From Pyramidobacter sp. YE332 (lineage in GTDB: Bacteria; Synergistota; Synergistia; Synergistales; Dethiosulfovibrionaceae), in NCBI RefSeq assembly GCF_033060595.1, contig NZ_CP133038.1, positions 2,666,001 to 2,730,000 of the forward strand: 64,000 nt of DNA, given 5' to 3'. Below are positions 1-64,000 of the stretch, one piece after another (position 1 is the first letter of the stretch; each line of letters opens with the position of its first letter). Position numbers and translations under genes: made by a program. The notes beneath the pieces are model-generated. The model made no database searches and was not told the DNA's origin. It saw only the letters and a list, made by a program, of their open reading frames with translations.

Positions 1-1133
1 TCGCGGTGATCCGTGTCCGCTCTCGAATAAAAGAACAGTTTGTGTCCGGCGCTGCGGAACGTTTGGGCGACGGCATTCTCCATGACCATGCCTTCATTGA
101 CGTTGATCTTGTCGAAAAGGATGTCCCGGTACAGCCGGTTGTCCGCGAAGGAGTCGTCCACGAAGGTCTGAGTCACCAGCAGTCCCGTGTCGGCCATGTA
201 GCATTTCTGCGTCGTATGATCGCGGCTCAGCGACAGTCCTACCGTCGGATCGGTGGCGTTGACGCACGTGTTGACGATCATGGCTTCGCTGAGCCAGACG
301 AACGCGTCTTCATATTCTCGGAAACGCGCCTTTTTGTTCAGCGACGTCAGACGGTATTTTTTGTCCTTTTTTGACAGCTGTCCGGGAATCTCGTCGAAAA
401 TGGCGTAGACTCGGCTTTCATAGCCTCGGGCGAATTTCGAGACGTCTTCGCGGTACAGATTGAGGATCCTTTTTTTGATCCGGTCAGCCTGCGCGAAATC
501 TTTGTTCCCTGCGTATGCGGCGACGGCTTGCGGCATCCCTCCGACCAGCATGTACTGGCGGAAATCGTTCATGATCTTGCGGTGCAGTGCCTGTCCTACC
601 GGCGTCAGGGTGTCAAAACGCTCTTTCAGGAACGGGATGGTCGTTTCGTCTCCCAGCGCCCAGAGAAACTCCTCGAAGTCCAGCGGGAACATCTCGAGAT
701 GCTCCTCTTCCGAGGGGATGACGATGTCCCGCACGTTTTGTTTCAGCGTCAGCAGCGAACCGGTCTCGATGTAATCGTATCGCCCGTCCTGTACGAGGTA
801 CTTGACGAGCTGGCGCGCGGACGGGCACATCTGCACTTCGTCGAAGATCAGCGCCGAATCGCGCTCGTGCAAAGGCGTTCCATAGTAGGCGGACAGCTTG
901 CCGAACAACAGGTCTAGGTCGTCCGCGTCTTCGTCGAAGAGATCTTTGATCGTCTGCGGCGCTTTGGCGAAGTCGATGAGAATATACGAACGGTACTCGC
1001 TCCTCGCAAATTTTTCGGCGATATAGCTCTTGCCGACACGCCGGGCGCCGTCGATCAGAAGCGCGCTGGCGCCGCGGTTGCGGCGCTTCCACTCGAGCAT
1101 CCGGTCATAAATTTTTCGTCTGATGTCCGCCAT
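1..1133 (-). CDS. AAA-family ATPase with DUF4143-type C-terminus (3' end outside window)
   Basis: I translated the minus strand from the ATG at 1133; the frame stays open to the window edge, so about 377 codons are visible and the C-terminus is missing. Near residues 24-31 is a Walker A motif GARRVGKS, and near residue 90 a Walker B-like stretch ALIFDEVQ. The rest resembles the ATPase family with an N-terminal AAA_14 domain and a C-terminal DUF4143 domain. These proteins are common in anaerobes and have no well-established function. A ribosome site (GGAGG) sits 6-7 bases before the ATG. Three phased direct repeats lie just upstream and may be its operator. It is a single gene transcribed away from the M20 gene cluster. 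Confidence 0.85.
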   Translation of the reverse strand, partial: MADIRRKIYDRMLEWKRRNRGASALLIDGARRVGKSYIAEKFARSEYRSYILIDFAKAPQTIKDLFDEDADDLDLLFGKLSAYYGTPLHERDSALIFDEVQMCPSARQLVKYLVQDGRYDYIETGSLLTLKQNVRDIVIPSEEEHLEMFPLDFEEFLWALGDETTIPFLKERFDTLTPVGQALHRKIMNDFRQYMLVGGMPQAVAAYAGNKDFAQADRIKKRILNLYREDVSKFARGYESRVYAIFDEIPGQLSKKDKKYRLTSLNKKARFREYEDAFVWLSEAMIVNTCVNATDPTVGLSLSRDHTTQKCYMADTGLLVTQTFVDDSFADNRLYRDILFDKINVNEGMVMENAVAQTFRSAGHKLFFYSRADTDHR

Positions 1134-1183
1134 GATTTCCTCCTTCCACACGTCGCTGTTTAAAAGCGAGCAGTCGTTGTGCA

Positions 1184-1262
1184 TCACGAAAAGGCACTTT
1201 GTTTGTTCCCATTTTATCACGAAAAGGCACTTTATAGATGGCAGTTTTCTCACGAAAAGGCA
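1184..1262. repeat. Three direct repeats with exact 33-bp period
   Basis: The core TCACGAAAAGGCACTTT occurs at 1184-1200 and 1217-1233, and its first 13 bases recur at 1250-1262. Start-to-start spacing is exactly 33 bp both times, about three helical turns, with unrelated 16-bp spacers. The array lies 50-130 bp upstream of the ATPase start, where a promoter is expected. This looks like an operator array or a set of protein-binding sites. Function is inferred only from position and phasing. Confidence 0.75.
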
Positions 1263-1283
1263 GATAACACTACGGGACGCACG

Positions 1284-1337
1284 GCGCGAGGCTGCCTTTT
1301 GATCCGCTTGAGAGCGGGAAAAAAGGCAGCCTCGCGC
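1284..1337. terminator. 17-bp perfect inverted repeat, possible terminator
   Basis: The arms 1284-1300 and 1321-1337 are perfect reverse complements (GCGCGAGGCTGCCTTTT and its complement) with a 20-base loop. It lies just past the stop of the M20 gene on the minus strand. The T tract is inside the stem rather than after it, so it is not a textbook intrinsic terminator. Confidence 0.5.
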
Positions 1338-1349
1338 TGCATTCATGCT

Positions 1350-2552
1350 TTATTTCGTTTTCGCTTCCAGAAATTTGCACGCCGTGGCGACGACGGCGGC
1401 GGCGCAGGTTTTGAGGATGGCGTCGTTGGTGCGGAACTGGGGCGAGTGGTGGGCGGCGGCGTAGGGCGTGCCGGGGCCGCCCATGCCGACGTTGAAGTAG
1501 ACGGACGGGCGTTCGGCGGAGTAGAAGTTGAAGTCGTCGGAGCCGGAGGAGATGGGGACGCGCTTCACTTTTTCGGCGCCGAACAGTTCGCCGGCCGCCT
1601 CTTCGAGCAGCTGGCACATGGCTTCGTCGTTGACGATGCTGGGATAGACGGGGATGAAGCGGAAATCGGTGCGGCAGCGCATGGCCAGGCCGACTCCTTT
1701 GGCGATGCGTTCGATGCGTTCGGGCAGCGCGGCGCGGATATCGGGGTTGGTGGTGCGGATGTTGCCGGCGATCTCGCACTTTTCGGGGATGACGTTGACG
1801 GCGCTGCCGCTTTTGAGCGTGCCGATGCTGACGACGACGCGCTCTCCGGGCGGGATCTCGCGGCTGACGACGGTCTGCAGGGCGCAGATGATCTGCGCGG
1901 CGGCGACGGTGGGGTCGACGGCGTCCTGCGGGCGGCTGCCGTGGCCGCCCTTGCCGATGACGTCGAGTTCCCAGATGTCGCCGGAAGTGGTGGCGGCCCC
2001 GGGCGTGAACTGGATCTCGCCTTCGGGCGCGCCGGCGCGCACGTGATAGCCGATGACGGCGTCGACGCCGTCGAGCATGCCTTCTGCGATGAGGGCTTTG
2101 GCGCCGGGCGCTGTGGCCTGCTCTTCCGAAGGCTGGAACATGAGGCGCACGCGGCCGGGCAGCTCTTTTTCGAGCGCCTTGAAGATTTTGGCCGCGCCCA
2201 GCAGCGAGGCGGCGTGGGCGTCGTGCCCGCAGGCGTGCATGACGCCGGGCACGGCGGAGGCGTATTCCAGATCGTTGTCTTCGCGCGCCACGGCCAGCGC
2301 GTCGATGTCGGCGCGGACGGCCACGCAGGGGCCGGGCGAGTCGGGGTTGACGTCGCAGACGATGCCGCACCGCGTGCCGGAGAAGCCGCGGCGGAAAACG
2401 GCGCAGCCGAGATTTTTCAGCTCGCGTTCGATCGCGTCGGTGGTGCGCACTTCCTGCCAGCCCAGTTCGGGGTGGCGGTGGAGCTCGCGGCGGAACGCGG
2501 TCATTTCGCCTTCGGCCTGAGCGGCCAGCGCGAGGATCTTCGCTTTGTCCAT
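1350..2552 (-). CDS. M20 family amidohydrolase (HipO/AbgA-like)
   Basis: A 400-residue cytosolic metallo-amidohydrolase of the M20D group, which removes acyl or aryl groups from amino acids. Visible marks are HPELGWQE near residue 27, the metal-site segment RADIDAL near 79, HACGHDAHAA near 110 (metal-binding Cys and His) and the FQPSEE segment near 143 carrying the catalytic Glu. The length is normal for the family. It is followed 5' by the membrane carrier at 2577-3746 with a 24-bp gap, so the two are probably co-transcribed and the carrier may import its substrate. The substrate cannot be read from sequence; N-acyl amino acids or aminobenzoyl-type conjugates are family precedents. Confidence 0.88.
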   Translation of the reverse strand: MDKAKILALAAQAEGEMTAFRRELHRHPELGWQEVRTTDAIERELKNLGCAVFRRGFSGTRCGIVCDVNPDSPGPCVAVRADIDALAVAREDNDLEYASAVPGVMHACGHDAHAASLLGAAKIFKALEKELPGRVRLMFQPSEEQATAPGAKALIAEGMLDGVDAVIGYHVRAGAPEGEIQFTPGAATTSGDIWELDVIGKGGHGSRPQDAVDPTVAAAQIICALQTVVSREIPPGERVVVSIGTLKSGSAVNVIPEKCEIAGNIRTTNPDIRAALPERIERIAKGVGLAMRCRTDFRFIPVYPSIVNDEAMCQLLEEAAGELFGAEKVKRVPISSGSDDFNFYSAERPSVYFNVGMGGPGTPYAAAHHSPQFRTNDAILKTCAAAVVATACKFLEAKTK

Positions 2553-2576
2553 GATTTTATTCTTCCTTTCTCGAGA

Positions 2577-3746
2577 TCACATGAAGTTGACCAGGAATCC
2601 GGCCAGAAACACCGAGGCGATGGTCACGGTCGTGAAGCCGGAAACAAGCATCTGCGGCATGATACGGCTTTCGATGAACTCCTTTTCCGCGGGCGTGTCG
2701 CCGAAGCTGCGCGACACTTCGTCGGCGACGATGTAGGTGCCGGGGAAGCCGATCAGGCAGCAGGCGCCGATGGCCAGCGTCATGTCGAACGAACTTTTCG
2801 CGAAACGGCTGATCAGGTACGCCGAGGCGACCAAACCGATCACGGCGGCGGCGAAGGAGACGGCGATCGGGTAAAAGAGCGACAGCACCATCTGCGGCGT
2901 GGCCTTGCTGAGGTTGACGTACGTGGGCAAAAGCATGATGAACATGGAGAGGCCGCTGGAGGCGGCGATGTCGAGGATGCGCCCCTCGAGGAAGCCCAGC
3001 TCGTACGCGGCGACGCCGAAGACGAGCGCCATCACGAAGGGATGGACGCGGTTGCCGGTCGCCTGCGCGGCGGCGACGGCCAGAGCGGCGACGAGAAAAC
3101 TCTTGCACAGCAGCACGAACGGCGTGCGCAGCTTTTTCGGCAGTTCGGGGATCAGCTTTTTGCGCTCGCCCTTTTCAGCTTCGGTTTCCGCAACCTGCCC
3201 GCCGGCGGCGAAGGCGGCCTTGAGGCGGCGCGCTTCGCGGCGCAGGCAGAAACTGGCGATGGGCACGCCGATGAACCCTTGCAGGATCAAGAGCATCGTG
3301 ATGAACACGAGGATGTCGTTCAGCCCTTTGGCCTGGGCGGCTTCGCTCATGATCAGCATGGCCACGTTGCCGCCGGAGATGGGGCCCGTGGCGGTGAGAG
3401 CGAAGTTCATGCCGATCAGCGGACTTCCGATCAGGATCACGGCGGCCGAGGCGGCGCACATCGTCGCCAGCGCGATCAGCACGGTGCGGTACTGCGCCAG
3501 CATGGCCCGGCCGTCGATCATCGTGCCCATGTGCACCATCAGCACGGGAATGAACGTCATCGCCAGGCTCATCAGGCCCGTAGTCTTGAACAAGTCCGCG
3601 GGCATCCCCAGCCAGAAAGCGGCGAGGATCATGGCCGAGGAGACGAAACGCATGGAAACGAGCGCCCGGGTGCGCGAGGCGATCAGATCGCCGACGGTGA
3701 AGAAGCCGAGAACGACGAGAATCGACTGAAGCTGAGTGAACTGCAT
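2577..3746 (-). CDS. Polytopic membrane carrier, distantly GltS (sodium/glutamate symporter)-like
   Basis: A 389-residue, strongly hydrophobic protein with roughly ten membrane segments and a charged central loop (about residues 170-200, rich in Arg, Lys and Glu). The segments around GPISGGN in the first half and CCLIGFPGTY in the second half resemble the paired re-entrant regions of GltS-type carriers, but the match is weak. I chose the ATG at 3746 because an AGGGAGG ribosome site precedes it; upstream in-frame codons belong to the leader. It forms an operon with the M20 gene. Likely role: sodium-coupled uptake of an amino acid or its conjugate. Confidence 0.65.
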   Translation of the reverse strand: MQFTQLQSILVVLGFFTVGDLIASRTRALVSMRFVSSAMILAAFWLGMPADLFKTTGLMSLAMTFIPVLMVHMGTMIDGRAMLAQYRTVLIALATMCAASAAVILIGSPLIGMNFALTATGPISGGNVAMLIMSEAAQAKGLNDILVFITMLLILQGFIGVPIASFCLRREARRLKAAFAAGGQVAETEAEKGERKKLIPELPKKLRTPFVLLCKSFLVAALAVAAAQATGNRVHPFVMALVFGVAAYELGFLEGRILDIAASSGLSMFIMLLPTYVNLSKATPQMVLSLFYPIAVSFAAAVIGLVASAYLISRFAKSSFDMTLAIGACCLIGFPGTYIVADEVSRSFGDTPAEKEFIESRIMPQMLVSGFTTVTIASVFLAGFLVNFM

Positions 3747-3894
3747 GACAAAAACCTCCCTGAGATGAACGGGATCCCGCGGGGATCCGTGAAGTCCGGC
3801 CGACGACGGCCGCCGAGTTCCGCACGCTGCGCTGTTCGCTTTGTTTGAGCCGCCAACCGGGCTCCATGGACATCCCCCTTTCCGGACGCCGAGC

Positions 3895-3940
3895 ATAAAA
3901 TAAAAAGAGCCGGTCCCCGCGTGAATGGGAACCGGCTCTT
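3895..3940 (-). terminator. Intrinsic terminator in leader of the carrier/M20 operon (attenuator candidate)
   Basis: Read on the minus strand, AAGAGCCGG pairs with CCGGCTCTT around a 14-20 base loop and is followed by TTTTTATTTTAT. It sits between the promoter at 4108-4136 and the first structural gene start at 3746, directly after the stop of a 35-codon leader ORF. That arrangement suits transcription attenuation. Confidence 0.75.
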
Positions 3941-3955
3941 CGTATCCGGACGGAT

Positions 3956-4063
3956 TTATTCAGACCGCAGCACGACAGCGCGTCGGTCCTCGTCGAAGAG
4001 AGTCCCCACGCTGCGCCACCACATGCCGTTGTCAAAGCTGTTTGGGATGGTTGCCGAGATCAT
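3956..4063 (-). CDS. Putative 35-residue leader peptide with tandem Trp
   Basis: This short frame lies on the minus strand between a consensus promoter and a strong terminator. It encodes a peptide beginning MISATIPNSFDNG followed by MWWRSVG, with two adjacent tryptophan codons at positions 15-16, and ends 16 bases before the terminator stem. The ribosome site is weak (AAAGG about 12 bases upstream). The layout is that of an amino-acid attenuator as in trp operons, but the downstream genes are a carrier and an amidohydrolase, not trp genes. Whether it is translated is unproven. It could instead be an untranslated regulatory RNA or a small RNA. Confidence 0.4.
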   Translation of the reverse strand: MISATIPNSFDNGMWWRSVGTLFDEDRRAVVLRSE

Positions 4064-4107
4064 GAAAATCCACGCCTTTGCGAAAGATTGGAAATCGCTT
4101 GAGGCAT

Positions 4108-4136
4108 CTTATAGCACGAAAATTATTCGCTGTCAA
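4108..4136 (-). promoter_or_regulatory. Sigma-70-type promoter for the leader and carrier/M20 operon
   Basis: On the minus strand TTGACA (4136-4131) is followed by a 17-base spacer and TATAAG (4113-4108). The predicted start near 4101 gives a leader of about 205 bases ending at the terminator at 3895. Confidence 0.8.
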
Positions 4137-4179
4137 GGACGAAATGAGACGAAAGCGGCGGAAAAGCGTTCGTCCGTAC

Positions 4180-4208
4180 TTGACCGCGCGGACGCGGCGC
4201 GGTATATC
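4180..4208 (+). promoter_or_regulatory. Sigma-70-type promoter for the alpha/beta hydrolase
   Basis: TTGACC, a 17-base spacer and TATATC on the plus strand, 65 bp before the ATG at 4273. It is divergent from the promoter at 4108-4136. Confidence 0.6.
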
Positions 4209-4272
4209 TGATGAAGAACAGATCACAAGGGCGCGTCTCGGGAGGAGACGCTGCCGAAAAGGGGCGATCCGT

Positions 4273-5130
4273 ATGGACGAATCGAGCGGAAACGGGCGCG
4301 TCGACCTGCGCTGGCTGACGAAGGACAAACCGTGCGAAGACGGCGTTGCGCCTGCCGATTACGACGCCATCGACCTGGCCGTGGACGGCGGACATATCTA
4401 TGGCCAGGTGATGTGGCCCGACGGCAGCTTCAGAAGGGCGCGCCCCGGCGTGATCCTGCTGCACGGCTTCCCCGGCACGGGACGCAACGACGATCTGGCG
4501 CAGGCTTTGCGCCGCATCGGCTGCGTCGTTATCGTGCCGCACCATCGCGGCGCCTGGGGCAGTCGGGGCACATACACGTTCACTCACTGCGTCGAAGACG
4601 CCGTGGCCTTGGCGAACGAAGCGCGCTGCGGCGAAACGGGACGGAGGCACAACATCGATCCCGAAGCGGTCTTCCTGGCCGGGCACAGTGTCGGCGGCTG
4701 GACGAGCCTGAACGCGGCCCGTCGGCTGGCGTGGCTGCGCGGGCTCATTCTGATAGCTCCCTATGATCCCACGTATTTCCTGCGCGAAGGCGAGCCGCGG
4801 CCGTTGAAGGAACTGCTGAAAAGCGGTTCCGTGCTGAACTCCGACGGCCCCGAAGCGCTCTTTGAAAACGTGCGTTCCGTGCGGGACTGGAGTTTCGAAA
4901 ACGCCTTCGACGCCGTGAAGGACATGGACGTCTGCTGCGCCGCCGGCACGGCCGATACCGTCGCGCCTTTCGAGCCGATGATGGGGCGGCTGTGGGCAAG
5001 CTTGCAAAACTTCCGAAGCGGCGCGCTGCGCCGCTTGGCCGTTTATCCCGCCGCGCACGGCCTTTGCGGCTCGCGGGTGGCGTTGGCGGAATTTGCGGCC
5101 CGCTTCATCGCCGACTCGCTGGCGCGGTGA
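4273..5130 (+). CDS. Alpha/beta hydrolase (serine esterase/peptidase fold)
   Basis: A 285-residue cytosolic protein. LLHGFPGTG near residue 62 is the oxyanion-hole region. GHSVGG near residue 139 is the nucleophile elbow carrying the catalytic Ser. An Asp in GTADTVAP and a His in AAHGLCG near the C-terminus complete the triad. I chose the ATG at 4273 because the codons upstream are Arg/Lys-rich non-homologous sequence and an AGGGG site precedes this start. It is monocistronic, with its own promoter. The substrate is unknown; dienelactone-hydrolase- and acyl-peptidase-like proteins share this layout. Confidence 0.85.
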   Translation: MDESSGNGRVDLRWLTKDKPCEDGVAPADYDAIDLAVDGGHIYGQVMWPDGSFRRARPGVILLHGFPGTGRNDDLAQALRRIGCVVIVPHHRGAWGSRGTYTFTHCVEDAVALANEARCGETGRRHNIDPEAVFLAGHSVGGWTSLNAARRLAWLRGLILIAPYDPTYFLREGEPRPLKELLKSGSVLNSDGPEALFENVRSVRDWSFENAFDAVKDMDVCCAAGTADTVAPFEPMMGRLWASLQNFRSGALRRLAVYPAAHGLCGSRVALAEFAARFIADSLAR

Positions 5131-5249
5131 AAATTTGCGGCTCTTGATTTTTTAACTAAAATCGTCATAATGAATTTGCGCTCTGCTATAATAAAACCGG
5201 GAAGTTGGAGACGAGAAAGCAAGGCGACTCTTTCGGGGAGGTGACCATT

Positions 5250-6617
5250 GTGTTCGGAGACACGATCGCGGCAATTTCGACGGCTTGGGGAAACAGCGGC
5301 ATTGCCATTGTGCGGCTTTCGGGCCCCGATTCCTGGTCGATCGCGCAGCGCCAGGTGCGTCTTCAGACCGAGGCGCCGCTGAAAGCGCGTTTCGCGCGCA
5401 ACGCCGTGCTGCTCGACGAAGCGGGCGAGGTGATCGACCACATCCTCGTGCTGCCGTTTCGTGGGCCCCACAGTTACACCGGCGAAGATCTGGTGGAACT
5501 GCACTGCCACGGCGGCAGCCTGGCGGCGCAGCGCTGCCTCGAGCTGCTGATTTCCGGCGGCGCGCGCATGGCCCTGCCCGGCGAGTACACCCGCCGCGCC
5601 TTCGAAAACGGCCGCCTCGACCTCTCGCAGGCCGAAGCCGTCGGCGCGCTGATCCAGGCTCGCAGCAACGAGGCCCTGCGCGCCGCCAACCGTACGCTGG
5701 ACGGCGAGCTGACGCGCGCCGTCGGCGAGATTTACGAAGAACTGACCTCCCTCGGCGCCGAGATCGAAGTCGGCCTCGACTTTCCCGAGGAAGACGTGCC
5801 CTACGTCGCCGACGAGTCGCTGGCCGGCCGCCTCGAGGTCGTGCGCCAGTCGCTGGCGGATCTGCTCGAGCGCTGCTCTTCCGGCGTCATCCTGCGCGAG
5901 GGCATCCGCGTCGCCATCGTCGGCCGCCCCAACGCCGGCAAGTCGTCGCTGCTCAACGCGCTGCTCAAGGAGTCGCGCGCCATCGTCACCGCCATCCCCG
6001 GCACCACGCGCGACGTCATCGAAGCCGTGCTGACCTACCGCGGCATCCCGTTGCGCCTCGTCGACACCGCCGGCATCACCGAGAACTATCACGACGAAGT
6101 GGAAGCCATCGGCGTCGAGCGCGCCCGCGCCGCCATGAAAGAGGCCGATGTCTGCGTCTGGGTCATCGACGGCAGCGAACCGCTCCATCAGGAAGACGTG
6201 GACCGCGTCCACGAGCTGGCCGACACGCCGCACCTCGTCGTCCTCAACAAGGCCGACCTGCCGCAGCAGATCAGCGAAGCCTCGCTGACGGCCCTGATCC
6301 CCGCCAGCACGGTGATTTCCGTGTCGGCGGCCAAGGGACTGCGCCTCGACGAACTGAAGGAATCCCTCGTCGGCCTTGTCTCCGGCACCGGCGCGCTCGA
6401 TACGGGCCTGAACGCCAGCTCGCGCCAGGTGGAGGAGCTGCGCGGCGCCATCGCCAGCGTCGGCACGGGACTGAAAGCTCTCGGCGACGGTCTCGATCAG
6501 GCGCTCGTTTCCGGCTGCGTCGGCGACGCCCGCCGCTCGCTCTCCCGCATCCTCGGCGGCGACCGCGACGAAGACTTGCTGCACGAGATTTTCGGCCGCT
6601 TCTGCATCGGCAAATAA
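5250..6617 (+). CDS. mnmE: tRNA modification GTPase MnmE (TrmE)
   Basis: A 455-residue protein that, with MnmG, installs the 5-carboxymethylaminomethyl group on U34 of certain tRNAs. The N-terminal formyl-THF-binding domain starts FGDTIAAIST. The central G domain carries GRPNAGKSS (P-loop, about residue 224), DTAG (G3), NKADL (G4) and SVSAAKG (G5). The C-terminus ends FCIGK, with the conserved Cys and the terminal GK seen in MnmE. I chose GTG 5250 because GGGGAGGTGA lies directly upstream and the product then has the usual 450-460 residues. mnmE is often near oriC, which fits the ParB-like sites in this window. Confidence 0.97.
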   Translation: MFGDTIAAISTAWGNSGIAIVRLSGPDSWSIAQRQVRLQTEAPLKARFARNAVLLDEAGEVIDHILVLPFRGPHSYTGEDLVELHCHGGSLAAQRCLELLISGGARMALPGEYTRRAFENGRLDLSQAEAVGALIQARSNEALRAANRTLDGELTRAVGEIYEELTSLGAEIEVGLDFPEEDVPYVADESLAGRLEVVRQSLADLLERCSSGVILREGIRVAIVGRPNAGKSSLLNALLKESRAIVTAIPGTTRDVIEAVLTYRGIPLRLVDTAGITENYHDEVEAIGVERARAAMKEADVCVWVIDGSEPLHQEDVDRVHELADTPHLVVLNKADLPQQISEASLTALIPASTVISVSAAKGLRLDELKESLVGLVSGTGALDTGLNASSRQVEELRGAIASVGTGLKALGDGLDQALVSGCVGDARRSLSRILGGDRDEDLLHEIFGRFCIGK

Positions 6618-6701
6618 CGGCGAAAACTTTTCGCCGGAAAATATTCAAAGGGCGCGCGGCGCGTGATGCCCAGCGGATCATCGTGCGCCGCGCGGAAAGG
6701 A

Positions 6702-6717
6702 TGTTCCACGTGGAACA
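6702..6717. promoter_or_regulatory. parS-like ParB-binding site
   Basis: The perfect 16-bp palindrome TGTTCCACGTGGAACA lies in the gap after mnmE. It matches the conserved bacterial parS consensus (TGTTNCACGTGNAACA). It is one of six in the window. Confidence 0.8.
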
Positions 6718-6784
6718 TCCGCGACGGTCGTCCGGCGACGAGCCGGACGCTGAAATCGTCAAAAACGCAAAGGAGGCGGGACCT

Positions 6785-7488
6785 ATGGAAGCTCTCGAAT
6801 GCATCAGAGGGCGCCGCAGCGTGCGCAGATTTTCGGACGCGCCCGTGGCAAAGGAAGAGATCGAGCGCATCGTGGACACGGCGCGTTTCGCCCCGACGTG
6901 GAAGAACTCGCAGACGGTACGTTATACTATTTCTCAATTAAAATGCCGAATGCAGAGGCGCTGCGGAGGAGATTCACAAAGCGAGCTGCGCAGACCGCGC
7001 AGCGGTCGAGGGAGTCCTGAGCGACTGAACTCCTCCGCAGCGCCCAGGAAACTATGTTAATACTTTCTATCAAGAATTAGTATTACATGGCCGTGCTCGA
7101 TCCGGCCCTGAAAGGCCGGATCGCCGCCGAGGGACTGATGGGCTTCGAGCGGAACGCGCAGATCGTCGCCGGCGCGCCCGCGTTGATTTTGCTCATAACG
7201 CTCGACGGCGTCAGCGGTTATGACAAGGACGGCGTGCCGTCCACCTCCAAGGGCAGCCACTGGCAGTCGTTCGACGCCGGCCTGGCCGCCGAGGCCTTCT
7301 GTCTTGCCGCGCATGAAGCCGGTTTGGGAACGGTGATCATGGGCGTCTTCGACAACGACGACGTCTGCCGTCTCGCCGGCCTGCCCGAGGGGCAGTCGGT
7401 TTCCGCGCTGATCGCTTTGGGACGCCCCGCCGAAACGCCCGCCGCGCGCCCGCGCAAGTCCGTGGAAGAACTGCTGATCTGGCGTTGA
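6785..7488 (+). pseudogene. Nitroreductase family protein, split by a 158-bp mobile element
   Basis: The 5' part (6785-6924) encodes MEALECIRGRRSVRRF and continues to NSQTVRY; the 3' part resumes at 7086 with MAVLDPAL and ends at 7488. Removing 6925-7082 and one TTA duplicate restores a continuous 180-codon FMN-dependent nitroreductase: RRSVRRF is the N-terminal FMN-binding Arg region and GLGTVIMG the C-terminal glycine-rich segment. The ribosome site GGAGG precedes the ATG. The inserted element contains in-frame stops, so the gene is inactive unless the element excises. The original substrate is unknown; quinones, nitro-compounds or flavins are family precedents. Confidence 0.9.
6925..7082. 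mobile_element. MITE-like 158-bp element, copy 1 (in nitroreductase)
   Basis: The ends TACTATTTCT and AGAATTAGTA are imperfect terminal inverted repeats, flanked by a direct duplication TTA (6922-6924 and 7083-7085). The interior holds a long imperfect hairpin (CGCTGCGGAGGAG pairing with CTCCTCCGCAGCG) and a nested GCTGCGC/GCGCAGC stem. It has no coding capacity. A second copy is at 11627-11783. The ends resemble those of the IS630-type elements in this window, so that transposase probably mobilises it. Confidence 0.85.
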
Positions 7489-7502
7489 CTCATGGTTCGA
7501 TA

Positions 7503-7543
7503 AAAAAGCCGCCGCTTTTCCGATGCGAAAGCGGCGGCTTTTT
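7503..7543. terminator. Bidirectional intrinsic terminator
   Basis: The stem AAAAGCCGCCGCTTT pairs with its complement around CCGATGCG, with A tracts on the left and T tracts on the right. It lies between the convergent nitroreductase and pcp genes. Confidence 0.85.
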
Positions 7544-7616
7544 TGTGTCGAGGATCGCGTTGGGCGGTCAACGCCGAGGCGAAACGGAATGGATGCTCCC
7601 GTCCATCGTTCGAGAT

Positions 7617-8240
7617 TTACCGCCGCGCCGCGAGATGGCGCTCGATGGCGCCGATGGCGGCGGCGATGGCGCGGGCGATGTCGTCTTTGGCCATGGAAGG
7701 CTGGGCCGTGGCCTGACGGGCGGCCTGTTCGGGGGCGTAAGGCACGTGCATGAAGCCGCCGATGGCATGAGGCAGTTCGTGGGCAAGGTGATAGAGCACG
7801 CCGTACATCACGTGGTTGCAGACGAAAAGCCCGGCCGTGTTGGAGACGCGCGCCGGCAGACCGGCGATACGGATGGCGGCGGCCATGTCCTTGACGGGTA
7901 GCGTGGCGAAATAGGCGGCGGGGCCGTCGGCGAAGATCGGTTCGTCCATGGGACGATTGTTCTCGTTGTCGGGGATGCGCGCATCGCTCAGGTTCAGCGC
8001 CACGCGTTCGGGCGTGACTTCCATGCGTCCTCCCGCCTGGCCGACGCAGAGCACGGCGTCGGGCCGGTGTTCGCGCAGCGCGGCGCGGATCACGGCGATG
8101 GACGTGCCGAAGACGACGGGCAGGATCAGCTTGACGATCTCCAGCGCCCCGATCCGATCGGGCACCAGCGCCAGCGCTTCCTGCGCGGGGTTGATCGTCT
8201 CGCCGCCGAAGGGCTCGAATCCAGTGAGAAGCATTTTCAC
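7617..8240 (-). CDS. pcp: Pyroglutamyl-peptidase I
   Basis: A 207-residue cytosolic cysteine peptidase that removes N-terminal pyroglutamate from peptides. TGFEPFGG at the N-terminus is the family signature, and the catalytic Cys lies in SNTAGLFVCNHVMYG (about residue 140). The His follows in GGFMHVPY. The catalytic Glu is expected near residue 80, around MEVTPE. I chose GTG 8240 (giving MKMLLTGFEPFGG) because AAGGA lies 6 bases upstream; the ATG six bases earlier abuts that site. It is 37 bp downstream of cobD on the same strand. Confidence 0.93.
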   Translation of the reverse strand: MKMLLTGFEPFGGETINPAQEALALVPDRIGALEIVKLILPVVFGTSIAVIRAALREHRPDAVLCVGQAGGRMEVTPERVALNLSDARIPDNENNRPMDEPIFADGPAAYFATLPVKDMAAAIRIAGLPARVSNTAGLFVCNHVMYGVLYHLAHELPHAIGGFMHVPYAPEQAARQATAQPSMAKDDIARAIAAAIGAIERHLAARR

Positions 8241-8277
8241 GGTCATTCCTTCTTTCTTCGATCGCAGAGTGTGAAAT

Positions 8278-9318
8278 TCACGCCAGCGCGCGGCGCAGGG
8301 CGGCAAGCAGCCGTTCGTTTTCGGCGCGCCGTTTGACGCCGACGCGGTAGTAACGTTCGTCGAGACCCGTGTAATTGGCGCAGGAACGGATCAGGACGCC
8401 CTGCGCGAGCATGGGCTCGAACAGCGGCTTCTCGCTGCGGAAGAGAATGTAGTTGGCGGCGCTGTCGTAGACTTTGAATCCCAGTTCGCGCAGCCCCGCG
8501 CGGACGAAGGCTCGTTCTGCCGCGACGACGGCGCGGGTACGGGCGGTCCATTCCCCGTCGCCGGACAGCGCCGCGAGGCCGGCCGTCTGTGCCGGGGCGG
8601 AGACGCTCCAACTCTGGCCGAAAGCGGCGACCTTTTCGACCAGCCGGCGATCGGCCGAAATCATGAAGCCCAGCCGCAGGCCGGCCATGGCGTACAGCTT
8701 GGTGAACGCATCGACGATGACCAGATGCGGATGCGCGTTCAGCAGCGGGCGCGCCGACGGCGCCCCGGTGAAGGGAAGAAAGCACTCGTCGACGACGAAC
8801 AGCGTGCCCCGCTTCTCGCACACGGCGGCGATCTGGCCGATCAGCGCGGGACAGGTCAGCTGTCCCGTGGGATTGTTGGGATTGCAGAGGAAAAATAGGT
8901 CCGGCGCGTAGGAGCCCGTCAATTCGCCGAGGATCCCGCCGCCGAGAGCGAAGTCGTCTTCCTCGCGCAGGATGAACTTCTTCACCCGAGCGCCGGAGAG
9001 CAGCGCGGCCTTCTCGTATTCCGAAAAGGTCGGCGCGCAGAGCAGCGCTTTTTCCGGCTTTCGGGCCAGGCAGAGGCGGATGATCAGATCGGCAGCGCCG
9101 TTGCCGCAGAGCAGCTGCCACGGCTCGACGCGCAGCGCGCGGGCCAGCGCCGCCCGCAGCGCGCGGCAGTGCGGGTCGGGATAGGCGGCGTAGGAATCGA
9201 CGCCGGCCCGCAGCGCTTCGCGCACCGCCGGCGGCATGCCCAGCGGATTGAGATTGACGGAGAAATCGAGATCGACGTCGCGGGAATAAACGTCTCCGCC
9301 GTGGTCGAATTTTTTCAA
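8278..9318 (-). CDS. cobD: Threonine-phosphate decarboxylase (CobD)
   Basis: A 346-residue PLP enzyme that makes (R)-1-aminopropan-2-ol phosphate, the linker used by CbiB to form cobinamide phosphate. HGGD near residue 5, FSVNLNPLGMP, CNPNNPTG and the PLP-lysine region DAFTKLYAMAGLRLG are visible. The C-terminus LIRSCANYTGLDERYYRV is closely CobD-like. I chose TTG 9318 because GGGAGG lies 6 bases upstream and the product then starts LKKFDHGGDVY. A TGA in another frame overlaps this start, suggesting a former upstream partner gene now cut by the IS630-type insertion at 9393. Other cob genes lie at 11.8-16.2 kb. Confidence 0.92.
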   Translation of the reverse strand: MKKFDHGGDVYSRDVDLDFSVNLNPLGMPPAVREALRAGVDSYAAYPDPHCRALRAALARALRVEPWQLLCGNGAADLIIRLCLARKPEKALLCAPTFSEYEKAALLSGARVKKFILREEDDFALGGGILGELTGSYAPDLFFLCNPNNPTGQLTCPALIGQIAAVCEKRGTLFVVDECFLPFTGAPSARPLLNAHPHLVIVDAFTKLYAMAGLRLGFMISADRRLVEKVAAFGQSWSVSAPAQTAGLAALSGDGEWTARTRAVVAAERAFVRAGLRELGFKVYDSAANYILFRSEKPLFEPMLAQGVLIRSCANYTGLDERYYRVGVKRRAENERLLAALRRALA

Positions 9319-9401
9319 AGCGAAGCCTCCCAAATGGCCCCCGCTTTCGGAAAGACGCCAGGCCGAGCAGGGGCGGACTGCCGTCATACTAATACTATTT
9401 C

Positions 9402-9959
9402 TCATTTAAAGCACCTAACAATCCATTGTCTTGCGGTAATACTCCTTATGGTCTGAGCGGTGAGATTTCTGATCGTGCGGCACAGACGCTCGACAACGTT
9501 CTCAAGCGTCGAAAAAATCTCGTTTCGAAAGCCCTGACAGCGCAGCTCTCTCCAGATCTGCTCAATGGGGTTCATCTCGGGGTATAGGGGGAATATGGAA
9601 CAGGGTGATGTTGGCAGGAACCTGAAGCGCTTTGGACTTGTGCCAGGCAGCTCCGTCACAGCAGAGCAGAATATGGTCTTCCGGAAATCGGTGTGAAAGT
9701 TCCCGCAGGAAAACGTTCATGCAATCGCTGTCGCAGTTGGGCATGATCAGAAAGAGGCTTTCTCCCGTAAGCGGCTCTACGGCACCGTAAGCATAGCGGT
9801 ATTCGCGGATGTGAAGGCAGGGAACGTTCGGTCGAATGCCTTTCCTGCACCAGCAGTATTTGGGCGTGTTGATTCTGCCGAAGCCGGCTTCGTCCTGAAA
9901 CATCAGTCTGACGTTCCCTGTTGTGGATAACTCTTTTAATTCCTGAACTTGAGCGTTAA
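9402..9959 (-). pseudogene. IS630 transposase, DDE catalytic part, frame-broken (copy 1)
   Basis: The catalytic half starts FQDEAGFGRI (first Asp) and has LLCCDGAAWHKS (second Asp), but the frame is lost at two short G runs (9579-9582, 9587-9591) just before PEMNPIEQIW, which carries the third acidic residue. The equivalent region in copy 2 is intact. Either copy 1 is dead or these are homopolymer sequencing errors. Confidence 0.85.
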
Positions 9960-10439
9960 TTTTTTTGAGGCCTCGATGGCCTCCTCGTTCGCTTTCCTGG
10001 GGTGACGGCTGCGCGGCATGACTTTTCTCCAGCCATGACGTTTCAGGACCGCGTAAATCTGAGTCGGACTGATAGTATGTCCCACCGCGGTCTGATAGGC
10101 TTGGGCTATTTCCGCCACCGAAACGATTTCTCCTTTCCCGGCTTTCTCCAGGTAAGGAGCAAGTACGGCTTCTTCCTGCTCATAGGTCATGTTCCGATGG
10201 TTGCCGAGGTAATGGCATTGCAGCACATACGAGAGACCGCGATGGATAAACTGCGAGATGATCTTGCTGACGTTCGTGAAGTGGTATTCCGTGATTTCGC
10301 TGATTTCTTTCAGGGTTTTCCCTTCGGCGCGCAAGCTGAGGATTCTCAGTTTGGCTTCGATCTTCTTGTTGCGATTCTTTTTCCGCGCCGCTTCGATTTC
10401 CGCTTGCTGTTCCGATGTGATCTCGTATTTTACGGGCAT
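9936..10439 (-). CDS. IS630 transposase, N-terminal DNA-binding part (copy 1)
   Basis: A 167-residue, Lys/Arg-rich protein with two helix-turn-helix regions (about residues 25-75 and 95-140: KTLKEISEITEYH and VSVAEIAQAYQTAVG). It is identical in length and sequence to the copy 2 product. The frame contains an A7 run (9966-9960) near its end, where a -1 shift would enter the catalytic frame. GGAGA precedes the ATG. Confidence 0.85.
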   Translation of the reverse strand: MPVKYEITSEQQAEIEAARKKNRNKKIEAKLRILSLRAEGKTLKEISEITEYHFTNVSKIISQFIHRGLSYVLQCHYLGNHRNMTYEQEEAVLAPYLEKAGKGEIVSVAEIAQAYQTAVGHTISPTQIYAVLKRHGWRKVMPRSRHPRKANEEAIEASKKLTLKFRN

Positions 10440-10521
10440 TCTCCATCACCTCGGGGGCATTATAACTGAGGTACGGATACTTTGGCTATACTATAATGAA
10501 ATAGTATAACACAGCGCCGAT

Positions 10522-10554
10522 GAAAATAAAAGCCGCCGTACGGACGGCGGCTCT
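10522..10554 (-). terminator. Intrinsic terminator after the SDR/epimerase gene
   Basis: On the minus strand AGCCGCCGT pairs with ACGGCGGCT, followed by TTTATTTT. It lies between the epimerase stop (10623) and the IS630-type element. Confidence 0.75.
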
Positions 10555-10622
10555 CGAGGTGTCGAAAAGAGGATCAGTCAAGCTTCCAGGGCGAGGCGGC
10601 GGCCGCCAGTACAGGCAGCCGA

Positions 10623-11540
10623 TCATAACTTCGGGATCCGTCCGAAGTTCTCGTCGATATAAGCGATAAACGGTTTGACGCCGACTTTTTCCCGATTGCC
10701 GCGGTACCATGCGTACGCTCTTTCGAGCCCGTCCTCCAGGGACGTCGTCTCCGGCATCATCGCGCGCTGATTTTCCACGTCGAGGCGGTACTCGTAATCG
10801 TAAAAGCTGAAATAGTTCCGCTGTTCGACGTCCTCGTGGACGCCGACGTATTCGGGCTTTCGGCCGACGATCCGATAGCACAGGGCCGCCCAGTCTTTCA
10901 CGGTGATCGGATCGTTGTTTCCAACGTTGAAAACATGGCGTTCCGGTCGTTTTTCGAGAACAACGTCAATGAACCTGCACAGATCCCTTACGTGGAAAAA
11001 CTGCAATCTCATCGCCCCGTCCTTCGGCAGGAAGAACGGGCGCTTTTTTTCCGCGCATTCAAAAACGAACGCCTCGCGGTAGACGTTGTTCATTTCTCCG
11101 TACAGATACGGCGGGCGCAAAATATACGCGCCGGGGAAGCGCGCCTGAAGCGCCCGTTCCGCGAGGATCTTGCCGACGCCGTACTCACCCCAGAACTTGT
11201 TCGGCCCCAACGGACTTTCTTCCCGGAACGGCTGCGCTCCCGTTTCGGGATAGACGGCGCTGGAGCTGATCATCACGTAAGCGCCGCAGTCGCCCAACGC
11301 GCCGGTCAAATCGACGATGTCCCGCGCGTCGTACGCCGTCACGTCGACGACCGCGTCGAAACGGATGTTTCTCAGCTTGTCCCCGATGGAATGACGATCG
11401 CACTTTATCAGGCTGACGCCGGGCGGCTGCGTTTTGGTGCCCCGGTTCAACACGAAAACCTCATGCCCCCGCGCGGCGCAGTATTCGGCGACATAACGGC
11501 TCACAAATACCGTTCCGCCCGTAACCAAAATTTTTTTCAT
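10623..11540 (-). CDS. NAD(P)-dependent epimerase/dehydratase (extended SDR)
   Basis: A 305-residue Rossmann-fold protein. The N-terminal TGGTVFVSRYVAEY is a variant of the TGxxGxxG cofactor loop, with the usual second Gly replaced (VFVSR). YGVGK holds the catalytic Tyr-Lys pair and SSSAVY supplies the Ser. LRPPYLYG is the usual substrate-side segment. Extended SDRs of this kind act on nucleotide sugars or make mRNA-binding-type paralogs; the substrate is not evident here. It is not an obvious cobalamin gene although it sits between cobD and cbiB. Start ATG 11540 is preceded by GGGAGGACGACG. Confidence 0.8.
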   Translation of the reverse strand: MKKILVTGGTVFVSRYVAEYCAARGHEVFVLNRGTKTQPPGVSLIKCDRHSIGDKLRNIRFDAVVDVTAYDARDIVDLTGALGDCGAYVMISSSAVYPETGAQPFREESPLGPNKFWGEYGVGKILAERALQARFPGAYILRPPYLYGEMNNVYREAFVFECAEKKRPFFLPKDGAMRLQFFHVRDLCRFIDVVLEKRPERHVFNVGNNDPITVKDWAALCYRIVGRKPEYVGVHEDVEQRNYFSFYDYEYRLDVENQRAMMPETTSLEDGLERAYAWYRGNREKVGVKPFIAYIDENFGRIPKL

Positions 11541-11626
11541 CGTCGTCCTCCCGCTTTCGCAAACTGGATTTTACCGATCGCCCCTGCGTCGAAAAGACGG
11601 CGGCGCATGTACCCCGGCGCGGCTCA

Positions 11627-11783
11627 TACTATTTCTTAATTAAAAAGCCGAACGCAAGGGCGCTGCGGGGGAGATTCACAAAGCGAGCTGCGCAGACCGC
11701 GCAGCGGTCGAGATAGTCCTGAGCGACTGGACTCCCCCGCAGCGCCCTGCAAACTATGTCAGCGTTTTGATCAAAAATTAGTA
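11627..11783. mobile_element. MITE-like 157-bp element, copy 2 (at cbiB stop codon)
   Basis: The ends TACTATTTCT and AAATTAGTA are flanked by a TCA duplication (11624-11626 and 11784-11786). The right duplicate is the complement of the cbiB stop codon TGA. The interior is nearly identical to copy 1 over the central hairpin (CGCTGCGGGGGAG pairing with CTCCCCCGCAGCG), while the ends have diverged more. Confidence 0.85.
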
Positions 11784-12757
11784 TCAAAAGCCGCGGACAA
11801 TCAGAAGGCGCAGCGCCAGCGCGAAGAAGAAGGAGAGCGCGGCGGTCGCGAAAAGGAGCTTGTGGGCGCGGGCGATGTCGGCGGTCTCCACGGGGCGCAG
11901 CGGATCGCCGAGGAACGGTTTGGCCTCGACCTGTCCGCCGTAGCTGGCGGGGCCGGCCAGCTGGACGCGCAGCGCCCCCGCGCAGGCGGCTTCGGCGTGG
12001 GCGGAGTTGGGGCTGGCGTGCCTGAGGCGGTCGCGGCGGAAGATCCGCCACGCGTTGGCCATGTCGAAGCGGCACAGTCCGGCGGCGGCGACCATCAGCA
12101 GCCCGGCCAGGCGGGCCGGAATGAAGTTGACGAAGTCGTCGAGGCGAGCGGCGGCCGTGCCGAACCGGCGGTAACGCTCGTTCTTGTAGCCGATCATCGA
12201 GTCCATGGTGTTGACGGCCTTGCAGAAGCAGCCTCCGGGCACGCCGAAAAGTCCGGTCCAGAACAGCGGCGCGACCACGCCGTCGGCGGTGTTCTCGGCC
12301 ACGGTCTCGACGGCGGCTTCGACGACGCCGGTCTCGTCGAGGAACTCGGTGTCGCGCCCGACGATCATCGAAAGCCAGTAACGCGCGCTTTGCAAGTCGC
12401 CGGCTTCCAGCGCCGCGGCGACCTTGCGGCTTTCGTCGCGGAGGGAACGCGCCGCCAAAAGCTGATAACAGAAAAAGCTCTCCGCCGCCAGCCCGGTCCA
12501 GAACGAACGGGCGTACAGGGCGCGCAGCAGCAGCGCCGGCAGCGCCGTGCAGACGGCGGCGACGGTCAGGGCCAGCAGAGCCCCCGCGGCGCGCTCGCCC
12601 CATTTCGTGGGGGGAACAGCGGGCGCAGGATCTTTTCGCCCCAGGCGATCAGTTTGCCGGCGAAGACGACGATGTGGGGAAAGCCGTGCGGGTCGCCGCA
12701 CAGCAAATCGAGCGCGAAGCCGACGGTCAGCGCCGCCGCCGAAGCGGGGAACGTCAT
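11784..12757 (-). pseudogene. cbiB: Adenosylcobinamide-phosphate synthase CbiB, one-base frameshift
   Basis: An integral membrane enzyme that attaches aminopropanol phosphate to adenosylcobyric acid. The N-terminus (ATG 12757, then LDLLCGDPHGFPH) is in one frame up to PLFPP. From TKWGERAAG the family sequence continues in another: MIVGRDTEFLDE, VETVAENTADGVVAPLFW, KAVNTMDSMIGYK and a DDFVNFIPARL segment. Adding one base to the G6 run at 12609-12614 (C6 on the coding strand) joins the frames into about 324 residues, the normal length. The start overlaps the cobC stop (ATGA). The stop codon borders a MITE. This may be a sequencing undercall rather than a dead gene. Confidence 0.88.
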
Positions 12758-13329
12758 GCGAGGTCGCCGCCTTCGAGGCGCAGGCGCGCGCCGTCCCAGA
12801 CGCAGCGCACGACGCCGCAGTTTTTCACGAAGCCGTCGTAAAAGGGGCGCGGCGGCTCGCAGAACTCGCTGAGGACGGCCATGATCGTGCCGCCGTGAAC
12901 GACCGCGGCGATACGGCCGCAGCCGCGCGACTGCGCGGTCATGTCCATAAATCCTTGGCGGCAGCGCCGCCGCAGCGCCGCCATGTCTTCGCCGCCGGGG
13001 ATCGGCCCTTCGCCGCGCGATTCGAGCCAGGCGGCGTAGGCGGGGTCGCCGCCTGCGAGCTGGTCGTGCGACCGCCCCTCGAAGCGGCCGAAGTCGATCT
13101 CGACGAACGCCCCGATCACGACCGGTTCGAGGCGCGGAAAGAGGATCGCGGCGGTCTGGCGGCAGCGGCGCAGCGGGCTGACGAAGATTTTTTCCACCGG
13201 CGGCAGTCCGGCGGCGCAGACGCGGGCCTGCGTGACGCCGAGTTCGCAAAGCGGCTCGTCGCGGCGGCCGAGATAGAGACGCGCCCGGTTGCTGGCCGTC
13301 GCGCCGTGACGGATCAGAAGGATCCGCAC
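12754..13329 (-). CDS. cobC: Alpha-ribazole phosphatase-type histidine phosphatase (CobC)
   Basis: A 191-residue phosphatase of the phosphoglycerate-mutase superfamily. LLIRHGAT at the N-terminus holds the phospho-accepting His, EIDFGRFEG the acid/base Glu region, and VVHGGTI the second His. Position between cobS and cbiB supports dephosphorylation of alpha-ribazole phosphate or adenosylcobalamin 5'-phosphate. I chose GTG 13329 (giving MRILLIRHG) because upstream codons are out-of-frame cobS sequence and GAGG precedes it. It overlaps the cobS end by 16 bp and the cbiB start by 4 bp, so translation is probably coupled. Confidence 0.88.
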   Translation of the reverse strand: MRILLIRHGATASNRARLYLGRRDEPLCELGVTQARVCAAGLPPVEKIFVSPLRRCRQTAAILFPRLEPVVIGAFVEIDFGRFEGRSHDQLAGGDPAYAAWLESRGEGPIPGGEDMAALRRRCRQGFMDMTAQSRGCGRIAAVVHGGTIMAVLSEFCEPPRPFYDGFVKNCGVVRCVWDGARLRLEGGDLA

Positions 13330-14102
13330 AGCGCGAACCTCGCGATCTCCGCGGCCTGTCCCAGCGCCATGCCGGCCAGCATGGCCAGCTCGAGCGTCTG
13401 CACGAAAAATCCCGACGTGTCGCCGGTGATGCCGCCGAAGCGCCTCTCCGCCATGGCGTGATAGGCGAACCACGCCGCCACGGCCCCCAGCAGCGCGCCG
13501 GTGCCGGCGTACAGGTCGCAGAAATCCATCACGACTGCGCAGACGACGATCCAGCCCCAGGCGCAGCGTCGCACCAGCAGAGTCTGCGCCGGCTGCTGAA
13601 ACTGCGCCAGCATGCCGCCGCCGCGGGCGTTTTTACGGCTGAGCACCGACAGCACGGAAACGGCGCGCGACATCGTGAAGATCAGGCAGAAGACCCCTGG
13701 CAGCCCCGCCGCCTCGCTGACCAGCCCGAGATCGAGCACGAGGTAGACGCCGCAGTAAATGATCGCGAACGCGCCGGCGCGCGAGTCCTTCATGATCTCG
13801 AGACAGCGCCGCGGCGGCTGATGGGATGCAAGCGCGTCCATGGTGTCGCAGAAGCCGTCCATGTGGATGCCGCCGCTGACCAGCAGCGGCACGGCCACGG
13901 CCACAGCGCTGCGCAGCAGCAGATTGAAGCCGGCAAACCAGCACAGCCACAGCCACGCGCCCTGCGCCGCGCCGATCAGCAGGCCGACCGCGGGCAGAAA
14001 ACAGAACGAACGGGCCAGCGACTTTTCGTCCCATCCGCACTGCGGCACGGGAATCGCCGAATACGTGGACAGCGCGATCCAGAGCGGTTTCAAGCAATCC
14101 AT
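13314..14102 (-). CDS. cobS: Adenosylcobinamide-GDP ribazoletransferase (cobalamin synthase)
   Basis: A 262-residue membrane protein joining AdoCbi-GDP and alpha-ribazole. The Asp-rich motif GGIHMDGFCDTMDAL (about residues 75-90) is diagnostic, and several hydrophobic segments follow. Two starts are possible. ATG 14102 has AGGGAGA at a sensible distance, while ATG 14108 abuts that site, so I use 14102. The start lies inside the cobU end (13-bp overlap), indicating a tight operon cobU-cobS-cobC-cbiB. Confidence 0.92.
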   Translation of the reverse strand: MDCLKPLWIALSTYSAIPVPQCGWDEKSLARSFCFLPAVGLLIGAAQGAWLWLCWFAGFNLLLRSAVAVAVPLLVSGGIHMDGFCDTMDALASHQPPRRCLEIMKDSRAGAFAIIYCGVYLVLDLGLVSEAAGLPGVFCLIFTMSRAVSVLSVLSRKNARGGGMLAQFQQPAQTLLVRRCAWGWIVVCAVVMDFCDLYAGTGALLGAVAAWFAYHAMAERRFGGITGDTSGFFVQTLELAMLAGMALGQAAEIARFALCGSF

Positions 14103-14611
14103 GGGCATTCTCCCTTCAGCAGCCGCGGCGCGCCGCCGCGCATTTCGATCACCGCGTCGGCCGCGGCGGCAAGCCGTTCGTTGAGGCGGTTCAGCGCCGC
14201 CGCGTAATTTTTCGTGGCCGCGTCGCAGCCCTCGCCGCTGACGCCGCCGATCGTCACGGCGATCACCACGGCGGCGCGCCCGGCGAGAGAAACGATCTGG
14301 CGCAGCGCCTCGTCCTCCGCGCCGGGGCGGCCGCGGCCGAACATCTCGTTGGCGAGCAGGTTGGACACGTCCTCGAGCAGCACCAGCGCGTTCTTCCCGG
14401 CGGAAATCCCGTCGAGCCCGCGCGGACACTCCACGGTGACGAAACCCTGCCCGGCACGCTGGCGGCGGTGCCTGTCGACGCGCGCCGCGCCCTCGGCCCC
14501 GCAGGGGATCATCGTCGCGGCGTAAATTTTTTTGCTGGGAAAGCGCGCAGCGATCGTTTCGGCAAAACGGCTTTTGCCGCTGTTGGCGGCGCCGGTCAGA
14601 AAAATCAGCAT
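14090..14611 (-). CDS. cobU: Adenosylcobinamide kinase/guanylyltransferase
   Basis: A 173-residue bifunctional enzyme that phosphorylates adenosylcobinamide and transfers GMP to it. The N-terminal P-loop is TGAANSGKS; RVDRHRRQR carries the His expected to form the GMP intermediate; LLEDVSNLLANEMF matches the conserved ENL-type region. The length equals the family norm. A parS-like site and a 52-bp gap separate it from the Cys-rich gene upstream on the same strand. Confidence 0.92.
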   Translation of the reverse strand: MLIFLTGAANSGKSRFAETIAARFPSKKIYAATMIPCGAEGAARVDRHRRQRAGQGFVTVECPRGLDGISAGKNALVLLEDVSNLLANEMFGRGRPGAEDEALRQIVSLAGRAAVVIAVTIGGVSGEGCDAATKNYAAALNRLNERLAAAADAVIEMRGGAPRLLKGECPWIA

Positions 14612-14644
14612 TCGCGACGCCTCGTGCGGCTTCGGGCGCGAAGA

Positions 14645-14660
14645 TGTTCCACGTGGAACA
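14645..14660. promoter_or_regulatory. parS-like ParB-binding site
   Basis: A perfect TGTTCCACGTGGAACA palindrome in the 52-bp gap between cobU and the Cys-rich gene, inside the cob operon. Confidence 0.8.
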
Positions 14661-14663
14661 TTT

Positions 14664-14984
14664 TCATTCTCCGTCCTTTGCCGCGGCCCGCTCGCGCTCC
14701 TGCATGGCCTTGACGATCTTCGTGAAGCGCGCGGCGATGTAGCCGTAGCTGTCGCGCCGGTGCGGGATCAGGCAGTTCGAACAGTCCTTGACGCCGTTTT
14801 CGAGGTAGCGGAAGTTGCCGCCGCACTCGCGCCCGAGGCAGTACAGCGGACAGTAGCAGAACAGGCAGTTGAAGTCCTCCGGCGCGATGCCCCTGTGACA
14901 CGGGAAGAACTCGCAGTCCTTGTGGCTGAAGAACGAATAATTGCACTCCTCCGGCTTTTTGTTCATGACGTCTTTTCTGCTCAC
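14664..14984 (-). CDS. Cysteine-rich small metal-binding protein (PF04071-like)
   Basis: A 106-residue protein with eleven cysteines in the first 70 residues (ECNYS, DCEFFPC, NCLFCYCPLYCLGREC, DCSNCLIPH) and a Lys/Glu-rich tail. This matches the 'cysteine-rich small domain' family, whose members often sit beside cobalamin genes and presumably bind metal. I chose GTG 14984 because GGAGGGG lies 5 bases upstream; the inner ATG at 14966 has no such site. It lies between cobT and cobU. A role in cobalt or Fe-S handling is inference. Confidence 0.75.
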   Translation of the reverse strand: MSRKDVMNKKPEECNYSFFSHKDCEFFPCHRGIAPEDFNCLFCYCPLYCLGRECGGNFRYLENGVKDCSNCLIPHRRDSYGYIAARFTKIVKAMQERERAAAKDGE

Positions 14985-15097
14985 GCAATCCCCTCCTGTG
15001 CGGGAAACAAAGGCTATGACGGCGAACGGAGAAAAACGCCTGGTCTTTCGCGAGTCGCCGGCGGCGTTTTTTCGTGGCGGATTTGTCCTCAAAAACT

Positions 15098-16159
15098 TTA
15101 TGACTGCGGCGTGTAGGCTTTCATGCCGATATCGCTGAAGACGAGGCCGTCGTAGAGCGCCATGGCCATGTCCAGCAGCGGGAACAGACACAGCGCGCCC
15201 GTACCCTCGCCGAGGCGCATCCCGGCGCGGATCACCGGCTCCAGCCCCAGCTCGCCGAAGACCCGCCGGGCCGCCGGTTCCGCCGACATGTGGCTGGGGA
15301 TCATGGCGAAGGCGCAGCCGGGGCACAGCCGTCGCGCCACGAGCGCGCCGACGGCGCTGATCACGCCGTCGATCACCACGGGCAGGCGCGCCAGCGCGCC
15401 GCCGATGAACAGCCCCGCCATGGCGGCGATGTCGAAGCCCCCCAGCTTGCCGAGCACGTCCAGCGCGTCGTCCGCGTCGGGGCGGTTGACGGCGATGCCC
15501 TTTTCGATCGCGGCGATCTTGCGCTTCAGCCCCTCGTCCGAAAGCCCGGCCCCGCGCCCCGTGATCCCGCGCGGCTCGCAGCCCAGCAGCGCGGCGGCCA
15601 CGGCGGCGCTGGTCGTGGTGTTGCCGATGCCCATCTCGCCCGTGGCGATCAGGCGGTAGCCCTTTTCGCGGCACTCGCGCGCCGTTTCGATGCCGACGCC
15701 GATCGCCCGCAGCGCCTGTTCGCGCGTCATTGCCGGCCCGGAAGTGAAGTCGCGCGTGCCGGCGGCAATACGGCGGCTGATCAGCCCCGGCGCGTCGGGC
15801 GGATTTTTCACGCCCACGTCCACGGGGATCACGTCCACGCGCGCCACGCGCGCCATCAGATTGGCGGAGGAACATCCCTTCGCCAGGTCGGCGGCCACCA
15901 GCGCCGTGATCGACTCGTCCGTCTGCGTCACGCCCTGCGCGATCACGCCGTTGTCGGCGCACATCACCACCAGCGCGCGTTTGCCGATGTCGAAGCGCGC
16001 CTCGCCCGTGATCCCGGCGATCCGCGTCACCAGATCCTCGAGCGCCCCCAGGCTTTTCAAAGGCTTGGCGACGACGCTCCATCTTTCCTGCGAGGCCTTG
16101 ACCGCCGCCTCGTCGAGGCCGGTCAGGCGCGAGTTGATTTCGTTCAGATCGACGTTCAC
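15098..16159 (-). CDS. cobT: Nicotinate-nucleotide-dimethylbenzimidazole phosphoribosyltransferase
   Basis: A 353-residue enzyme making alpha-ribazole 5'-phosphate, which activates the lower ligand of cobalamin. Typical segments are LKSLGALEDL near the start, VMCADNGV, TGEMGIGNTTTSAAV (phosphate binding) and GMRLGEGTGAL near the C-terminus, carrying the catalytic Glu. The start is GTG 16159 with AAAGGAG upstream. It is the first gene of the minus-strand cob operon. I see no cobalamin riboswitch in the 190 bp upstream. Confidence 0.95.
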   Translation of the reverse strand: MNVDLNEINSRLTGLDEAAVKASQERWSVVAKPLKSLGALEDLVTRIAGITGEARFDIGKRALVVMCADNGVIAQGVTQTDESITALVAADLAKGCSSANLMARVARVDVIPVDVGVKNPPDAPGLISRRIAAGTRDFTSGPAMTREQALRAIGVGIETARECREKGYRLIATGEMGIGNTTTSAAVAAALLGCEPRGITGRGAGLSDEGLKRKIAAIEKGIAVNRPDADDALDVLGKLGGFDIAAMAGLFIGGALARLPVVIDGVISAVGALVARRLCPGCAFAMIPSHMSAEPAARRVFGELGLEPVIRAGMRLGEGTGALCLFPLLDMAMALYDGLVFSDIGMKAYTPQS

Positions 16160-16267
16160 GAGAATTTTCTCCTTTGATCGTGCGGAATTTTCCGCGCCCG
16201 GCCAGCCGCGCGCTTTTTTTCGCCTCTATTCTATCACTCGCGCGCCGTTCCCCCAAACGGCGGCCGT

Positions 16268-16296
16268 TTGACAGCGCCCGCAAACGGGAATAAGAT
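16268..16296 (+). promoter_or_regulatory. Sigma-70-type promoter for the racemase gene
   Basis: TTGACA, a 17-base spacer and TAAGAT, 53 bp before the ATG at 16349. A weaker divergent -10 (TAGAAT, complement at 16228-16233) may serve cobT. Confidence 0.7.
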
Positions 16297-16348
16297 AATC
16301 GGCGCGCGCTCTGCGAGCGTTAAATTTTGCGAAACGCAGGTGAACGAC

Positions 16349-17047
16349 ATGATCCCTCGAAAAATCCTCGGCGTTTACGGCGGCATGGGCCCGGCGGCCT
16401 CGGCCGAATTCATGCGTCTGCTGGCGGCGATGGCCCCGGCGAAGCGCGATCAGGAGCACCCCGTCGTCTACGTCTATTCCAACGCGCAGACGCCCGACCG
16501 CACGGCGGCGTTTTTCGGCCGCGGCGAAAGCCCCGCCGCCGCGCTGCGCCAAGGTCTGGACACGCTGTGCGATTGGGGCGCCGATCTGCTGGCCGTGCCC
16601 TGCAACACGGCGCACATCTTCATCGACCCGTTCCGCGCCCAGCTGCGAGCCCCCCTGATCCACATCGTCGAAGCTACCGTCGCCGACGCGGTCAAAGCCG
16701 CGCCCGACGGCTGCTGGATCATCGCCACCGGCGCGACGCTGGCCTCGGGCATCTACGAGAAGGAAGCGGCGCGCCGCGGCTACCGTTTTTTCGACGCCAG
16801 CGAAGAGGTCCGCGAACTGGCGACCCAAGCCATCGTCCACGTCAAGGCCGGCGAGCTGAAAGCCGGCGGCGCGGTCATGGACGAGATCGCCGCCAGGCTG
16901 TGGGCCGTCCGCCGCGCCCCGATCGTCACCGCCTGCACGGAACTGCCGCTCGCCTACGACGCCAGCTCGCTGCCGCCGGAAATGGGCATCTCCAGCCTGC
17001 GCAGCCTCGCGCGCGCCTGCCTCGAAGCCCTCTACGCGGAAGAGTAA
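16349..17047 (+). CDS. Aspartate/glutamate racemase family protein
   Basis: A 232-residue cofactor-independent racemase. KILGVYGGMGP at the N-terminus is the family signature. The two catalytic cysteines are expected in PCNTAH (about residue 83) and ACTELP (about residue 199). AspR-type enzymes interconvert L- and D-aspartate or glutamate; which one is not decidable here. I chose ATG 16349 because AGGTGA lies 7 bases upstream and upstream codons overlap the promoter. It is monocistronic and ends at a strong terminator. Confidence 0.9.
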   Translation: MIPRKILGVYGGMGPAASAEFMRLLAAMAPAKRDQEHPVVYVYSNAQTPDRTAAFFGRGESPAAALRQGLDTLCDWGADLLAVPCNTAHIFIDPFRAQLRAPLIHIVEATVADAVKAAPDGCWIIATGATLASGIYEKEAARRGYRFFDASEEVRELATQAIVHVKAGELKAGGAVMDEIAARLWAVRRAPIVTACTELPLAYDASSLPPEMGISSLRSLARACLEALYAEE

Positions 17048-17071
17048 GAGAAAAGACGAACAGAGATCACG

Positions 17072-17126
17072 AACCGCGAGGGCGGACGATTGGCCAAAAT
17101 CCAATCGCCCGCCCTCGCGGTTTTTC
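17072..17126. terminator. Bidirectional intrinsic terminator
   Basis: AACCGCGAGGGCG with its extended arm pairs with CGCCCTCGCGGTT and is followed by TTTTT. It separates the convergent racemase and DUF362 genes. Confidence 0.85.
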
Positions 17127-17135
17127 GCGCCGGAT

Positions 17136-18281
17136 TCAAATTTTCCCGCGCCCGGCGCGGCGCGTTTTCCTCAGCAGAGCGAACAGCTTCATCAGCGCCC
17201 CTTCGCGGAAAGCGACGGCGTCGCGGGGACACATCTCGTGACAGCAGTAACAGCGGATGCACGCGGCGTAGTCGAAAAACAGCGTCCCGTTTTCCAGCTT
17301 CAACGCCCCGGCGGGACAGACGGCGACGCAGCGGCCGCAGGCGATGCAGCGCTCGCGGATCTGCTCGGGACGCGAGGCGAGAAAACGCCGCCCGAAACGG
17401 TCCATAAAGCGCGGCATGAGGCTGAGCGCGTCCAGCGCCGGAATGTCGACGTCGGGGAAACGGCCGGCGGGATCGAAGTCGCCGCGCCATTCCACGCCGC
17501 TCAGATCGCAGCCTGCGAAGCCGCGGACGCGAGCCGCCTGCAGCAGAAAAAAATCCTGCGGAGGCAGCCCCATCATGGCCGACAGCGCCGAGTCGAGCGC
17601 CACCGTATCTCCGCTCGCGCCGATCAGTCCGAAAGCGCGCGGCCGGCCGTTGCTGGGGCCGCGCCCTTCCATGCCGATGACGCCGTCGACGATCGAGAGC
17701 AGCGGCGGCAGCGACAGCGAAATGTCCAGCAGCAGATCGGCGAAGCGGCGTCGGTCCAGCCCCACGGCGTAGTGCCATTGGGCCTTGCGCGTGCCGACGA
17801 CGGCGCCGAAAAGATTTTTGACCGCCAGCGACAGCTGCATCTGACAGTGCGTTTTCATTTTTGGCAGGCTGACGACGGCGTCGGCCTCGAGCGCGTCGGC
17901 CGAAAGCTCGAGACGCCTGTTGACTCGCCCCGGCGCCGGAGGGCAGAGCGTGGAGCGCCCCAACTCCTGCACCGGCACGCCGAGGCGCGCTCCCACCTCG
18001 CCGATGCCCGACGCCTTCGCCACCAGCGCGAAGGGTTCGATGCCCGGACTATCGCCGATCACCGGCCGGCAGCCCAGATCGAGCAGGGCGCGGCAAACCG
18101 AATCGACGACCGCCGGGTGCGTGGTCACGCATTTCTCCGGCGCGCGGGCGGCGAGCATGTTGGGTTTGACCAGCACGCGGCCGCCGCGCGGGAAAGCGCG
18201 CAGCGACAGACATTCCCGCACGATCGGGTCGAGCCGGGCGGGCGCGTAGTCTTCACAGTGAAAAAACGCGACGGTCGTCAT
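17136..18281 (-). CDS. DUF362 protein with C-terminal 2x[4Fe-4S] ferredoxin domain
   Basis: A 381-residue protein. The N-terminal part has VLVKPNMLAA, TTHPAVVDSV and GDSPG, with the KMKTH segment typical of DUF362. The C-terminal 70 residues hold two ferredoxin motifs: CIACGRCVAVCPAGA and CIRCYCCHEMCPRDA. The family is found in anaerobes, with no settled function. The start has AAGGAG 9 bases upstream. It lies 56 bp downstream of the AbgB-like gene on the same strand and may share its transcript. Confidence 0.85.
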   Translation of the reverse strand: MTTVAFFHCEDYAPARLDPIVRECLSLRAFPRGGRVLVKPNMLAARAPEKCVTTHPAVVDSVCRALLDLGCRPVIGDSPGIEPFALVAKASGIGEVGARLGVPVQELGRSTLCPPAPGRVNRRLELSADALEADAVVSLPKMKTHCQMQLSLAVKNLFGAVVGTRKAQWHYAVGLDRRRFADLLLDISLSLPPLLSIVDGVIGMEGRGPSNGRPRAFGLIGASGDTVALDSALSAMMGLPPQDFFLLQAARVRGFAGCDLSGVEWRGDFDPAGRFPDVDIPALDALSLMPRFMDRFGRRFLASRPEQIRERCIACGRCVAVCPAGALKLENGTLFFDYAACIRCYCCHEMCPRDAVAFREGALMKLFALLRKTRRAGRGKI

Positions 18282-18337
18282 GGGATGACTCTCCTTGGGA
18301 AAAATCCGCCGGCCGGGGCGGAGAAGGCGGGGTGCGT

Positions 18338-19786
18338 TCAGCTCTTGGCGCCGGAAAGACCGCGCGGTGTGACGCCCTTGGGTATGGGGACGTAGGTCTC
18401 GCCCCGTAGGCGTTCTTTCAGCTCGTCCTGGGCTTTTTTGAGCAGCTCGGGGTTGGTCATCAGATCGTAGCCGGCCGCGGCCATGACCTTGCCGGCCTGG
18501 AGCATGCCTTTGTGCGCCAGCGGCGACGTGCCGACCGTCACGACCTGCCAGGAATGGCCGGGCGTGCTGTTGGGCCAGGTGCCCATGTAGATCTGGGCCG
18601 TGGGCGTCTGCCAGGAGACGTCGCCCACGTCGGTGGAGCCGCCCATGGGAACGCCGGAAGGCACGTAGGGCAGGATGCGGCGCGGCAGCGGATCCTTTTT
18701 GGCTTCTTCGAGGGCCCGGCGTCCCGCCTCGCCGGCGCCTCTGACGCGCTTTTCCAGGTCTTCGAAGCGTCCCGGCTCGGGCGTGGTCTCGAAGATCTTG
18801 CGCGCGAACTCCTCGTCGGCGGCGTCGAAGTGGGGCGCGCCGAAGAATTCGAGATTTTTTTGCAGGCAGCGCTCCATCGTTTCGTTGTTGACGATGTTGG
18901 CGCAGGATTTGACGAAATCCTTTTCCACCGTCGTGTCGGTCATCAGCGCCGCGCCCTGGGCGATGCGGTCGACGCGCTCGACGATCTCCTTCACCTGGCC
19001 GCTCTTGGGCGCGCGCAGCAGGTAGAGCACCTCCGCGTAGGGCTGCACGACGTTGGGCGAGACGCCGCCCGCGTCGGTGATGGCGTAGTGCATGCGCGCT
19101 TCCTGAATGACGTGCTCGCGCAAAAACTGCACGCCCACGTTCATCAGCTCGACGGCGTCGAGGGCGCTGCGGCCGAGATGGGGCGCGGCGGCCGCGTGGG
19201 CGCTGACGCCGCGGAAGCGGTAATAGATCTGCGCGTTGGCCAGCGACGAGGTGCCGGCGGTGAAGGTGCAGTTGGACGGGTGCCAGGTGACGGCGGCGTC
19301 CACGTCGGCGAAGACGCCCTCGCGGGCCATGAAGGCTTTGCCGCTGCCGCCCTCTTCGCCGGGGCAGCCGTAATAGCGCACGGTGCCTTTCAGCCCCTGT
19401 TCCTGCATGACTTTTTTCAGCGCCGCGGCGGCGGCGATGGAGGCGACGCCGAGCAGATTGTGTCCGCAGCCGTGGCCGTTGCCGCCGGGGACTTCCGGAT
19501 CCCTGCGGTCGAGCCCGGCTTTCTGGCTCAGCCCGGCCAGCGCGTCGAACTCACCGAGGAAGGCGATCACGGGACGCCCTTCGCCCCATTCGCCGCAGAA
19601 CGCCGTCTCCACGCCGCCGACGTTCGTCGCCACGTTGAATCCCTCTTCCTCGAGCAGGCGGATCTGCGCCGCCATCGACTTGTGCTCGCGAAACGCCGTC
19701 TCCGCGTAGCCCCAGATCTCGTCGGCGGCTTCGGCGTAACGGGTGCCGCGCGATTCGATGATCTCGCCGATCTTTTTCTTGTCCAT
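18338..19786 (-). CDS. M20 amidohydrolase, AbgB-like (p-aminobenzoyl-glutamate hydrolase subunit B family)
   Basis: A 482-residue enzyme, close to the 481 residues of E. coli AbgB. GEFDAL and NGHGCGHNLLG (metal ligands) are near residues 80-110; CPGEEGGSGK carries the catalytic Glu; STDVGDVSW and TPGHSWQ are AbgB-like C-terminal segments. In AbgAB both subunits are needed; no paired AbgA is adjacent, although another M20 protein is at 1350-2552. The neighbouring DAACS symporter (20123) is divergent. It probably cleaves acyl- or aroyl-amino acids. Confidence 0.88.
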   Translation of the reverse strand: MDKKKIGEIIESRGTRYAEAADEIWGYAETAFREHKSMAAQIRLLEEEGFNVATNVGGVETAFCGEWGEGRPVIAFLGEFDALAGLSQKAGLDRRDPEVPGGNGHGCGHNLLGVASIAAAAALKKVMQEQGLKGTVRYYGCPGEEGGSGKAFMAREGVFADVDAAVTWHPSNCTFTAGTSSLANAQIYYRFRGVSAHAAAAPHLGRSALDAVELMNVGVQFLREHVIQEARMHYAITDAGGVSPNVVQPYAEVLYLLRAPKSGQVKEIVERVDRIAQGAALMTDTTVEKDFVKSCANIVNNETMERCLQKNLEFFGAPHFDAADEEFARKIFETTPEPGRFEDLEKRVRGAGEAGRRALEEAKKDPLPRRILPYVPSGVPMGGSTDVGDVSWQTPTAQIYMGTWPNSTPGHSWQVVTVGTSPLAHKGMLQAGKVMAAAGYDLMTNPELLKKAQDELKERLRGETYVPIPKGVTPRGLSGAKS

Positions 19787-19859
19787 GGAACATCGCTCCC
19801 TTCAAAGAATGACGCCGCTTCCGCAGGTCCATGCCGGCAGCGGAATGTTTGAGAGTTTT

Positions 19860-19889
19860 ATTATAGCGCCTCCCTTTTCTCCTGCGCAA
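19860..19889 (-). promoter_or_regulatory. Sigma-70-type promoter for the AbgB-like gene
   Basis: On the minus strand TTGCGC, an 18-base spacer and TATAAT, about 75 bp before the start codon at 19786. Confidence 0.7.
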
Positions 19890-20026
19890 GAAAACTTTCG
19901 GCTCTCCACATTCCGGCCGGGCGCGCGGATAGAACATGGCGAGACTTTCTGAATTTGCGGTCTATTCTCAATATTTTTCGACGAAAATCTCGCGGAGGCC
20001 GTCGAAATTTTCATTAAAAGACAGCA

Positions 20027-20054
20027 TTGAATCACCTGTTTCATGTTATATAAT
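20027..20054 (+). promoter_or_regulatory. Sigma-70-type promoter for the DAACS symporter
   Basis: TTGAAT, a 16-base spacer and TATAAT in an A/T-rich stretch, 69 bp before ATG 20123. The intergenic space 19890-20026 holds no other gene I can support. Confidence 0.75.
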
Positions 20055-20122
20055 TTTACTTAAGCAGTTTTTTTGCTGCGATTTTTTATTTATCGTTTTT
20101 ATTTATCTGAGGAGGGGTTCTC

Positions 20123-21322
20123 ATGGCAGAGAAACGCGGAGTTCCTTTGATTTGGCAGATCAGCATCGGTTTTGTCGCCGGCATCCTGTTCGGCAGAATG
20201 GCCGCGCCGGATGTGGTGGCGTATGTGGATCCCCTCGGCAAGATCTTCATGGCCCTGTTGAGCATGCTGATCGTGCCGCTGGTCCTGTCGAGCCTCGTCG
20301 TCGGCGTGGCGTCGCTGGGCGACCTCAAGTCGCTGGGCCGCATCGGCGTGAAGACGATCGCCCTTTATCTGGTCACCACGGCGGTCGCCATCGCCATCGG
20401 TCTGGCACTGGGCAACCTCATGCAGCCGGGCGCCGGCATGGACATCGCCCTTGCCAAGGCGGTCGAGGGCAAGGCCGCGCCTTCGCTGGGGCAGGTGCTG
20501 ACGAACATGTTCCCGAAGAACGCCTTCGCGTCGATGGTCAACGCCAACATGCTGCAGATCATCGTCTTCGCGCTGTTCCTCGGCGTTTCCATGACGCTGG
20601 CCGGAGAGAAGGGCAAGCCCGCGCTCGACTTCTTCAACTCGTTGGCGGAGACGATGTACAAGATGACCGCGATCGTCATGAAGTTCGCGCCTTACGGCGT
20701 CTTCGCGCTGATCGCCGTGACCGTTTCCAAGTACGGCGCCGCGGTACTGCTTCCTTTTATAAAAGTGATTAGCGCCGTCTACATCGGCTGTATCCTGCAC
20801 GCCGTGCTCGTCTATTCCGGACTGGTCGCCGTTTTTGCCCGCAAAAGCCCGCTGTGGTTCTTCAAGGGCATCAAGGAAGCCAGCCTGACGGCGTTCGTCA
20901 CGCGTTCCAGCTCGGGCACGCTGCCCGTCACGATGGAGTGCTGCCATAACATGGGCGTTCCCGACAAGGTGGCGTCCTTCGTGTTGCCCTTGGGGGCGAC
21001 GATCAACATGGACGGTACGGCGCTGTATCAGGGCGTCTGCGCGCTGTTCATCGCCCAGGCCTTCGGCATCCCGCTGAGCGTTACGGCGCAGCTCGGCATT
21101 CTCGTCACCGCCACGCTCGGTTCGATCGGCACGGCCGGCGTTCCCGGCGGCGGGCTGATCATGCTCACGCTCGTCACCACCCAGGCCGGCCTGCCCATGG
21201 AAGGCGTGGCCATGATCGCCGGCATCGACGCGGTGCTCGACATGATCCGCACGTCGCTGAACATCACCGGCGACGCGGCCGTGGCGACGGTGGTAGCCAA
21301 GAGCGAAGGCGCCGAACTGTAA
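20123..21322 (+). CDS. Dicarboxylate/amino acid:cation symporter (DAACS family)
   Basis: A 399-residue inner-membrane carrier related to GltP and SstT that imports glutamate, aspartate, serine or dicarboxylates with Na+ or H+. Family marks in order are FMALLSMLIVPLV (TM2), TRSSSGTLPV (hairpin 1), LGATINMDGTALYQG (NMDGT cation motif), GTAGVPGGGLIML (hairpin 2) and DMIRTSLNITGDA (substrate-binding TM8). GAGGAGGGG lies just upstream of ATG 20123. It is monocistronic, ending at a terminator. Confidence 0.93.
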   Translation: MAEKRGVPLIWQISIGFVAGILFGRMAAPDVVAYVDPLGKIFMALLSMLIVPLVLSSLVVGVASLGDLKSLGRIGVKTIALYLVTTAVAIAIGLALGNLMQPGAGMDIALAKAVEGKAAPSLGQVLTNMFPKNAFASMVNANMLQIIVFALFLGVSMTLAGEKGKPALDFFNSLAETMYKMTAIVMKFAPYGVFALIAVTVSKYGAAVLLPFIKVISAVYIGCILHAVLVYSGLVAVFARKSPLWFFKGIKEASLTAFVTRSSSGTLPVTMECCHNMGVPDKVASFVLPLGATINMDGTALYQGVCALFIAQAFGIPLSVTAQLGILVTATLGSIGTAGVPGGGLIMLTLVTTQAGLPMEGVAMIAGIDAVLDMIRTSLNITGDAAVATVVAKSEGAEL

Positions 21323-21364
21323 GTTCGAGCGGGGAAAAATCGACGACAGCGAATTGAGAACAAG

Positions 21365-21404
21365 AAACGCTCTCCCGACAGTGTCGCGGGAGAGCGTTTT
21401 TTTC
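21365..21404 (+). terminator. Intrinsic terminator after the DAACS gene
   Basis: AACGCTCTCCCG pairs with CGGGAGAGCGTT, followed by T7. Confidence 0.9.
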
Positions 21405-21566
21405 GTGTTCTGTCCGGCGCGGGCGACGTCGTTGTTTTTCCCCGCTTGGCAAGGTATAAAAAGTCTTGAACGACTTAACTCTTTCAGTGCGGCGGCGTCG
21501 CGGTGATAAAATAATCAATCATGCTTTTACGGGCGCGGGCGTCGTTTATGAAATCGGGTGAATCGT

Positions 21567-22940
21567 ATGGAGCGCGGGAACAATCAAATCGTCGAGGGCG
21601 TGATCTGGAAGCAGCTGTTGGCTTTTTTCTTCCCGATCATGCTGGGGACGTTTTTTCAGCAGCTGTACAACACGGTCGACGCGGTCGTGGTCGGCCGCTA
21701 CGTGGGCAAGGTGGCGCTGGCGGCCGTGGGTGGCCCGACGAGCACGGTGATCGCGCTGCTGGTGGGATTTTTCGCCGGGCTGTCGACGGGCGCCACGGTG
21801 GTGATCGCGCAGTTTTACGGCGCCGACGACCCGGAACGCACGTCGCGTGCGGTGCACACGGCCATGGCTCTGGCGCTGGCGGCCGGCGCGGCGATGACGG
21901 TCCTGGGCGTGACGGCCGCGGAGTGGACGCTGGAAAAGATGCGGACGCCGCCGGACGTGATGCCTCACGCCGTGTCCTACTTGCGCATTTACTTCGCGGG
22001 CATCGTTCCCTCGCTGCTGTACAACATGGGCTCGGGGATTTTGCGCGCCAAGGGGGACTCGAAGCGCCCGTTCTATCTGCTGGCGGGCGGCACGGCGGTC
22101 AATCTCGCCGCCGATCTGCTGCTGATCGTGCGTTATCACTGCGGCGTGGACGGCGTAGCCTACGCCACGATCCTCTCGCAGGGATTCTGCGCCGCGGGCG
22201 TGTGGTGCCTGCTGGCGCGCGAATCGGGACCGTTTCGGCTGGAGCTCCGCAAGCTGCGCTGCGACTGGCTGCTGCTGCAGAACATCATCCGCATCGGTCT
22301 GCCGACGGGGATCCAGGCGACGATGTACTCGTTTTCCAACGTCATCATTCAGGCGGTCACCAATAAGTTCGGCGTGAACGTGGTGGCGGCCTGGGCGACG
22401 CTGGGCAAGATCGACGCGCTTTACTGGATGGTGATGTCGGCGTTCGGCATGGCGCTGTCGACGTTCTCGGGACAGAACTTCGGGGCGCGGCGCTACGACC
22501 GCGTGATCCGCAGCATTCGTGTCTGCTCGCTGATGGCTTTCGTCGCCACGGGGATCATCGTGACGGCATTCTTGTCGGGCGGCGAATTCTGGTTCCGCAT
22601 CTTCACCGACGATCCGCAGGTCATCGGCCAGGGGCTCATGCTGATGCGGCTGATGATGCCGTGGTATTTCTCCTACGTGGTGGTGGAGACGATCTCCGGC
22701 GGCATCCGCGGCACGGGCGATTCGCTGGCCCCTACGGCGATCATGGCCGTCGGCGTGTGCGCGTTCCGGCTGGCCTGGATGTGGCTGGTAGTGCCTTCGC
22801 ACTGGGACATCCGCGTCGTGGCCTGGAGCTATCCGATCAGCTGGGCGCAGACGGCGGCGTTGTTTGTGTTGTACTATTTTTTCAGCGGCTGGATGAAACG
22901 CAGCATCGCCCGGGCGGGGCATCTGCATGCGGCGGCGTGA
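21567..22940 (+). CDS. MATE family efflux transporter
   Basis: A 457-residue membrane protein with about 12 membrane segments. The N-terminal FFPIMLGTFFQQLYNTVDAVVVGRYVG is NorM/DinF-like, and the second half repeats it with GLPTGIQATMYSFSNV and GKIDALYWMVMSAFGMALSTFSGQN. MATE pumps expel drugs or metabolites against Na+ or H+. I prefer ATG 21567 (site GGGTGA at 6 bases) over GTG 21558. No terminator separates it from the T-box promoter 31 bp downstream. The 21405-21566 gap shows nothing beyond possible promoter sequence. Confidence 0.92.
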   Translation: MERGNNQIVEGVIWKQLLAFFFPIMLGTFFQQLYNTVDAVVVGRYVGKVALAAVGGPTSTVIALLVGFFAGLSTGATVVIAQFYGADDPERTSRAVHTAMALALAAGAAMTVLGVTAAEWTLEKMRTPPDVMPHAVSYLRIYFAGIVPSLLYNMGSGILRAKGDSKRPFYLLAGGTAVNLAADLLLIVRYHCGVDGVAYATILSQGFCAAGVWCLLARESGPFRLELRKLRCDWLLLQNIIRIGLPTGIQATMYSFSNVIIQAVTNKFGVNVVAAWATLGKIDALYWMVMSAFGMALSTFSGQNFGARRYDRVIRSIRVCSLMAFVATGIIVTAFLSGGEFWFRIFTDDPQVIGQGLMLMRLMMPWYFSYVVVETISGGIRGTGDSLAPTAIMAVGVCAFRLAWMWLVVPSHWDIRVVAWSYPISWAQTAALFVLYYFFSGWMKRSIARAGHLHAAA

Positions 22941-22970
22941 TATTTTCAAAATCGTGAGAATTTTCTCCCT

Positions 22971-22998
22971 TGACAGTTTGAGAAATGAGGCTATAATT
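22971..22998 (+). promoter_or_regulatory. Sigma-70-type promoter of the asd-dap-lysC operon
   Basis: TTGACA, a 16-base spacer and TATAAT; predicted start near 23005, at the head of the T-box leader. Confidence 0.85.
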
Positions 22999-23004
22999 TC
23001 ACCC

Positions 23005-23291
23005 ATAACTGAAGAGCGATATAAAGGCGTTGAACCGGATCTCCTTGAAGAGCGTGTCGCCGTGCCAGAGAGAAAGCCCCGCAGGCTGAAAGGGCTTTCA
23101 GCGCGATTTTTTCGGGGAGCAAGGCCCGGGGAGCCGGAATGGAAAGGCTTGTGTGCCGGAGTACATTTCCCGAACTGACCCTCCGTGACCGGGGTCCAAG
23201 CGGGGCGTGAGATGGAATGCGTCCAAGCAGGGTGGTACCGCGAGACTGTGATGGCTCGTCCCTACAGAACGATGTGGGGACGAGTTTTTTA
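23005..23291 (+). promoter_or_regulatory. T-box leader: stem regions, antiterminator and first terminator
   Basis: The T-box sequence AAGCAGGGTGGTACCGCG ends at 23242. AGAGAG followed by a GAAAGCCC/GGGCTTTC stem (about 23066-23102) is the usual stem III neighbourhood. The terminator CTCGTCCCTA paired with TGGGGACGAG plus T6 ends at 23290. T-boxes read tRNA charging and allow read-through when the tRNA is uncharged. Lysine, or another aspartate-family amino acid, is expected from the genes downstream. I could not assign the specifier codon with confidence. Confidence 0.88.
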
Positions 23292-23324
23292 GTATGGCGG
23301 TACGCCGTGCGCGGCGGCGCGAAA

Positions 23325-23416
23325 TCGCGCTCAAGCAGGGTGGTACCGCGTGCTGGAGGCTGAACGGCGCGTCCCTGTGCGTTCAGTTTCGGGCGCACGG
23401 AGACGCGCCGTTTTTG
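23325..23416 (+). promoter_or_regulatory. Second T-box antiterminator/terminator module without its own stem I
   Basis: The segment CAAGCAGGGTGGTACCGCG at 23332-23350 is an exact repeat of the first T-box motif. It is followed by its own terminator (ACGGCGCGTC paired with GACGCGCCGT, then T5, ending near 23415). Only about 40 bases separate it from the first terminator, too few for a specifier domain. Confidence 0.8.
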
Positions 23417-23477
23417 AGCCGAAATTTTAATCGCAGAAAAATTGAAACGCTTTTTTCACAGGGAGGAGTCGGGTAAA

Positions 23478-24464
23478 ATGAAACTGGCGGTGGTAGGCGC
23501 GACGGGCGAAGTCGGCCGCACGATGGTCCGCGTTTTGGAAGAGCAGGGAGTCCGCCCCGGGACGATCCGATTTTTCGCTTCGCCCCGCAGCGCGGGGACG
23601 GAACTGGAGTTCGCCGGCCGCCGCGTGGCGGTCGAGAAATTGACGAAAGAGTGGGTCCCCGCCGGGACGTTCGATTACGTGATCATGTCGGCGGGGTCGG
23701 AGCTGTCGGCGTGGTTCGCCCCCGTCGCCGCCTCGCGCGGCGCGGTGGTGATCGACAACAGCTCGCGCTGGCGCATGGATCCGGAAAAGCTGCTGGTGGT
23801 GCCGGAGATCAACGGCGATCTGCTCGCGGGCTACCGCGGCATCGTCGCCAATCCCAACTGTTCGACGATCCAGATGGTGCTGGGGCTGTACAAGGTGCAC
23901 GAGCGCTTCGGCCTCAAAAACATTGTCGTCAGCACGTACCAGGCCGTCAGCGGCGCGGGACGGCGCGGCATCGACGAGCTGCTGGCGCAGGAGCGCGGCG
24001 GCACGGAGTACAAGAAGTTCGCGGCGCCGATCCACCGCAACGTGGTGCCGCAGATCGACGCGTTTCTGGACAACGGCTTCACCAAGGAAGAAATGAAGAT
24101 GGTCGACGAGCCACGCAAGATCTTGCGCGACGATTCGATCATGTGCTGGCCCACGACGGTGCGCGTGCCGGTGCTGTACGGCCACAGCGAAGCGGTCTTC
24201 GCGGAGACGCGCGACCCTTTCGGCACGGTCGAGGATCTGCTCGAAGTGATGCGAACGCAGGAACACGTGACCGTCAGCGACGAGCCCGTAATCACGCCCG
24301 CGGTCGACGCCGCGGGCACGGACGCGACGTTCGTCAGCCGCGTGCGCAGCTTCGACGACCGGCATTTTTTGCAGTGGAACGTGGCCGACAACGTGCGCGT
24401 GGGCGCGGCTACCAACGCCGTGCGCATCCTGCTCCGTCATGCGGCGCTGAACGGCGTGCGCTGA
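23478..24464 (+). CDS. asd: Aspartate-semialdehyde dehydrogenase
   Basis: A 328-residue NADP-dependent enzyme reducing aspartyl phosphate to aspartate semialdehyde, the branch point to lysine, threonine and methionine. GATGEVGRTMV is the cofactor loop, NPNCSTIQ carries the catalytic Cys (about residue 130), and AAPIHRNVVPQID and GHSEAVF are substrate-side segments. GGGAGGAG lies upstream of ATG 23478. It is the first gene of the T-box-controlled operon. A 254-bp gap with a parS-like site and a dispersed repeat separates it from dapA. Confidence 0.95.
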   Translation: MKLAVVGATGEVGRTMVRVLEEQGVRPGTIRFFASPRSAGTELEFAGRRVAVEKLTKEWVPAGTFDYVIMSAGSELSAWFAPVAASRGAVVIDNSSRWRMDPEKLLVVPEINGDLLAGYRGIVANPNCSTIQMVLGLYKVHERFGLKNIVVSTYQAVSGAGRRGIDELLAQERGGTEYKKFAAPIHRNVVPQIDAFLDNGFTKEEMKMVDEPRKILRDDSIMCWPTTVRVPVLYGHSEAVFAETRDPFGTVEDLLEVMRTQEHVTVSDEPVITPAVDAAGTDATFVSRVRSFDDRHFLQWNVADNVRVGAATNAVRILLRHAALNGVR

Positions 24465-24487
24465 GCGGTTCGCCGTTCATGTGAAAA

Positions 24488-24503
24488 TGTTCCACGTGGA
24501 ACA
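24488..24503. promoter_or_regulatory. parS-like ParB-binding site
   Basis: A perfect TGTTCCACGTGGAACA palindrome between asd and dapA, flanked by A and T runs that extend the dyad. Confidence 0.8.
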
Positions 24504-24550
24504 TTTTTCGAGTTCCGCCTTTTCACCCTTTGGAGTTGCTGAGTTTATCG

Positions 24551-24690
24551 TCATCTGACTTTCGCGGCGGAGAAAGAGTTCCCCTTTTTTCGCGCGTCTG
24601 ACGGCGGCGCGCCGCCATGTTTTTCCGGTATTTTTTTATTTTTCTCCGCTTCGCCGTTTCTCCGTGGTTGCTTTTGTTTTGATTTAAGAA
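24551..24690. repeat. Dispersed intergenic repeat (CTCCG.. family)
   Basis: The right part, CTCCGCTTCGCCGTTTCTCCG then TGGTTGCTTTTG at about 24650-24681, recurs in related form near 28280, 28430, 35275, 61910 and 62070. The left part starting GCGGCGGAGAAAG may be a degenerate inverted partner. There is no coding potential. Confidence 0.6.
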
Positions 24691-24718
24691 GACTTTCACG
24701 CAAAGGAGTGCATTTTTC

Positions 24719-25609
24719 ATGTTCAGAGGTACAGGCACCGCGCTGATCACGCCTTTTCGCAACGGAGCCGTCGACTTCGACGCGCTGGGCGAGCTTTTGG
24801 ACTTTCAGGTGGAAAACGGCGTCGACGCGCTGATCGTGCTCGGCACCACGGGCGAGGCGGCGACGCTGACGCCCGCGGAACGCGACGAGGTGATCTCCTT
24901 CGCGCTGCGCACGGTGGACGGGCGAATCCCCGTCGTCATCGGCACGGGCACCAACAACACGGCTTCCACCGTCGACCTGTCGCGCCGCGCCGAGGAACTG
25001 GGCGCCGACGGCGCGCTGGTGGTGACGCCTTTCTACAACAAACCCAACCAGGAAGGGCTGTACCGGCATTTCCGCACCGTGGCCGAGTCCGTGAGGATCC
25101 CCGTGATTTTGTACAACGTGCCCGGGCGCACGGGCGTCAATCTGGCGCCGGAAACGGTGTTGCGCCTAGCCCAGATCGAGAACATCGTCGGCGTCAAAGA
25201 AGCCAGCGGCAACCAGTATCAGTGCGACAGCCTGATCCGTTCGCTTCAGGTCGTGCGCCCCGACTTCCGCGTCTGGTCGGGCAACGACGACCAGGCATTC
25301 CATCTCGTCTGCGGCGGCGGCGACGGCGTCATCTCCGTGCTGTCCAACGTGCTGCCCGCGCAGACCGTGGCGATGATCGACGCCGCGCTCGGCGGCGACG
25401 TGACGGCGGCGCGCCGGCTGCATCTTCGGCTGCTGCCGCTGATGAAGGATCTCTTCAACGAATCCAACCCGATCCCCGTCAAGTTCGCCGCCGGCGAGCT
25501 GGGACTGTGCCGCGACGAGCTGCGTCTGCCGCTGGTGCCCGCCGGCGAAAGAACGCGCGAGCTGGTGCGCGCCGACCTGCTCGAGCTGAGCGCGCTGGAG
25601 GCCGAGTAA
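24719..25609 (+). CDS. dapA: 4-hydroxy-tetrahydrodipicolinate synthase
   Basis: A 296-residue TIM-barrel aldolase condensing pyruvate with aspartate semialdehyde. GTGTALITPF at the N-terminus, LGTTGEAATL (pyruvate-binding Thr pair), YNVPGRTGVNL (catalytic Tyr) and GVKEASGN (Schiff-base Lys) are all present. AAAGGAG lies 9 bases before the ATG. The stop overlaps the dapB start by one base (TAATG). Confidence 0.96.
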   Translation: MFRGTGTALITPFRNGAVDFDALGELLDFQVENGVDALIVLGTTGEAATLTPAERDEVISFALRTVDGRIPVVIGTGTNNTASTVDLSRRAEELGADGALVVTPFYNKPNQEGLYRHFRTVAESVRIPVILYNVPGRTGVNLAPETVLRLAQIENIVGVKEASGNQYQCDSLIRSLQVVRPDFRVWSGNDDQAFHLVCGGGDGVISVLSNVLPAQTVAMIDAALGGDVTAARRLHLRLLPLMKDLFNESNPIPVKFAAGELGLCRDELRLPLVPAGERTRELVRADLLELSALEAE

Positions 25610-26256
25610 TGGCGCTCTCCGTTTCCTACGGCGTGATCGGCTCTACCGGACGCATGGGGCGCGAGATCGCGGCCGCCGCCGGCGGAGCTCCCTGTCTCTG
25701 CGTCTGGGACGAAGGCGAAACCTGCGACGGTACGCCGCGCGTCATCTTCGACTTTTCGTCCGCCGCCGTCCTGCCGCATACCGTCGAGCTGTGCCGCCGC
25801 CACAAAAGCGCGCTGGTCATGGGCACCACGGCGCTGAACGACGGGCACATGGCCGCGCTGCGCGATCTCGCCGAGGAAGTTCCGGTCGTACAGAGCTTCA
25901 ACTATTCCATTGGCATCGCCGTCATGGCCATGATCCTGCGCGAGTTCGCGCCGCTGTTGGCCGACTGGGACGCCGAGATCGCCGAGGCGCACCACGTCCA
26001 CAAAAAAGACGCGCCCTCCGGCACGGCGCTGATGCTGGGCAAAGCGCTGGGGCGCGACGTGCCCATGCATTCCTTCCGCCTCGGCGGCCTGCCGGGAGAT
26101 CACGAGGCCCTGTTCGGCAACGAGGGCGAGACGCTCAGCGTCCGCCATCACGCCATCAGCCGCAGCGTCTTCGCCATCGGCGCGGTCAGGGCCGCCCGCT
26201 TCGCGCTGACGAAGGACAAGGGGCTGTTCACATTCGAAGACGTGGTGCGCGGCTGA
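25609..26256 (+). CDS. dapB: 4-hydroxy-tetrahydrodipicolinate reductase
   Basis: A 215-residue, short-form DapB (E. coli has 273 residues). GSTGRMGREI is the NAD(P) loop, GTTAL follows the cofactor site, and EAHHVHKKDAPSGTAL is the diagnostic catalytic and substrate-binding segment. The short length reflects a compact N-terminal domain. It is translationally coupled to dapA and followed by dapH after 27 bp. Confidence 0.93.
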   Translation: MALSVSYGVIGSTGRMGREIAAAAGGAPCLCVWDEGETCDGTPRVIFDFSSAAVLPHTVELCRRHKSALVMGTTALNDGHMAALRDLAEEVPVVQSFNYSIGIAVMAMILREFAPLLADWDAEIAEAHHVHKKDAPSGTALMLGKALGRDVPMHSFRLGGLPGDHEALFGNEGETLSVRHHAISRSVFAIGAVRAARFALTKDKGLFTFEDVVRG

Positions 26257-26283
26257 GCGCGCCGTTACGGAGGAGTTTTCGCG

Positions 26284-26982
26284 ATGAACACAGAAGAAGT
26301 GATCCGCCTCATCAAGGAGTCAAAAAAGCGCACCGTCGCCCGCGTCTTTGTGGCCGGCGACCTGAAAGACGTCGAGTGGGGCGCGCTGCACTTCGTGGGC
26401 AGTTCCGACTTCGGCACCGTCAAGGGCGACCTGCCCGAGATCCTCAAAGTTTTGGAAGCCAACGGCGACCGCATCGAGGACTGCGAGGTGGAAGTCGCCG
26501 CGCGCAACAGCGCCGTGCCGCTCGCCGACCTGACCCGTTACGAGGCCCGCATCGAACCCGGCGCGGTGATCCGCGACATGGTGGAGATCGGCAAAAACGC
26601 CGTGGTGATGATGGGCGCGGTGATCAACATCGGCGCTTCGGTCGGCGAAGGCACGATGATCGACATGAACGCGGTGCTCGGCGGACGTGCGCAGGTGGGC
26701 AAAAACTGTCACATCGGCGCCGGCGCCGTCATCGCCGGAGTGATCGAACCCGCCAGCGCCCAGCCGGTCGTGATCGAAGACGGCGTGCTCGTCGGCGCCA
26801 ACGCCGTCGTGCTCGAAGGCGTCCGCGTCGGGGCCGGATCCGTCGTCGCCGCAGGCGCGGTCGTCACCGCCGACGTTCCCGCCGGCGTAGTCGTGGCCGG
26901 CACGCCCGCGCGCGTGATTAAAAACGTGGATTCCCGCACCGAGGGCAAGACGGCTGTTGTCGAAGCCCTGAGAGAGCTTTAG
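26284..26982 (+). CDS. dapH: 2,3,4,5-tetrahydropyridine-2,6-dicarboxylate N-acetyltransferase
   Basis: A 232-residue left-handed beta-helix acyltransferase. [51 protein letters not shown] and [14 protein letters not shown] closely track DapH of B. subtilis (236 residues). This places the organism on the acetylase branch of the diaminopimelate pathway. GGAGG lies 10 bases upstream. lysC begins 3 bp after the stop. Confidence 0.94.
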
Positions 26983-26985
26983 GAA

Positions 26986-28230
26986 ATGGCGGCTCCCGTA
27001 CAGATCGTCCGCACCGCGGTGCTGAAATACGGCGGCTCGTCCGTGGCCGACGCGGACAAGATCCGCGCCGTCGCCGCCAAAGTCGCCGCCCGCTGCCGGA
27101 GCGGCGAGCGCCTGCTCGTCGTCGTCTCTGCCATGGGCAAGACCACCAATCGTCTCATCGACCTCGCCGCGGACGTGTCCGGCAACAGCGCCGGCTACAA
27201 GCGCGAGATGGACATGCTGATGGCCACGGGCGAGCAGGTCTCGGCTGCGCTGCTGGCCATGGCCCTGCGCGACCTCGGATGCGACGCTCTGTCCATGAAC
27301 GCCTATCAGATCGGCATGCTGACGACCAACGCCTACGGCGGCGCGCGCATCCGCGACCTCGACGCCGGGCGGCTGCGCCTCGAGCTGGACGCGCGCGGCG
27401 TCGTCGTGGTGACGGGGTTTCAGGGCGTCGCCGAGAACGGCGATTTGACCACGCTCGGGCGCGGCGGCAGCGACACGTCCGCCATCGCCATCGCCGCGGC
27501 GCTGCACTGTCCGTGCGAGATCTACAGCGACGTGGACGGCGTCTACGCCTGCGACCCGCGCATCATCCCCGACGCCAAAAAACTGGAGTATGTCACCTAC
27601 GAAGAGATGCTGGAAATGGCTTCCTGCGGCGCCAGAGTGCTGCACTCGCGCGGCGTGGAGATCGCCGACAAGCAGCAGGTGGAGCTCTACTGCGGTTCCA
27701 CTTTTTCCGACGAAAGAGGCACGAGAATCGTGAAAAACCTTCCCGAATGGCTTGAGCATCCCGTCGTCACCGGCGTCGCCGTCGACGCCGACCAGATCAA
27801 GGTCAACCTGCGCGGTCTGCCCGAGGACGTGCACCTCTACACGCGCGTCTTCAACGAGCTGGCGGCGTGCTGCATCAACCTCGACATGATCGCCATCGTC
27901 TCCGAGGGCGGCGAAGCGGCCGTGACGTTCTCCGTGATCCGCGGCGACGTGGCCCTGGTCCGTCCTGCTTTGGAAGCAGCCCTGCAGGGACTGGACGGCT
28001 GGACGATGACCGTCGACGGCGAGGTCGCCAAAGTGTCGGCCATCGGCGTCGGCATGCAGGCGGCCTCCGGCGTGGCCGGGCGCTTTTTCGGCGCGCTCGA
28101 ACGCGCCCGTATCGACGTGCTCGGCGCCACCACCTCGGAGATCAAGATCGCCGTGCTCGTGCCGCGCGCCCAGGCGCAGAGCGCCGCCGACGCGTTGATG
28201 ACCGAGTTCGACCGCAAGGTCGGAGAGTGA
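26986..28230 (+). CDS. lysC: Aspartate kinase
   Basis: A 414-residue monofunctional aspartokinase. VLKYGGSSVADADKI is the N-terminal catalytic signature, FQGVAENGDLTTLGRGGSDTSA the nucleotide-binding region, and two ACT domains follow (from about residue 270; VSEGGEAAVTFSV and TTSEIKIAVLV), suggesting feedback inhibition. It is the last gene of the tight block and ends at a terminator. Co-transcription with asd behind the T-box gives two layers of control. Confidence 0.95.
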   Translation: MAAPVQIVRTAVLKYGGSSVADADKIRAVAAKVAARCRSGERLLVVVSAMGKTTNRLIDLAADVSGNSAGYKREMDMLMATGEQVSAALLAMALRDLGCDALSMNAYQIGMLTTNAYGGARIRDLDAGRLRLELDARGVVVVTGFQGVAENGDLTTLGRGGSDTSAIAIAAALHCPCEIYSDVDGVYACDPRIIPDAKKLEYVTYEEMLEMASCGARVLHSRGVEIADKQQVELYCGSTFSDERGTRIVKNLPEWLEHPVVTGVAVDADQIKVNLRGLPEDVHLYTRVFNELAACCINLDMIAIVSEGGEAAVTFSVIRGDVALVRPALEAALQGLDGWTMTVDGEVAKVSAIGVGMQAASGVAGRFFGALERARIDVLGATTSEIKIAVLVPRAQAQSAADALMTEFDRKVGE

Positions 28231-28239
28231 TTACCACCG

Positions 28240-28266
28240 CCTCGCGCCCGCCGCGGGGCTTTTTTT
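28240..28266 (+). terminator. Intrinsic terminator after lysC
   Basis: CCTCGCG pairs with CGCGGGG (with G-T wobble), followed by C and T7. Confidence 0.7.
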
Positions 28267-28275
28267 GAAACAAGG

Positions 28276-28467
28276 GGCGCCACGGAGAAGCGGCGAAGCG
28301 GAGGAAAACGCGCCGCCGCTGCGCGGCGAAAGCCAAAAGCAAAATTGCAGTGCGGGAATGAAGACTCTCGCCCATTTTTCGCAAAAACTTTCCGCGCAAA
28401 AAATATTCAAGAATTTTTCTTTTGGTTTTCTCCGTGTCTCCGTGGTAGCTTTTGTTCCCGCGCCATG
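28276..28467. repeat. Paired inverted copies of the dispersed CTCCG repeat
   Basis: The left arm GGCGCCACGGAGAAGCGGCG (28274-28293) continues with AAGCGGAGGAAAA; the right arm TTTTCTCCGTGTCTCCGTGG (about 28434-28453) continues with TAGCTTTTGTTCCCGCGCC. Together they make an imperfect palindrome of about 190 bp around a non-coding centre. It fills the 285-bp space between lysC and the M20 gene. Confidence 0.6.
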
Positions 28468-28515
28468 AGAAAATACGGACGAATATCCAGATCGAACGCG
28501 ACGAGGTGTGTGACG

Positions 28516-29661
28516 ATGTATAAAAAAGCGCAAACCATCCAGCCCTGGCTGACGGAAGTGCATCAGGCGCTGCACCGCATTCCCGAGCTGGACCGCGACC
28601 TGCCCGAGACGACTGCTTACGTGGCGGAGCGCCTCGACGAGATGGGCGTGCCGCATTTCGCCTGCGCCGGCGGCCTCGTCGCCGAGCTGGCGGGCGAGCC
28701 GGACGCGCCCGTCGTGGCGCTGCGCGCCGACATGGACGCGCTGCCCGTCACGGAAGCCACCGGGCTGCCTCAGGCGTCGCGCCACGCCGGCAAGATGCAC
28801 GCCTGCGGGCACGACGCGCACATGGCCTGCGCTCTGGGAGCGCTGCGCCTGCTGCGCGGCGAGGGCAAACGCGCGGCGACCCTGCGCGTGCTCTTTCAGC
28901 CCGCCGAGGAGACCGACGGCGGCGCGGCGAAGATGATCGAGGCCGGAGCGCTCGACGGCGTTTCGTCGGCGCTGTGCCTGCACGTCGCCTCGTCGCTCGC
29001 GGTCGGTCAGATCGGCGTCATCTCCGGCCCGGCGCGCGGCGCCAGCGACATGTTCAACGTCACGCTGCGCGGGCGCGGCTGCCACGGCGCCTATCCCCAT
29101 CTGGGGGCCGACGTCGTTGCCGGCGGCGCCCAGATCATCTCGGCCCTGCAGCTGCTGGTCAGCCGCGAGACCAGCCCGCTCGATCCGGCCGTGCTGACTG
29201 TGGGCAGGTTCGCCGCCGGCACGGCGCGCAATATCATTCCCGACAGCGCCGGGTTCGAGGGCATCGTGCGCACGCTGGACCCCGCCACGCGCGCGCGCAT
29301 GGCGGCGCGCGTGCGCGAACTGGTCGAGGGCGTGGCCGCGGCCCTGCGGCTGAGCGCCGAAGTGGAATTCATCGAAGGCTATCCGGCGCTGGTCAACGAC
29401 GCCGAAGTCGCCGAAGCCGTGCGCCGCGCCGGCGCGCGCGAGCTGGGCGCGGAAAACGTGATCACGCCGCCCTGCCCGCAGCTGGGCGTGGACGACTTCG
29501 CCTGCATCGCCGAACGCGTGCCGGGCTGCTACGTCGATCTCGGCGCGCGCGGCCCCGGCGGGGCCGAAGAGCCGCTGCACAGCCCGCGCTTTTATCCCGA
29601 CGAGGGCTGCCTGCCCGTCGGCGCGGCGCTGATCGCCGCCTGGGCGCAGAGTCAGGCGTAA
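28516..29661 (+). CDS. M20 amidohydrolase, possible N-acetyl-diaminopimelate deacetylase
   Basis: A 381-residue M20D-type enzyme. HRIPELD, LRADMDALPV, GKMHACGHDAHMA (metal ligands) and LFQPAEETDGG (catalytic Glu) are present in order. B. subtilis DapL belongs to this subfamily, and the gene directly follows the dapH/lysC operon, so N-acetyl-LL-diaminopimelate deacetylase is a reasonable guess. General M20D enzymes look the same, and two more are in this window. I chose ATG 28516 (GAGGTG upstream). No aminotransferase of the acetylase branch is adjacent. Confidence 0.75.
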   Translation: MYKKAQTIQPWLTEVHQALHRIPELDRDLPETTAYVAERLDEMGVPHFACAGGLVAELAGEPDAPVVALRADMDALPVTEATGLPQASRHAGKMHACGHDAHMACALGALRLLRGEGKRAATLRVLFQPAEETDGGAAKMIEAGALDGVSSALCLHVASSLAVGQIGVISGPARGASDMFNVTLRGRGCHGAYPHLGADVVAGGAQIISALQLLVSRETSPLDPAVLTVGRFAAGTARNIIPDSAGFEGIVRTLDPATRARMAARVRELVEGVAAALRLSAEVEFIEGYPALVNDAEVAEAVRRAGARELGAENVITPPCPQLGVDDFACIAERVPGCYVDLGARGPGGAEEPLHSPRFYPDEGCLPVGAALIAAWAQSQA

Positions 29662-29674
29662 AGGACAAAGGCAA

Positions 29675-29800
29675 ACAAGAGCCGCTGCGAAGACGCAAAG
29701 GCGCGAAGAAAGGCGAAAAACGAACGGCCGCCCCGCGGCGTTTCGTTTCCGGATCTTTCTCGGCGTCCCCGTGTGTTCGCGGCGGCTTTTTGTTTTATGG
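29675..29800. repeat. Imperfect inverted pair, related dispersed repeat
   Basis: AAACAAGAGCCGCTGCGAAG (29672-29691) continues with ACGCAAAGGCGCGAAGAAA; the opposing arm TTTCTCGGCGTCCCCG (from about 29756) continues with TGTGTTCGCGGCGGC and TTTTTGTTT. It has the same architecture as 28276-28467. It lies between the M20 gene and the second IS630-type copy. Confidence 0.5.
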
Positions 29801-29852
29801 ATGCGCTTGTATGATCTTGTTTTTATGATAAAATAACCTATAATACTATTTC

Positions 29853-30419
29853 TCATTTAAAGCACCTAACAATCCATTGTCTTGCGGTAATACTCCTTAT
29901 GGTCTGAGCGGTGAGATTTCTGATCGTGCGGCACAGACGCTCGACAACGTTCTCAAGCGTCGAAAAAATCTCGTTTCGAAAGCCCTGACAGCGCAGCTCT
30001 CTCCAGATCTGCTCAATGGGGTTCATCTCGGGGGTATAGGGGGGAATATGGAACAGGGTGATGTTGGCAGGAACCTGAAGCGCTTTGGACTTGTGCCAGG
30101 CAGCTCCGTCACAGCAGAGCAGAATATGGTCTTCCGGAAATCGGTGTGAAAGTTCCCGCAGGAAAACGTTCATGCAATCGCTGTCGCAGTTGGGCATGAT
30201 CAGAAAGAGGCTTTCTCCCGTAAGCGGCTCTACGGCACCGTAAGCATAGCGGTATTCGCGGATGTGAAGGCAGGGAACGTTCGGTCGAATGCCTTTCCTG
30301 CACCAGCAGTATTTGGGCGTGTTGATTCTGCCGAAGCCGGCTTCGTCCTGAAACATCAGTCTGACGTTCCCTGTTGTGGATAACTCTTTTAATTCCTGAA
30401 CTTGAGCGTTAATTTTTTT
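29853..30419 (-). CDS. IS630 transposase, DDE catalytic part (copy 2)
   Basis: This frame is open from the A7 slip site (30419-30413) to the stop at 29853. After the slip it reads INAQVQELKEL and then MFQDEAGFGRI (first Asp), LLCCDGAAWHKS (second Asp) and PYTPEMNPIEQIW (Glu, the IS630 signature). An internal ATG at 30356 exists, but expression is more likely by -1 frameshifting from the upstream part, as in many IS630 relatives. Confidence 0.85.
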   Translation of the reverse strand, partial: KKINAQVQELKELSTTGNVRLMFQDEAGFGRINTPKYCWCRKGIRPNVPCLHIREYRYAYGAVEPLTGESLFLIMPNCDSDCMNVFLRELSHRFPEDHILLCCDGAAWHKSKALQVPANITLFHIPPYTPEMNPIEQIWRELRCQGFRNEIFSTLENVVERLCRTIRNLTAQTIRSITARQWIVRCFK

Positions 30420-30892
30420 GAGGCCTCGATGGCCTCCTCGTTCGCTTTCCTGGGGTGACGGCTGCGCGGCATGACTTTTCTCCAGCCATGACGTTTCAGG
30501 ACCGCGTAAATCTGAGTCGGACTGATAGTATGTCCCACCGCGGTCTGATAGGCTTGGGCTATTTCCGCCACCGAAACGATTTCTCCTTTCCCGGCTTTCT
30601 CCAGGTAAGGAGCAAGTACGGCTTCTTCCTGCTCATAGGTCATGTTCCGATGGTTGCCGAGGTAATGGCATTGCAGCACATACGAGAGACCGCGATGGAT
30701 AAACTGCGAGATGATCTTGCTGACGTTCGTGAAGTGGTATTCCGTGATTTCGCTGATTTCTTTCAGGGTTTTCCCTTCGGCGCGCAAGCTGAGGATTCTC
30801 AGTTTGGCTTCGATCTTCTTGTTGCGATTCTTTTTCCGCGCCGCTTCGATTTCCGCTTGCTGTTCCGATGTGATCTCGTATTTTACGGGCAT
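30389..30892 (-). CDS. IS630 transposase, N-terminal DNA-binding part (copy 2)
   Basis: 167 residues, identical to the copy 1 product, with paired helix-turn-helix regions for terminal-repeat recognition. Close to its 3' end the codons TCA AAA AAA TTA form an A7 slippery run. A -1 slip there fuses it to the catalytic part, giving a product of about 340 residues, the normal size of an IS630 transposase. The ribosome site GGAGA precedes the ATG. Confidence 0.88.
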   Translation of the reverse strand: MPVKYEITSEQQAEIEAARKKNRNKKIEAKLRILSLRAEGKTLKEISEITEYHFTNVSKIISQFIHRGLSYVLQCHYLGNHRNMTYEQEEAVLAPYLEKAGKGEIVSVAEIAQAYQTAVGHTISPTQIYAVLKRHGWRKVMPRSRHPRKANEEAIEASKKLTLKFRN

Positions 30893-31098
30893 TCTCCATC
30901 ACCTCGGGGCATTATAACTGAGGTACGGATACTTTGGCTATACTATAATGAAATAGTATAAAATAAAAACACGACGTAAAATTCATGTCTTTGCCGATTA
31001 AAATTTTCGATCGGCAGGGCGGCGCTCCGCGCCGCGGGAATTTTCGTTTGGTACGTCGTCGGCCGCTGGCGGCTGACATATCAAAAGGAGGCGAACGC

Positions 31099-32583
31099 AT
31101 GAAAAAGATCGTGAAGTTCTGGGTGTGCGCCGCGGCCGTTCTGGCCCTGTGCGGCAGCGCGGGAGCGGCGGACGTCAACGCGGTCGACCGCTACGGGCGC
31201 ACGGAGCTGATGAACGCTGCCCGCTACGGCGAGCTGAAAAAAGCGGAAGAACAGCTCAAGCTGGGCGCCGACGTGAGCGTCTGTGACACCGACAGGGCGG
31301 GGTACAACGCGTTGCACGAGGCCGCGCGCAACGGCGACGCGGCGATCACGGAACTGCTGCTGGCCCACGGCGCCGACGCCAACGCTCCGACCGCGGGCGG
31401 TTCGACGGAAAAGGGCGGCGTCACGGCGCTGATCCTGGCCGCCCAGGAGGAGAAAGGGCTGCCGGTCGCGGAGCTGCTGCTGAAACACGGCGCCGACCCC
31501 AACGCCGCCACCGCGAAGGGTTTCCGTGCGCTGCACTACGCCGCCTCCGAGGGCAACGCGGAGCTGACGGAGCTGCTGCTGGCCCGCGGCGCCGACGTCA
31601 ACGTTCTGACTTCCGACGGCCGTTCGCCGCTGATCTTCGCCGTCGGCGAAACGGACAACCTCGCCGTGGCGAAGCTGCTGCTCGACAAGGGCGCCGACGT
31701 CAACCTGCGCCCCAACAAGAAAGCGTATTCGCCGCTGACCTGGGCGCTGAAAAACTACAACCGCCCCGCGGCGCTCCTGCTCGTCGAGCGCGGCGCGGAC
31801 GTCAACGTCGCCGCGGGCGGCGCGGCGCCGCTGCTGTGGGCGCTGCGGCTTGACCAGCCCGGCGACGAAAATCTGGAGATCCCCAAGGCGCTGCTGGCGC
31901 GGGGCGCGAAGCTCGACATCGTGGGAGACGGCGGCGTGACGCCCTTCATGATAGCCGCGGCGCGGGAGAACTTTACGCCGGAGACGCTGCAGTGGCTGCT
32001 CGACCACGGCGCCGACCCCAAGGGCGCCGACAAGAACGGCAACTCCGCGCTGTACTACGCCGCCAGAAGCAAGAACGCGGCCGCGCGGCTGCTCTGGCTG
32101 ATCTCGCTGAGGCTGTACGACGTCAACGAGCGCGACAAGGACGGCGCCAGCATTTCGGCGCTGGCGCTCGGCAGAGCGGCCGATCCCAACCTGCTGACGG
32201 CCTTGCTCGACGCCGGCGCCGATCCGAAGATCGCTTCCAAGGACGGATACGGGCTGATGCACATCGTTGCCGGGAAGCTGTGCGACGCCGCCAAAGATCA
32301 GGAACGCACGAAAGAGGGCGCCGACCGGGCGTGGAACGACGCTCTGGCCTGCTTCCGCCTGCTTTGCGACAAGGGCGTGCCGCTCAACGAGCGGTACGGA
32401 AAGAACGGAGAGACCCCGCTGTTGGTCGCGTCCGGCTGGGGCGCGCCGCTGAAGGTCGTGCAGACGCTCGTCGAAGCCGGCGCCGATCCGAAGATCGCCG
32501 CCGCGGACGGGAAAACGGCGCTGTCCCTGGCCGAGAGCTGGGGCGTGCCGGGAGTTCCCGAATACCTGAAATCGAAAATGTAA
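31099..32583 (+). CDS. Exported ankyrin-repeat protein
   Basis: A 494-residue protein. Residues 1-23 form a signal peptide (KK, then a hydrophobic core, ending GSAGAA). The rest is about a dozen ankyrin repeats of the type TELLLARGADVN/GRSPLIFAV. Such proteins mediate protein-protein contacts; here the site would be the periplasm or outside. AAAGGAGG lies directly upstream of the start. The IS630-type end lies 140 bp upstream and may have replaced the native promoter region. Specific function unknown. Confidence 0.88.
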   Translation: MKKIVKFWVCAAAVLALCGSAGAADVNAVDRYGRTELMNAARYGELKKAEEQLKLGADVSVCDTDRAGYNALHEAARNGDAAITELLLAHGADANAPTAGGSTEKGGVTALILAAQEEKGLPVAELLLKHGADPNAATAKGFRALHYAASEGNAELTELLLARGADVNVLTSDGRSPLIFAVGETDNLAVAKLLLDKGADVNLRPNKKAYSPLTWALKNYNRPAALLLVERGADVNVAAGGAAPLLWALRLDQPGDENLEIPKALLARGAKLDIVGDGGVTPFMIAAARENFTPETLQWLLDHGADPKGADKNGNSALYYAARSKNAAARLLWLISLRLYDVNERDKDGASISALALGRAADPNLLTALLDAGADPKIASKDGYGLMHIVAGKLCDAAKDQERTKEGADRAWNDALACFRLLCDKGVPLNERYGKNGETPLLVASGWGAPLKVVQTLVEAGADPKIAAADGKTALSLAESWGVPGVPEYLKSKM

Positions 32584-32585
32584 CG

Positions 32586-32618
32586 CCGTGCGGCGGCCGC
32601 GGGAGGCCGCCGCTTTTT
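32586..32618 (+). terminator. Intrinsic terminator after the ankyrin gene
   Basis: GCGGCGGCC pairs with GGCCGCCGC around GCGGGA, followed by TTTTT. Confidence 0.85.
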
Positions 32619-32812
32619 CGTCTCGCGACGGCGAAAGGCCGTTCGCTTTTGCCGAAAACGCACTATCACGCTTTGGCATGAGACGTTCGAAAAAAGATCA
32701 CCCCTTGCGGCGCTACGCTTCAGCCATGATCTTTTCGTTAATGAAACAGGCGTCGCGGCGGAGCCCGAACAGGCGCGCCGCGACGCCCCGTATCCCGAAG
32801 GAGGAATGTTCC

Positions 32813-33406
32813 ATGACGGCGCCAAAGAACGGCGCTCCCGGTGCGGAGCCCATTGAGTGGAGAACGCGCGTCTCTTTTTTCCGCAACAATCCGGTGACGC
32901 GGCAGATCGCGGCGGTCATAGGAATTCCGTTCGGCCTGCTGCTGCTCTGGATGGGCAAGCTCGGGTTTGCCGACGGCGTGCGGGAAGCGCGCTATGCTTT
33001 TTATTTTGTCGGCTTTTTTCTCGCGATCGGCGCGCTCTTCGTGATCGCTGTCTTCGGCGGCGGCTACGACGTGGAATACCGTCTCGACGAAAGCGGCGTT
33101 TACGCGGCCAATCAGGAGCGTCAGCGCAGGCGGCTGAGCGCGCTCTTCCGGCTGGGGCTGTTCCTTTCCATGTTCGCGCGCAGCTTCACGGCCGCCGGCT
33201 CGTCGCTGCTGGCTCGCGGCTCGCTGCGGCGTTCCCTGCGCTGGAGCTCGCTGCGCTCTGCCAGATTCAATCCCAAGGAGCGGCTGATCGTCGTCAAAGC
33301 GAACGCCGCCGACAAGATCTACCTGTTCTGCACGCCCGAAAACTACGAAGCCGTCCGCGCCGTCGTGGAACGGCGCCTGCGCCTCGACGAATCCGCCCGC
33401 GCTTGA
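32813..33406 (+). CDS. Small membrane protein with soluble C-terminal domain, unrecognised
   Basis: 197 residues. After a charged N-terminal 30 residues come two hydrophobic segments (about 35-55 and 65-88: IAAVIGIPFGLLLLWMG and YFVGFFLAIGALFVIAVFGGG). The C-terminal domain starts YDVEYRLDESGVYAANQ and ends with KIYLFCTPENYEAVRAVVERRL, resembling bacterial PH-like membrane proteins that read out lipid- or stress-linked signals. That resemblance is weak. ATG 32813 is preceded by GAAGGAGG. No partner gene is evident; the ankyrin gene upstream has its own terminator. Confidence 0.65.
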   Translation: MTAPKNGAPGAEPIEWRTRVSFFRNNPVTRQIAAVIGIPFGLLLLWMGKLGFADGVREARYAFYFVGFFLAIGALFVIAVFGGGYDVEYRLDESGVYAANQERQRRRLSALFRLGLFLSMFARSFTAAGSSLLARGSLRRSLRWSSLRSARFNPKERLIVVKANAADKIYLFCTPENYEAVRAVVERRLRLDESARA

Positions 33407-33483
33407 AGCGGACGAAAGGACGGCGCTGGCTCCGGCCGAGAGACGGAGCGGCTGGAGCCCCGAGAAAAGGGCGAGGGGTTCTC

Positions 33484-33512
33484 TTGAATTCGGATATCCT
33501 GTATTGTATAAT
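33484..33512 (+). promoter_or_regulatory. Sigma-70-type promoter of the NhaC-like gene
   Basis: TTGAAT, a 17-base spacer and TATAAT, with a 160-base leader to ATG 33677. The 33407-33483 stretch holds only a GGCTCC/GGAGCC hairpin. Confidence 0.8.
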
Positions 33513-33676
33513 TTAAAAACTGTTAATCGGCGCGGCGCTCATGAAATGCAGCGATACTTTGGGGAGGAGAGAGGAGAGAAGAGGACACGCCGGGAGGAGA
33601 ATGCAGAAGATCCCGTTGGTGAATCGCTTTTTTTCGTGAGAAGCCGCCGAAGAATCCGAAAGGGAGGTTTTTTTGT

Positions 33677-35131
33677 ATGATCGCACTGGTAAAGCTGTTG
33701 CCGATCTGCGTTATGGCCGGGCTGATGCTTTCCGGCATGGACATCCTGCTGGCGTCGCCGATTTCCTTCATCTGCGCCTGCCTCGTGGCGATGGTCACGG
33801 AGCGTTACAAGTTCAGCGAACTGCTCGACGCGGCGCTGGACAACCTGAAAAACTTCCTGATCGTGTTCCTGATCCTGGAAGCGGCCTACGCCGTCGCCGA
33901 GTGTTTCATGGCCACGGGCGTGGCGGCCGCGATCATCAATCTGGCGCTGTCGCTGGGGCTGACGGCCAAGCTGGTGGCGGTGGTGGGATTCCTCGTCACC
34001 TGCGTGCTGTCCGTCGCCACGGGCACGTCGTGGGGGACGTTCGCGGCCTGCGCGCCGATCTTCCTGTGGCTGAACCATATCGTCGGCGGCAGCGTGGTGC
34101 TGACGGTCGGCGCGATCGCCGGCGGCTCGTGCTTCGGCGACAATATCGGCCTGATCTCCGACACGACGGTGGTCAGCTGCGGCATGCAGAACGTGCAGCT
34201 GGTCGACCGCATGCGCTATCAGGGCGTGTGGTCGGGGCTGTGCCTGATCGTCAGCGCCGTGGTCTTCTACTTTGCGGCCGTGGCGATGGGACTGCCCGAC
34301 ACGGAAGGTTCGGCGGCCGTGGCGATCCAGCAGATCCCCGAGGGCGTGTGGACGGTCCTGGCCGACAAACGTCCCGCGGCGGTGACGCTGCTGAAGCAGG
34401 TCCAGGCGGGCGTGCCCTATTACATGGTGATCCCGCTGCTGGTCGTGCTTCTTCTTGCCGTACGCAACGTCAGCACGCTGATCTGCCTCGGCGCGGGCAT
34501 CCTTTTCTCCGGCATCTTCGGCTGGATGGCCGGCACGGTGACCGACATCGACAAGTTCCTGCAGCTGGTTTACGACGGCGCGTCGGCCGCGGGCGGCTGG
34601 TCGATCGCCATGATGCTCTGGGTCGGCGCCTTCGGCGGCGTCATGCGCAAGATGAACGCGTTCGATTCGATCGCCGCGATGATCTTGAGGGTCGTCTCCA
34701 AGGTGCGCCAGCTGATGTTCTGCAACGCGCTGCTGTGCCTGATCGGCAACGCGGCGATGGCCGACGAGATGGCGCAGATCGTCACGATCAGCCCGATCAT
34801 CAAGAATCTCACGGAGAAATCGGTGCGGGGCGACGAGAAGGCCATGTACCGTCTGGCGCTGCGCAACGCCACGTATTCCGACGCCATGGCCGTGCTCGGG
34901 TCGCAGCTGATCCCGTGGCACGCCTACATGGGCTTCTTCATGGGCATCGCCATGTCGGTGTATCCGCTGGCGGCCGACACGCTGACGGTGATGGGCGTGA
35001 TCACGCACAACTATTTCGCCTGGATCGCCGTGATCTCGATGCTGGTCCTGACGATCACCGGCTGGGACCGCTTCATCCCGCTGTTCAGCATCCCCCGCGA
35101 ACCGGAGGTCAGTTTGAAAAAGGAGGTTTGA
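33677..35131 (+). CDS. Na+/H+ antiporter family protein (NhaC-like)
   Basis: A 484-residue carrier with about 12 membrane segments. SVATGTSWGTFAACAPI and GGSCFGDNIGLISDTTVVS are the conserved NhaC-type substrate regions, and NAAMADEMAQIVTISPII a corresponding second-half segment. Members exchange Na+ for H+ or amino-acid-type substrates (malate/lactate, arginine/lysine), so the ligand is open. Its own promoter and a downstream terminator make it monocistronic. GGGAGG precedes the start. Confidence 0.85.
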   Translation: MIALVKLLPICVMAGLMLSGMDILLASPISFICACLVAMVTERYKFSELLDAALDNLKNFLIVFLILEAAYAVAECFMATGVAAAIINLALSLGLTAKLVAVVGFLVTCVLSVATGTSWGTFAACAPIFLWLNHIVGGSVVLTVGAIAGGSCFGDNIGLISDTTVVSCGMQNVQLVDRMRYQGVWSGLCLIVSAVVFYFAAVAMGLPDTEGSAAVAIQQIPEGVWTVLADKRPAAVTLLKQVQAGVPYYMVIPLLVVLLLAVRNVSTLICLGAGILFSGIFGWMAGTVTDIDKFLQLVYDGASAAGGWSIAMMLWVGAFGGVMRKMNAFDSIAAMILRVVSKVRQLMFCNALLCLIGNAAMADEMAQIVTISPIIKNLTEKSVRGDEKAMYRLALRNATYSDAMAVLGSQLIPWHAYMGFFMGIAMSVYPLAADTLTVMGVITHNYFAWIAVISMLVLTITGWDRFIPLFSIPREPEVSLKKEV

Positions 35132-35179
35132 CGCGAGAGGTTTCGCGCGCGTTGTCTGAAAAAATGAGCGGAACGGCGA

Positions 35180-35195
35180 TGTTCCACGTGGAACA
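35180..35195. promoter_or_regulatory. parS-like ParB-binding site
   Basis: TGTTCCACGTGGAACA inside a longer 24-bp dyad (GCGA on the left, TCGC on the right), after the NhaC-like gene. Confidence 0.8.
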
Positions 35196-35208
35196 TCGCC
35201 GCTGAAAA

Positions 35209-35240
35209 ACGCCCGGCAGCTCATCGGCTGCCGGGCGTTG
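35209..35240. terminator. Intrinsic terminator between convergent genes
   Basis: ACGCCCGGCAGC pairs with GCTGCCGGGCGT around TCATCG. The following stretch to 35300 holds one copy of the dispersed CTCCG repeat (about 35265-35290). Confidence 0.8.
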
Positions 35241-35301
35241 CGTTATTTTCTGGTTGTAGCGTTTTTTCGCCTTTCGCCGTTTCTCCGCGGCGGCGTTTGC
35301 G

Positions 35302-36723
35302 CTACCAGCCCATCAGCACGGCGATCTCGATCATGATCATCTGCGCGGCGAAGAGCATGGCGAAGAGCTTGGCAAACCATTTCAGCCACAGGTCGTAACG
35401 GATGTCGGCGAGGCCGCAGATGACGACGATGCCGCAGGTCGGCCAGAGGATGTTGGAGAGGCCGTCGCCGAACTGATAGGCCAGGCAGGCCACCTGACGG
35501 CTGACGCCCAGCGCGTCGGCCAGCGGCGCCATGATCGGCATGGTCACGGCTGCCTGGCCGGAAGCCGAGGGCACGAGGAAGTTGATGACCGTCTGCACGA
35601 CGAACATCAGCTGCGCGGAGATGGCCGAGGGCGCGTTTTTGAGCAGATTGGCGAGCGCGTTGATGATCGTGTCCATGATTTGGGCGTCCTTCATGATCAC
35701 GACGATGCTCTTGGCCAGACCGGTGAGGATGCAGCCCCAGAGCACGCCCTTGGCGCCCGTCAGCATTTCGGCGCAGTACGTGTTGGGGTTCCAGCCGGAG
35801 ATCAGCGCTGCCGCGGCCGACATGACGATGAACAGCCCGCAGAGCTCTTTGTAGCCCCAGCCCCATTGCGTCAGGCCGATCATCAGCACGGCCAGCGTGA
35901 CGAGCACGTCGAGCAGGATCAGGGCGTGCCGCCAGGTGAAATCGTACTGGTCGAGCTCGCCGCGGTCGAACGAGTGGAGGCAGGGTTCGCCGTACATCAC
36001 CGACGCCTGCGGCGATCTTTTCACTTTCGCGGCGTAGCGCATCACGTAGGCGATGCAGAGGCCCATGAACACGACGAAGCAGACGGCGCGGTAGACGACG
36101 CCGGAGTAGAGCGGCACGCCGGCGATGGATTGGGCGACGGCGACCGAATAGGGGTTGAGCGTCGCGGCCATGAAGCCCACGTACTCGCCGAGGGCGAGGA
36201 TGGCAAATCCCGTCATCGCGTCGTAGCCGATGGCGACACCGAGGCCGACGATCAGCGGGTAGAAGCCGTAAAACTCGCTGAGCATGCCGAAGACCGAGCC
36301 GCCCAGGCCGAAGAGGATCATGAGGATGGGGATGAGCAGCTTTTCGCGGCGGCCGACCTTTTTCATGACCTTGCCGATGCCGGCGTGGAAGGCTCCGGTC
36401 TTGACCATGACGCCGAACGTGGCCGCGCAGGTGAGGATGACGAAGATGATGTCGGCGGCCTCGTAGCAGCCCTGATAAAGCGAGGCGAACAGGCCGATGA
36501 AACCGGTGGGCTTCGTCTGCGCCTTGGGGATGGCGTGGTACGATCCGGCGACGGCGACGCTGCGCATCGTGCCGTTGACGTCGACCTTCTGGTAGTCGAA
36601 GCTGCCCGACGGGATCACCCAAGACAACGCGGCCATGACCGCGACGATGGCGAAGACGACCAGCCAGGTGTCGGGCATGTGCAGTTTTCTTTTTGCCGCC
36701 GCTTGGGCGGTTGGTTCGCTCAT
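35302..36723 (-). CDS. YfcC/DcuC-type C4-dicarboxylate or amino-acid carrier
   Basis: A 473-residue membrane protein with about 12 segments. The N-terminus LSWVIPSGSFDYQ, the central GLGGSVFGMLSEFYGFYPLIVGL and FLVPSASGQAAVTMPIMAPLAD are typical of the YfcC family (basic amino-acid antiporter / DcuC fold). The substrate is not readable; arginine/ornithine exchange and peptide-linked uptake are family precedents. It lies 76 bp downstream of the PLP lyase gene on the same strand, and AGGAGG precedes the ATG, so the two may form a unit importing an amino acid for cleavage. Confidence 0.83.
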   Translation of the reverse strand: MSEPTAQAAAKRKLHMPDTWLVVFAIVAVMAALSWVIPSGSFDYQKVDVNGTMRSVAVAGSYHAIPKAQTKPTGFIGLFASLYQGCYEAADIIFVILTCAATFGVMVKTGAFHAGIGKVMKKVGRREKLLIPILMILFGLGGSVFGMLSEFYGFYPLIVGLGVAIGYDAMTGFAILALGEYVGFMAATLNPYSVAVAQSIAGVPLYSGVVYRAVCFVVFMGLCIAYVMRYAAKVKRSPQASVMYGEPCLHSFDRGELDQYDFTWRHALILLDVLVTLAVLMIGLTQWGWGYKELCGLFIVMSAAAALISGWNPNTYCAEMLTGAKGVLWGCILTGLAKSIVVIMKDAQIMDTIINALANLLKNAPSAISAQLMFVVQTVINFLVPSASGQAAVTMPIMAPLADALGVSRQVACLAYQFGDGLSNILWPTCGIVVICGLADIRYDLWLKWFAKLFAMLFAAQMIMIEIAVLMGW

Positions 36724-36799
36724 GATGAAAGCCTCCTCGAAAACGTTTTTGAAGGCGCGCTTTTGCCGCGGCCCGCCAGTCCTTTCCGTCCCGCGCGAA

Positions 36800-37984
36800 C
36801 TACGCTTTCGGCGCGCCGCTGGCCTCGAGCGCCTGCTGCAAGTCGGCGGTCAGGTCGTCGGGGTCTTCGAGGCCGACGCTGAAGCGGAAGAAGCCTTCGC
36901 GGTAGACGGGCGGATAGTGGGGCAGCTTGTCGCTGTTCTTGTCGTAGTAGACGATCAGACTTTCGATGTCGCCGAGCGACACGGCGTGCGTGATCAGCCG
37001 CAGGCTGTCGAGGAACTTCTGGTGGACCTTCTCGTCGCCGTTGATGTCGAACGAGATCATGCCCGAGTACTGGCCGTGCATGAGGCGCTTGGCCAGTTCG
37101 TGCTGCGGGTGGCTCGCCAGCCCCGGGTACCAGACGAAACGCACGGCCGGGCTCCGTTCGAGGAATTCCGCCACGGCCTGCGCGGCGCGGCAGTGCTGGG
37201 CCATGCGCAGCGGCACCGTCGCCAGGCCGCGCGCCACCAGCCAGGCGTTGAACGGGCTGAGGATGCCGCCGTAGTTGACCATGGCCTCTTCCTTGATCTT
37301 CGTCAGCAGCCCGCGGCTGCCCAGCACGCAGCCGCCGAGCGAATCGCCGTGGCCGTTGATGTACTTGGTCATGCTGTGGATTTCGAGGTCGGCCCCGTGT
37401 TCGAGCGGGCGCAGGCAGAGCGGCCCGGCGAACGTGGCGTCGACGGAGAGCAGCGCCCCCGCCTCGCGGGCGATCCGCGCCAGCGCGTCGAGGTCGGCGA
37501 TGCCCGTGGTCGGGTTGCCGGGCGTTTCGGCGTGGATCAGCTTCGTGTTGGGGCGCACGGCGCGGCGCACCGCCTCCGCGTCGGTGATGTCGACGAAGGT
37601 CACCTGGATGCCGTACTTTTTCGGCAAAAACTTGCGGAACTGCAGGTTCGTGGCGCTGTAGCAGACCTCGGAAATGACCGCGTGGTCGCCCGAGTTGAGG
37701 AACGTGGTGAACACGCTCATCAGCGCCGCCACGCCGCTGGCGAACACCGCGCCGTCCTCGGCGCCGGTGAGGGCGCAGAGCCGGTCCTGCAGCACCATCT
37801 GGTTGACGTTGCGGTTGCGCTGGTAGATGTTGCTGTTGATGCCGCTCCAGTCGACGGGCGTGCCGTCGGTGGGGATGCGGTAGTTGGAGGTCATGTAGAC
37901 CGGCGTGTTGATCGCGCCGAAAGCATCGTCCCTGCGCGCGCCGGCGTGGACCGCCAGCGTATTGACGCTTGGTTTCCGTTCCAT
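36800..37984 (-). CDS. Cys/Met-metabolism PLP enzyme (gamma-lyase/synthase family)
   Basis: A 394-residue enzyme. LAVHAGARRDDAFGAINTPVY at the N-terminus and SMTKYINGHGDSLGG with the PLP lysine (about residue 207) are clear. AETPGNPTTGIAD and SVDATFAGP follow the fold. The usual YSRxxNPT segment is replaced by IYQRNRNVNQ, so this is a divergent branch rather than a standard cystathionine or methionine gamma-lyase. Its likely reaction is elimination on a sulfur amino acid, giving a 2-oxo acid, ammonia and a thiol for fermentation. It is paired with the carrier at 35302-36723. Confidence 0.85.
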   Translation of the reverse strand: MERKPSVNTLAVHAGARRDDAFGAINTPVYMTSNYRIPTDGTPVDWSGINSNIYQRNRNVNQMVLQDRLCALTGAEDGAVFASGVAALMSVFTTFLNSGDHAVISEVCYSATNLQFRKFLPKKYGIQVTFVDITDAEAVRRAVRPNTKLIHAETPGNPTTGIADLDALARIAREAGALLSVDATFAGPLCLRPLEHGADLEIHSMTKYINGHGDSLGGCVLGSRGLLTKIKEEAMVNYGGILSPFNAWLVARGLATVPLRMAQHCRAAQAVAEFLERSPAVRFVWYPGLASHPQHELAKRLMHGQYSGMISFDINGDEKVHQKFLDSLRLITHAVSLGDIESLIVYYDKNSDKLPHYPPVYREGFFRFSVGLEDPDDLTADLQQALEASGAPKA

Positions 37985-38108
37985 GGAAAAACGCCCCTTT
38001 TCTGTCGGTGAGATTGTGATCGCGAAACTGCCGGAGTGCAGTTTGATTTTATGCCAGAATTCCGGATCTGTAAAATTGTTCTTCGCAAGCGGCTGCCCTG
38101 TAAGGCTT

Positions 38109-38947
38109 TCAGCGCAGGCGGCGGAGCGAGACGATCAGATTGCCGAAACCGCCGTCCAGCCTTTTCCACTTGGCGTCGACAGGATAGACGAAGCGGCAGT
38201 CGTCGTTGCCGCGAAAGGCGGGGCCGCTCGCGTTGCCGGCGAGCGCGTCCCGGCAGCCCTGAATCAGCTCGTCGAGGATCGAAGCCGGCATTTCCGTGTA
38301 GTTGTGGAAGTTGTACCACTGGCTGATCTGACACTCGCGCATGCGTTTGAGGCGCTGCAGCCCTCTCAGACAGGCCGCGGCCGTGGCGGAGCAGTCGAGA
38401 AACAGAAAGGTGCTGCGGCTGCCCGCGTCGCCGGAGAAGAAAATGCCCGTCTTGGAGTCGAGGAACCCCATGGAGCCGCGCGTGTGCCCGGGGACGTCGA
38501 CGGCGGTGACGATGCGGCGGCCGAGGTCGAAACGTCCGCCGTCGTACAGCGGTCGCCATTTGATGGGATGGGGCGGCGTGAAGTCGTCCCGCGTGAACTG
38601 CAGGGGACCCTGCGCAGCGAGCAAAGACGGCTTTCGAACTGGAATTTGCGTTCCACGGCATTCTGCTCGGCGATCATGCCGGCGTCGCGCGCCGGGATCC
38701 GGGCTTCTTCGAAGTCGAGCGCGCCGCCGATATGGTCGAAGTGACCGTGCGTACATACGACGGTCAGAGGCAGGCGGGTCAGTTTTTTCACGAAGGTGCG
38801 CAGATTGCCGAGGCCGGTCATCGTGTCGATCAGCAACGCGCCCTGGCGCCCCTCGACAAGATAACAATAGACGCTGCCGCTGCCCTCGAGGCGCAGGATG
38901 CCGTCGCCGAAGTCGACGGCTTTGAAAAAATCGCTCCGTTCGTTCAC
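38109..38947 (-). pseudogene. Metallo-beta-lactamase-fold hydrolase, one-base frameshift
   Basis: The first part (start GTG 38947 or 38953) holds CTHGHFDHIGG, the HxHxDH zinc motif, and runs to RKFQFE. From PSLLAAQGPLQFTRDDF the sequence continues in another frame with DVPGHTRGSMGF (third His region) and FFSGDAGS (bridging Asp). Adding one base to the T3 run at 38632-38634 (A3 in the coding strand) fuses them into about 280 residues. Glyoxalase-II-like proteins and other small-molecule hydrolases share this layout; the substrate is unknown. It may be a sequencing undercall. Confidence 0.8.
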
Positions 38948-39059
38948 GTCCACCGCTCCTTTCGCGCCGCGGAAAAAAGGTCATATCGCCAAAGATACAA
39001 CAAAGGCGCCGCCCTGTCCACTGGAAAGAGCGGCGCCTCTCGGCCTTTGCGGGGCGCGC

Positions 39060-39100
39060 AAAAAAGTTCCGCCCCGGGCGAACGGGGCGGAACTTTTTTG
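39060..39100. terminator. Strong bidirectional intrinsic terminator
   Basis: AAAAAAGTTCCGCCCC pairs with GGGGCGGAACTTTTTT around an 8-base loop. It terminates the hydrogenase operon on the minus strand. Confidence 0.92.
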
Positions 39101-39120
39101 TCGCGGCGCGAAGCGGTCCG

Positions 39121-40854
39121 CTACTTTTCGCCGGGCATCTTCCAGCCGTGGTACGTCGTGTGGAGCAGATGATGCGCCTTTTCCGACAGCGGCGCGCCGA
39201 GGAACTGTTTGTAGCACTCGAGGACGGACGGGTTCTCGTGCGAAAAGCGCAGCGCCATGCCGCGGTCGATGTCGTAGAGCGTGGGGGCGCGTTTCGGGGC
39301 CATTTCCACGCGGTCGTGGATGGGCTGCCCGCCGCCGCCGACGCAGCCGCCGGGGCAGGCCATGACCTCGACGAAATCGTAGCGCACGTCGCCGCGGTCG
39401 AGCGCGGCCAGCAATTTGTCGGCGTTGCCGAGGCCGTTGACGACGGCGACCTTGAGCGACGCGCCGGCGATGTCGAACTCGGCCTCTTTCCAGCCGTCCA
39501 TGCCGCGCACCGATTTGAAGGCGTCGGGTTCGGGGTTTTTGCCGGTGACGAGGAAGAAGGCGCTGCGCAGCGCCGCCTCCATGACGCCGCCGGTGGCGCC
39601 GAAGATCGCGCCCGCGCCGCTGCCGACGCCGAGCGGCATGTCGAGCGCTTCGTCTTCGAGGTCCTGCGGCTGGATCTGCAGCGAGCGGATCAGGCGCGAC
39701 ACTTCGCGCGTGGTCAGCGCCACGTCCACGTCCTGTCCCGCGCCGGCGTCGTCCATGCCGGGCAGCGCGCACTCGGCCTTTTTGGCCAGACAGGGCATGA
39801 TGGAGACGGAGAAGATCCTGGACGGATCGACGCCGAGCGTCTGCGCGTACCAGCTCTTGGCGATGGCGCCGAACATTTGCTGCGGCGACTTGGCCGACGA
39901 CAGCTGGTCGACGTACTGCGGCCAGTGGCTCTTGACGAAACGGATCCAGCCCGGGCAGCAGGAGGTGAACATCGGGAACTTCTCGCGGTCGCGGTGCTTG
40001 AGACGCTCTACGAACTCGCTGCCTTCCTCCATGATCGTGAGGTCGGCGGAGAAGTCGGTGTCGAACACGTAGTCGAAGCCGACGAGGCGCAGCGCCGCGG
40101 CCAGACGCGTGACGGTGGCCTCTTCGGGCTTCATGCCGAACTCCTCGCCCCAGGCGGTGCGGATGGCCGGAGCGATCTGGACGAGCACGATCTTTTCGGG
40201 ATCGTCGATGGCGTCGAGCACTTTCTGCGTGTCGTCGCGTTCGTGCAGCGCGCCCACGGGACAATGAGTGATGCACTGGCCGCACAGGGCGCAGTCGGCG
40301 TCTTCGAGACGATAGACGCGGGCCACGTCGACGGTGGTCTTGGCCCCGGTGTTGACCACGTCCCAGACGTTGGCGTGCTGGATCTTGTCGCAGACTTGCA
40401 CGCAGCGCATGCACTTGATGCAGAGCGAAAAGTCGCGGATGAGCGGAAAATCGGGACTGGTCCGCCGGTCGACGTAATGCTTTTCAAACGGCGTGTCATG
40501 GATGTTGAGCTCGTTGGCGATGCGCTGCAGCTCGCAGTTGCCGCTGCGCACGCACGTCGGGCAGTGGTCGTCGTGCTCGGAGAGGATCATGCGCACGTTG
40601 GCGCGGCGGGCCTCGCGGGCTTTTTTGCTGTTGGTGTGGATGACCATGCCCTCTTCAACGGGATTGTTGCAGGCCGTGAAGAGCCGCTCGTACCCTTCCA
40701 CCTCGACGACGCAGACGCGGCAGGCGCCGATCTCGTTGACGCCGGCGAGGAAGCAGAGCGTGGGGATCCTGATCCCCGCGCTCTTGGCGGCGTCGAGGAT
40801 CGTCGTTCTTTCCGGAACCTGAATGTGTTTGCCATCGATGACGACGTTTACCAT
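39121..40854 (-). CDS. [FeFe] hydrogenase catalytic subunit (HydA/HndD type)
   Basis: A 577-residue iron-sulfur enzyme for H2 formation or uptake. The N-terminal [2Fe-2S] domain is followed by the His-Cys cluster (HDDHCPTC), two [4Fe-4S] motifs (CIKCMRCVQVC, CALCGQCITHCP) and the H-cluster motifs TSCCPGW, MPCLAKKAE and ACPGGCVGGGGQP, all intact. The last is the family's third signature, with both Cys ligands. The start ATG 40854 lies within the end of the preceding flavoprotein gene. The two gene products probably act together, with the hydrogenase receiving electrons through the flavoprotein. No maturases (HydEFG) lie in this window. Confidence 0.95.
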   Translation of the reverse strand: MVNVVIDGKHIQVPERTTILDAAKSAGIRIPTLCFLAGVNEIGACRVCVVEVEGYERLFTACNNPVEEGMVIHTNSKKAREARRANVRMILSEHDDHCPTCVRSGNCELQRIANELNIHDTPFEKHYVDRRTSPDFPLIRDFSLCIKCMRCVQVCDKIQHANVWDVVNTGAKTTVDVARVYRLEDADCALCGQCITHCPVGALHERDDTQKVLDAIDDPEKIVLVQIAPAIRTAWGEEFGMKPEEATVTRLAAALRLVGFDYVFDTDFSADLTIMEEGSEFVERLKHRDREKFPMFTSCCPGWIRFVKSHWPQYVDQLSSAKSPQQMFGAIAKSWYAQTLGVDPSRIFSVSIMPCLAKKAECALPGMDDAGAGQDVDVALTTREVSRLIRSLQIQPQDLEDEALDMPLGVGSGAGAIFGATGGVMEAALRSAFFLVTGKNPEPDAFKSVRGMDGWKEAEFDIAGASLKVAVVNGLGNADKLLAALDRGDVRYDFVEVMACPGGCVGGGGQPIHDRVEMAPKRAPTLYDIDRGMALRFSHENPSVLECYKQFLGAPLSEKAHHLLHTTYHGWKMPGEK

Positions 40855-42679
40855 TTTTCCACACGCCCCCCTTGAACACGCCGTAGCCGAAGTGATCACA
40901 GCGCAGGCAGCGGCCGGATTCCTGGCACGCTTCCTGGTCGCTCATCGGCAGCTCCATCAGATCGAAATCGTGGATCCGCTCCGCAGCGGGGCGTTCCACC
41001 ATGTTCACGCGGCCGCAGGATGCGTGGTCGTCGAAGCGCACCTGCGGCACCTCGATGCCGCTCGTGATGACGTGGTCGAAGCCCAGATACTCGTCGATAT
41101 TGGCCGCCGCGACCTTGCCGCCGGCGATGGCGCGGATGACCGTGGCAGGCCCGGTGACGCAGTCGCCGCCGGCGAAGATGCCGTCGGCGTTCCTGATGCC
41201 GGTGGTGTCCATGCTCTCGATCGCGCCGCGCTTGACGGGGATGCCGTACTGCTCGAACGTGCGCGACTCGATGCCCTGGCCGATGGCCACCAGCACGCGG
41301 TCGCAGCGGAAGTCGATCTCCGGCGCGTCCGCGTCGACCGGCGCCGGCCGGCCGTTTTTGAATCCGCCGATGATCTGCGGCTGCGTGCAGAGCGAAACGA
41401 CCTTGTTGTTTTCGTCCCTGATGATGCGAAGCGGCGCGTGAAGCTCGACGATCTCCACGCCGTCGGCGATGGCGCCTTCCACCTCCTCGGGCAGGGCGGT
41501 CATGTCCTCCTTGCGGCGGCGGTAGACGAGGCGCACCGACTTGGCGTGGCACCTTACCGCCGAGCGGGCCACGTCCATGGCGACGTTGCCGCCGCCGACG
41601 ACGATCACGTCGAGCCCGGTGAAGTCGGGATAATGGTCGTCGCCGATGGCGCGCAGCATCTCCACGGCGGAGATGACGCCCTCGGCCTCTTCGCCCTCGA
41701 TGCCCAGTTTCTTGTCGATGTGGGCGCCGATGGAAAGGTACAGCGCGTCGTACTGATCGTACAGTTCCTTGACGGAGACGTCGTTGCCGACGCTGATCCC
41801 GGTTTTGACGTGGATCCCTGCCGAAAGGAGACCGGCGATCTCGCGGTCGAGCACTTCGCGGGGCAGGCGGTAGGCGGGGATGCCGTAGCGGAGCATGCCG
41901 CCCAGCTGCTGACGCTGCTCGTAAACGGTCACGTCGTGCCCCATGATGGACAGATAATAGGCGGCGCTCAGTCCGCCGGGGCCGCCGCCGACGACGGCGA
42001 CTTTTTTGCCCGTGGCGGGGGCGCGCTTCGGCACGGGGATCGTCTCCTCGTGCTCCACGGCGTAGCGCTTCAAGCCGCGGATGTTGATGGGATTGTCGAC
42101 CAGCGTGCGGCGGCAGCGAGTCTCGCAGGGATGCTCGCAGATCATGCCGCACACGGCGGGCAGCGGATTGTCCTTGCGGATCAGCTGCACGGCGTCGCCG
42201 TAACGGCCGGCATGGATCAGGGCGATGTAGCCGGGAATGTCCACGTGCGCCGGGCACAGCGAGACGCAGGGCACGGGCTGGTTTTGCAGGCACATGCAGC
42301 GGCCGTGCTGAATGTGTTCGACGAAGTCGTCGCGGAAGCCGCGCACGCCTTTGAGCACCATGCGGGCGGCTTCCTGTCCGATGGCGCAGTCCGAGGTGAG
42401 GTAGACGCTCTCGGCCGTTCGCTCGATGGTGTCGATGGTGCCCATGTCGGCGCGGCCGTCCAGCACGGAATTGAGAAGTTCTTCCAGACGGCTGAGGCCG
42501 ACGCGGCAGGGCACGCACTTGCCGCACGACTGCGAGTGGCAGATGTGCAGGAACGAAACGGCCAGATCGACCGGACACAGTTCGGGAGGACTGGCCTGAA
42601 TGCGGCGCTCCATGTCCTTGTACAGGCCTTCGACGGTCGTCTGCGCCTGATTCTTTGTGACGATGCTGAGTCTGCTCAC
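40848..42679 (-). CDS. NuoF-C-terminal/GltD-type FAD-Fe-S oxidoreductase (one-base frameshift near 3' end)
   Basis: About 610 residues. An N-terminal NuoF-like Fe-S domain (SQSCGKCVPCRVGL) is joined to a GltD-like module: Cys-rich CMCLQNQPVPCVSLCPAH and CEHPCETRCRR, then VVGGGPGGLSAAYYL (FAD) and VVGGGNVAMDVARSA (NAD(P)H). The start is GTG 42679 with GGGGGAAGA upstream. The frame runs off its end after DHFGYGVFKGG. Adding one base to the C6 run at 40866-40871 (G6 in coding sense) gives a normal ending RVEKW and a stop at 40848 overlapping the hydA start. It likely links NAD(P)H to the hydrogenase. The NADH-binding N-terminal domain of true NuoF is absent. Confidence 0.88.
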
Positions 42680-42806
42680 GATTCTTCCCCCTGTTTTGGA
42701 AAATATGCCTTTTCGCCGGTCCCCTCCGAATCTCCGGTTCAAGGCATGCTGTTTTTGCGAAAGCGTTCTTTTTCTCTATCTCTGCAAAAAACAGTAATAT
42801 GATCCT

Positions 42807-42835
42807 ATTCTAGACAGTATGGGGAAAAGTTTCAA
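42807..42835 (-). promoter_or_regulatory. Sigma-70-type promoter of the hydrogenase operon
   Basis: On the minus strand TTGAAA, a 17-base spacer and TAGAAT, about 130 bp before GTG 42679. The 42836-43138 stretch is visibly A/T-richer than its surroundings, and I see no supportable gene in it. Confidence 0.8.
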
Positions 42836-43137
42836 TAGGGAATTATTTTTCTCAAATTGATTTGATGAGACTAACTTGATCTGGGCTTATAAAACGCAAA
42901 CGGCATTTTGCATCATAATAATGTAAAACGCCGCATGGCTTTTTGGCTCTCGGAACGATTCGGTTTCATGCAAATCCTCAATAGAACGGCTTTACGCCGA
43001 GCGTTCCGCACTCCGAGGGGGCAGCCGCTCGGGGCTATCTTTTCCGTTGTGCGCTCTGCGAGCTCGTTTTGTGGATTCCCCCCGGCATTTTGGCCGTTTG
43101 ATATCTCAGTCAAGGTACAATACGATCTCCTGAAAGC

Positions 43138-43184
43138 AAAAGATCCGGAAACGGACGCATGGATCATAGTCCGCTTTCGGATCC
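43138..43184 (-). terminator. Intrinsic terminator of the liv operon
   Basis: On the minus strand GGATCCGAAAGCGGAC pairs with GTCCGTTTCCGGATC and is followed by TTTTGCTTT, 45 bp past the livF stop. Confidence 0.85.
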
Positions 43185-43227
43185 TTGTTGAGATCGAGCG
43201 TTTGATGGGAATTTCTTCATCCGTTTG

Positions 43228-43947
43228 TCAGCCGCCCAGATAGGCTTTTTTGATGGCGGGAGAGTCGAGCAGTTCGCGCCCGGTGCCGGTGGCGACGATG
43301 CGGCCGGTTTCCAGCACGTAGCCGCGGTCGGCGATGGAGAGCGCCATGCGCGCGTTCTGTTCGACGAGCAGGATCGTGGCGCCGTTCGCGTGCAGATTGC
43401 CGATGATGTCGAAAATGGCTTCGACGAGCAGCGGCGCCAAGCCCATGGAGGGCTCGTCGAGCATGAGCAGCTTGGGACGGCTCATCAGCGCGCGTCCCAT
43501 GGCGAGCATCTGCTGCTCGCCGCCGGAGAGCGTGCCGGCCACCTGACGGCGGCGTTCCTTCAGGCGCGGGAAGAGCGCGAAGACTTTTTCCAGATCGGCG
43601 GCGAGGCTCTGCGCGCCGGCGGCATGGCGCGTGTAGGCGCCCATTTCCAGATTTTCCTGCACCGACATGTGCAGAAAGACGCGGCGCCCCTCGGGGACCT
43701 GCGCCAGGCCGAGCTCGACCACCTTGTAGGGCGGCACTTTCGCCAGTCGGCGGCCGAAGAAAGAGACGCCGCCCGTGCGCGGCAGCAGGCCGGAGATGGC
43801 GTTCAGCGTCGTGGATTTGCCGGCGCCGTTGGCGCCGATCAGCGTGACGATCTCGCCCTGAAAGACTTCGAAGGAAATGCCCTTGATGGCGTGGATGCTG
43901 CCGTAAAAAACGTGAACATCGTCAACTTTGAGGATTGGATCGGCCAT
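43228..43947 (-). CDS. livF: Branched-chain amino acid ABC transporter ATP-binding protein LivF
   Basis: A 239-residue cytosolic ATPase of the HAAT transporter. GANGAGKST (Walker A), LSGGEQQMLAMGRAL (signature), LLMLDEPSMGLAPLL (Walker B with the LivF-type MGLAP) and VEQNARMAL (switch His replaced by Gln, as usual in LivF) are present. The start is ATG 43947, 2 bp after the livG stop, with GGAGGG upstream. It is the last gene of livK-H-M-G-F. Confidence 0.95.
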   Translation of the reverse strand: MADPILKVDDVHVFYGSIHAIKGISFEVFQGEIVTLIGANGAGKSTTLNAISGLLPRTGGVSFFGRRLAKVPPYKVVELGLAQVPEGRRVFLHMSVQENLEMGAYTRHAAGAQSLAADLEKVFALFPRLKERRRQVAGTLSGGEQQMLAMGRALMSRPKLLMLDEPSMGLAPLLVEAIFDIIGNLHANGATILLVEQNARMALSIADRGYVLETGRIVATGTGRELLDSPAIKKAYLGG

Positions 43948-43949
43948 GG

Positions 43950-44783
43950 TTAGCCCTCCTTCTGCCGGCCGAGGTAGGCCTCGATGACGGCGGGGTCGCT
44001 CTGGATGTCCGCCGGCGCGCCCTTGGCGATGACGCGCCCGAAGTTGAGCACGCAGATGCCCTCGCACAGGTTCATGACCAGATTCATGTCGTGTTCGATG
44101 AGCATGATGGCGATCGGGAACATCTCGTGCACGCGGCGGATGCTGTCGATCAGCTCGCGCGTTTCCGAGGGATTCATGCCTGCCGCCGGCTCGTCGAGCA
44201 GCAACAGCGACGGGTAGGTGGCGAGAGCGCGCACGATCTCGAGGCGGCGCTGCGCGCCGTAGGGCAGCGAACCGGCCTTGACGTCGGCCAGACCCTGCAT
44301 GTCGAAGATGGACAGCAGCTTGAGAGCGCGGCGATGGGCGGCCAGTTCCTGGCGGCGGTAGCGCGGCAGGCGCAGGATCGCGCCGAACAGGCCGTAGTGG
44401 ATGTCGTTGGTCATGGCGACTTTGACGTTGTCGGCGACGCTGAGGTTCTTGAAAAGTCGGATGTTCTGGAACGTGCGGGCGATGCCGAGGCGGTTGGCCT
44501 GCGCCGGCGTCATGCCGACGGTATCCTGCCCGTCGAGCAGCACGGTGCCCGTGGTGGGGTGGTAGACTTTGGTGAGCAGGTTGAAGACCGTCGTCTTGCC
44601 GGCGCCGTTGGGACCGATCAGCCCGGCGATCTCCGTGCGACCGATGGTGAGGTTGAAGTTCTCGACGATCTTCAGACCGCCGATCGTCAGTCCGAGATTG
44701 ACGCACTCCAGGATCGGGGCGCGTCCGGCGTCGCGCTCGGGAACCAGCGCGCGCGAGGGGACGGGAACGAGTTTAGTGGCCAT
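43950..44783 (-). CDS. livG: Branched-chain amino acid ABC transporter ATP-binding protein LivG
   Basis: A 277-residue ATPase. LIGPNGAGKTT (Walker A), GIARTFQNIRLF (Q-loop, typical LivG), LPYGAQRRLEIVRAL (signature, with YGAQ in place of SGGQ, usual in LivG), LLLDEPAAGMNPSE (Walker B) and IEHDMNLVM (switch His) are visible. A 20-residue N-terminal extension (KLVPVPSRALVPERD) is slightly unusual. The start overlaps the livM end by 11 bp. Confidence 0.95.
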   Translation of the reverse strand: MATKLVPVPSRALVPERDAGRAPILECVNLGLTIGGLKIVENFNLTIGRTEIAGLIGPNGAGKTTVFNLLTKVYHPTTGTVLLDGQDTVGMTPAQANRLGIARTFQNIRLFKNLSVADNVKVAMTNDIHYGLFGAILRLPRYRRQELAAHRRALKLLSIFDMQGLADVKAGSLPYGAQRRLEIVRALATYPSLLLLDEPAAGMNPSETRELIDSIRRVHEMFPIAIMLIEHDMNLVMNLCEGICVLNFGRVIAKGAPADIQSDPAVIEAYLGRQKEG

Positions 44784-45843
44784 GGAGGGCTTCCTCCTTT
44801 GAGGCGCGGCCGAAAAGTTTCAGCCGCGCGAAGAAATTCCTCACGGCCGCGTTGTTGGAGCCCAGCATGATGGCGATCAGCAGCACCGCGTAGATCAGCA
44901 TGCGGTAATCGCGGAACTCGCGCAGCTTTTCCGGCAGGATCGTCAGCGCCGCGGCGGCGACGATGGAGCCGAGCATGTTGCCCTGGCCGCCCAAAACAAC
45001 GAAGACGAGGATCAGGATCGAAGTGTTGAAGTCGAACTTGTTGGCGACGATCGTGGAGTAGTTCATGGCGAACAGGCAGCCGGCCGCGCCCGCCAGCGCC
45101 GCGGAAACGACGAAGGCGGTCATCTTGTACCTGGTGACGTCGATGCCGACGCTCTCGGCGGCGATACGGTCGTCGCGGACGGCCTGGAAGGCGCGCCCCA
45201 TACGGCTGTTGATGAGATTGTAGACGACGACCAGCGCGATCATCACCAGCGCGAAGCCGGCGCCGAACGTGGCGATCTTGCGGATGCCGCCGACGCCCAT
45301 CGGGCCGCCGACGATCAAACGGCCGCCGGGCAGCAGCCCCGTTGTGTCGGCCAGCATGCTGAAGTGCAGCCCCGCCTTGTCGACGCCCATGTAAAAGTTG
45401 TTCAGCACGCTTTTGATGATCTCGCCGAACGCCAGCGTGACGATGGCCAGGTAATCGCCCTTGAGCCGCAGCACGGGAATGCCGATCAAAAAACCGGCCA
45501 GCGCCGCGAACGCCGCCCCCGCCGCCATGGAAACGGACAGACGCAGGGGCGCAAAGGGGACGAGATCTTGCAGCAAGATGGCGCAGGCGACGCCCGTGAA
45601 CGCGCCCACGGACATGAAGCCGGCGTGCCCCAGCGACAGCTCGCCGAGCACGCCCACCACCAGATTCAGCGCTACGGCCATGACCATGTAGGCGCAGATC
45701 GGCACCAGCATCCCCCTCATGGACGAACTGAGCGTCCGCGTCGAGATCATGGTCTGGAGAACGACGTAGGCCAGCGCCACCAGCGCGTACGTGCCGTAAA
45801 CGCGGCGGGCTTCGGGTCTTTTGAGGTTGATCAGACGTTTCAC
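44773..45843 (-). CDS. livM: Branched-chain amino acid ABC transporter permease LivM
   Basis: A 356-residue permease with 8-9 membrane segments. ALNLVVGVLGELSLGHAGFMSVGAF and RLKGDYLAIVTLAFGEI are the LivM signatures, and GRAFQAVRDDRIAAESVGIDV is the EAA-like coupling loop contacting the ATPases. The start is GTG 45843 (site AAGGTG in the livH end); the upstream frame is livH sequence. It pairs with LivH to form the channel. Confidence 0.94.
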   Translation of the reverse strand: MKRLINLKRPEARRVYGTYALVALAYVVLQTMISTRTLSSSMRGMLVPICAYMVMAVALNLVVGVLGELSLGHAGFMSVGAFTGVACAILLQDLVPFAPLRLSVSMAAGAAFAALAGFLIGIPVLRLKGDYLAIVTLAFGEIIKSVLNNFYMGVDKAGLHFSMLADTTGLLPGGRLIVGGPMGVGGIRKIATFGAGFALVMIALVVVYNLINSRMGRAFQAVRDDRIAAESVGIDVTRYKMTAFVVSAALAGAAGCLFAMNYSTIVANKFDFNTSILILVFVVLGGQGNMLGSIVAAAALTILPEKLREFRDYRMLIYAVLLIAIMLGSNNAAVRNFFARLKLFGRASKEEALHGH

Positions 45844-45845
45844 GG

Positions 45846-46727
45846 CTACACCTTTTCCTGCATCTGACGGCCCAGCAGTCCCGCGGGCTTGACCAGCAGT
45901 ACCACGATCAGCACGGCGAAGACCACGGCGTCGGAGAGCTGCGTGGAGATGTATGCCTTGGCGAAGATCTCGATCACGCCCAGCAGCAGCCCGCCCAGAA
46001 AAGCGCCGGGAATGGAGCCGATGCCGCCGAAAACGGCCGCCGTGAACGCCTTGATGCCCGGCAGCGAACCCGTCGTCGGCATCAGCGTCGGATAGGCCGA
46101 GCACAGCAGCGCGCCGGCTGCGGCCGCCAGCCCGGAACCGATGGCGAACGTCAGCGAAATGGTGGCGTTGACGTTGATGCCCATCAGCAGCGCCGCGCCC
46201 TTGTCTTCCGAACAGGCGCGCATCGCCTTGCCCATGCGCGTGCGTCCGACGAACCACGACAGCGCCGTCATGATCGCCAGACAGGAGACGATCGTCACAA
46301 TCGTCACGTGAGAGATGGAAAGCCGGCCGCCGAACAGTTTGACCGCGCCGTGCCCGACCACCGAGGGGAACACCTTGGGATTCGACGTCCACAGCAGCAG
46401 CGCCGTGTTCTGCAAAAAGTAACTGACGCCGATGGCCGTGATCAGCACCGCCAGCGACGGGGCCTGGCGCAGCGGCTTGTAGGCCAGCTTTTCCACGACG
46501 ATGCCCAGCAGCGTGCAGACCGCCATGGCCAGAACAACGCCGGCGATCGCCGGCAGGTGGAAGCGAAACACGGCGTAGAAACAGACATAGGCGCCGACCA
46601 TGATCACGTCGCCGTGAGCGAAGTTGAGCATCTTGGCGATGCCGTAGACCATGGTGTAGCCCAGCGCGATGATTGCGTAGATGCTGCCCAGGCCGACGCC
46701 GCTGATAAAGAAGTTCAGAAAGGTCAT
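45846..46727 (-). CDS. livH: Branched-chain amino acid ABC transporter permease LivH
   Basis: A 293-residue permease. GVGLGSIYAIIALGYTMVYGIAKMLNFAHGD is typical of LivH, followed by GRTRMGKAMRACSEDKGAALLMGI (coupling loop) and GGIGSIPGAFLGG near the C-terminus. I chose ATG 46727 because GAGGTGA lies 6 bases upstream; upstream in-frame codons cross a hairpin. A terminator-like stem between livK and livH probably lowers expression of the membrane genes relative to the binding protein. Confidence 0.94.
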   Translation of the reverse strand: MTFLNFFISGVGLGSIYAIIALGYTMVYGIAKMLNFAHGDVIMVGAYVCFYAVFRFHLPAIAGVVLAMAVCTLLGIVVEKLAYKPLRQAPSLAVLITAIGVSYFLQNTALLLWTSNPKVFPSVVGHGAVKLFGGRLSISHVTIVTIVSCLAIMTALSWFVGRTRMGKAMRACSEDKGAALLMGINVNATISLTFAIGSGLAAAAGALLCSAYPTLMPTTGSLPGIKAFTAAVFGGIGSIPGAFLGGLLLGVIEIFAKAYISTQLSDAVVFAVLIVVLLVKPAGLLGRQMQEKV

Positions 46728-46794
46728 GAGTTCACCTCGAAAGATCTCGCAAAAAAGTGGAAAAGCGGCGAACGGCGGGATGGAGCCGTTCGGA

Positions 46795-46856
46795 AGAGAA
46801 AAGCGAGAGCGTCGCCGAAAGGACCGGTCAGGCCGGCCTTCCGGCGACGCTCTTAG
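46795..46856 (-). terminator. Intercistronic hairpin between livK and livH
   Basis: On the minus strand AGAGCGTCGCCGGAAGG pairs with CCTTTCGGCGACGCTCT, followed by CGCTTTTCTCTT. It is probably a leaky terminator or an mRNA-stabilising stem, as is usual after binding-protein genes. Confidence 0.75.
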
Positions 46857-46897
46857 GCGAGGCGGAACGGCGCGCCGTTCGCTTGCGCCCGTGAAAC

Positions 46898-48028
46898 TTA
46901 ATCGAGCCCGACGTAAGCGCCGTTTCTGATGATCATGCCCTTGGGATCCTTGGAGATCTCGCCGTTGGCCTTCCACGTCATGTTGCCGCCCGTCAGTCCG
47001 TTGAACGTCATCGTCGTGAACTGCCCGATCATCAGCTCGCAGAGCTTCTCGGCGTTCATGTCGGGCGCGGCCTTGGCGTTTTCGAGCGCCTGTTTGTAAG
47101 CGTAAACGCAGTCGTACGCGTCGGCGGCGAACTGATTGGGAACTTCGCCGAAACGCTTCCGATACTCGGCCACGAAAGCGGCCGTGCGCTCGTCCGTGGA
47201 ATCTGCGTTGAACGGCGTCAGCAACATGACGCCTTCGGCCAGATCCTTGTTGAAGCCTTCCATGGTCAGGATGCCGTCCATGCCGTCCACGCCGAACCAC
47301 TTGGGCGCAAAGTTCATGGCCGCCGCCTGAGCGAGGATCAGCGAGGCGTGCTGATAGTACATGGGCAGGAAGACCAGCTCCGCGCCGGACTTCTGGGCGT
47401 CGGCCAGCTGCACCGAGAAGTCGGTGTCGTTGCCGTCGGCGAACGTGGTGTCGCTGACCACTTCGAGGCCGGCTTCGGCCGCCTTGGTCGCGAATGTGTC
47501 ATGAATGCCCTTGGAGTACACGTCGTCGTTCTTCCAGATCACGGCGACTTTCCTGGCCAAAGCTTTGCCGGCGATGTACTGTGCGGAGGCGGAGCCCTGA
47601 TTGGGATCGACGAAGCACATCTGGAACACGTTGTCCTTGCCGGCGGTCACGGCGACGGCCGAAGCGGAAGGAGTGAGCGCGAAGATGCGGTCGGCGAAGT
47701 TCTCGGCGGCCGTCGCCTCGCAGGGTTTGGACGTGACCGAGCCGAGCGAGAGCTGCATGCCCCAGTCCTTGAGGGCGTTGTAGGCGTTGACGGCCTTTTC
47801 GGCGTCGTGCGTGTCGTCCTCGTAATTCAGCTCAAACCGAATGCCGCCGGCCGCGTTGATCTCGTCGACGGCGATCTGCGCGCCGTTCTTGGCGGCATTG
47901 CCGTAAATGGCGGCGCCTCCCGTCAGCGGAGCCGTGCCGCCCAGCTTGAAGGCGTCGGCGCCGAAGGCGCAGCCAGCCATCATGGAGGCGGCGAAAACGA
48001 AAGCGAATACGAATACATCCTTTTTCAT
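46898..48028 (-). CDS. livK: Branched-chain amino acid ABC transporter substrate-binding protein
   Basis: A 376-residue exported type I binding protein. The signal sequence MKKDVFVFAFVFAASMMAGC fits either a lipoprotein site (MAGC, Cys 20) or cleavage after AFGA. The mature part has APLTGGAAIYGNAAKNGAQIAVDEINAAGG, the HAAT-family N-lobe signature, and GVDGMDGI in the second lobe. The ligand may be Leu, Ile or Val, but homologues also bind other amino acids. I chose ATG 48028, since the ATG at 48040 abuts its ribosome site. It is the first gene of the liv operon. Confidence 0.92.
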   Translation of the reverse strand: MKKDVFVFAFVFAASMMAGCAFGADAFKLGGTAPLTGGAAIYGNAAKNGAQIAVDEINAAGGIRFELNYEDDTHDAEKAVNAYNALKDWGMQLSLGSVTSKPCEATAAENFADRIFALTPSASAVAVTAGKDNVFQMCFVDPNQGSASAQYIAGKALARKVAVIWKNDDVYSKGIHDTFATKAAEAGLEVVSDTTFADGNDTDFSVQLADAQKSGAELVFLPMYYQHASLILAQAAAMNFAPKWFGVDGMDGILTMEGFNKDLAEGVMLLTPFNADSTDERTAAFVAEYRKRFGEVPNQFAADAYDCVYAYKQALENAKAAPDMNAEKLCELMIGQFTTMTFNGLTGGNMTWKANGEISKDPKGMIIRNGAYVGLD

Positions 48029-48152
48029 CGTGTAAAACATCCTTTCAGCGAGAATTTGCAGAGCATGCGCTTTCAGGCAGGTCTGCCGACGCGAAGGCGC
48101 GCGGTCCGCTCTGGCGAAGGAACGCCATGCCTTTTCGCGTTTATGAAAATGA

Positions 48153-48181
48153 ATTATATGAGCGGCTCAGCGAAAAGTAAA
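48153..48181 (-). promoter_or_regulatory. Sigma-70-type promoter of the liv operon
   Basis: On the minus strand TTTACT, a 17-base spacer and TATAAT, 125 bp before ATG 48028. The flanking 48182-48300 stretch is strikingly A/T-rich and may hold regulator sites; no gene is seen. Confidence 0.7.
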
Positions 48182-48302
48182 CTGTCGACGCCTTTAAAAT
48201 AAGTAATATTGCAATTATTGCGTTAATTCAAGCCTAAAGTTTAGACGGCAAATAATAAAATAATCAGAATATTTATTCTTGAGTTGTTGAACGGCGGCGA
48301 GC

Positions 48303-48347
48303 AAAAAAAACGAGGACTGGCCGAAAAGATCGGTCAGCCCTCGTTTT
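48303..48347 (-). terminator. Intrinsic terminator after nudC
   Basis: On the minus strand ACGAGGGCTGACCGA pairs with TCGGCCAGTCCTCGT, followed by T7. Confidence 0.88.
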
Positions 48348-48380
48348 ATCGAATAGATTTTAGGCAGCCGGGAACCGGTG

Positions 48381-49181
48381 TCAGCGGTTTTCGGCGGCGT
48401 TTCCGCGGCGCGGGTGGCGCGCGAGAAAGTCGCGGATCAGCCAACCGGCCACGGTGAGCGTGCCGGGGATATTGTCGGGGATCTCCTCGGGGGCGAACCA
48501 GCGGGCCTCGCCGATCTCCACGCCGTCGGGGCGGAGCTCGCCGCTCTTCCAGCGGGCGCGGCAGGCCAGCATCAGCGAGCGGGGAAACGGCCAGTACTGG
48601 CTGTACAGATACTGGATGCTGTCCCGGTCCACTTCGACGTTCACTTCCTCGCGCACCTCGCGGACGACGGCGTCTTCGATCGACTCGCCGACTTCGAGAA
48701 ATCCCGCCAGCACGCTGAAACGGTTGAATCTGTTCCGCCGGTTCATGGCCAGCAGTAGCTTGCCGTCGCGCTCGACGGCCACGATCATGGCCGGGCAGAT
48801 GACGGGAAAGAGCGTGTGCCCGCAGCTGGGGCACTTCATGGCGTGCTGCTCGCCGGGCGCGGGCTCCATCTTCGCGCCGCAGCAGCCGCAATAGCGGGCC
48901 TGACGATGCCAGTCGGCCAGGCCCCAGGCGGCGCTCATGGCCTGAAAGTCTTCCCTGCCGAACTGCTCGCCGAAGGAGCGGCGGCTGACGGCGCTCCAGC
49001 CCTCGGGGAGTTTTGCGTCCGCTTCGACGCGTCCCCAGACGCAGCCAGCGGGACCGAGACTGCCGAAGGGCCCCGAGTCGCTCAACGGCAACCGCCCCGC
49101 CTCGGCGGCGCCGGGCAGGCGCCCCTGAAAGAGCAGGACCGAATCGCCCTGAAAAAGTACGGCCGTGTTTTCGTCAAGCAT
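48381..49181 (-). CDS. nudC: NAD+ diphosphatase / NAD-cap hydrolase (NudC family)
   Basis: A 266-residue Nudix enzyme. A zinc ribbon (CGCCGAKMEP, CPSCGHTLFP) is near residues 97-125, and the Nudix box is GFLEVGESIEDAVVREVREEV near 160, with all catalytic Glu residues. The following SQYWPFPRSLM is the SQPWPFPxS hallmark of NudC (Tyr here for Pro). Known activities are cleavage of NADH to NMNH plus AMP and removal of NAD caps from RNA. It is the only gene in its unit. Confidence 0.92.
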   Translation of the reverse strand: MLDENTAVLFQGDSVLLFQGRLPGAAEAGRLPLSDSGPFGSLGPAGCVWGRVEADAKLPEGWSAVSRRSFGEQFGREDFQAMSAAWGLADWHRQARYCGCCGAKMEPAPGEQHAMKCPSCGHTLFPVICPAMIVAVERDGKLLLAMNRRNRFNRFSVLAGFLEVGESIEDAVVREVREEVNVEVDRDSIQYLYSQYWPFPRSLMLACRARWKSGELRPDGVEIGEARWFAPEEIPDNIPGTLTVAGWLIRDFLARHPRRGNAAENR

Positions 49182-49300
49182 TCAGAGCGCCTCCGGCTTT
49201 CGCGGCCCGAATGGACATGACGCGGGGCGCGCCGGGCGTAACGCGTTTTTCTTCCATGAAGAATCAGCCTCCCTGCATTCCAAAGAAGATTTTTAAGAGT

Positions 49301-50680
49301 TCAGGCGCCGAGAACGGCCCTTCCGGCCACAAGTCCGCTGGCCGCCGCCTGGATGATGCCGCGGCTGACGCCGGCCCCGTCGCCGGCCATGTACAGATGT
49401 TTGACGTTGGGCACGGCGAGGTTGTTTCCCAGCTCGAGACGCAGCGAATAGAGCTTGATCTCCACGCCGTAGAGCAGCGTGTCGTTCTGGTTGACGCCGG
49501 GCATGATCACGTTCAGCGCGTCGAGGAACTCGACGATGTCGGTCATGTGGCGGTGGGGCAGCACGAGGCTGAGGTCGCCGGGGACGGCGGGACCGGTCTG
49601 CTCGATCATGCCGCGGGCGATGCGGTCGGGCGTGGAGCGGCGACCGTCGCGCAGGTCGCCGAGGCGCTGCACCAGCAATCCGCCGCCGGCCAGCATGTTG
49701 GCGAGGCGGGCGATGTGCGTGGCGTAGCCGATCGGGTCGGTGAACGGGCGCGTGAAATTCTTGGTGACGAGCACGGCGAAGTTGGTGTTGTGCGACTTGG
49801 TGTTCTTGAGACTGTGCCCGTTGACGGTGACGAGGCCGTGCGTGCGGTTGAACTCGGAGACCACGAAGCCCGACGGGTTCATGCAGAAAGTGCGCACGCG
49901 GTCGTCGAACGTGGGCGTGTTGTAGAGACATTTGACTTCGTAAAAGTCGCGGGTCAGCTCTTCGCAGGCGCTGTCGGGCACTTCGACGCGCACGCCGATG
50001 TCCACCGGCATCGAGGCGATCGGCAGCTTCAGTCGTCTGACGATCCCCTCCAGCCACGAAGCGCCGTCGCGTCCCGGCGCGACGATGACGTCGGCGGCTC
50101 GGTGTTCCGTGCCGTCGCTCGTGACCACGCCGACGGCGGCGCCGTTTTCGACAAGGATGTCCTGTACGAAGGTGTTCATGAGGATGTCGCATTTGTCGCG
50201 CAGGGAGCGGTACATGGCGTCGAGCACCTCGCGCGAGGCGTCGGTGCCGATGTGGCGGATCCTGGCCGGCAGCACCTTGATGCCTTTCGAGGCGGCCCGG
50301 CGGATCGTGTCGTGCACGTTCTGCCCGCTCGGCTCGTAAAGATGGGGATCGGCGCCGTCGGCGACGAAACGGTCGTCCACGGCTTTCATCAGGCGCTCCA
50401 GCTCCGCCGTGCCGACGTACTCTTCGAGGTTGCCGCCGTAGCCGGTCGTGATCGTCAGCTTGCCGTCGGAAGCCGACCCCGCGCCGCCCCAGCCGGACAC
50501 CACCGCGCAGGACGGGCAGTTGACGCAGCGGTCGGCTTGCCCCGCCATGATCGGGCAGATTCGTTCCCTGATCAGCCGCCCCTTGTCGACGATCAGCACT
50601 CTTTTGCCGGCGCCGGCCAGTTCCTGCGCCGCGAAAATCCCCGCCGGCCCCGCGCCGACGATGATCGCATCGTAGTTCAT
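49301..50680 (-). CDS. FAD-dependent dehydrogenase, COG2509-like
   Basis: A 459-residue flavoprotein. The N-terminal IIVGAGPAGIFAAQEL is the FAD Rossmann motif, CPIMAGQADRCVNCPSCAVVSGWGGAGSASDGKL is a Cys-bearing segment typical of this uncharacterised family, and the C-terminus HLYMAGDGAGVSRGIIQAAASGLVAG closes the FAD fold. The physiological substrate is not known for the family. GGGGGAAGAATC precedes ATG 50680. It is monocistronic. The 120-bp space to nudC holds nothing I can name. Confidence 0.85.
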   Translation of the reverse strand: MNYDAIIVGAGPAGIFAAQELAGAGKRVLIVDKGRLIRERICPIMAGQADRCVNCPSCAVVSGWGGAGSASDGKLTITTGYGGNLEEYVGTAELERLMKAVDDRFVADGADPHLYEPSGQNVHDTIRRAASKGIKVLPARIRHIGTDASREVLDAMYRSLRDKCDILMNTFVQDILVENGAAVGVVTSDGTEHRAADVIVAPGRDGASWLEGIVRRLKLPIASMPVDIGVRVEVPDSACEELTRDFYEVKCLYNTPTFDDRVRTFCMNPSGFVVSEFNRTHGLVTVNGHSLKNTKSHNTNFAVLVTKNFTRPFTDPIGYATHIARLANMLAGGGLLVQRLGDLRDGRRSTPDRIARGMIEQTGPAVPGDLSLVLPHRHMTDIVEFLDALNVIMPGVNQNDTLLYGVEIKLYSLRLELGNNLAVPNVKHLYMAGDGAGVSRGIIQAAASGLVAGRAVLGA

Positions 50681-50855
50681 GATTCTTCCCCCAAGTTCTT
50701 TTTGGGAACGTTTGATTTTACCGTTCGAGATCTTGATGAATTATAGCATGCCGGGAAAAACAAAAATGTCGGCGCGGAAAAAGCGGTGCGCTCTCGTCGA
50801 ACTGCCCTGGGCGAGAAACTCTTCGATCCTGACGCCGAGAGGATTCAGGCGAAAA

Positions 50856-50871
50856 TGTTCCACGTGGAACA
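50856..50871. promoter_or_regulatory. parS-like ParB-binding site
   Basis: A perfect TGTTCCACGTGGAACA palindrome 7 bp left of the hairpin at 50878-50922, in the 260-bp gap between the flavoprotein and the ABC operon. Confidence 0.8.
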
Positions 50872-50877
50872 ATATAA

Positions 50878-50922
50878 ACGGCCGCGCGACGATGAAAAAA
50901 TCCATCGTCGCGCGGCCGTTTG
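50878..50922. terminator. Strong hairpin ending the Nik-like ABC operon
   Basis: A 17-bp perfect stem (ACGGCCGCGCGACGATG and its complement) with an 8-base loop. The tail on the minus strand is only T3, so it is a terminator or 3' stabiliser. Confidence 0.75.
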
Positions 50923-50940
50923 CCGTCAGTGCCCGGTCTG

Positions 50941-51570
50941 TTACAGGTCGCGGCGGTCCACTTCCACGCGGTTCAGTTCGGGGATGCGGATAATCCGCGT
51001 GGCCACGCGCTCGGCCAGCGAAGGATTGTGCGTGATGGCGACGAGTCCCATGCGATGGCGCTCGGCGTAGTTCAGCACGAAGTTCCAGATGTGCGCCTGA
51101 TTGAGCGCGTCGAGCATGGTGGTCATCTCGTCGGCGATCAGCAGGCGCGTCTCGGGGCGCATCACGCGGGCGACGCAGAAGCGCTGCAGTTCGCCGCCGG
51201 ACAGCTCGACGGGCCAGCGGTCGTACCAGATGGAACGGATGCCCATTTCGTTCAGCACCTCGCCGTCCAACGGCCCCGCTTCGTACAGAGATCTTTCCAT
51301 CTTCCAGCGCGGGTTGAGCGCTTTTTCAGGATGCTGATAGACGAGCTGCACGGGGCAGTAGCCTCTCGCCGGCAGCGGCGCGCCGTTCCACAGCACTGCG
51401 CCGCTGCCGGGACGCTCGTAGCCGGCCATCACCTTGGCCAGCGTGCTCTTGCCGTAGCCGCTGGGGCCGAGAATGGCGACGCGCTCGCCTTCCGCCACGG
51501 AGAGGCTGACGTCCTTCAAAATCCACGGACCGCTGCCGTAGCGGAAAGAAATTTTTTTCACCTCAAGCAT
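50941..51570 (-). CDS. Nickel/peptide-type ABC transporter ATP-binding protein (NikE/OppF-like)
   Basis: A 209-residue ATPase. GPSGYGKSTLAKVM (Walker A), YQHPEKALNPRW (Q-loop with the Opp/Nik-type PxxxLNPR), ELSGGELQRFCVARVM (signature) and LLIADEMTTMLD (Walker B, with Met where Pro is usual) are present. It is shorter than OppF because the C-terminal oligopeptide domain is missing, as in NikE. It overlaps the upstream ATPase gene by 8 bp. Confidence 0.88.
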   Translation of the reverse strand: MLEVKKISFRYGSGPWILKDVSLSVAEGERVAILGPSGYGKSTLAKVMAGYERPGSGAVLWNGAPLPARGYCPVQLVYQHPEKALNPRWKMERSLYEAGPLDGEVLNEMGIRSIWYDRWPVELSGGELQRFCVARVMRPETRLLIADEMTTMLDALNQAHIWNFVLNYAERHRMGLVAITHNPSLAERVATRIIRIPELNRVEVDRRDL

Positions 51571-52429
51571 GGCAGCCGCACCTCATTCCCCGTTCGTCCA
51601 CGTCCCAGGTCGCGCCGCTGGAACCGCACGCCGCGCAGCGGTCGAGGCGAAAGCCGTTCTGCGGCAGCGCCCGGAACAGCGCGCGGCTGTACGGGTGCTT
51701 CAGCCCTTCTCCGTCGCCGCTGAAAGAGCTGACGGCCGCCGTCTCCACGACGCGTCCGTCGTAAAAGATCGAGATCGCGTCGGCGACGTGCAGCGCCAGG
51801 TCGATGTCGTGCGTGATCAGCAGCACCGCCTTGCCGTGATCGGCCATGACGCGGAAGTCTTTGAGCGCCTCCAGCGCGATCTCCAAATCGAGCCCCGGCG
51901 TCGGCTCGTCGGCGATGATCAGTTCGGCGTCGGCCACGTAGGCCGTGGAGAGCAGCACGCGCCGCGCCATGCCGCCCGAAAGCTGGAATGGATAGAGTTT
52001 TTCCACGCCCGGCTTCAGACCGAAATGGGCGAACGCTTCGCGCATCTTCGCACACCGTCCCCTGCCCGGGACGCCGCAGACTTGGGGACCGACGCGCATC
52101 AGCGGGTCGAGAAACGCCACCGACTGGGGGATGAAGGCGATCTCGCGCCCGCGCAGCCGCGCTTTCGTTTCCGCCGTCATCGCTTCGCCGCGGTAGAACA
52201 TCTCGCCGCCGGTGCGCGCGTTGCCGGGCAGAATGCCCATCACCGCGTGCGCCAGCAGGCTTTTGCCGGAACCGCTGGAACCGACCACGGCGAGAATCTC
52301 GCCCGCGCTCAGCGTCACGCTCAGATCGGCGATGGCCTGGAACGTCACTTTCTCCAGCCGCGCGTCGTAGCTCTCGAAACCGACCGACAGGTGGCGCACG
52401 TCAAGCAGGATGTGCTTGTCTTCGTTCAT
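51563..52429 (-). CDS. Nickel/peptide-type ABC transporter ATP-binding protein (NikD/OppD-like) with Cys/His-rich tail
   Basis: A 288-residue ATPase. VVGSSGSGKSLLAHAVMGILP (Walker A), FIPQSVAFLDPLMRVG (Q-loop), QLSGGMARRVLL (signature, with MAR where MRQR is usual), LIIADEPTPGLD (Walker B) and LLITHDIDLAL (switch His) are seen. The C-terminal 30 residues carry RCAACGS and RCGCHA, with four Cys and one His, a candidate metal-binding tail. GAGGGC lies upstream. Operon position 4 of 5. Confidence 0.88.
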   Translation of the reverse strand: MNEDKHILLDVRHLSVGFESYDARLEKVTFQAIADLSVTLSAGEILAVVGSSGSGKSLLAHAVMGILPGNARTGGEMFYRGEAMTAETKARLRGREIAFIPQSVAFLDPLMRVGPQVCGVPGRGRCAKMREAFAHFGLKPGVEKLYPFQLSGGMARRVLLSTAYVADAELIIADEPTPGLDLEIALEALKDFRVMADHGKAVLLITHDIDLALHVADAISIFYDGRVVETAAVSSFSGDGEGLKHPYSRALFRALPQNGFRLDRCAACGSSGATWDVDERGMRCGCHA

Positions 52430-52438
52430 GAGGGCCTC

Positions 52439-53293
52439 CTATTCGCGGGCGCTGTGCGGGTCGATCAGTACCCGCAGATAGTCGCCGACGCCGTCGAAAA
52501 GCTGCGTCACCAGCAGCAGCGCGACTCCGGGGAAGAACGCCGGCCACCACATCCCCGCCGCCAGATACTTCATCGATTCCGAGAGGATCACGCCCATGGC
52601 CGGCGTGTCCAGCGGCAGACCGTAGCCGAGGAAGGTGATGCCCGCTTCGTGCAGGATCGCGTGCGGAAACAGCAGGATCAGACCCACCACGTACTGCGGG
52701 AAGACGTGCGGGACGATGTGCCGTACGGCGATGTGCAGCGGCCCTTTGCCCAGCCTGCGGGCCACCTGCACGTACTGGGCCGAACGGATCTGCATGACCT
52801 CGGCGCGAATCAGTCGCGTCAGGTTGGGCCAGTGCGTCACCGCCACGCCCGTGATGACGCCGGCCGCGCCGCCGCCCATGGCGATGGAAATCAGAATGAG
52901 CAGGATCAGGTGCGGCACGCCCATGCACAGATCGACGAGATAGTTGACCACGGCGTCCACCGTGCCGCCGAAGATCGCCGACAGACTGCCGAGGACCAGT
53001 GCGATCACCGAACTGATCGCCGCCGACAGCAGGCCGATACGGATGCTCAGCGACAGCCCCGCGACCGTGCGGTAGAACATGTCTCGCCCGAGATTGTCCG
53101 TGCCGAACAGATGCGCCAGCGACGGCGCCAGGCGGCGGGCCGAATAGTTTGCCTCGAAACTTTCCGGCGGCAGCAGCAGCCCCCAGACGAATACGCCCGA
53201 CAGGATCAGCGTTCCCGTGCCGATCATCAGCAGCGTTTTGCGGCGGCGATTCAGCCAGGCCCTCGCCGGTTTTGCGCAGGCAAGCTCAGACAC
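52439..53293 (-). CDS. Nickel/peptide-type ABC transporter permease (NikC/OppC-like)
   Basis: A 284-residue permease. The N-terminal cytosolic segment and first TM are followed by HLFGTDNLGRDMFYRTVAGLSLSI, the DppC/NikC hallmark, then MGVPHLILLILISIAMG and the EAA-type loop EVMQIRSAQYVQVARRLG, contacting the ATPases. It overlaps the NikB-like gene by 8 bp. Confidence 0.9.
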   Translation of the reverse strand: MSELACAKPARAWLNRRRKTLLMIGTGTLILSGVFVWGLLLPPESFEANYSARRLAPSLAHLFGTDNLGRDMFYRTVAGLSLSIRIGLLSAAISSVIALVLGSLSAIFGGTVDAVVNYLVDLCMGVPHLILLILISIAMGGGAAGVITGVAVTHWPNLTRLIRAEVMQIRSAQYVQVARRLGKGPLHIAVRHIVPHVFPQYVVGLILLFPHAILHEAGITFLGYGLPLDTPAMGVILSESMKYLAAGMWWPAFFPGVALLLVTQLFDGVGDYLRVLIDPHSARE

Positions 53294-54275
53294 TGGAGCG
53301 CCCTCCCTCGCGGATCTGCGGGTCGACGAAGCCGTAAATGAGGTTGGCCGCGAGGTTGCCGGCGAACACGAAAAGGACGCTGAACAACGCGATTCCCATC
53401 AGCAGCGGCGCGTCGGCGTGAAGCCCCGCCTCGACGGCGGTGGCGCCAAGCCCTGGATAGGAGAAAACTTTCTCCGCCAGCACCGAGCCGCCGAACAGTT
53501 CGCTCACCGAAGCGCACTGCAGCGTCACCGCCGGCAGGGCGATGTTGCGCAGGCCGTGGCGGCGGATGATCTGGCCGAGCGTCTCGCCGCGGGCGCGGGC
53601 GAAGACGACGTACTCGCTCTCGAGCACGTCGATCAGCTTCTGCCGCGTGTGCAGCGCGATGTTGGCCACGCCTGTGATGGACAATGTCAGCGCCGGCAGG
53701 ACGAGGTGATGGAGCCGTTCGCCCCAGGTGACCTCCGAGGCGAGGCGCCCGATCGGAATGGAGAGTCCCAGCGGGAACCAGCGCAGCTCGACGGCGAAGA
53801 CCACCAGCACCAGCAGACCGATCCAGAACGTCGGCGTCGACGCCAGCACGAGGCTGAACGTCCTGACGATCTTATCGAGCCAGCTGTCGCGATACGTGCC
53901 GGCGGCGACGCCAAGAACGAGCCCCAGCGCGCCGGAGAGCGTCCATGCCGTGCCCATCAGCAGCAGCGAGGCCTTGAAACGCTCGCGCAGCACCGACGCA
54001 ACCGGCTGATGCAGCGACACCGACCTGCCCAAATCGCCGTGAAGCGCGCGTTTTGCCCAGATCACATAGCGCTGGAGCGGCGGCTTGTCCAAATCCCATT
54101 GTTCTTCGATGTGGGCCCGCTGTTCGTCGGAGACGTTGATCTCGCCCAGAAAGGCGTCGACGGCGTTCATCGGCGAGGCGGTGACCAGAAAGAAACTGAG
54201 CATCGAAGCGGATGCAAGCAAGAGCAGCATTCGCGTCAGCGAGCCGCTCAGATATTTCAGAAGGCTTTTATTCAC
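53286..54275 (-). CDS. Nickel/peptide-type ABC transporter permease (NikB/OppB-like)
   Basis: A 329-residue permease. ASPMNAVDAFLGEINVSDEQ is a DppB/NikB-like periplasmic loop. LASTPTFWIGLLVLVVFAVELRWFPLGL and the coupling loop ESEYVVFARARGETLGQIIRRHGLRN are diagnostic. I chose GTG 54275, preceded by AAGGAG; the longer frame to ATG 54323 lacks a better site. It lies 87 bp downstream of the binding-protein gene. Confidence 0.88.
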   Translation of the reverse strand: MNKSLLKYLSGSLTRMLLLLASASMLSFFLVTASPMNAVDAFLGEINVSDEQRAHIEEQWDLDKPPLQRYVIWAKRALHGDLGRSVSLHQPVASVLRERFKASLLLMGTAWTLSGALGLVLGVAAGTYRDSWLDKIVRTFSLVLASTPTFWIGLLVLVVFAVELRWFPLGLSIPIGRLASEVTWGERLHHLVLPALTLSITGVANIALHTRQKLIDVLESEYVVFARARGETLGQIIRRHGLRNIALPAVTLQCASVSELFGGSVLAEKVFSYPGLGATAVEAGLHADAPLLMGIALFSVLFVFAGNLAANLIYGFVDPQIREGGRSSV

Positions 54276-54362
54276 GGGAACGGGAGCTCCTTCCTTTGTC
54301 CTGTGTCGAAAAAACGAAAGCATGGCTGAATTCCGCCTTTCGGCAGAACTTCATGAAAAGCC

Positions 54363-55907
54363 TCAGTCGTCCCAGGACCACTCGTTCATGTTCTCGACGA
54401 CCGAAAGTCCCTGATTGCGTACGGGGATCTTATTCAGCGGGGGGAGGCGTAGCCCCTTGCGGACGAGATAATTGTTCCGGGGACGGCTGATGTACAGAAA
54501 CGGCACGTCCGCGGCGGCACGGGCCTCGGCCTTGCTCCAGAACGCGCTGGCCGTGTTCTGGTCCGTGGCGCGCATCGCCTGGTCGATGAGCGCGTCGACG
54601 TCGGGATTGCTGTAGGACGACGGATTGTTGATGACGGCCTTGTTGATGTTGGAGGAATGGTAATACAGTCTGAAGTCCATGGGGCTGGGAGCGCCGACGC
54701 TCCAACACGTAGGGACCGCGCGGGCTTTTCGGCATTCCGCCCAGGGCGCCGATCTGGCGATGATGCGGATGCCGAGAGCTTTGGCGTTATCAGCCAGCGC
54801 CACCACCGTATTGTAGCGATCCAGATCGTTGCTGCGGCCGGTGACGGTGAACTCGGCCTTGACGCCGTTTTTCTCGCGGATGCCGTCTCCGTCGGTATCT
54901 TTCCAGCCGGCGTCTTCGAGGAGCTTTTTGGCTTCTTCGACGCGATTGTCCTCAAAATCGATATGAGCCGCCCAAGGAAGCGTGTCGCTGCCAATCGAGC
55001 AGGCCGGCGTGCCCATGCCGTTCAGAGCGCGTTCCACCAGCTGCCGGCGGTTGATGCCGATATCCAGCGCCTTGCGGATCGCGGGGTCGCACGTCACGTT
55101 GTTGCCCGTCTTGCTTCCGTCGGGGGCCGTTCCCTCCGGAATGACCGGCAGGTTCACCGCCAACGTCCCCAGGACGTCGAGGCTCAGCAGCTCCATCCCT
55201 TCCACCGCCGAGTGCGCGTACTCGGAATTGACGAGGACGAGATCCAGCTGCCCCGATTGAGCGGCGGCCAACGCCGCGTCTTCGTCGATCTTGAGAATCG
55301 TGACACGCCGGAACGGCGATTTTGTGCCGTAATAATAGGGGTTCGGTTCGAGAATCAACTGCTGATCTTTCTGGAAATCGACGACGCGCCAGGCTCCCGA
55401 ACACACCGGCCGGTCGCCGTACGCTTCGTGATAAGCGTGCGCCGGCACGATGCCCACAAAGCTCAGAGCGTAAGGGAACAGCGACGAAGGCTCGCTCAAC
55501 GTGAATTCTACCGTGAAATCGTCGAGGGCCTTCACGCTCTCCATGACCGTCAGGTCGGCGGCCGAAGCGCTGGCCTTGGTCTTCTCGTAGGTGAAGACGA
55601 TGTCTTGGGCGGTCAGCGGCGTGCCGTCGGCGAACTTTGCGTCGCGGCGGATCTCATACGTGTAGCTGAGACCGTCGCCGCTGATTTTCTCGCGTATCGC
55701 CAGATCTTTTTCGAGCACGTTGTCCTTTCCCGACTTCAGCAGGTGGCAGTGAAAAATATCGGGCCCCCATACGCCGTGCCCGAGAATGGGATCGAATTTG
55801 CCCGCCACCATGTTGACGCCCGTAGAGATCACGATCTCGTCCTTCGCCATGGCCGTGCCGCAGAGCACGGCTGCCAGAGCCAACGCCGCAAGAAAACTCT
55901 TTTTCAT
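54363..55907 (-). CDS. Nickel/peptide-type ABC transporter substrate-binding protein (NikA/OppA-like), B12-regulated
   Basis: A 514-residue exported type II binding protein. The signal peptide is MKKSFLAALALAAVLCGTAMA, cleaved before KDEIV. YTYEIRRDAKFADGTPLTAQDIVFTYEK is the SBP family 5 signature, and RKALDIGINRRQLVERAL the second-lobe segment. Nik/Opp-type proteins bind Ni2+, other metal chelates or peptides. The cobalamin riboswitch upstream suggests that the ligand is cobalt, a cobalt chelate or a corrinoid. It is the first gene of the five-gene operon. Confidence 0.9.
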   Translation of the reverse strand: MKKSFLAALALAAVLCGTAMAKDEIVISTGVNMVAGKFDPILGHGVWGPDIFHCHLLKSGKDNVLEKDLAIREKISGDGLSYTYEIRRDAKFADGTPLTAQDIVFTYEKTKASASAADLTVMESVKALDDFTVEFTLSEPSSLFPYALSFVGIVPAHAYHEAYGDRPVCSGAWRVVDFQKDQQLILEPNPYYYGTKSPFRRVTILKIDEDAALAAAQSGQLDLVLVNSEYAHSAVEGMELLSLDVLGTLAVNLPVIPEGTAPDGSKTGNNVTCDPAIRKALDIGINRRQLVERALNGMGTPACSIGSDTLPWAAHIDFEDNRVEEAKKLLEDAGWKDTDGDGIREKNGVKAEFTVTGRSNDLDRYNTVVALADNAKALGIRIIARSAPWAECRKARAVPTCWSVGAPSPMDFRLYYHSSNINKAVINNPSSYSNPDVDALIDQAMRATDQNTASAFWSKAEARAAADVPFLYISRPRNNYLVRKGLRLPPLNKIPVRNQGLSVVENMNEWSWDD

Positions 55908-55973
55908 GTCTGCCTCCAAAGTATGCTTGCGCGGAAAACCGCGCTCTTGGCGCTTTGGCCGGAGAGTGAAAAC

Positions 55974-56018
55974 GAAAAAACACGCCGGCTGCGTCCGCAA
56001 GGACACAAACCGGCGCGT
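55974..56018 (-). terminator. Riboswitch expression-platform terminator
   Basis: On the minus strand CGCCGGTTTGTGTCC pairs with GGACGCAGCCGGCG (one-base bulges), followed by TGT6. It lies between the riboswitch and the binding-protein start, so ligand binding would stop transcription here. Confidence 0.82.
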
Positions 56019-56074
56019 CCGTTTTCACGCGCACTCGGCGCTCGCTTTGGGCACGGCGAACGCTTCTTTCGAAA

Positions 56075-56275
56075 ATGTGTAAGTCTCCTGACTCGCGCTC
56101 TGGAAGACGATGGTCTTGCCGCGTTCACGCCTGTCTTCCCATGGCGAAGCCACAGTGACGGACTTTCGTCCCGGCGCCCATACCACGGCGGCGCTTCGGC
56201 GTGACCTCGCGCTTACAGTGCCGGCCGCGCGGGGATTTTCACCCCATTCCATTTACGCCGTTTCCGCCGAACGGA
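56075..56275 (-). promoter_or_regulatory. Cobalamin riboswitch
   Basis: On the minus strand the core is readable: GGTGAAAATCCC (56244-56233), CACTGTAAGCG (complement at 56210-56220), GTCACTGTGG, and the B12 box AGTCAGGAGACT (56093-56082). The order and spacing fit the class. It lies between the promoter at 56319 and the terminator at 55974, controlling the Nik-like ABC operon. Confidence 0.9.
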
Positions 56276-56318
56276 AGGGAAACGGCGACACATTTTCCGC
56301 AATTCTTTCCATGCAGCG

Positions 56319-56347
56319 AGTTTAATATAACTTCGTGAAAAAATCAA
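56319..56347 (-). promoter_or_regulatory. Sigma-70-type promoter of the B12-controlled operon
   Basis: On the minus strand TTGATT, a 17-base spacer and TAAACT, about 40 bp before the riboswitch core. Confidence 0.6.
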
Positions 56348-56434
56348 TTGACGACAAAGAAGAGATGTCGTTGTTCAGTGATAAAGTCCCCCATAACTGT
56401 TCCAAGAAAATGTCACTCTGAGATAATACCGTTC

Positions 56435-57828
56435 ATGAAACAGGAGCGAATGACATTGTCACAAAAGGAACTGGATCGTATCAGGATTATCGGAGCGCTT
56501 GTCGACGGACGCATGACGAACAGGGAGGCGGCGGAAAAGCTGGGGCTCTGTCAACGGCAAATCATCAGGATCAAAAAGAGGTTCGTCGTTCAAGGGGCGG
56601 CGGGGCTTGTTCACGGCAACCGCGGCAGAACGTCTCGGCGCAGGATCGGAGATGAGGTTCGGGAGTCGGTGCTGAAGGCGTATGAGGAGGTCTATTACGA
56701 TTTCAACTTCTCTCACTTTGCGGAATGCCTGAACGAACGAGAGGGGATCGGGATCAGTCGTTCGAGTGTCGTCCGCATTCTGAAGGACGAGGGGATCAGG
56801 AGCAAGAAGAGTGCGCGGCGGCGGCCGAAGCTTCACCGTTCTCGACCGCGGAAGGTGGCCGCGGGGATGTTGTGGCAGACTGACGCCACGTCGTTTGAAT
56901 GGTTTGGCAGGGGGAACGGGCGTGCGACGCTGCACGCTTATATTGACGATGCGACGGGGATCGTGACTGGCGCCTGTTTCACTGAGAACGAATGTATGGC
57001 GGGCTATGTCGCCGCGCTGGGGATGGGGATCGAGGGGTATGGGCTGCCGATGGCGATTTACAGCGACCGGCATACGATTTTCCGCTCTCCAAAGGCACGG
57101 GCGCAGGATGATGAGGATCGGATCGAAGGGAATGAAGAAAATGAAGGGAATGAGGCGGGGAAGGAGGAGCCGTTAAGTTGTTTCGGACGGGGGCTGAAGG
57201 ATCTTGGGATCGGGCAGATCTTTGCCTTGACGCCGGAGGCGAAGGGGCGTGTCGAACGTCTTTGGAACACGATGCAGGACAGGCTGCCGGGGAGCTGAGG
57301 CTGCTTGGCGTCTCGGATATCACGGCGGCCAACGAGGTTTTGCCCAAGCTCATCGCCAGGCACAATCGGAAGTTTGCCGTCAATCCGGCTGAGGGAGAGG
57401 ACGTTTATGTGAAGCCGGAAGGAAAAGTCGATTTGGATTTTCTCTTTGCGCGTCGCGAATCTCGCAGGACGGATCACGGCGGCATGATCTCCTACGGAGG
57501 TCGTCGGTACGTTCCGGCGGCGGACGATTGCCTCGGGATGGCCCAAACGACGGTTGAGGTGCGTGAAACGTCGACCGGGCGGATCTGGGGTGTTTCCAAG
57601 GGCAGACGGATCGAGATGAAGGAGGTTGAAAGTCAAAAACGAGTCAACTCCGATGAGGCATCGGCAAAGAAACGGAAAAGCGGGCTTGTGAAAGCGCACA
57701 CCGCCGGAATCCTCATTCCCAGCGTCAAAGAAAGCGTGGCTTACCCGCAGCATTGTCCAGGGAAAGCGTCCCAATGGCCCGTCCGGTGCCACTGCCGCGA
57801 CGCCGGGGGTCGTTTGCGAAGGAACTAG
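56435..57828 (+). pseudogene. ISNCY-type transposase, one-base frameshift
   Basis: The first frame (ATG 56435 or 56450) holds a helix-turn-helix (GRMTNREAAEKLGLCQRQIIR) and a catalytic core starting LWQTDATSFEWFG (first Asp) and MAIYSDRHTIF (second Asp), ending at RVERLWNTMQDRLPG. The family sequence resumes in another frame at ELRLLGVSDITAANE and HNRKFAV. Adding one base to the G4 run at 57289-57292 joins them into roughly 460 residues. Terminal inverted repeats could not be fixed. The right side runs into the 3' end of the dehydrogenase gene with no spacer, so the element may be truncated. Confidence 0.8.
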
Positions 57829-58703
57829 GCACGCGAAGCAAGATACAGTTTGTACAGCGCCTGGGTACCGTCGTTTTCGCCGCCTTCGTCAGCCAGGCGG
57901 CGGTAAAGTTTGTCGGCCAGCTCCAGCCCGGGCAGGTCGAGCTTCATCTCCCGCGCGCAGTCGAGGGCGATGCCCATGTCCTTGATGAAGTGCTTGACGT
58001 AAAACCCGGGCTTGAAATCGCCCTTCAGCATGCGCGGCGCCAAGTTGCTCATCGAAAAGCTGCCCGCCGCGCCGCCGGAGATGCTGGTCAGAACCGACTG
58101 CGGATCGAGCCCGGCCGTGCGCGCGTAGGCCAGCGCTTCGCAGACGCCCATCATGTTGGACGCGATGGCGATCTGGTTGGCCATCTTGGTATGCTGCCCC
58201 GCGCCCCATGTGCCCTGAAGCCTCCATTCTTTGCCCATGGCGGCGAACAGCGGCTCCGCCAGCTTGAACGCCGCTTCCGGGCCGCCGGCCATGATCGTCA
58301 GCTTGGCCTCGCGCGCCCCTACGTCGCCGCCGGAAACGGGCGCGTCGAGCGCCTCGCCGCCCAGCTCCCGCGCTTTGGCGCCGATTTTCGCGGCCAGCAG
58401 CGGCGACGAGGTGGTCATATCGATGACCAGCTTGCCCAGAGCAAAGCCCGCGAACAGACCTTTTTCGCCGAAGTAGACCTGCTCCACGTCGCGCGGATAG
58501 CCGACGACCGTGATCACCGCCTCGGCCGCGCGCATCACCGCGGCGGGGCTGTCGGCCCATGCCGCGCCGGATGCCAGCAACGTTTCGGCGGAAGCTTTCG
58601 TGCGATTATAGACTGTCAGCTCGAAACCGGCTTTCATCAGGTTCGCCGCCATCGCTCTCCCCATCACGCCCAGCCCGACAAAACCGATCTTCTTCAAAGT
58701 CAT
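57825..58703 (-). CDS. NAD(P)-dependent beta-hydroxyacid dehydrogenase (HIBADH/GarR-like)
   Basis: A 292-residue oxidoreductase. GFVGLGVMGRAMAANLMKAG is the cofactor motif, DAPVSGGDVGAREAKLTIMAGG the substrate-binding segment (SGG), and WGAGQHTKMANQ carries the catalytic Lys. The family reduces tartronate semialdehyde, 3-hydroxyisobutyrate or succinic semialdehyde; the substrate is open. I chose ATG 58703 (AAAAAGGAGA upstream) over the longer frame. Its stop directly meets the transposase remnant. Confidence 0.88.
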   Translation of the reverse strand: MTLKKIGFVGLGVMGRAMAANLMKAGFELTVYNRTKASAETLLASGAAWADSPAAVMRAAEAVITVVGYPRDVEQVYFGEKGLFAGFALGKLVIDMTTSSPLLAAKIGAKARELGGEALDAPVSGGDVGAREAKLTIMAGGPEAAFKLAEPLFAAMGKEWRLQGTWGAGQHTKMANQIAIASNMMGVCEALAYARTAGLDPQSVLTSISGGAAGSFSMSNLAPRMLKGDFKPGFYVKHFIKDMGIALDCAREMKLDLPGLELADKLYRRLADEGGENDGTQALYKLYLASRA

Positions 58704-58821
58704 CAGAATCTCTCCTTTTTCATCAGATCCCGCGCGGCGCAAGCCGCGCTCGTCTTCCTTTTTGTTTTATTCTAGCACGGATCGTTCGCATGAAGAGCCA
58801 CGAGTTTTCTCCGCTGGATAT

Positions 58822-58850
58822 TTATCAAGCCGGTATGAAAATGTTATAAT
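58822..58850 (+). promoter_or_regulatory. Sigma-70-type promoter of the aminotransferase gene
   Basis: TTATCA, a 17-base spacer and TATAAT, 38 bp before ATG 58888. Confidence 0.6.
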
Positions 58851-58887
58851 GGCGCAAATTTGAAAAACCCAGTCAGGAGGCCTGACC

Positions 58888-60077
58888 ATGGAATACAGAC
58901 TCAGTCACCGCGCCCAGAACCTGCGCCGCTGCATGATGGACGCCTTTCATCTGCGCGACGCGAAGGACATGATCTTCTTCAACTCAGGACAGCCCGCGGC
59001 GGATCTTTATCCTCGCGCCCTGCTGCGCGCCGTCCTCGACGAGCTGCTCGCCGAGGAGCCGCAGATACTCGCCTACCCCGGTTCGCAGGGCGACGAAGAA
59101 CTGCGCAAAGCCCTGGCCGAACGCCAGAACCGCCTCGACGGCGGCGCCGGCATCCGGGCGGAACAGATCGTCGTCACCAACGGCGGCACCGGCGGCGCCG
59201 ATCTGCTCGCCCAGTTATTTATCGATCCCGGCGACACGGTGCTGAGCGAAACGCCCACGTTCCCGGAGACGCTGGACTGCTTCACCAAATCCGGCGCGCG
59301 CCTCGCAGGCGTCTCCATGGATGCCGGCGGGCCGCTGCCCGACGAGCTCGAACGCCTGGCGCAAAAGTGCCGGCCGCGCTTCTTTTATGTCATCCCCAAC
59401 TTTCAGAACCCCACGGGGCGCTGCACCTCGCCCGAACGCCGCCGCGCCGTCGCGGAGATCGCGCGCCGGTACGGCTTCTTCATCGTCGAGGACGATCCCT
59501 ATCGCGAGCTGAGCTTCGACGCCGCGCCGCCGCCTTCCTATCATTCGCTGGCGCCCGACTGCACGATCTCCATGGGCAGCCTCTCCAAGACCATCGCGCC
59601 GGGAATGCGCATCGGCTGGCTGGTGCTGCCGGACGAGCTGGTCGAGCGCGCCGTGATGACGCTCAAGGCCACGGCGCTGTGTTATCCCGCCCTGCTCCAC
59701 CGCGCCGCCGCGCGCGTGCTCGAACATCCTCAGTTCGACGCTCACGTCGCCGAGTTATGCCGCGATCTGAAGCGACGTTACCAGCTTTTGACTGGATTGA
59801 TGAGCGCACAGATCCCAACGGGATGGCTGACGTGGGAAACGCCGCTGGGGGAATGTTCCTGTGGTGCCGCCTGCATGACGGCGTCTCGGCCATGGACTTC
59901 GCCGTGCGCGCCCGCGATCGTTGGCACGTGGCCTTTTTCCCCGGCGTGTGTTTCACACCCAACTACGAAGGGGAAGACTTCTCGCTGCGCCTTACCTTCG
60001 CGCGCCAGACCGACGCCCAGATGGCCGAAGGCGTACGCCGCATCGCCGCGGCGCTGAAGAGCTTCGCCGCGAACTGA
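58888..60077 (+). pseudogene. PLP aminotransferase (2-aminoadipate/valine-pyruvate type), one-base frameshift
   Basis: A class I/II aminotransferase of the LysN/MocR-C-terminal group. FNSGQPAADLYP, LAYPGSQGDEELRKAL, VTNGGTGGADLL, NFQNPTGRCTSPERR, EDDPYRELSF and the PLP lysine in SMGSLSKTIAPGMRIGW are all in the first frame, to LTWETPLG. The family then continues in another frame with GMFLWCRL and VAFFPGVCF, ending at 60077. Adding one base to the G5 run at 59847-59851 restores about 396 residues. It may be a sequencing undercall. Likely role: transamination of amino acids before fermentation. Confidence 0.87.
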
Positions 60078-60204
60078 CGCAGAGTTTCGGCGCCGTGGGG
60101 ACAGGACTCGCATAAACATGCGTCGCGCGGTTTGCGGCACAGCCCTGTGAAAAGGACGGGACCGTACGGTCTCTATTCAACGGGAAACGATGAAGCGCTG
60201 CTTC

Positions 60205-60233
60205 TTGACATATTCATAAAATATATGTTAGAT
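60205..60233 (+). promoter_or_regulatory. Sigma-70-type promoter of the dipeptidase gene
   Basis: TTGACA, a 17-base spacer and TTAGAT, 42 bp before ATG 60275. Confidence 0.8.
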
Positions 60234-60274
60234 TCATTGCACCTTGTTTCACAAAACGAAAAGGAGGCAATGCA

Positions 60275-61891
60275 ATGTCGAAGAAATTTTTAAGCGTTCT
60301 GCTCCTTCTGATCGGAATCACCTGTGAAGCGGCTCTGGGCTGCACCGTTTTTGGCGTCGGAAAGAATGTGTCCGCGACGGGGCACGCCATGGTTTCGCAT
60401 TCCTGCGACTCCATGTCGGACACGTTTCAGCTGCACCTGATTCCCGCCGCGTCGCATGAAGCGGGCGCTGAGCGCTTTTTGCTCAAAGAAGGCAAAGGCT
60501 GCGACGCCGGCGCCGATCCCGGCGTGATCGGCAAAATCCCCGAAGTTCCGCAGACCAATCAGTATCTGACCAGCCGCTACTCGTTCCTCAACGACAAGGG
60601 ACTGGCCATGGGCGAATCGACCATGACGATGACCGCCGACGACAAACGCAGCGAAAAAGTGCTGGAAGTCATGGAAACCAACGCTTTCGGCATGACGAAC
60701 TGCCATATCGTTCAGGACATCGCCCTCGAACGCGCCGGCACCGCCCGCGAGGCCGTAAAGGTCATCGGCGATCTGATCGACGAATACGGCTGGTACGAGG
60801 CCGGCGAGACCATGCCGATCACCGACGGCGACGAAGTATGGATCGTCGAAGCCTACGGCAACAAGATGTGGGCCGCCTGGCGCGTGCCCGACGACGAGAT
60901 TTTCGTGGCCGCGAACCGCGCCCGTCTGCGCGAACTCGACCTGACCGATACGGAAAACGTCGCCTACGCTCCCGGCATGGTCGAGTACGCCGTCGAGCAG
61001 GGCTTCATCGACGCCAAAGACGTGAACATGAAGAGCTTCAGCCCCGCCGACGTGTTCTATCCCACGCTGCGCCTTTACTCCGCGCTGCGCGAATGGCGCG
61101 CGCTCACCCTCTTCGCACCCTCCCTCAAACTCGATCCCTACGCCCACTATTTCCCCAAGTCGGTCAAGCCCGACAAACCCGTCACCGTCGCCGACCTGTT
61201 CCGTATTTACGGCGACTGGTACGAAGGCACCGAGTTCGACCTCAGCAAAGGCCCCGCCGCCGGTCCCTACGGCAATCCCAACCGCTACCGCAAAGAGATC
61301 AAACTGGGCTGGAACGACAACGAATTCCCCCGCGCCATCAACGACTACCGCCACACCTACGTGCAGATCTGCGAGGTCGATCCCACCCTGCCCGAAGCCG
61401 TGCGCGGCATCGTCTGGTTCGGTTACGGCGCCGCCGACACCACCTATCTGACGCCCTTCTGGGCCAGCATGAAAGCTCTGCCCGAGCCCTTCACCACCGG
61501 CACGCGCAAAGGCCCCTTCGACCCCAAGTCCGCCTGGTGGGAGTGCATCCGCGTGCAGCACATCGCCGAACTGCGCTACCAGGACATCCGCAAGGAGATC
61601 ATCGACTACCGCACGCCCCTCATGGAAGCCGATTACGTCAAGGCGCACGAGATTCAAAAGCAGGCGGCCGAGCTGATCAAAAACGGCCAGAGCGACAAAG
61701 CTCTCGACTTGATCACCGACTACGCCTGCGGCAACGCCGTCGCCCGCCACAAGGGCTGGAACGAACTGGGCAACCGTCTCTTCGCCAAATACTGCCTGAA
61801 CGGCACCAACATGGAGTACAAAACCTATCCCGAAGAGTGGAGCCGTCTGATCTGGAAAGGCCCCTTCCTCCGTCCCGACGGCACCAAGTAA
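60275..61891 (+). CDS. Exported C69 family dipeptidase (PepD-type, Ntn hydrolase)
   Basis: A 538-residue peptidase. Residues 1-22 are a signal sequence, and Cys 23 (LGC then TVFGVGK) is the N-terminal nucleophile of the family, freed by cleavage. SHSCDSMSDTFQ, RYSFLNDKGLAMGESTM, and ITDGDEVWIVEAYGNKMWAAWRVPDDE with ANRARL are typical C69 segments. It would hydrolyse dipeptides outside the cytosol. Because LGC can also be read as a weak lipobox, lipidation, which would block the nucleophile, is an alternative. AAAAGGAGG precedes the start. Confidence 0.9.
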   Translation: MSKKFLSVLLLLIGITCEAALGCTVFGVGKNVSATGHAMVSHSCDSMSDTFQLHLIPAASHEAGAERFLLKEGKGCDAGADPGVIGKIPEVPQTNQYLTSRYSFLNDKGLAMGESTMTMTADDKRSEKVLEVMETNAFGMTNCHIVQDIALERAGTAREAVKVIGDLIDEYGWYEAGETMPITDGDEVWIVEAYGNKMWAAWRVPDDEIFVAANRARLRELDLTDTENVAYAPGMVEYAVEQGFIDAKDVNMKSFSPADVFYPTLRLYSALREWRALTLFAPSLKLDPYAHYFPKSVKPDKPVTVADLFRIYGDWYEGTEFDLSKGPAAGPYGNPNRYRKEIKLGWNDNEFPRAINDYRHTYVQICEVDPTLPEAVRGIVWFGYGAADTTYLTPFWASMKALPEPFTTGTRKGPFDPKSAWWECIRVQHIAELRYQDIRKEIIDYRTPLMEADYVKAHEIQKQAAELIKNGQSDKALDLITDYACGNAVARHKGWNELGNRLFAKYCLNGTNMEYKTYPEEWSRLIWKGPFLRPDGTK

Positions 61892-61899
61892 CCTAAGAA

Positions 61900-62100
61900 C
61901 GCAACGGAGAAACGAAGACACGGAGAAAAGCGAAAACGAAGACGACAACCGACACAAATCCCTGACGGGCGACGACCGTCAGGGGATTCTTTGAGCAATG
62001 AAAAGAGCCGATGGTCACGTTGATCATCGACTCTTTTTCTGTAATTGATCATTCAATTTTCGCTTTTCTCCGCTTCGCCGCTTCTCCGCAGTCGGTTCCG
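61900..62100. repeat. Inverted pair of the dispersed CTCCG repeat with central terminators
   Basis: The left arm AACGCAACGGAGAAACGAAG (61899-61918) continues with ACACGGAGAAAAGCG; the right arm TTCGCTTTTCTCCGCTTCGC (62057-62076) continues with CGCTTCTCCGCAGTC. Between them CCCTGACGG pairs with CCGTCAGGG, and AAAGAGCCGATG pairs with CATCGACTCTTT; the second is a bidirectional terminator between the convergent dipeptidase and dehydrogenase genes. Confidence 0.65.
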
Positions 62101-62122
62101 TTTAAAACTGACTGCGCCCGGC

Positions 62123-63280
62123 TCAATAACATTCGGTGAGGATGTCGAAAATCTCGCCGACGGTGAGCTGGCGGCAGCAGCCTTCCTTGATGTTGGTGCT
62201 GCGGGCGACGGCGTTGTAGAAGGAGCGGTCGGCGATGCCCATCTTGCGGAAGCTGTTGGGCAGGCCGACGTCAATCACGAACTGTTCCAGCGCGGCGATG
62301 CCGGCCAGCGCGGTCTCGCGGTCGTCGCCGCGGTCGGCTACGCCCCAGACGTTTTTCGCCCAGCGCGCGAAACGCTGCGGCGCGGCCTTGTAGAGGTGAC
62401 GGTAGAGGATCGGCTGGATCACGGCCAGCCCCATGCCGTGGTTGCAGTTGGTGTACGCGCCGACCTGATGCTCGATCTGGTGGGCCTGAAAGTCGGTGAC
62501 TTTGCCGATCTTGAGCAGACCGTTTTCGCTCACGGCCGCCGCCCACATCAGCTCGCCGCGCACGCGCAGATCGCCCGGATCTTTCACGAGGGCGCGCGTG
62601 CTGCGGATGACGTGGCGCATCATGGCCTCGGCGATCTCGTCGGTGAGGTTGTCGTCGAGCGGCTTGCCGAAGTAGCTCTCCATGCAGTGCGAGAGCGTGT
62701 CGAACGCGCCCGAAAGGACCTGCGCCCTCGGCGCGGAGAGCGTATAGGCGGGATCGAGCGCCGCGAAGGACGGCGCCGCGCCGGTCATGCTGCCCTTGAT
62801 CTTCTTCTCTTCGTTGGTGATCACGGCGATGTCGTTTTGCTCGGAGCCGGTACCGGCCACGGTAACGACGACGCCGAGGGGGATGAACTGCGCCGGGGCG
62901 GCCTGAAAGCGGAACTTCATCTCCCACAGGTCTTCGTCGGTCAGGGCCTGAGCGGCCACGACCTTGCAACAGTCGCTCACCGAACCGCCGCCGACGGCGA
63001 GGATCAGGTCGACGCGCTTCTCGCGGGCCAGGCGCGCGCCCTCCCGGACTTTGGCGTACGTCGGGTTGGGCATGATGCCGCTGAACTCGACCACGTCTTT
63101 ATTGGCTTCGCCCAGAAGCTTCATGACCGTACCGTAGACGCCGTTTCTTTTGACGGAGCCGCCGCCGTAGGCGAGCATCACCGTACGGCCGTACTTGGGG
63201 AGTTCGGCCCGCAGCGCGCGGACGGCGGCGTCCGCGCCGAAATAGGTGACGGTCGGATAGGAAAAGACAAAATCGCGCAT
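62123..63280 (-). CDS. Iron-containing alcohol dehydrogenase (BdhA-like)
   Basis: A 385-residue group III alcohol dehydrogenase reducing short aldehydes with NAD(P)H. GGGSVSDCCKVVA is the cofactor loop, TVAGTGSEQNDIAVI the GTGSE segment, and the metal ligands are expected as Asp in FAALDPAY and His in DTLSHCMESYF, HQIEHQVG and NCNHGMGLAV. The similarity is to butanol dehydrogenases. GGAGG precedes ATG 63280. Monocistronic; it regenerates NAD+ in fermentation. Confidence 0.92.
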   Translation of the reverse strand: MRDFVFSYPTVTYFGADAAVRALRAELPKYGRTVMLAYGGGSVKRNGVYGTVMKLLGEANKDVVEFSGIMPNPTYAKVREGARLAREKRVDLILAVGGGSVSDCCKVVAAQALTDEDLWEMKFRFQAAPAQFIPLGVVVTVAGTGSEQNDIAVITNEEKKIKGSMTGAAPSFAALDPAYTLSAPRAQVLSGAFDTLSHCMESYFGKPLDDNLTDEIAEAMMRHVIRSTRALVKDPGDLRVRGELMWAAAVSENGLLKIGKVTDFQAHQIEHQVGAYTNCNHGMGLAVIQPILYRHLYKAAPQRFARWAKNVWGVADRGDDRETALAGIAALEQFVIDVGLPNSFRKMGIADRSFYNAVARSTNIKEGCCRQLTVGEIFDILTECY

Positions 63281-63421
63281 GAGAAAGACCTCCTTTGCAG
63301 ATCGGGATCGTTTGCACCTATCGTCAGTTTAAGGGGAAAGCCGCGCAAAGTCCACCGCCAGGATGTCGCGGCGTGAAGAAAAAATCGCCGCCGTCTGCGG
63401 CAAAAGAGGAAACGTTTTTAG

Positions 63422-63437
63422 CGTTCCACGTGGAACA
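63422..63437. promoter_or_regulatory. parS-like site with one mismatch
   Basis: CGTTCCACGTGGAACA differs from the other five sites only in the first base. It lies in the 253-bp gap 63281-63533, in which I see no gene. Confidence 0.65.
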
Positions 63438-63533
63438 TTTTTCTTCGTTCATGTATTTACAACGAGTCAAAAAGCATGTCATACAAATGATATCTTTTTC
63501 GCGGCTTAGCGGCGACTTTTATTCCGCGAGGAC

Positions 63534-64000
63534 TCAAAGCGGATTGACGTGGACCATCACGTGCTTGACCTGCGGAAAGTTCGTTTCGACCGCGTCATGG
63601 ACCCTTTCGGCGACGGCGTGGGCGGCGGCCAGCGAACAGCGGCCGTCCACGCCGATCTCGATGTCGACGTAGACGCGGCTGCCGAACTCGCGCGTGTTCA
63701 TCAGGTCGATGCGGCGCACGCCCGCCTGAGCGGCCACGCACTCGCGCAGCGCCCATTCGGTAGCCTCGTCGCAGGCGTGATCGACCATCTTGTCGGTGGC
63801 GTCCTTGAAGATGTCGATCGCCGCTTTGACGATGAACAGACAGATGACGAGGCTGGCCGCCGGTTCCAGCACCGGAGATCCCATGCGCGCGCCGCCGATG
63901 CCGATCAGAGCGCCCACCGACGACAGCGCGTCGGAGCGGTGATGCCACGCTTCGGCTTTCAGCGCCGTGGAGTCGATGCGCCGCGCCCGCAGCCACGTGT
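63534..64000 (-). CDS. Cation diffusion facilitator metal exporter, 5' end outside window
   Basis: About 155 C-terminal residues are visible. RIDSTALKAEAWHHRSDALSSVGALIG is the TM5 metal-site region with the CDF HxxxD pair. Two more hydrophobic stretches follow, then the cytosolic dimer domain from ATDKMVDHACD to VKHVMVHVNPL, ending at the TGA at 63536. Similarity is to FieF/YiiP-type Zn2+/Fe2+ exporters; the metal is not decidable from this part. Confidence 0.88.
   Translation of the reverse strand, partial: TWLRARRIDSTALKAEAWHHRSDALSSVGALIGIGGARMGSPVLEPAASLVICLFIVKAAIDIFKDATDKMVDHACDEATEWALRECVAAQAGVRRIDLMNTREFGSRVYVDIEIGVDGRCSLAAAHAVAERVHDAVETNFPQVKHVMVHVNPL

Follow-up and report, generated by a model that had tools for sequence, protein, structure and literature searches.

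The lysine operon of Pyramidobacter sp. YE332 is preceded by a T-box leader in which one tRNA-sensing domain is followed by two complete antiterminator/terminator modules. We regard the asd leader as a transcriptional tRNA-Lys T-box in which one tRNA-bound sensor probably serves two attenuators in series, multiplying repression. The leader belongs to a known, poorly understood class, the partially tandem T-boxes. T-boxes with duplicated terminator-antiterminator elements were reportedly first described by Vitreschak et al. in 2008 (RNA 14:717). An initial annotation of this DNA had set the one-sensor layout apart from known tandem T-boxes; the layout is real, but its novelty is not, as partially tandem T-boxes were already a recognized class whose mode of action was unknown at the time of a 2020 review (PMC7583486).

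A single sensor and two modules upstream of asd

Coordinates in Table 1 refer to the window, the whole stretch of 64,000 nucleotides that was analyzed. The 19-base repeat reported by the initial annotation, CAAGCAGGGTGGTACCGCG, was located by sequence search at 23224-23242 and 23332-23350, its two starts exactly 108 nt apart, and a terminator with stem and T-run was placed after each copy, ending where the annotation had put them, near 23290 and 23415. The leader is a divergent T-box that covers positions 1-219 of the 219 in the Rfam T-box model RF00230, with an antiterminator and terminator after its long stem I, stem II region and stem III, although its score of 51.9 bits falls below the curated cut-off of 93 bits; T-boxes of family relatives scored 48-93 bits against the same cut-off. 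The two motifs read off stem I agree with the published elbow-binding consensus, AGAGA plus UGxRA (PMC7583486). In the asd leader and the Lys leaders L002, L018, L027 and L032, which cover both genera of the family, a compact specifier loop is missing the AGUA/GAA loop-E motif normally present on the 5′ side, which may account for the low Rfam scores.

RNA folding gave both antiterminators the same form, an A1 helix, a 7-nt bulge (UGGUACC) and an A2 helix, and in both modules antiterminator and terminator are mutually exclusive, the terminator taking up the 3′ arm of the antiterminator. Whole-module folding energies were -29.3 kcal/mol for module 1 and -46.8 kcal/mol for module 2. Antiterminator energies are clean for the asd leader and rough for the wider locus collection described below, where some take in part of the terminator hairpin. 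The annotation had argued that a gap of about 40 bases leaves too little space for another stem I, and since the linker measures 41 nt and stem I about 108 nt, there is indeed no room for one. The Rfam search that it had proposed matched a single T-box copy over the leader, with no match in the linker, and thus a single stem I; together with folding, this yielded one decoding domain and two complete switch modules, the partially tandem arrangement. No second complete stem I, as in a fully tandem T-box, was found by linker length or model search.

Table 1. Features of the asd leader and operon, in window coordinates
Feature	Coordinates	Strand	Basis or remarks
Sigma-70 promoter TTGACA-16-TATAAT	22970..22997	+	12/12 consensus bases; just upstream of T-box leader
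Complete T-box leader with module 1 (Rfam RF00230)	23021..23266	+	cmscan 51.9 bits, E 1.7e-10
Stem I	23027..23134	+	cmscan alignment; ~108 nt
Elbow-binding motif AGAGA	23067-23071	+	read off sequence, in stem I
Elbow-binding motif UGAAA	23087-23091	+	read off sequence; fits UGxRA
Specifier AAG (Lys)	23121..23123	+	stem I position, conservation, tRNA-Lys(CUU), Lys genes downstream
Antiterminator 1	23229..23263	+	bulge UGGUACC 23233-23239; canonical fold, -9.6 kcal/mol
Terminator 1 with T-run	23253..23290	+	stem 23253-23286, then T-run
Linker	23291..23331	+	41 nt; fast-evolving; no T-box model match
Antiterminator 2	23337..23376	+	bulge UGGUACC 23341-23347; canonical fold, -17.7 kcal/mol
Terminator 2 with T-run	23363..23415	+	stem 23363-23412, then T5
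asd, aspartate-semialdehyde dehydrogenase	23478..24464	+	NF011456 347 bits, above cut-off
dapA	24719..25609	+	TIGR00674 335 bits
dapB	25609..26256	+	TIGR00036 156 bits
dapH, tetrahydrodipicolinate N-acetyltransferase	26284..26982	+	TIGR03532 332 bits
lysC, aspartate kinase	26986..28230	+	NF005154 490 bits

Gene-family models agree with the operon asd-dapA-dapB-dapH-lysC as originally annotated. We read the specifier as AAG because only this frame agrees with the regulated genes; the alternative frames CAA and AGG are possible in principle but do not fit asd, dapA, dapB, dapH and lysC downstream. AAG occupied the specifier position in all family Lys leaders inspected, in relatives within the context AAGGYCCGG. 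The host has three tRNA-Lys genes, two with anticodon CUU and one with UUU, all ending in A-CCA, and this end (A73) is complementary to the UGGU of module 1 and of module 2. Specifier and UGGN bulge therefore both match one host tRNA, tRNA-Lys(CUU), and the pathway; the antiterminator that holds the UGGN bulge is in competition with a terminator, and stem I carries elbow motifs. Directly 3′ of lysC is an M20-type amidohydrolase gene (TIGR01891; 28345-29661, + strand), which, with DapH being of the acetyl type, could encode the N-acetyl-diaminopimelate deacetylase of the same pathway.

With the canonical T-box (RF00230) the asd leader shares a stem I with elbow motifs, a specifier, the stem II region, stem III, the UGGN bulge and a mutually exclusive terminator; it differs in its extra module, its specifier loop and its sub-threshold score. 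Fully tandem T-boxes, such as the trp, ilv and thrS leaders of Bacillota, likewise place serial terminators before biosynthesis genes but repeat the whole sensor, which is single here. Described partially tandem T-boxes have in common with the asd leader a single specifier domain with at least two antiterminator/terminator units behind it; what differs is their setting, here in Synergistota and in lysine operons, and the presence elsewhere of counterparts with three and four modules. A 2025 survey of contiguous riboswitches has classes for repeated complete units and for repeated aptamers with one platform, and one aptamer with several platforms is not among them (PMC12452182). In the open-licence literature we found no report of partially tandem T-boxes in Synergistota or of three- or four-module arrays, nor of the bulge-base agreement and synthetase-gene depletion presented below.

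Conservation of module 2 in the Dethiosulfovibrionaceae

T-boxes were detected in 13 of 14 genomes of the family, and all 13 carry a double module, in two genera and mostly at two loci. When 188 Synergistota genomes were scanned with the exact pattern, 13 matched, all from this family; the double module was absent from the other 175, and a phylum-wide spread was not seen. The reversed pattern gave no match in the same 188 genomes, so the double pattern is far from chance. In the host genome, a second double-module leader (L002) precedes lysA, and the third T-box (L001), with specifier UGG (Trp) and a UGGC bulge, has one module only and is followed by a gene for a TrpX-like binding protein, named from its sequence by eye. 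Named Pyramidobacter records hold loci near-identical to the asd leader.

The comparison with related genomes that the initial annotation had proposed showed module 2 to be neither lost nor degenerate. Between the asd leader and those of two congeners (L034, L035), identity was 89-93% in the stem I/II region, 95-98% in module 1 and 89-90% in module 2, but 58-70% in the linker. In the terminator-2 helix 96.4% of cells are paired, and at four pairs both bases have changed (U-A/C-G and A-U/G-C among them); its covariation score was not reached by any shuffle, and slid controls dropped to 25-67% paired. Antiterminator 2 is paired in 100% of cells in 10 relatives, and since it hardly varies, it counts as conserved without covariation evidence of its own. 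The UGGN bulge of module 2 is invariant across the family. A GCGCGAAAUCGCGC hairpin in this species hinted at a conserved stem III in module 2, a candidate that we rejected because it is not general across loci; module 2 generally lacks stem III and retains a CAA..A box ahead of the core. Module 2 of asd leaders is 52% identical to module 2 of lysA leaders, versus 37% to module 1 of its own leader. Modules thus group by position rather than by leader, and the duplication is therefore older than the split between asd and lysA leaders and has been retained since. These alignments show both modules of the asd leader to be under purifying selection.

Multi-module leaders in other bacteria and the genes they precede

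We scanned 84,980 species for pairs of exact cores separated by 85-115 nt. This returned at least 80 loci, with hosts that include Syntrophomonas, Alicyclobacillus, Paenibacillus, Lysinibacillus, Veillonellaceae/Dialister, relatives of Desulfotomaculum, Chloroflexota, Dethiosulfovibrio and Pyramidobacter. Pooling the scan with the family loci and later searches gave at least 112 distinct multi-module loci (102 double, 7 triple and 3 quadruple), spread over Bacillota, Chloroflexota and Synergistota. Modules are spaced 83-116 nt apart (mean 99, sd 9), a range whose upper and lower ends are partly set by the search pattern; in three- and four-module leaders the spacing is mostly 86-93 nt. Triple-module leaders are L039, L049, L065, L069, L072, L088 and L095. 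The Lysinibacillus leaders L101 and L110 each combine a single Phe-type stem I (GAA-UUC-GACC) with four intact modules at intervals of 88-89 nt and precede a gene of the sodium:neurotransmitter-symporter (NSS) family, and the three- and four-module set of Lysinibacillus and Paenibacillus is likewise of Phe type and upstream of an NSS symporter gene. Within a Lysinibacillus locus, modules 2 and 3 share 97% identity, which suggests recent amplification, and L089 no longer has a terminator in its fourth module. One Dialister genome, G190, is very rich in double-module T-boxes (L192, L205, L210, L249, L250, L253, L255), many of them upstream of branched-chain-type binding-protein genes.

The bulge bases bear on whether both modules read the same tRNA. 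Because the exact-core scan fixes U in both bulges, cores with other bases were searched separately; agreement between U and U is mostly built into the search pattern, and only the C/C cases are informative. Ten distinct leaders have UGGC in module 1 and all ten have UGGC in module 2, although they come from one bacterial class and a few related lineages and do not amount to ten independent events. No double of the UGGV type was found in the classes of Syntrophomonas and Desulforamulus. Downstream of the C/C leaders are trp genes (in that case with specifier UGG where it was read) or genes for aminotransferases of the serine-pathway type, and bacterial tRNA-Trp and tRNA-Ser have G73. A U:G wobble is also known from Trp T-boxes (PMC7778990). 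The bulge bases differ in 2 of the 112 leaders, L063:4765 and L183:1501, each with UGGU followed by UGGC. To our knowledge the UGGN bulge has no role beyond pairing with the tRNA end, and the C/C agreement is for that reason the strongest evidence so far that module 2 reads tRNA rather than acting as a mere spare terminator. In the asd leader, sequence and comparison show module 2 to fit the tRNA end that module 1 fits.

Multi-module leaders also differ from single-module ones in the genes that follow. In six genomes, an aminoacyl-tRNA synthetase gene follows about 28 of 52 single-module T-boxes, an approximate figure summed over Pfam synthetase families. No such gene follows any of the 13 multi-module T-boxes in these genomes (Fisher p = 0.0003), in a comparison that covers T-boxes with a detectable core and is drawn toward higher model scores. 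Among 100 first genes behind multi-module leaders, no synthetase occurs in the 25 commonest of 37 Pfam families; DAHP synthase (27), symporters (16), lysA-type decarboxylase (12), branched-chain binding proteins (11) and dapA (6) do, and the genes are ones of biosynthesis or uptake. Such genes would benefit from a tight off-state, and synthetases presumably must never be fully off, so the depletion fits a multiplied termination. A parallel trend exists in fully tandem T-boxes, where thrS is the only synthetase reported in tandem (PMC12452182).

Probable serial attenuation by one bound tRNA, and alternative readings

In the mechanism that we favor for the asd leader, the stem I/stem II domain would capture tRNA-Lys through its anticodon and elbow, and each of the two modules would in turn test the tRNA 3′ end for charging. 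With plentiful lysine, RNA polymerase would face two terminators, and leakage would approach the product of two small probabilities. With uncharged tRNA-Lys, the ACCA end would stabilize antiterminator 1 first. Once polymerase had passed terminator 1, that hairpin could fold harmlessly and free the tRNA 3′ end; terminator 1 is more stable than antiterminator 1 in RNA folding and can therefore form after polymerase passage, releasing the end. The tRNA, still tethered by anticodon and elbow, would then present its 3′ end to antiterminator 2 across the short linker. Both terminators would accordingly respond to tRNA, a single tRNA would be handed over from module 1 to module 2, and tighter or steeper control would be the selected benefit of having two. 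As an illustration with assumed numbers, if each terminator leaks 20% when off and passes 70% when on, induction is 3.5-fold with one module and about 12-fold with two, and the two-module leader leaks 4%. In known T-boxes stem III stacks beside the antiterminator, and since module 2 generally lacks stem III, its contact with the tRNA may differ. We more tentatively extend the favored reading to the wider collection: one aptamer may drive as many as four expression platforms, with its single bound tRNA offering the 3′ end to each in turn and with module number an evolutionary dial for tightness that is used for costly biosynthesis and uptake genes and not for aminoacyl-tRNA synthetases.

That module 2 keeps its bulge, and that this bulge fits the same tRNA, is also compatible with two tRNAs acting together, one held by stem I plus antiterminator 1 while another, uncharged tRNA pairs with antiterminator 2 through NCCA alone, which would make induction second order in uncharged tRNA; fully tandem T-boxes are thought to need two uncharged tRNAs (PMC12452182). 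We consider this rather unlikely for the asd leader, as module 2 lacks any domain for binding the anticodon or elbow and usually has no stem III either, and a four-base contact alone would probably be weak and unspecific. Module 2 might instead be a fail-safe terminator, its antiterminator constitutive or barely responsive, that only lowers basal expression. Antiterminator 2 alone is stable without tRNA, more so than antiterminator 1 (-17.7 vs -9.6 kcal/mol, from free-energy models that are blind to any need for tRNA), and terminator 2 is very strong; the invariance of the UGGN bulge in the family's module 2 and its tracking of the discriminator base in C/C leaders argue against this reading, which we judge unlikely.

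Decay, which the initial annotation had offered as the plain alternative, would make module 2 a functionless or decaying duplicate. Tandem duplication is easy; the Lysinibacillus modules and the terminator missing from L089 point the same way. In the Dethiosulfovibrionaceae, however, two genera have retained core, antiterminator and terminator despite divergence of the linker, and the design stands at two loci per genome and recurs in distant phyla. Module 2 conservation, the compensatory changes in terminator 2, the pairing of antiterminator 2 and the grouping of modules by position led us to reject decay as very improbable.

The asd leader and the 112-locus collection make the mode of action testable: they offer a natural series of one, two, three and four modules per sensor, a bulge base that can be probed by mutation, and a sharp skew in the kinds of gene regulated. 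L063:4765 and L183:1501 are natural test cases for reading by one tRNA. If one tRNA does serve successive terminators, a riboswitch sensor would be reusable within one transcription event, which lies outside the standard picture of one sensor and one platform.

Elsewhere in the window, a cobalamin riboswitch (56061-56308, - strand, 54.8 bits) lies upstream of genes for an ABC-type peptide/nickel-like solute-binding protein (54363-56006) and a permease. A transposase-like gene is split over two ORFs (29853-30356 and 30389-30892, - strand) and resembles an IS630-type element by eye.
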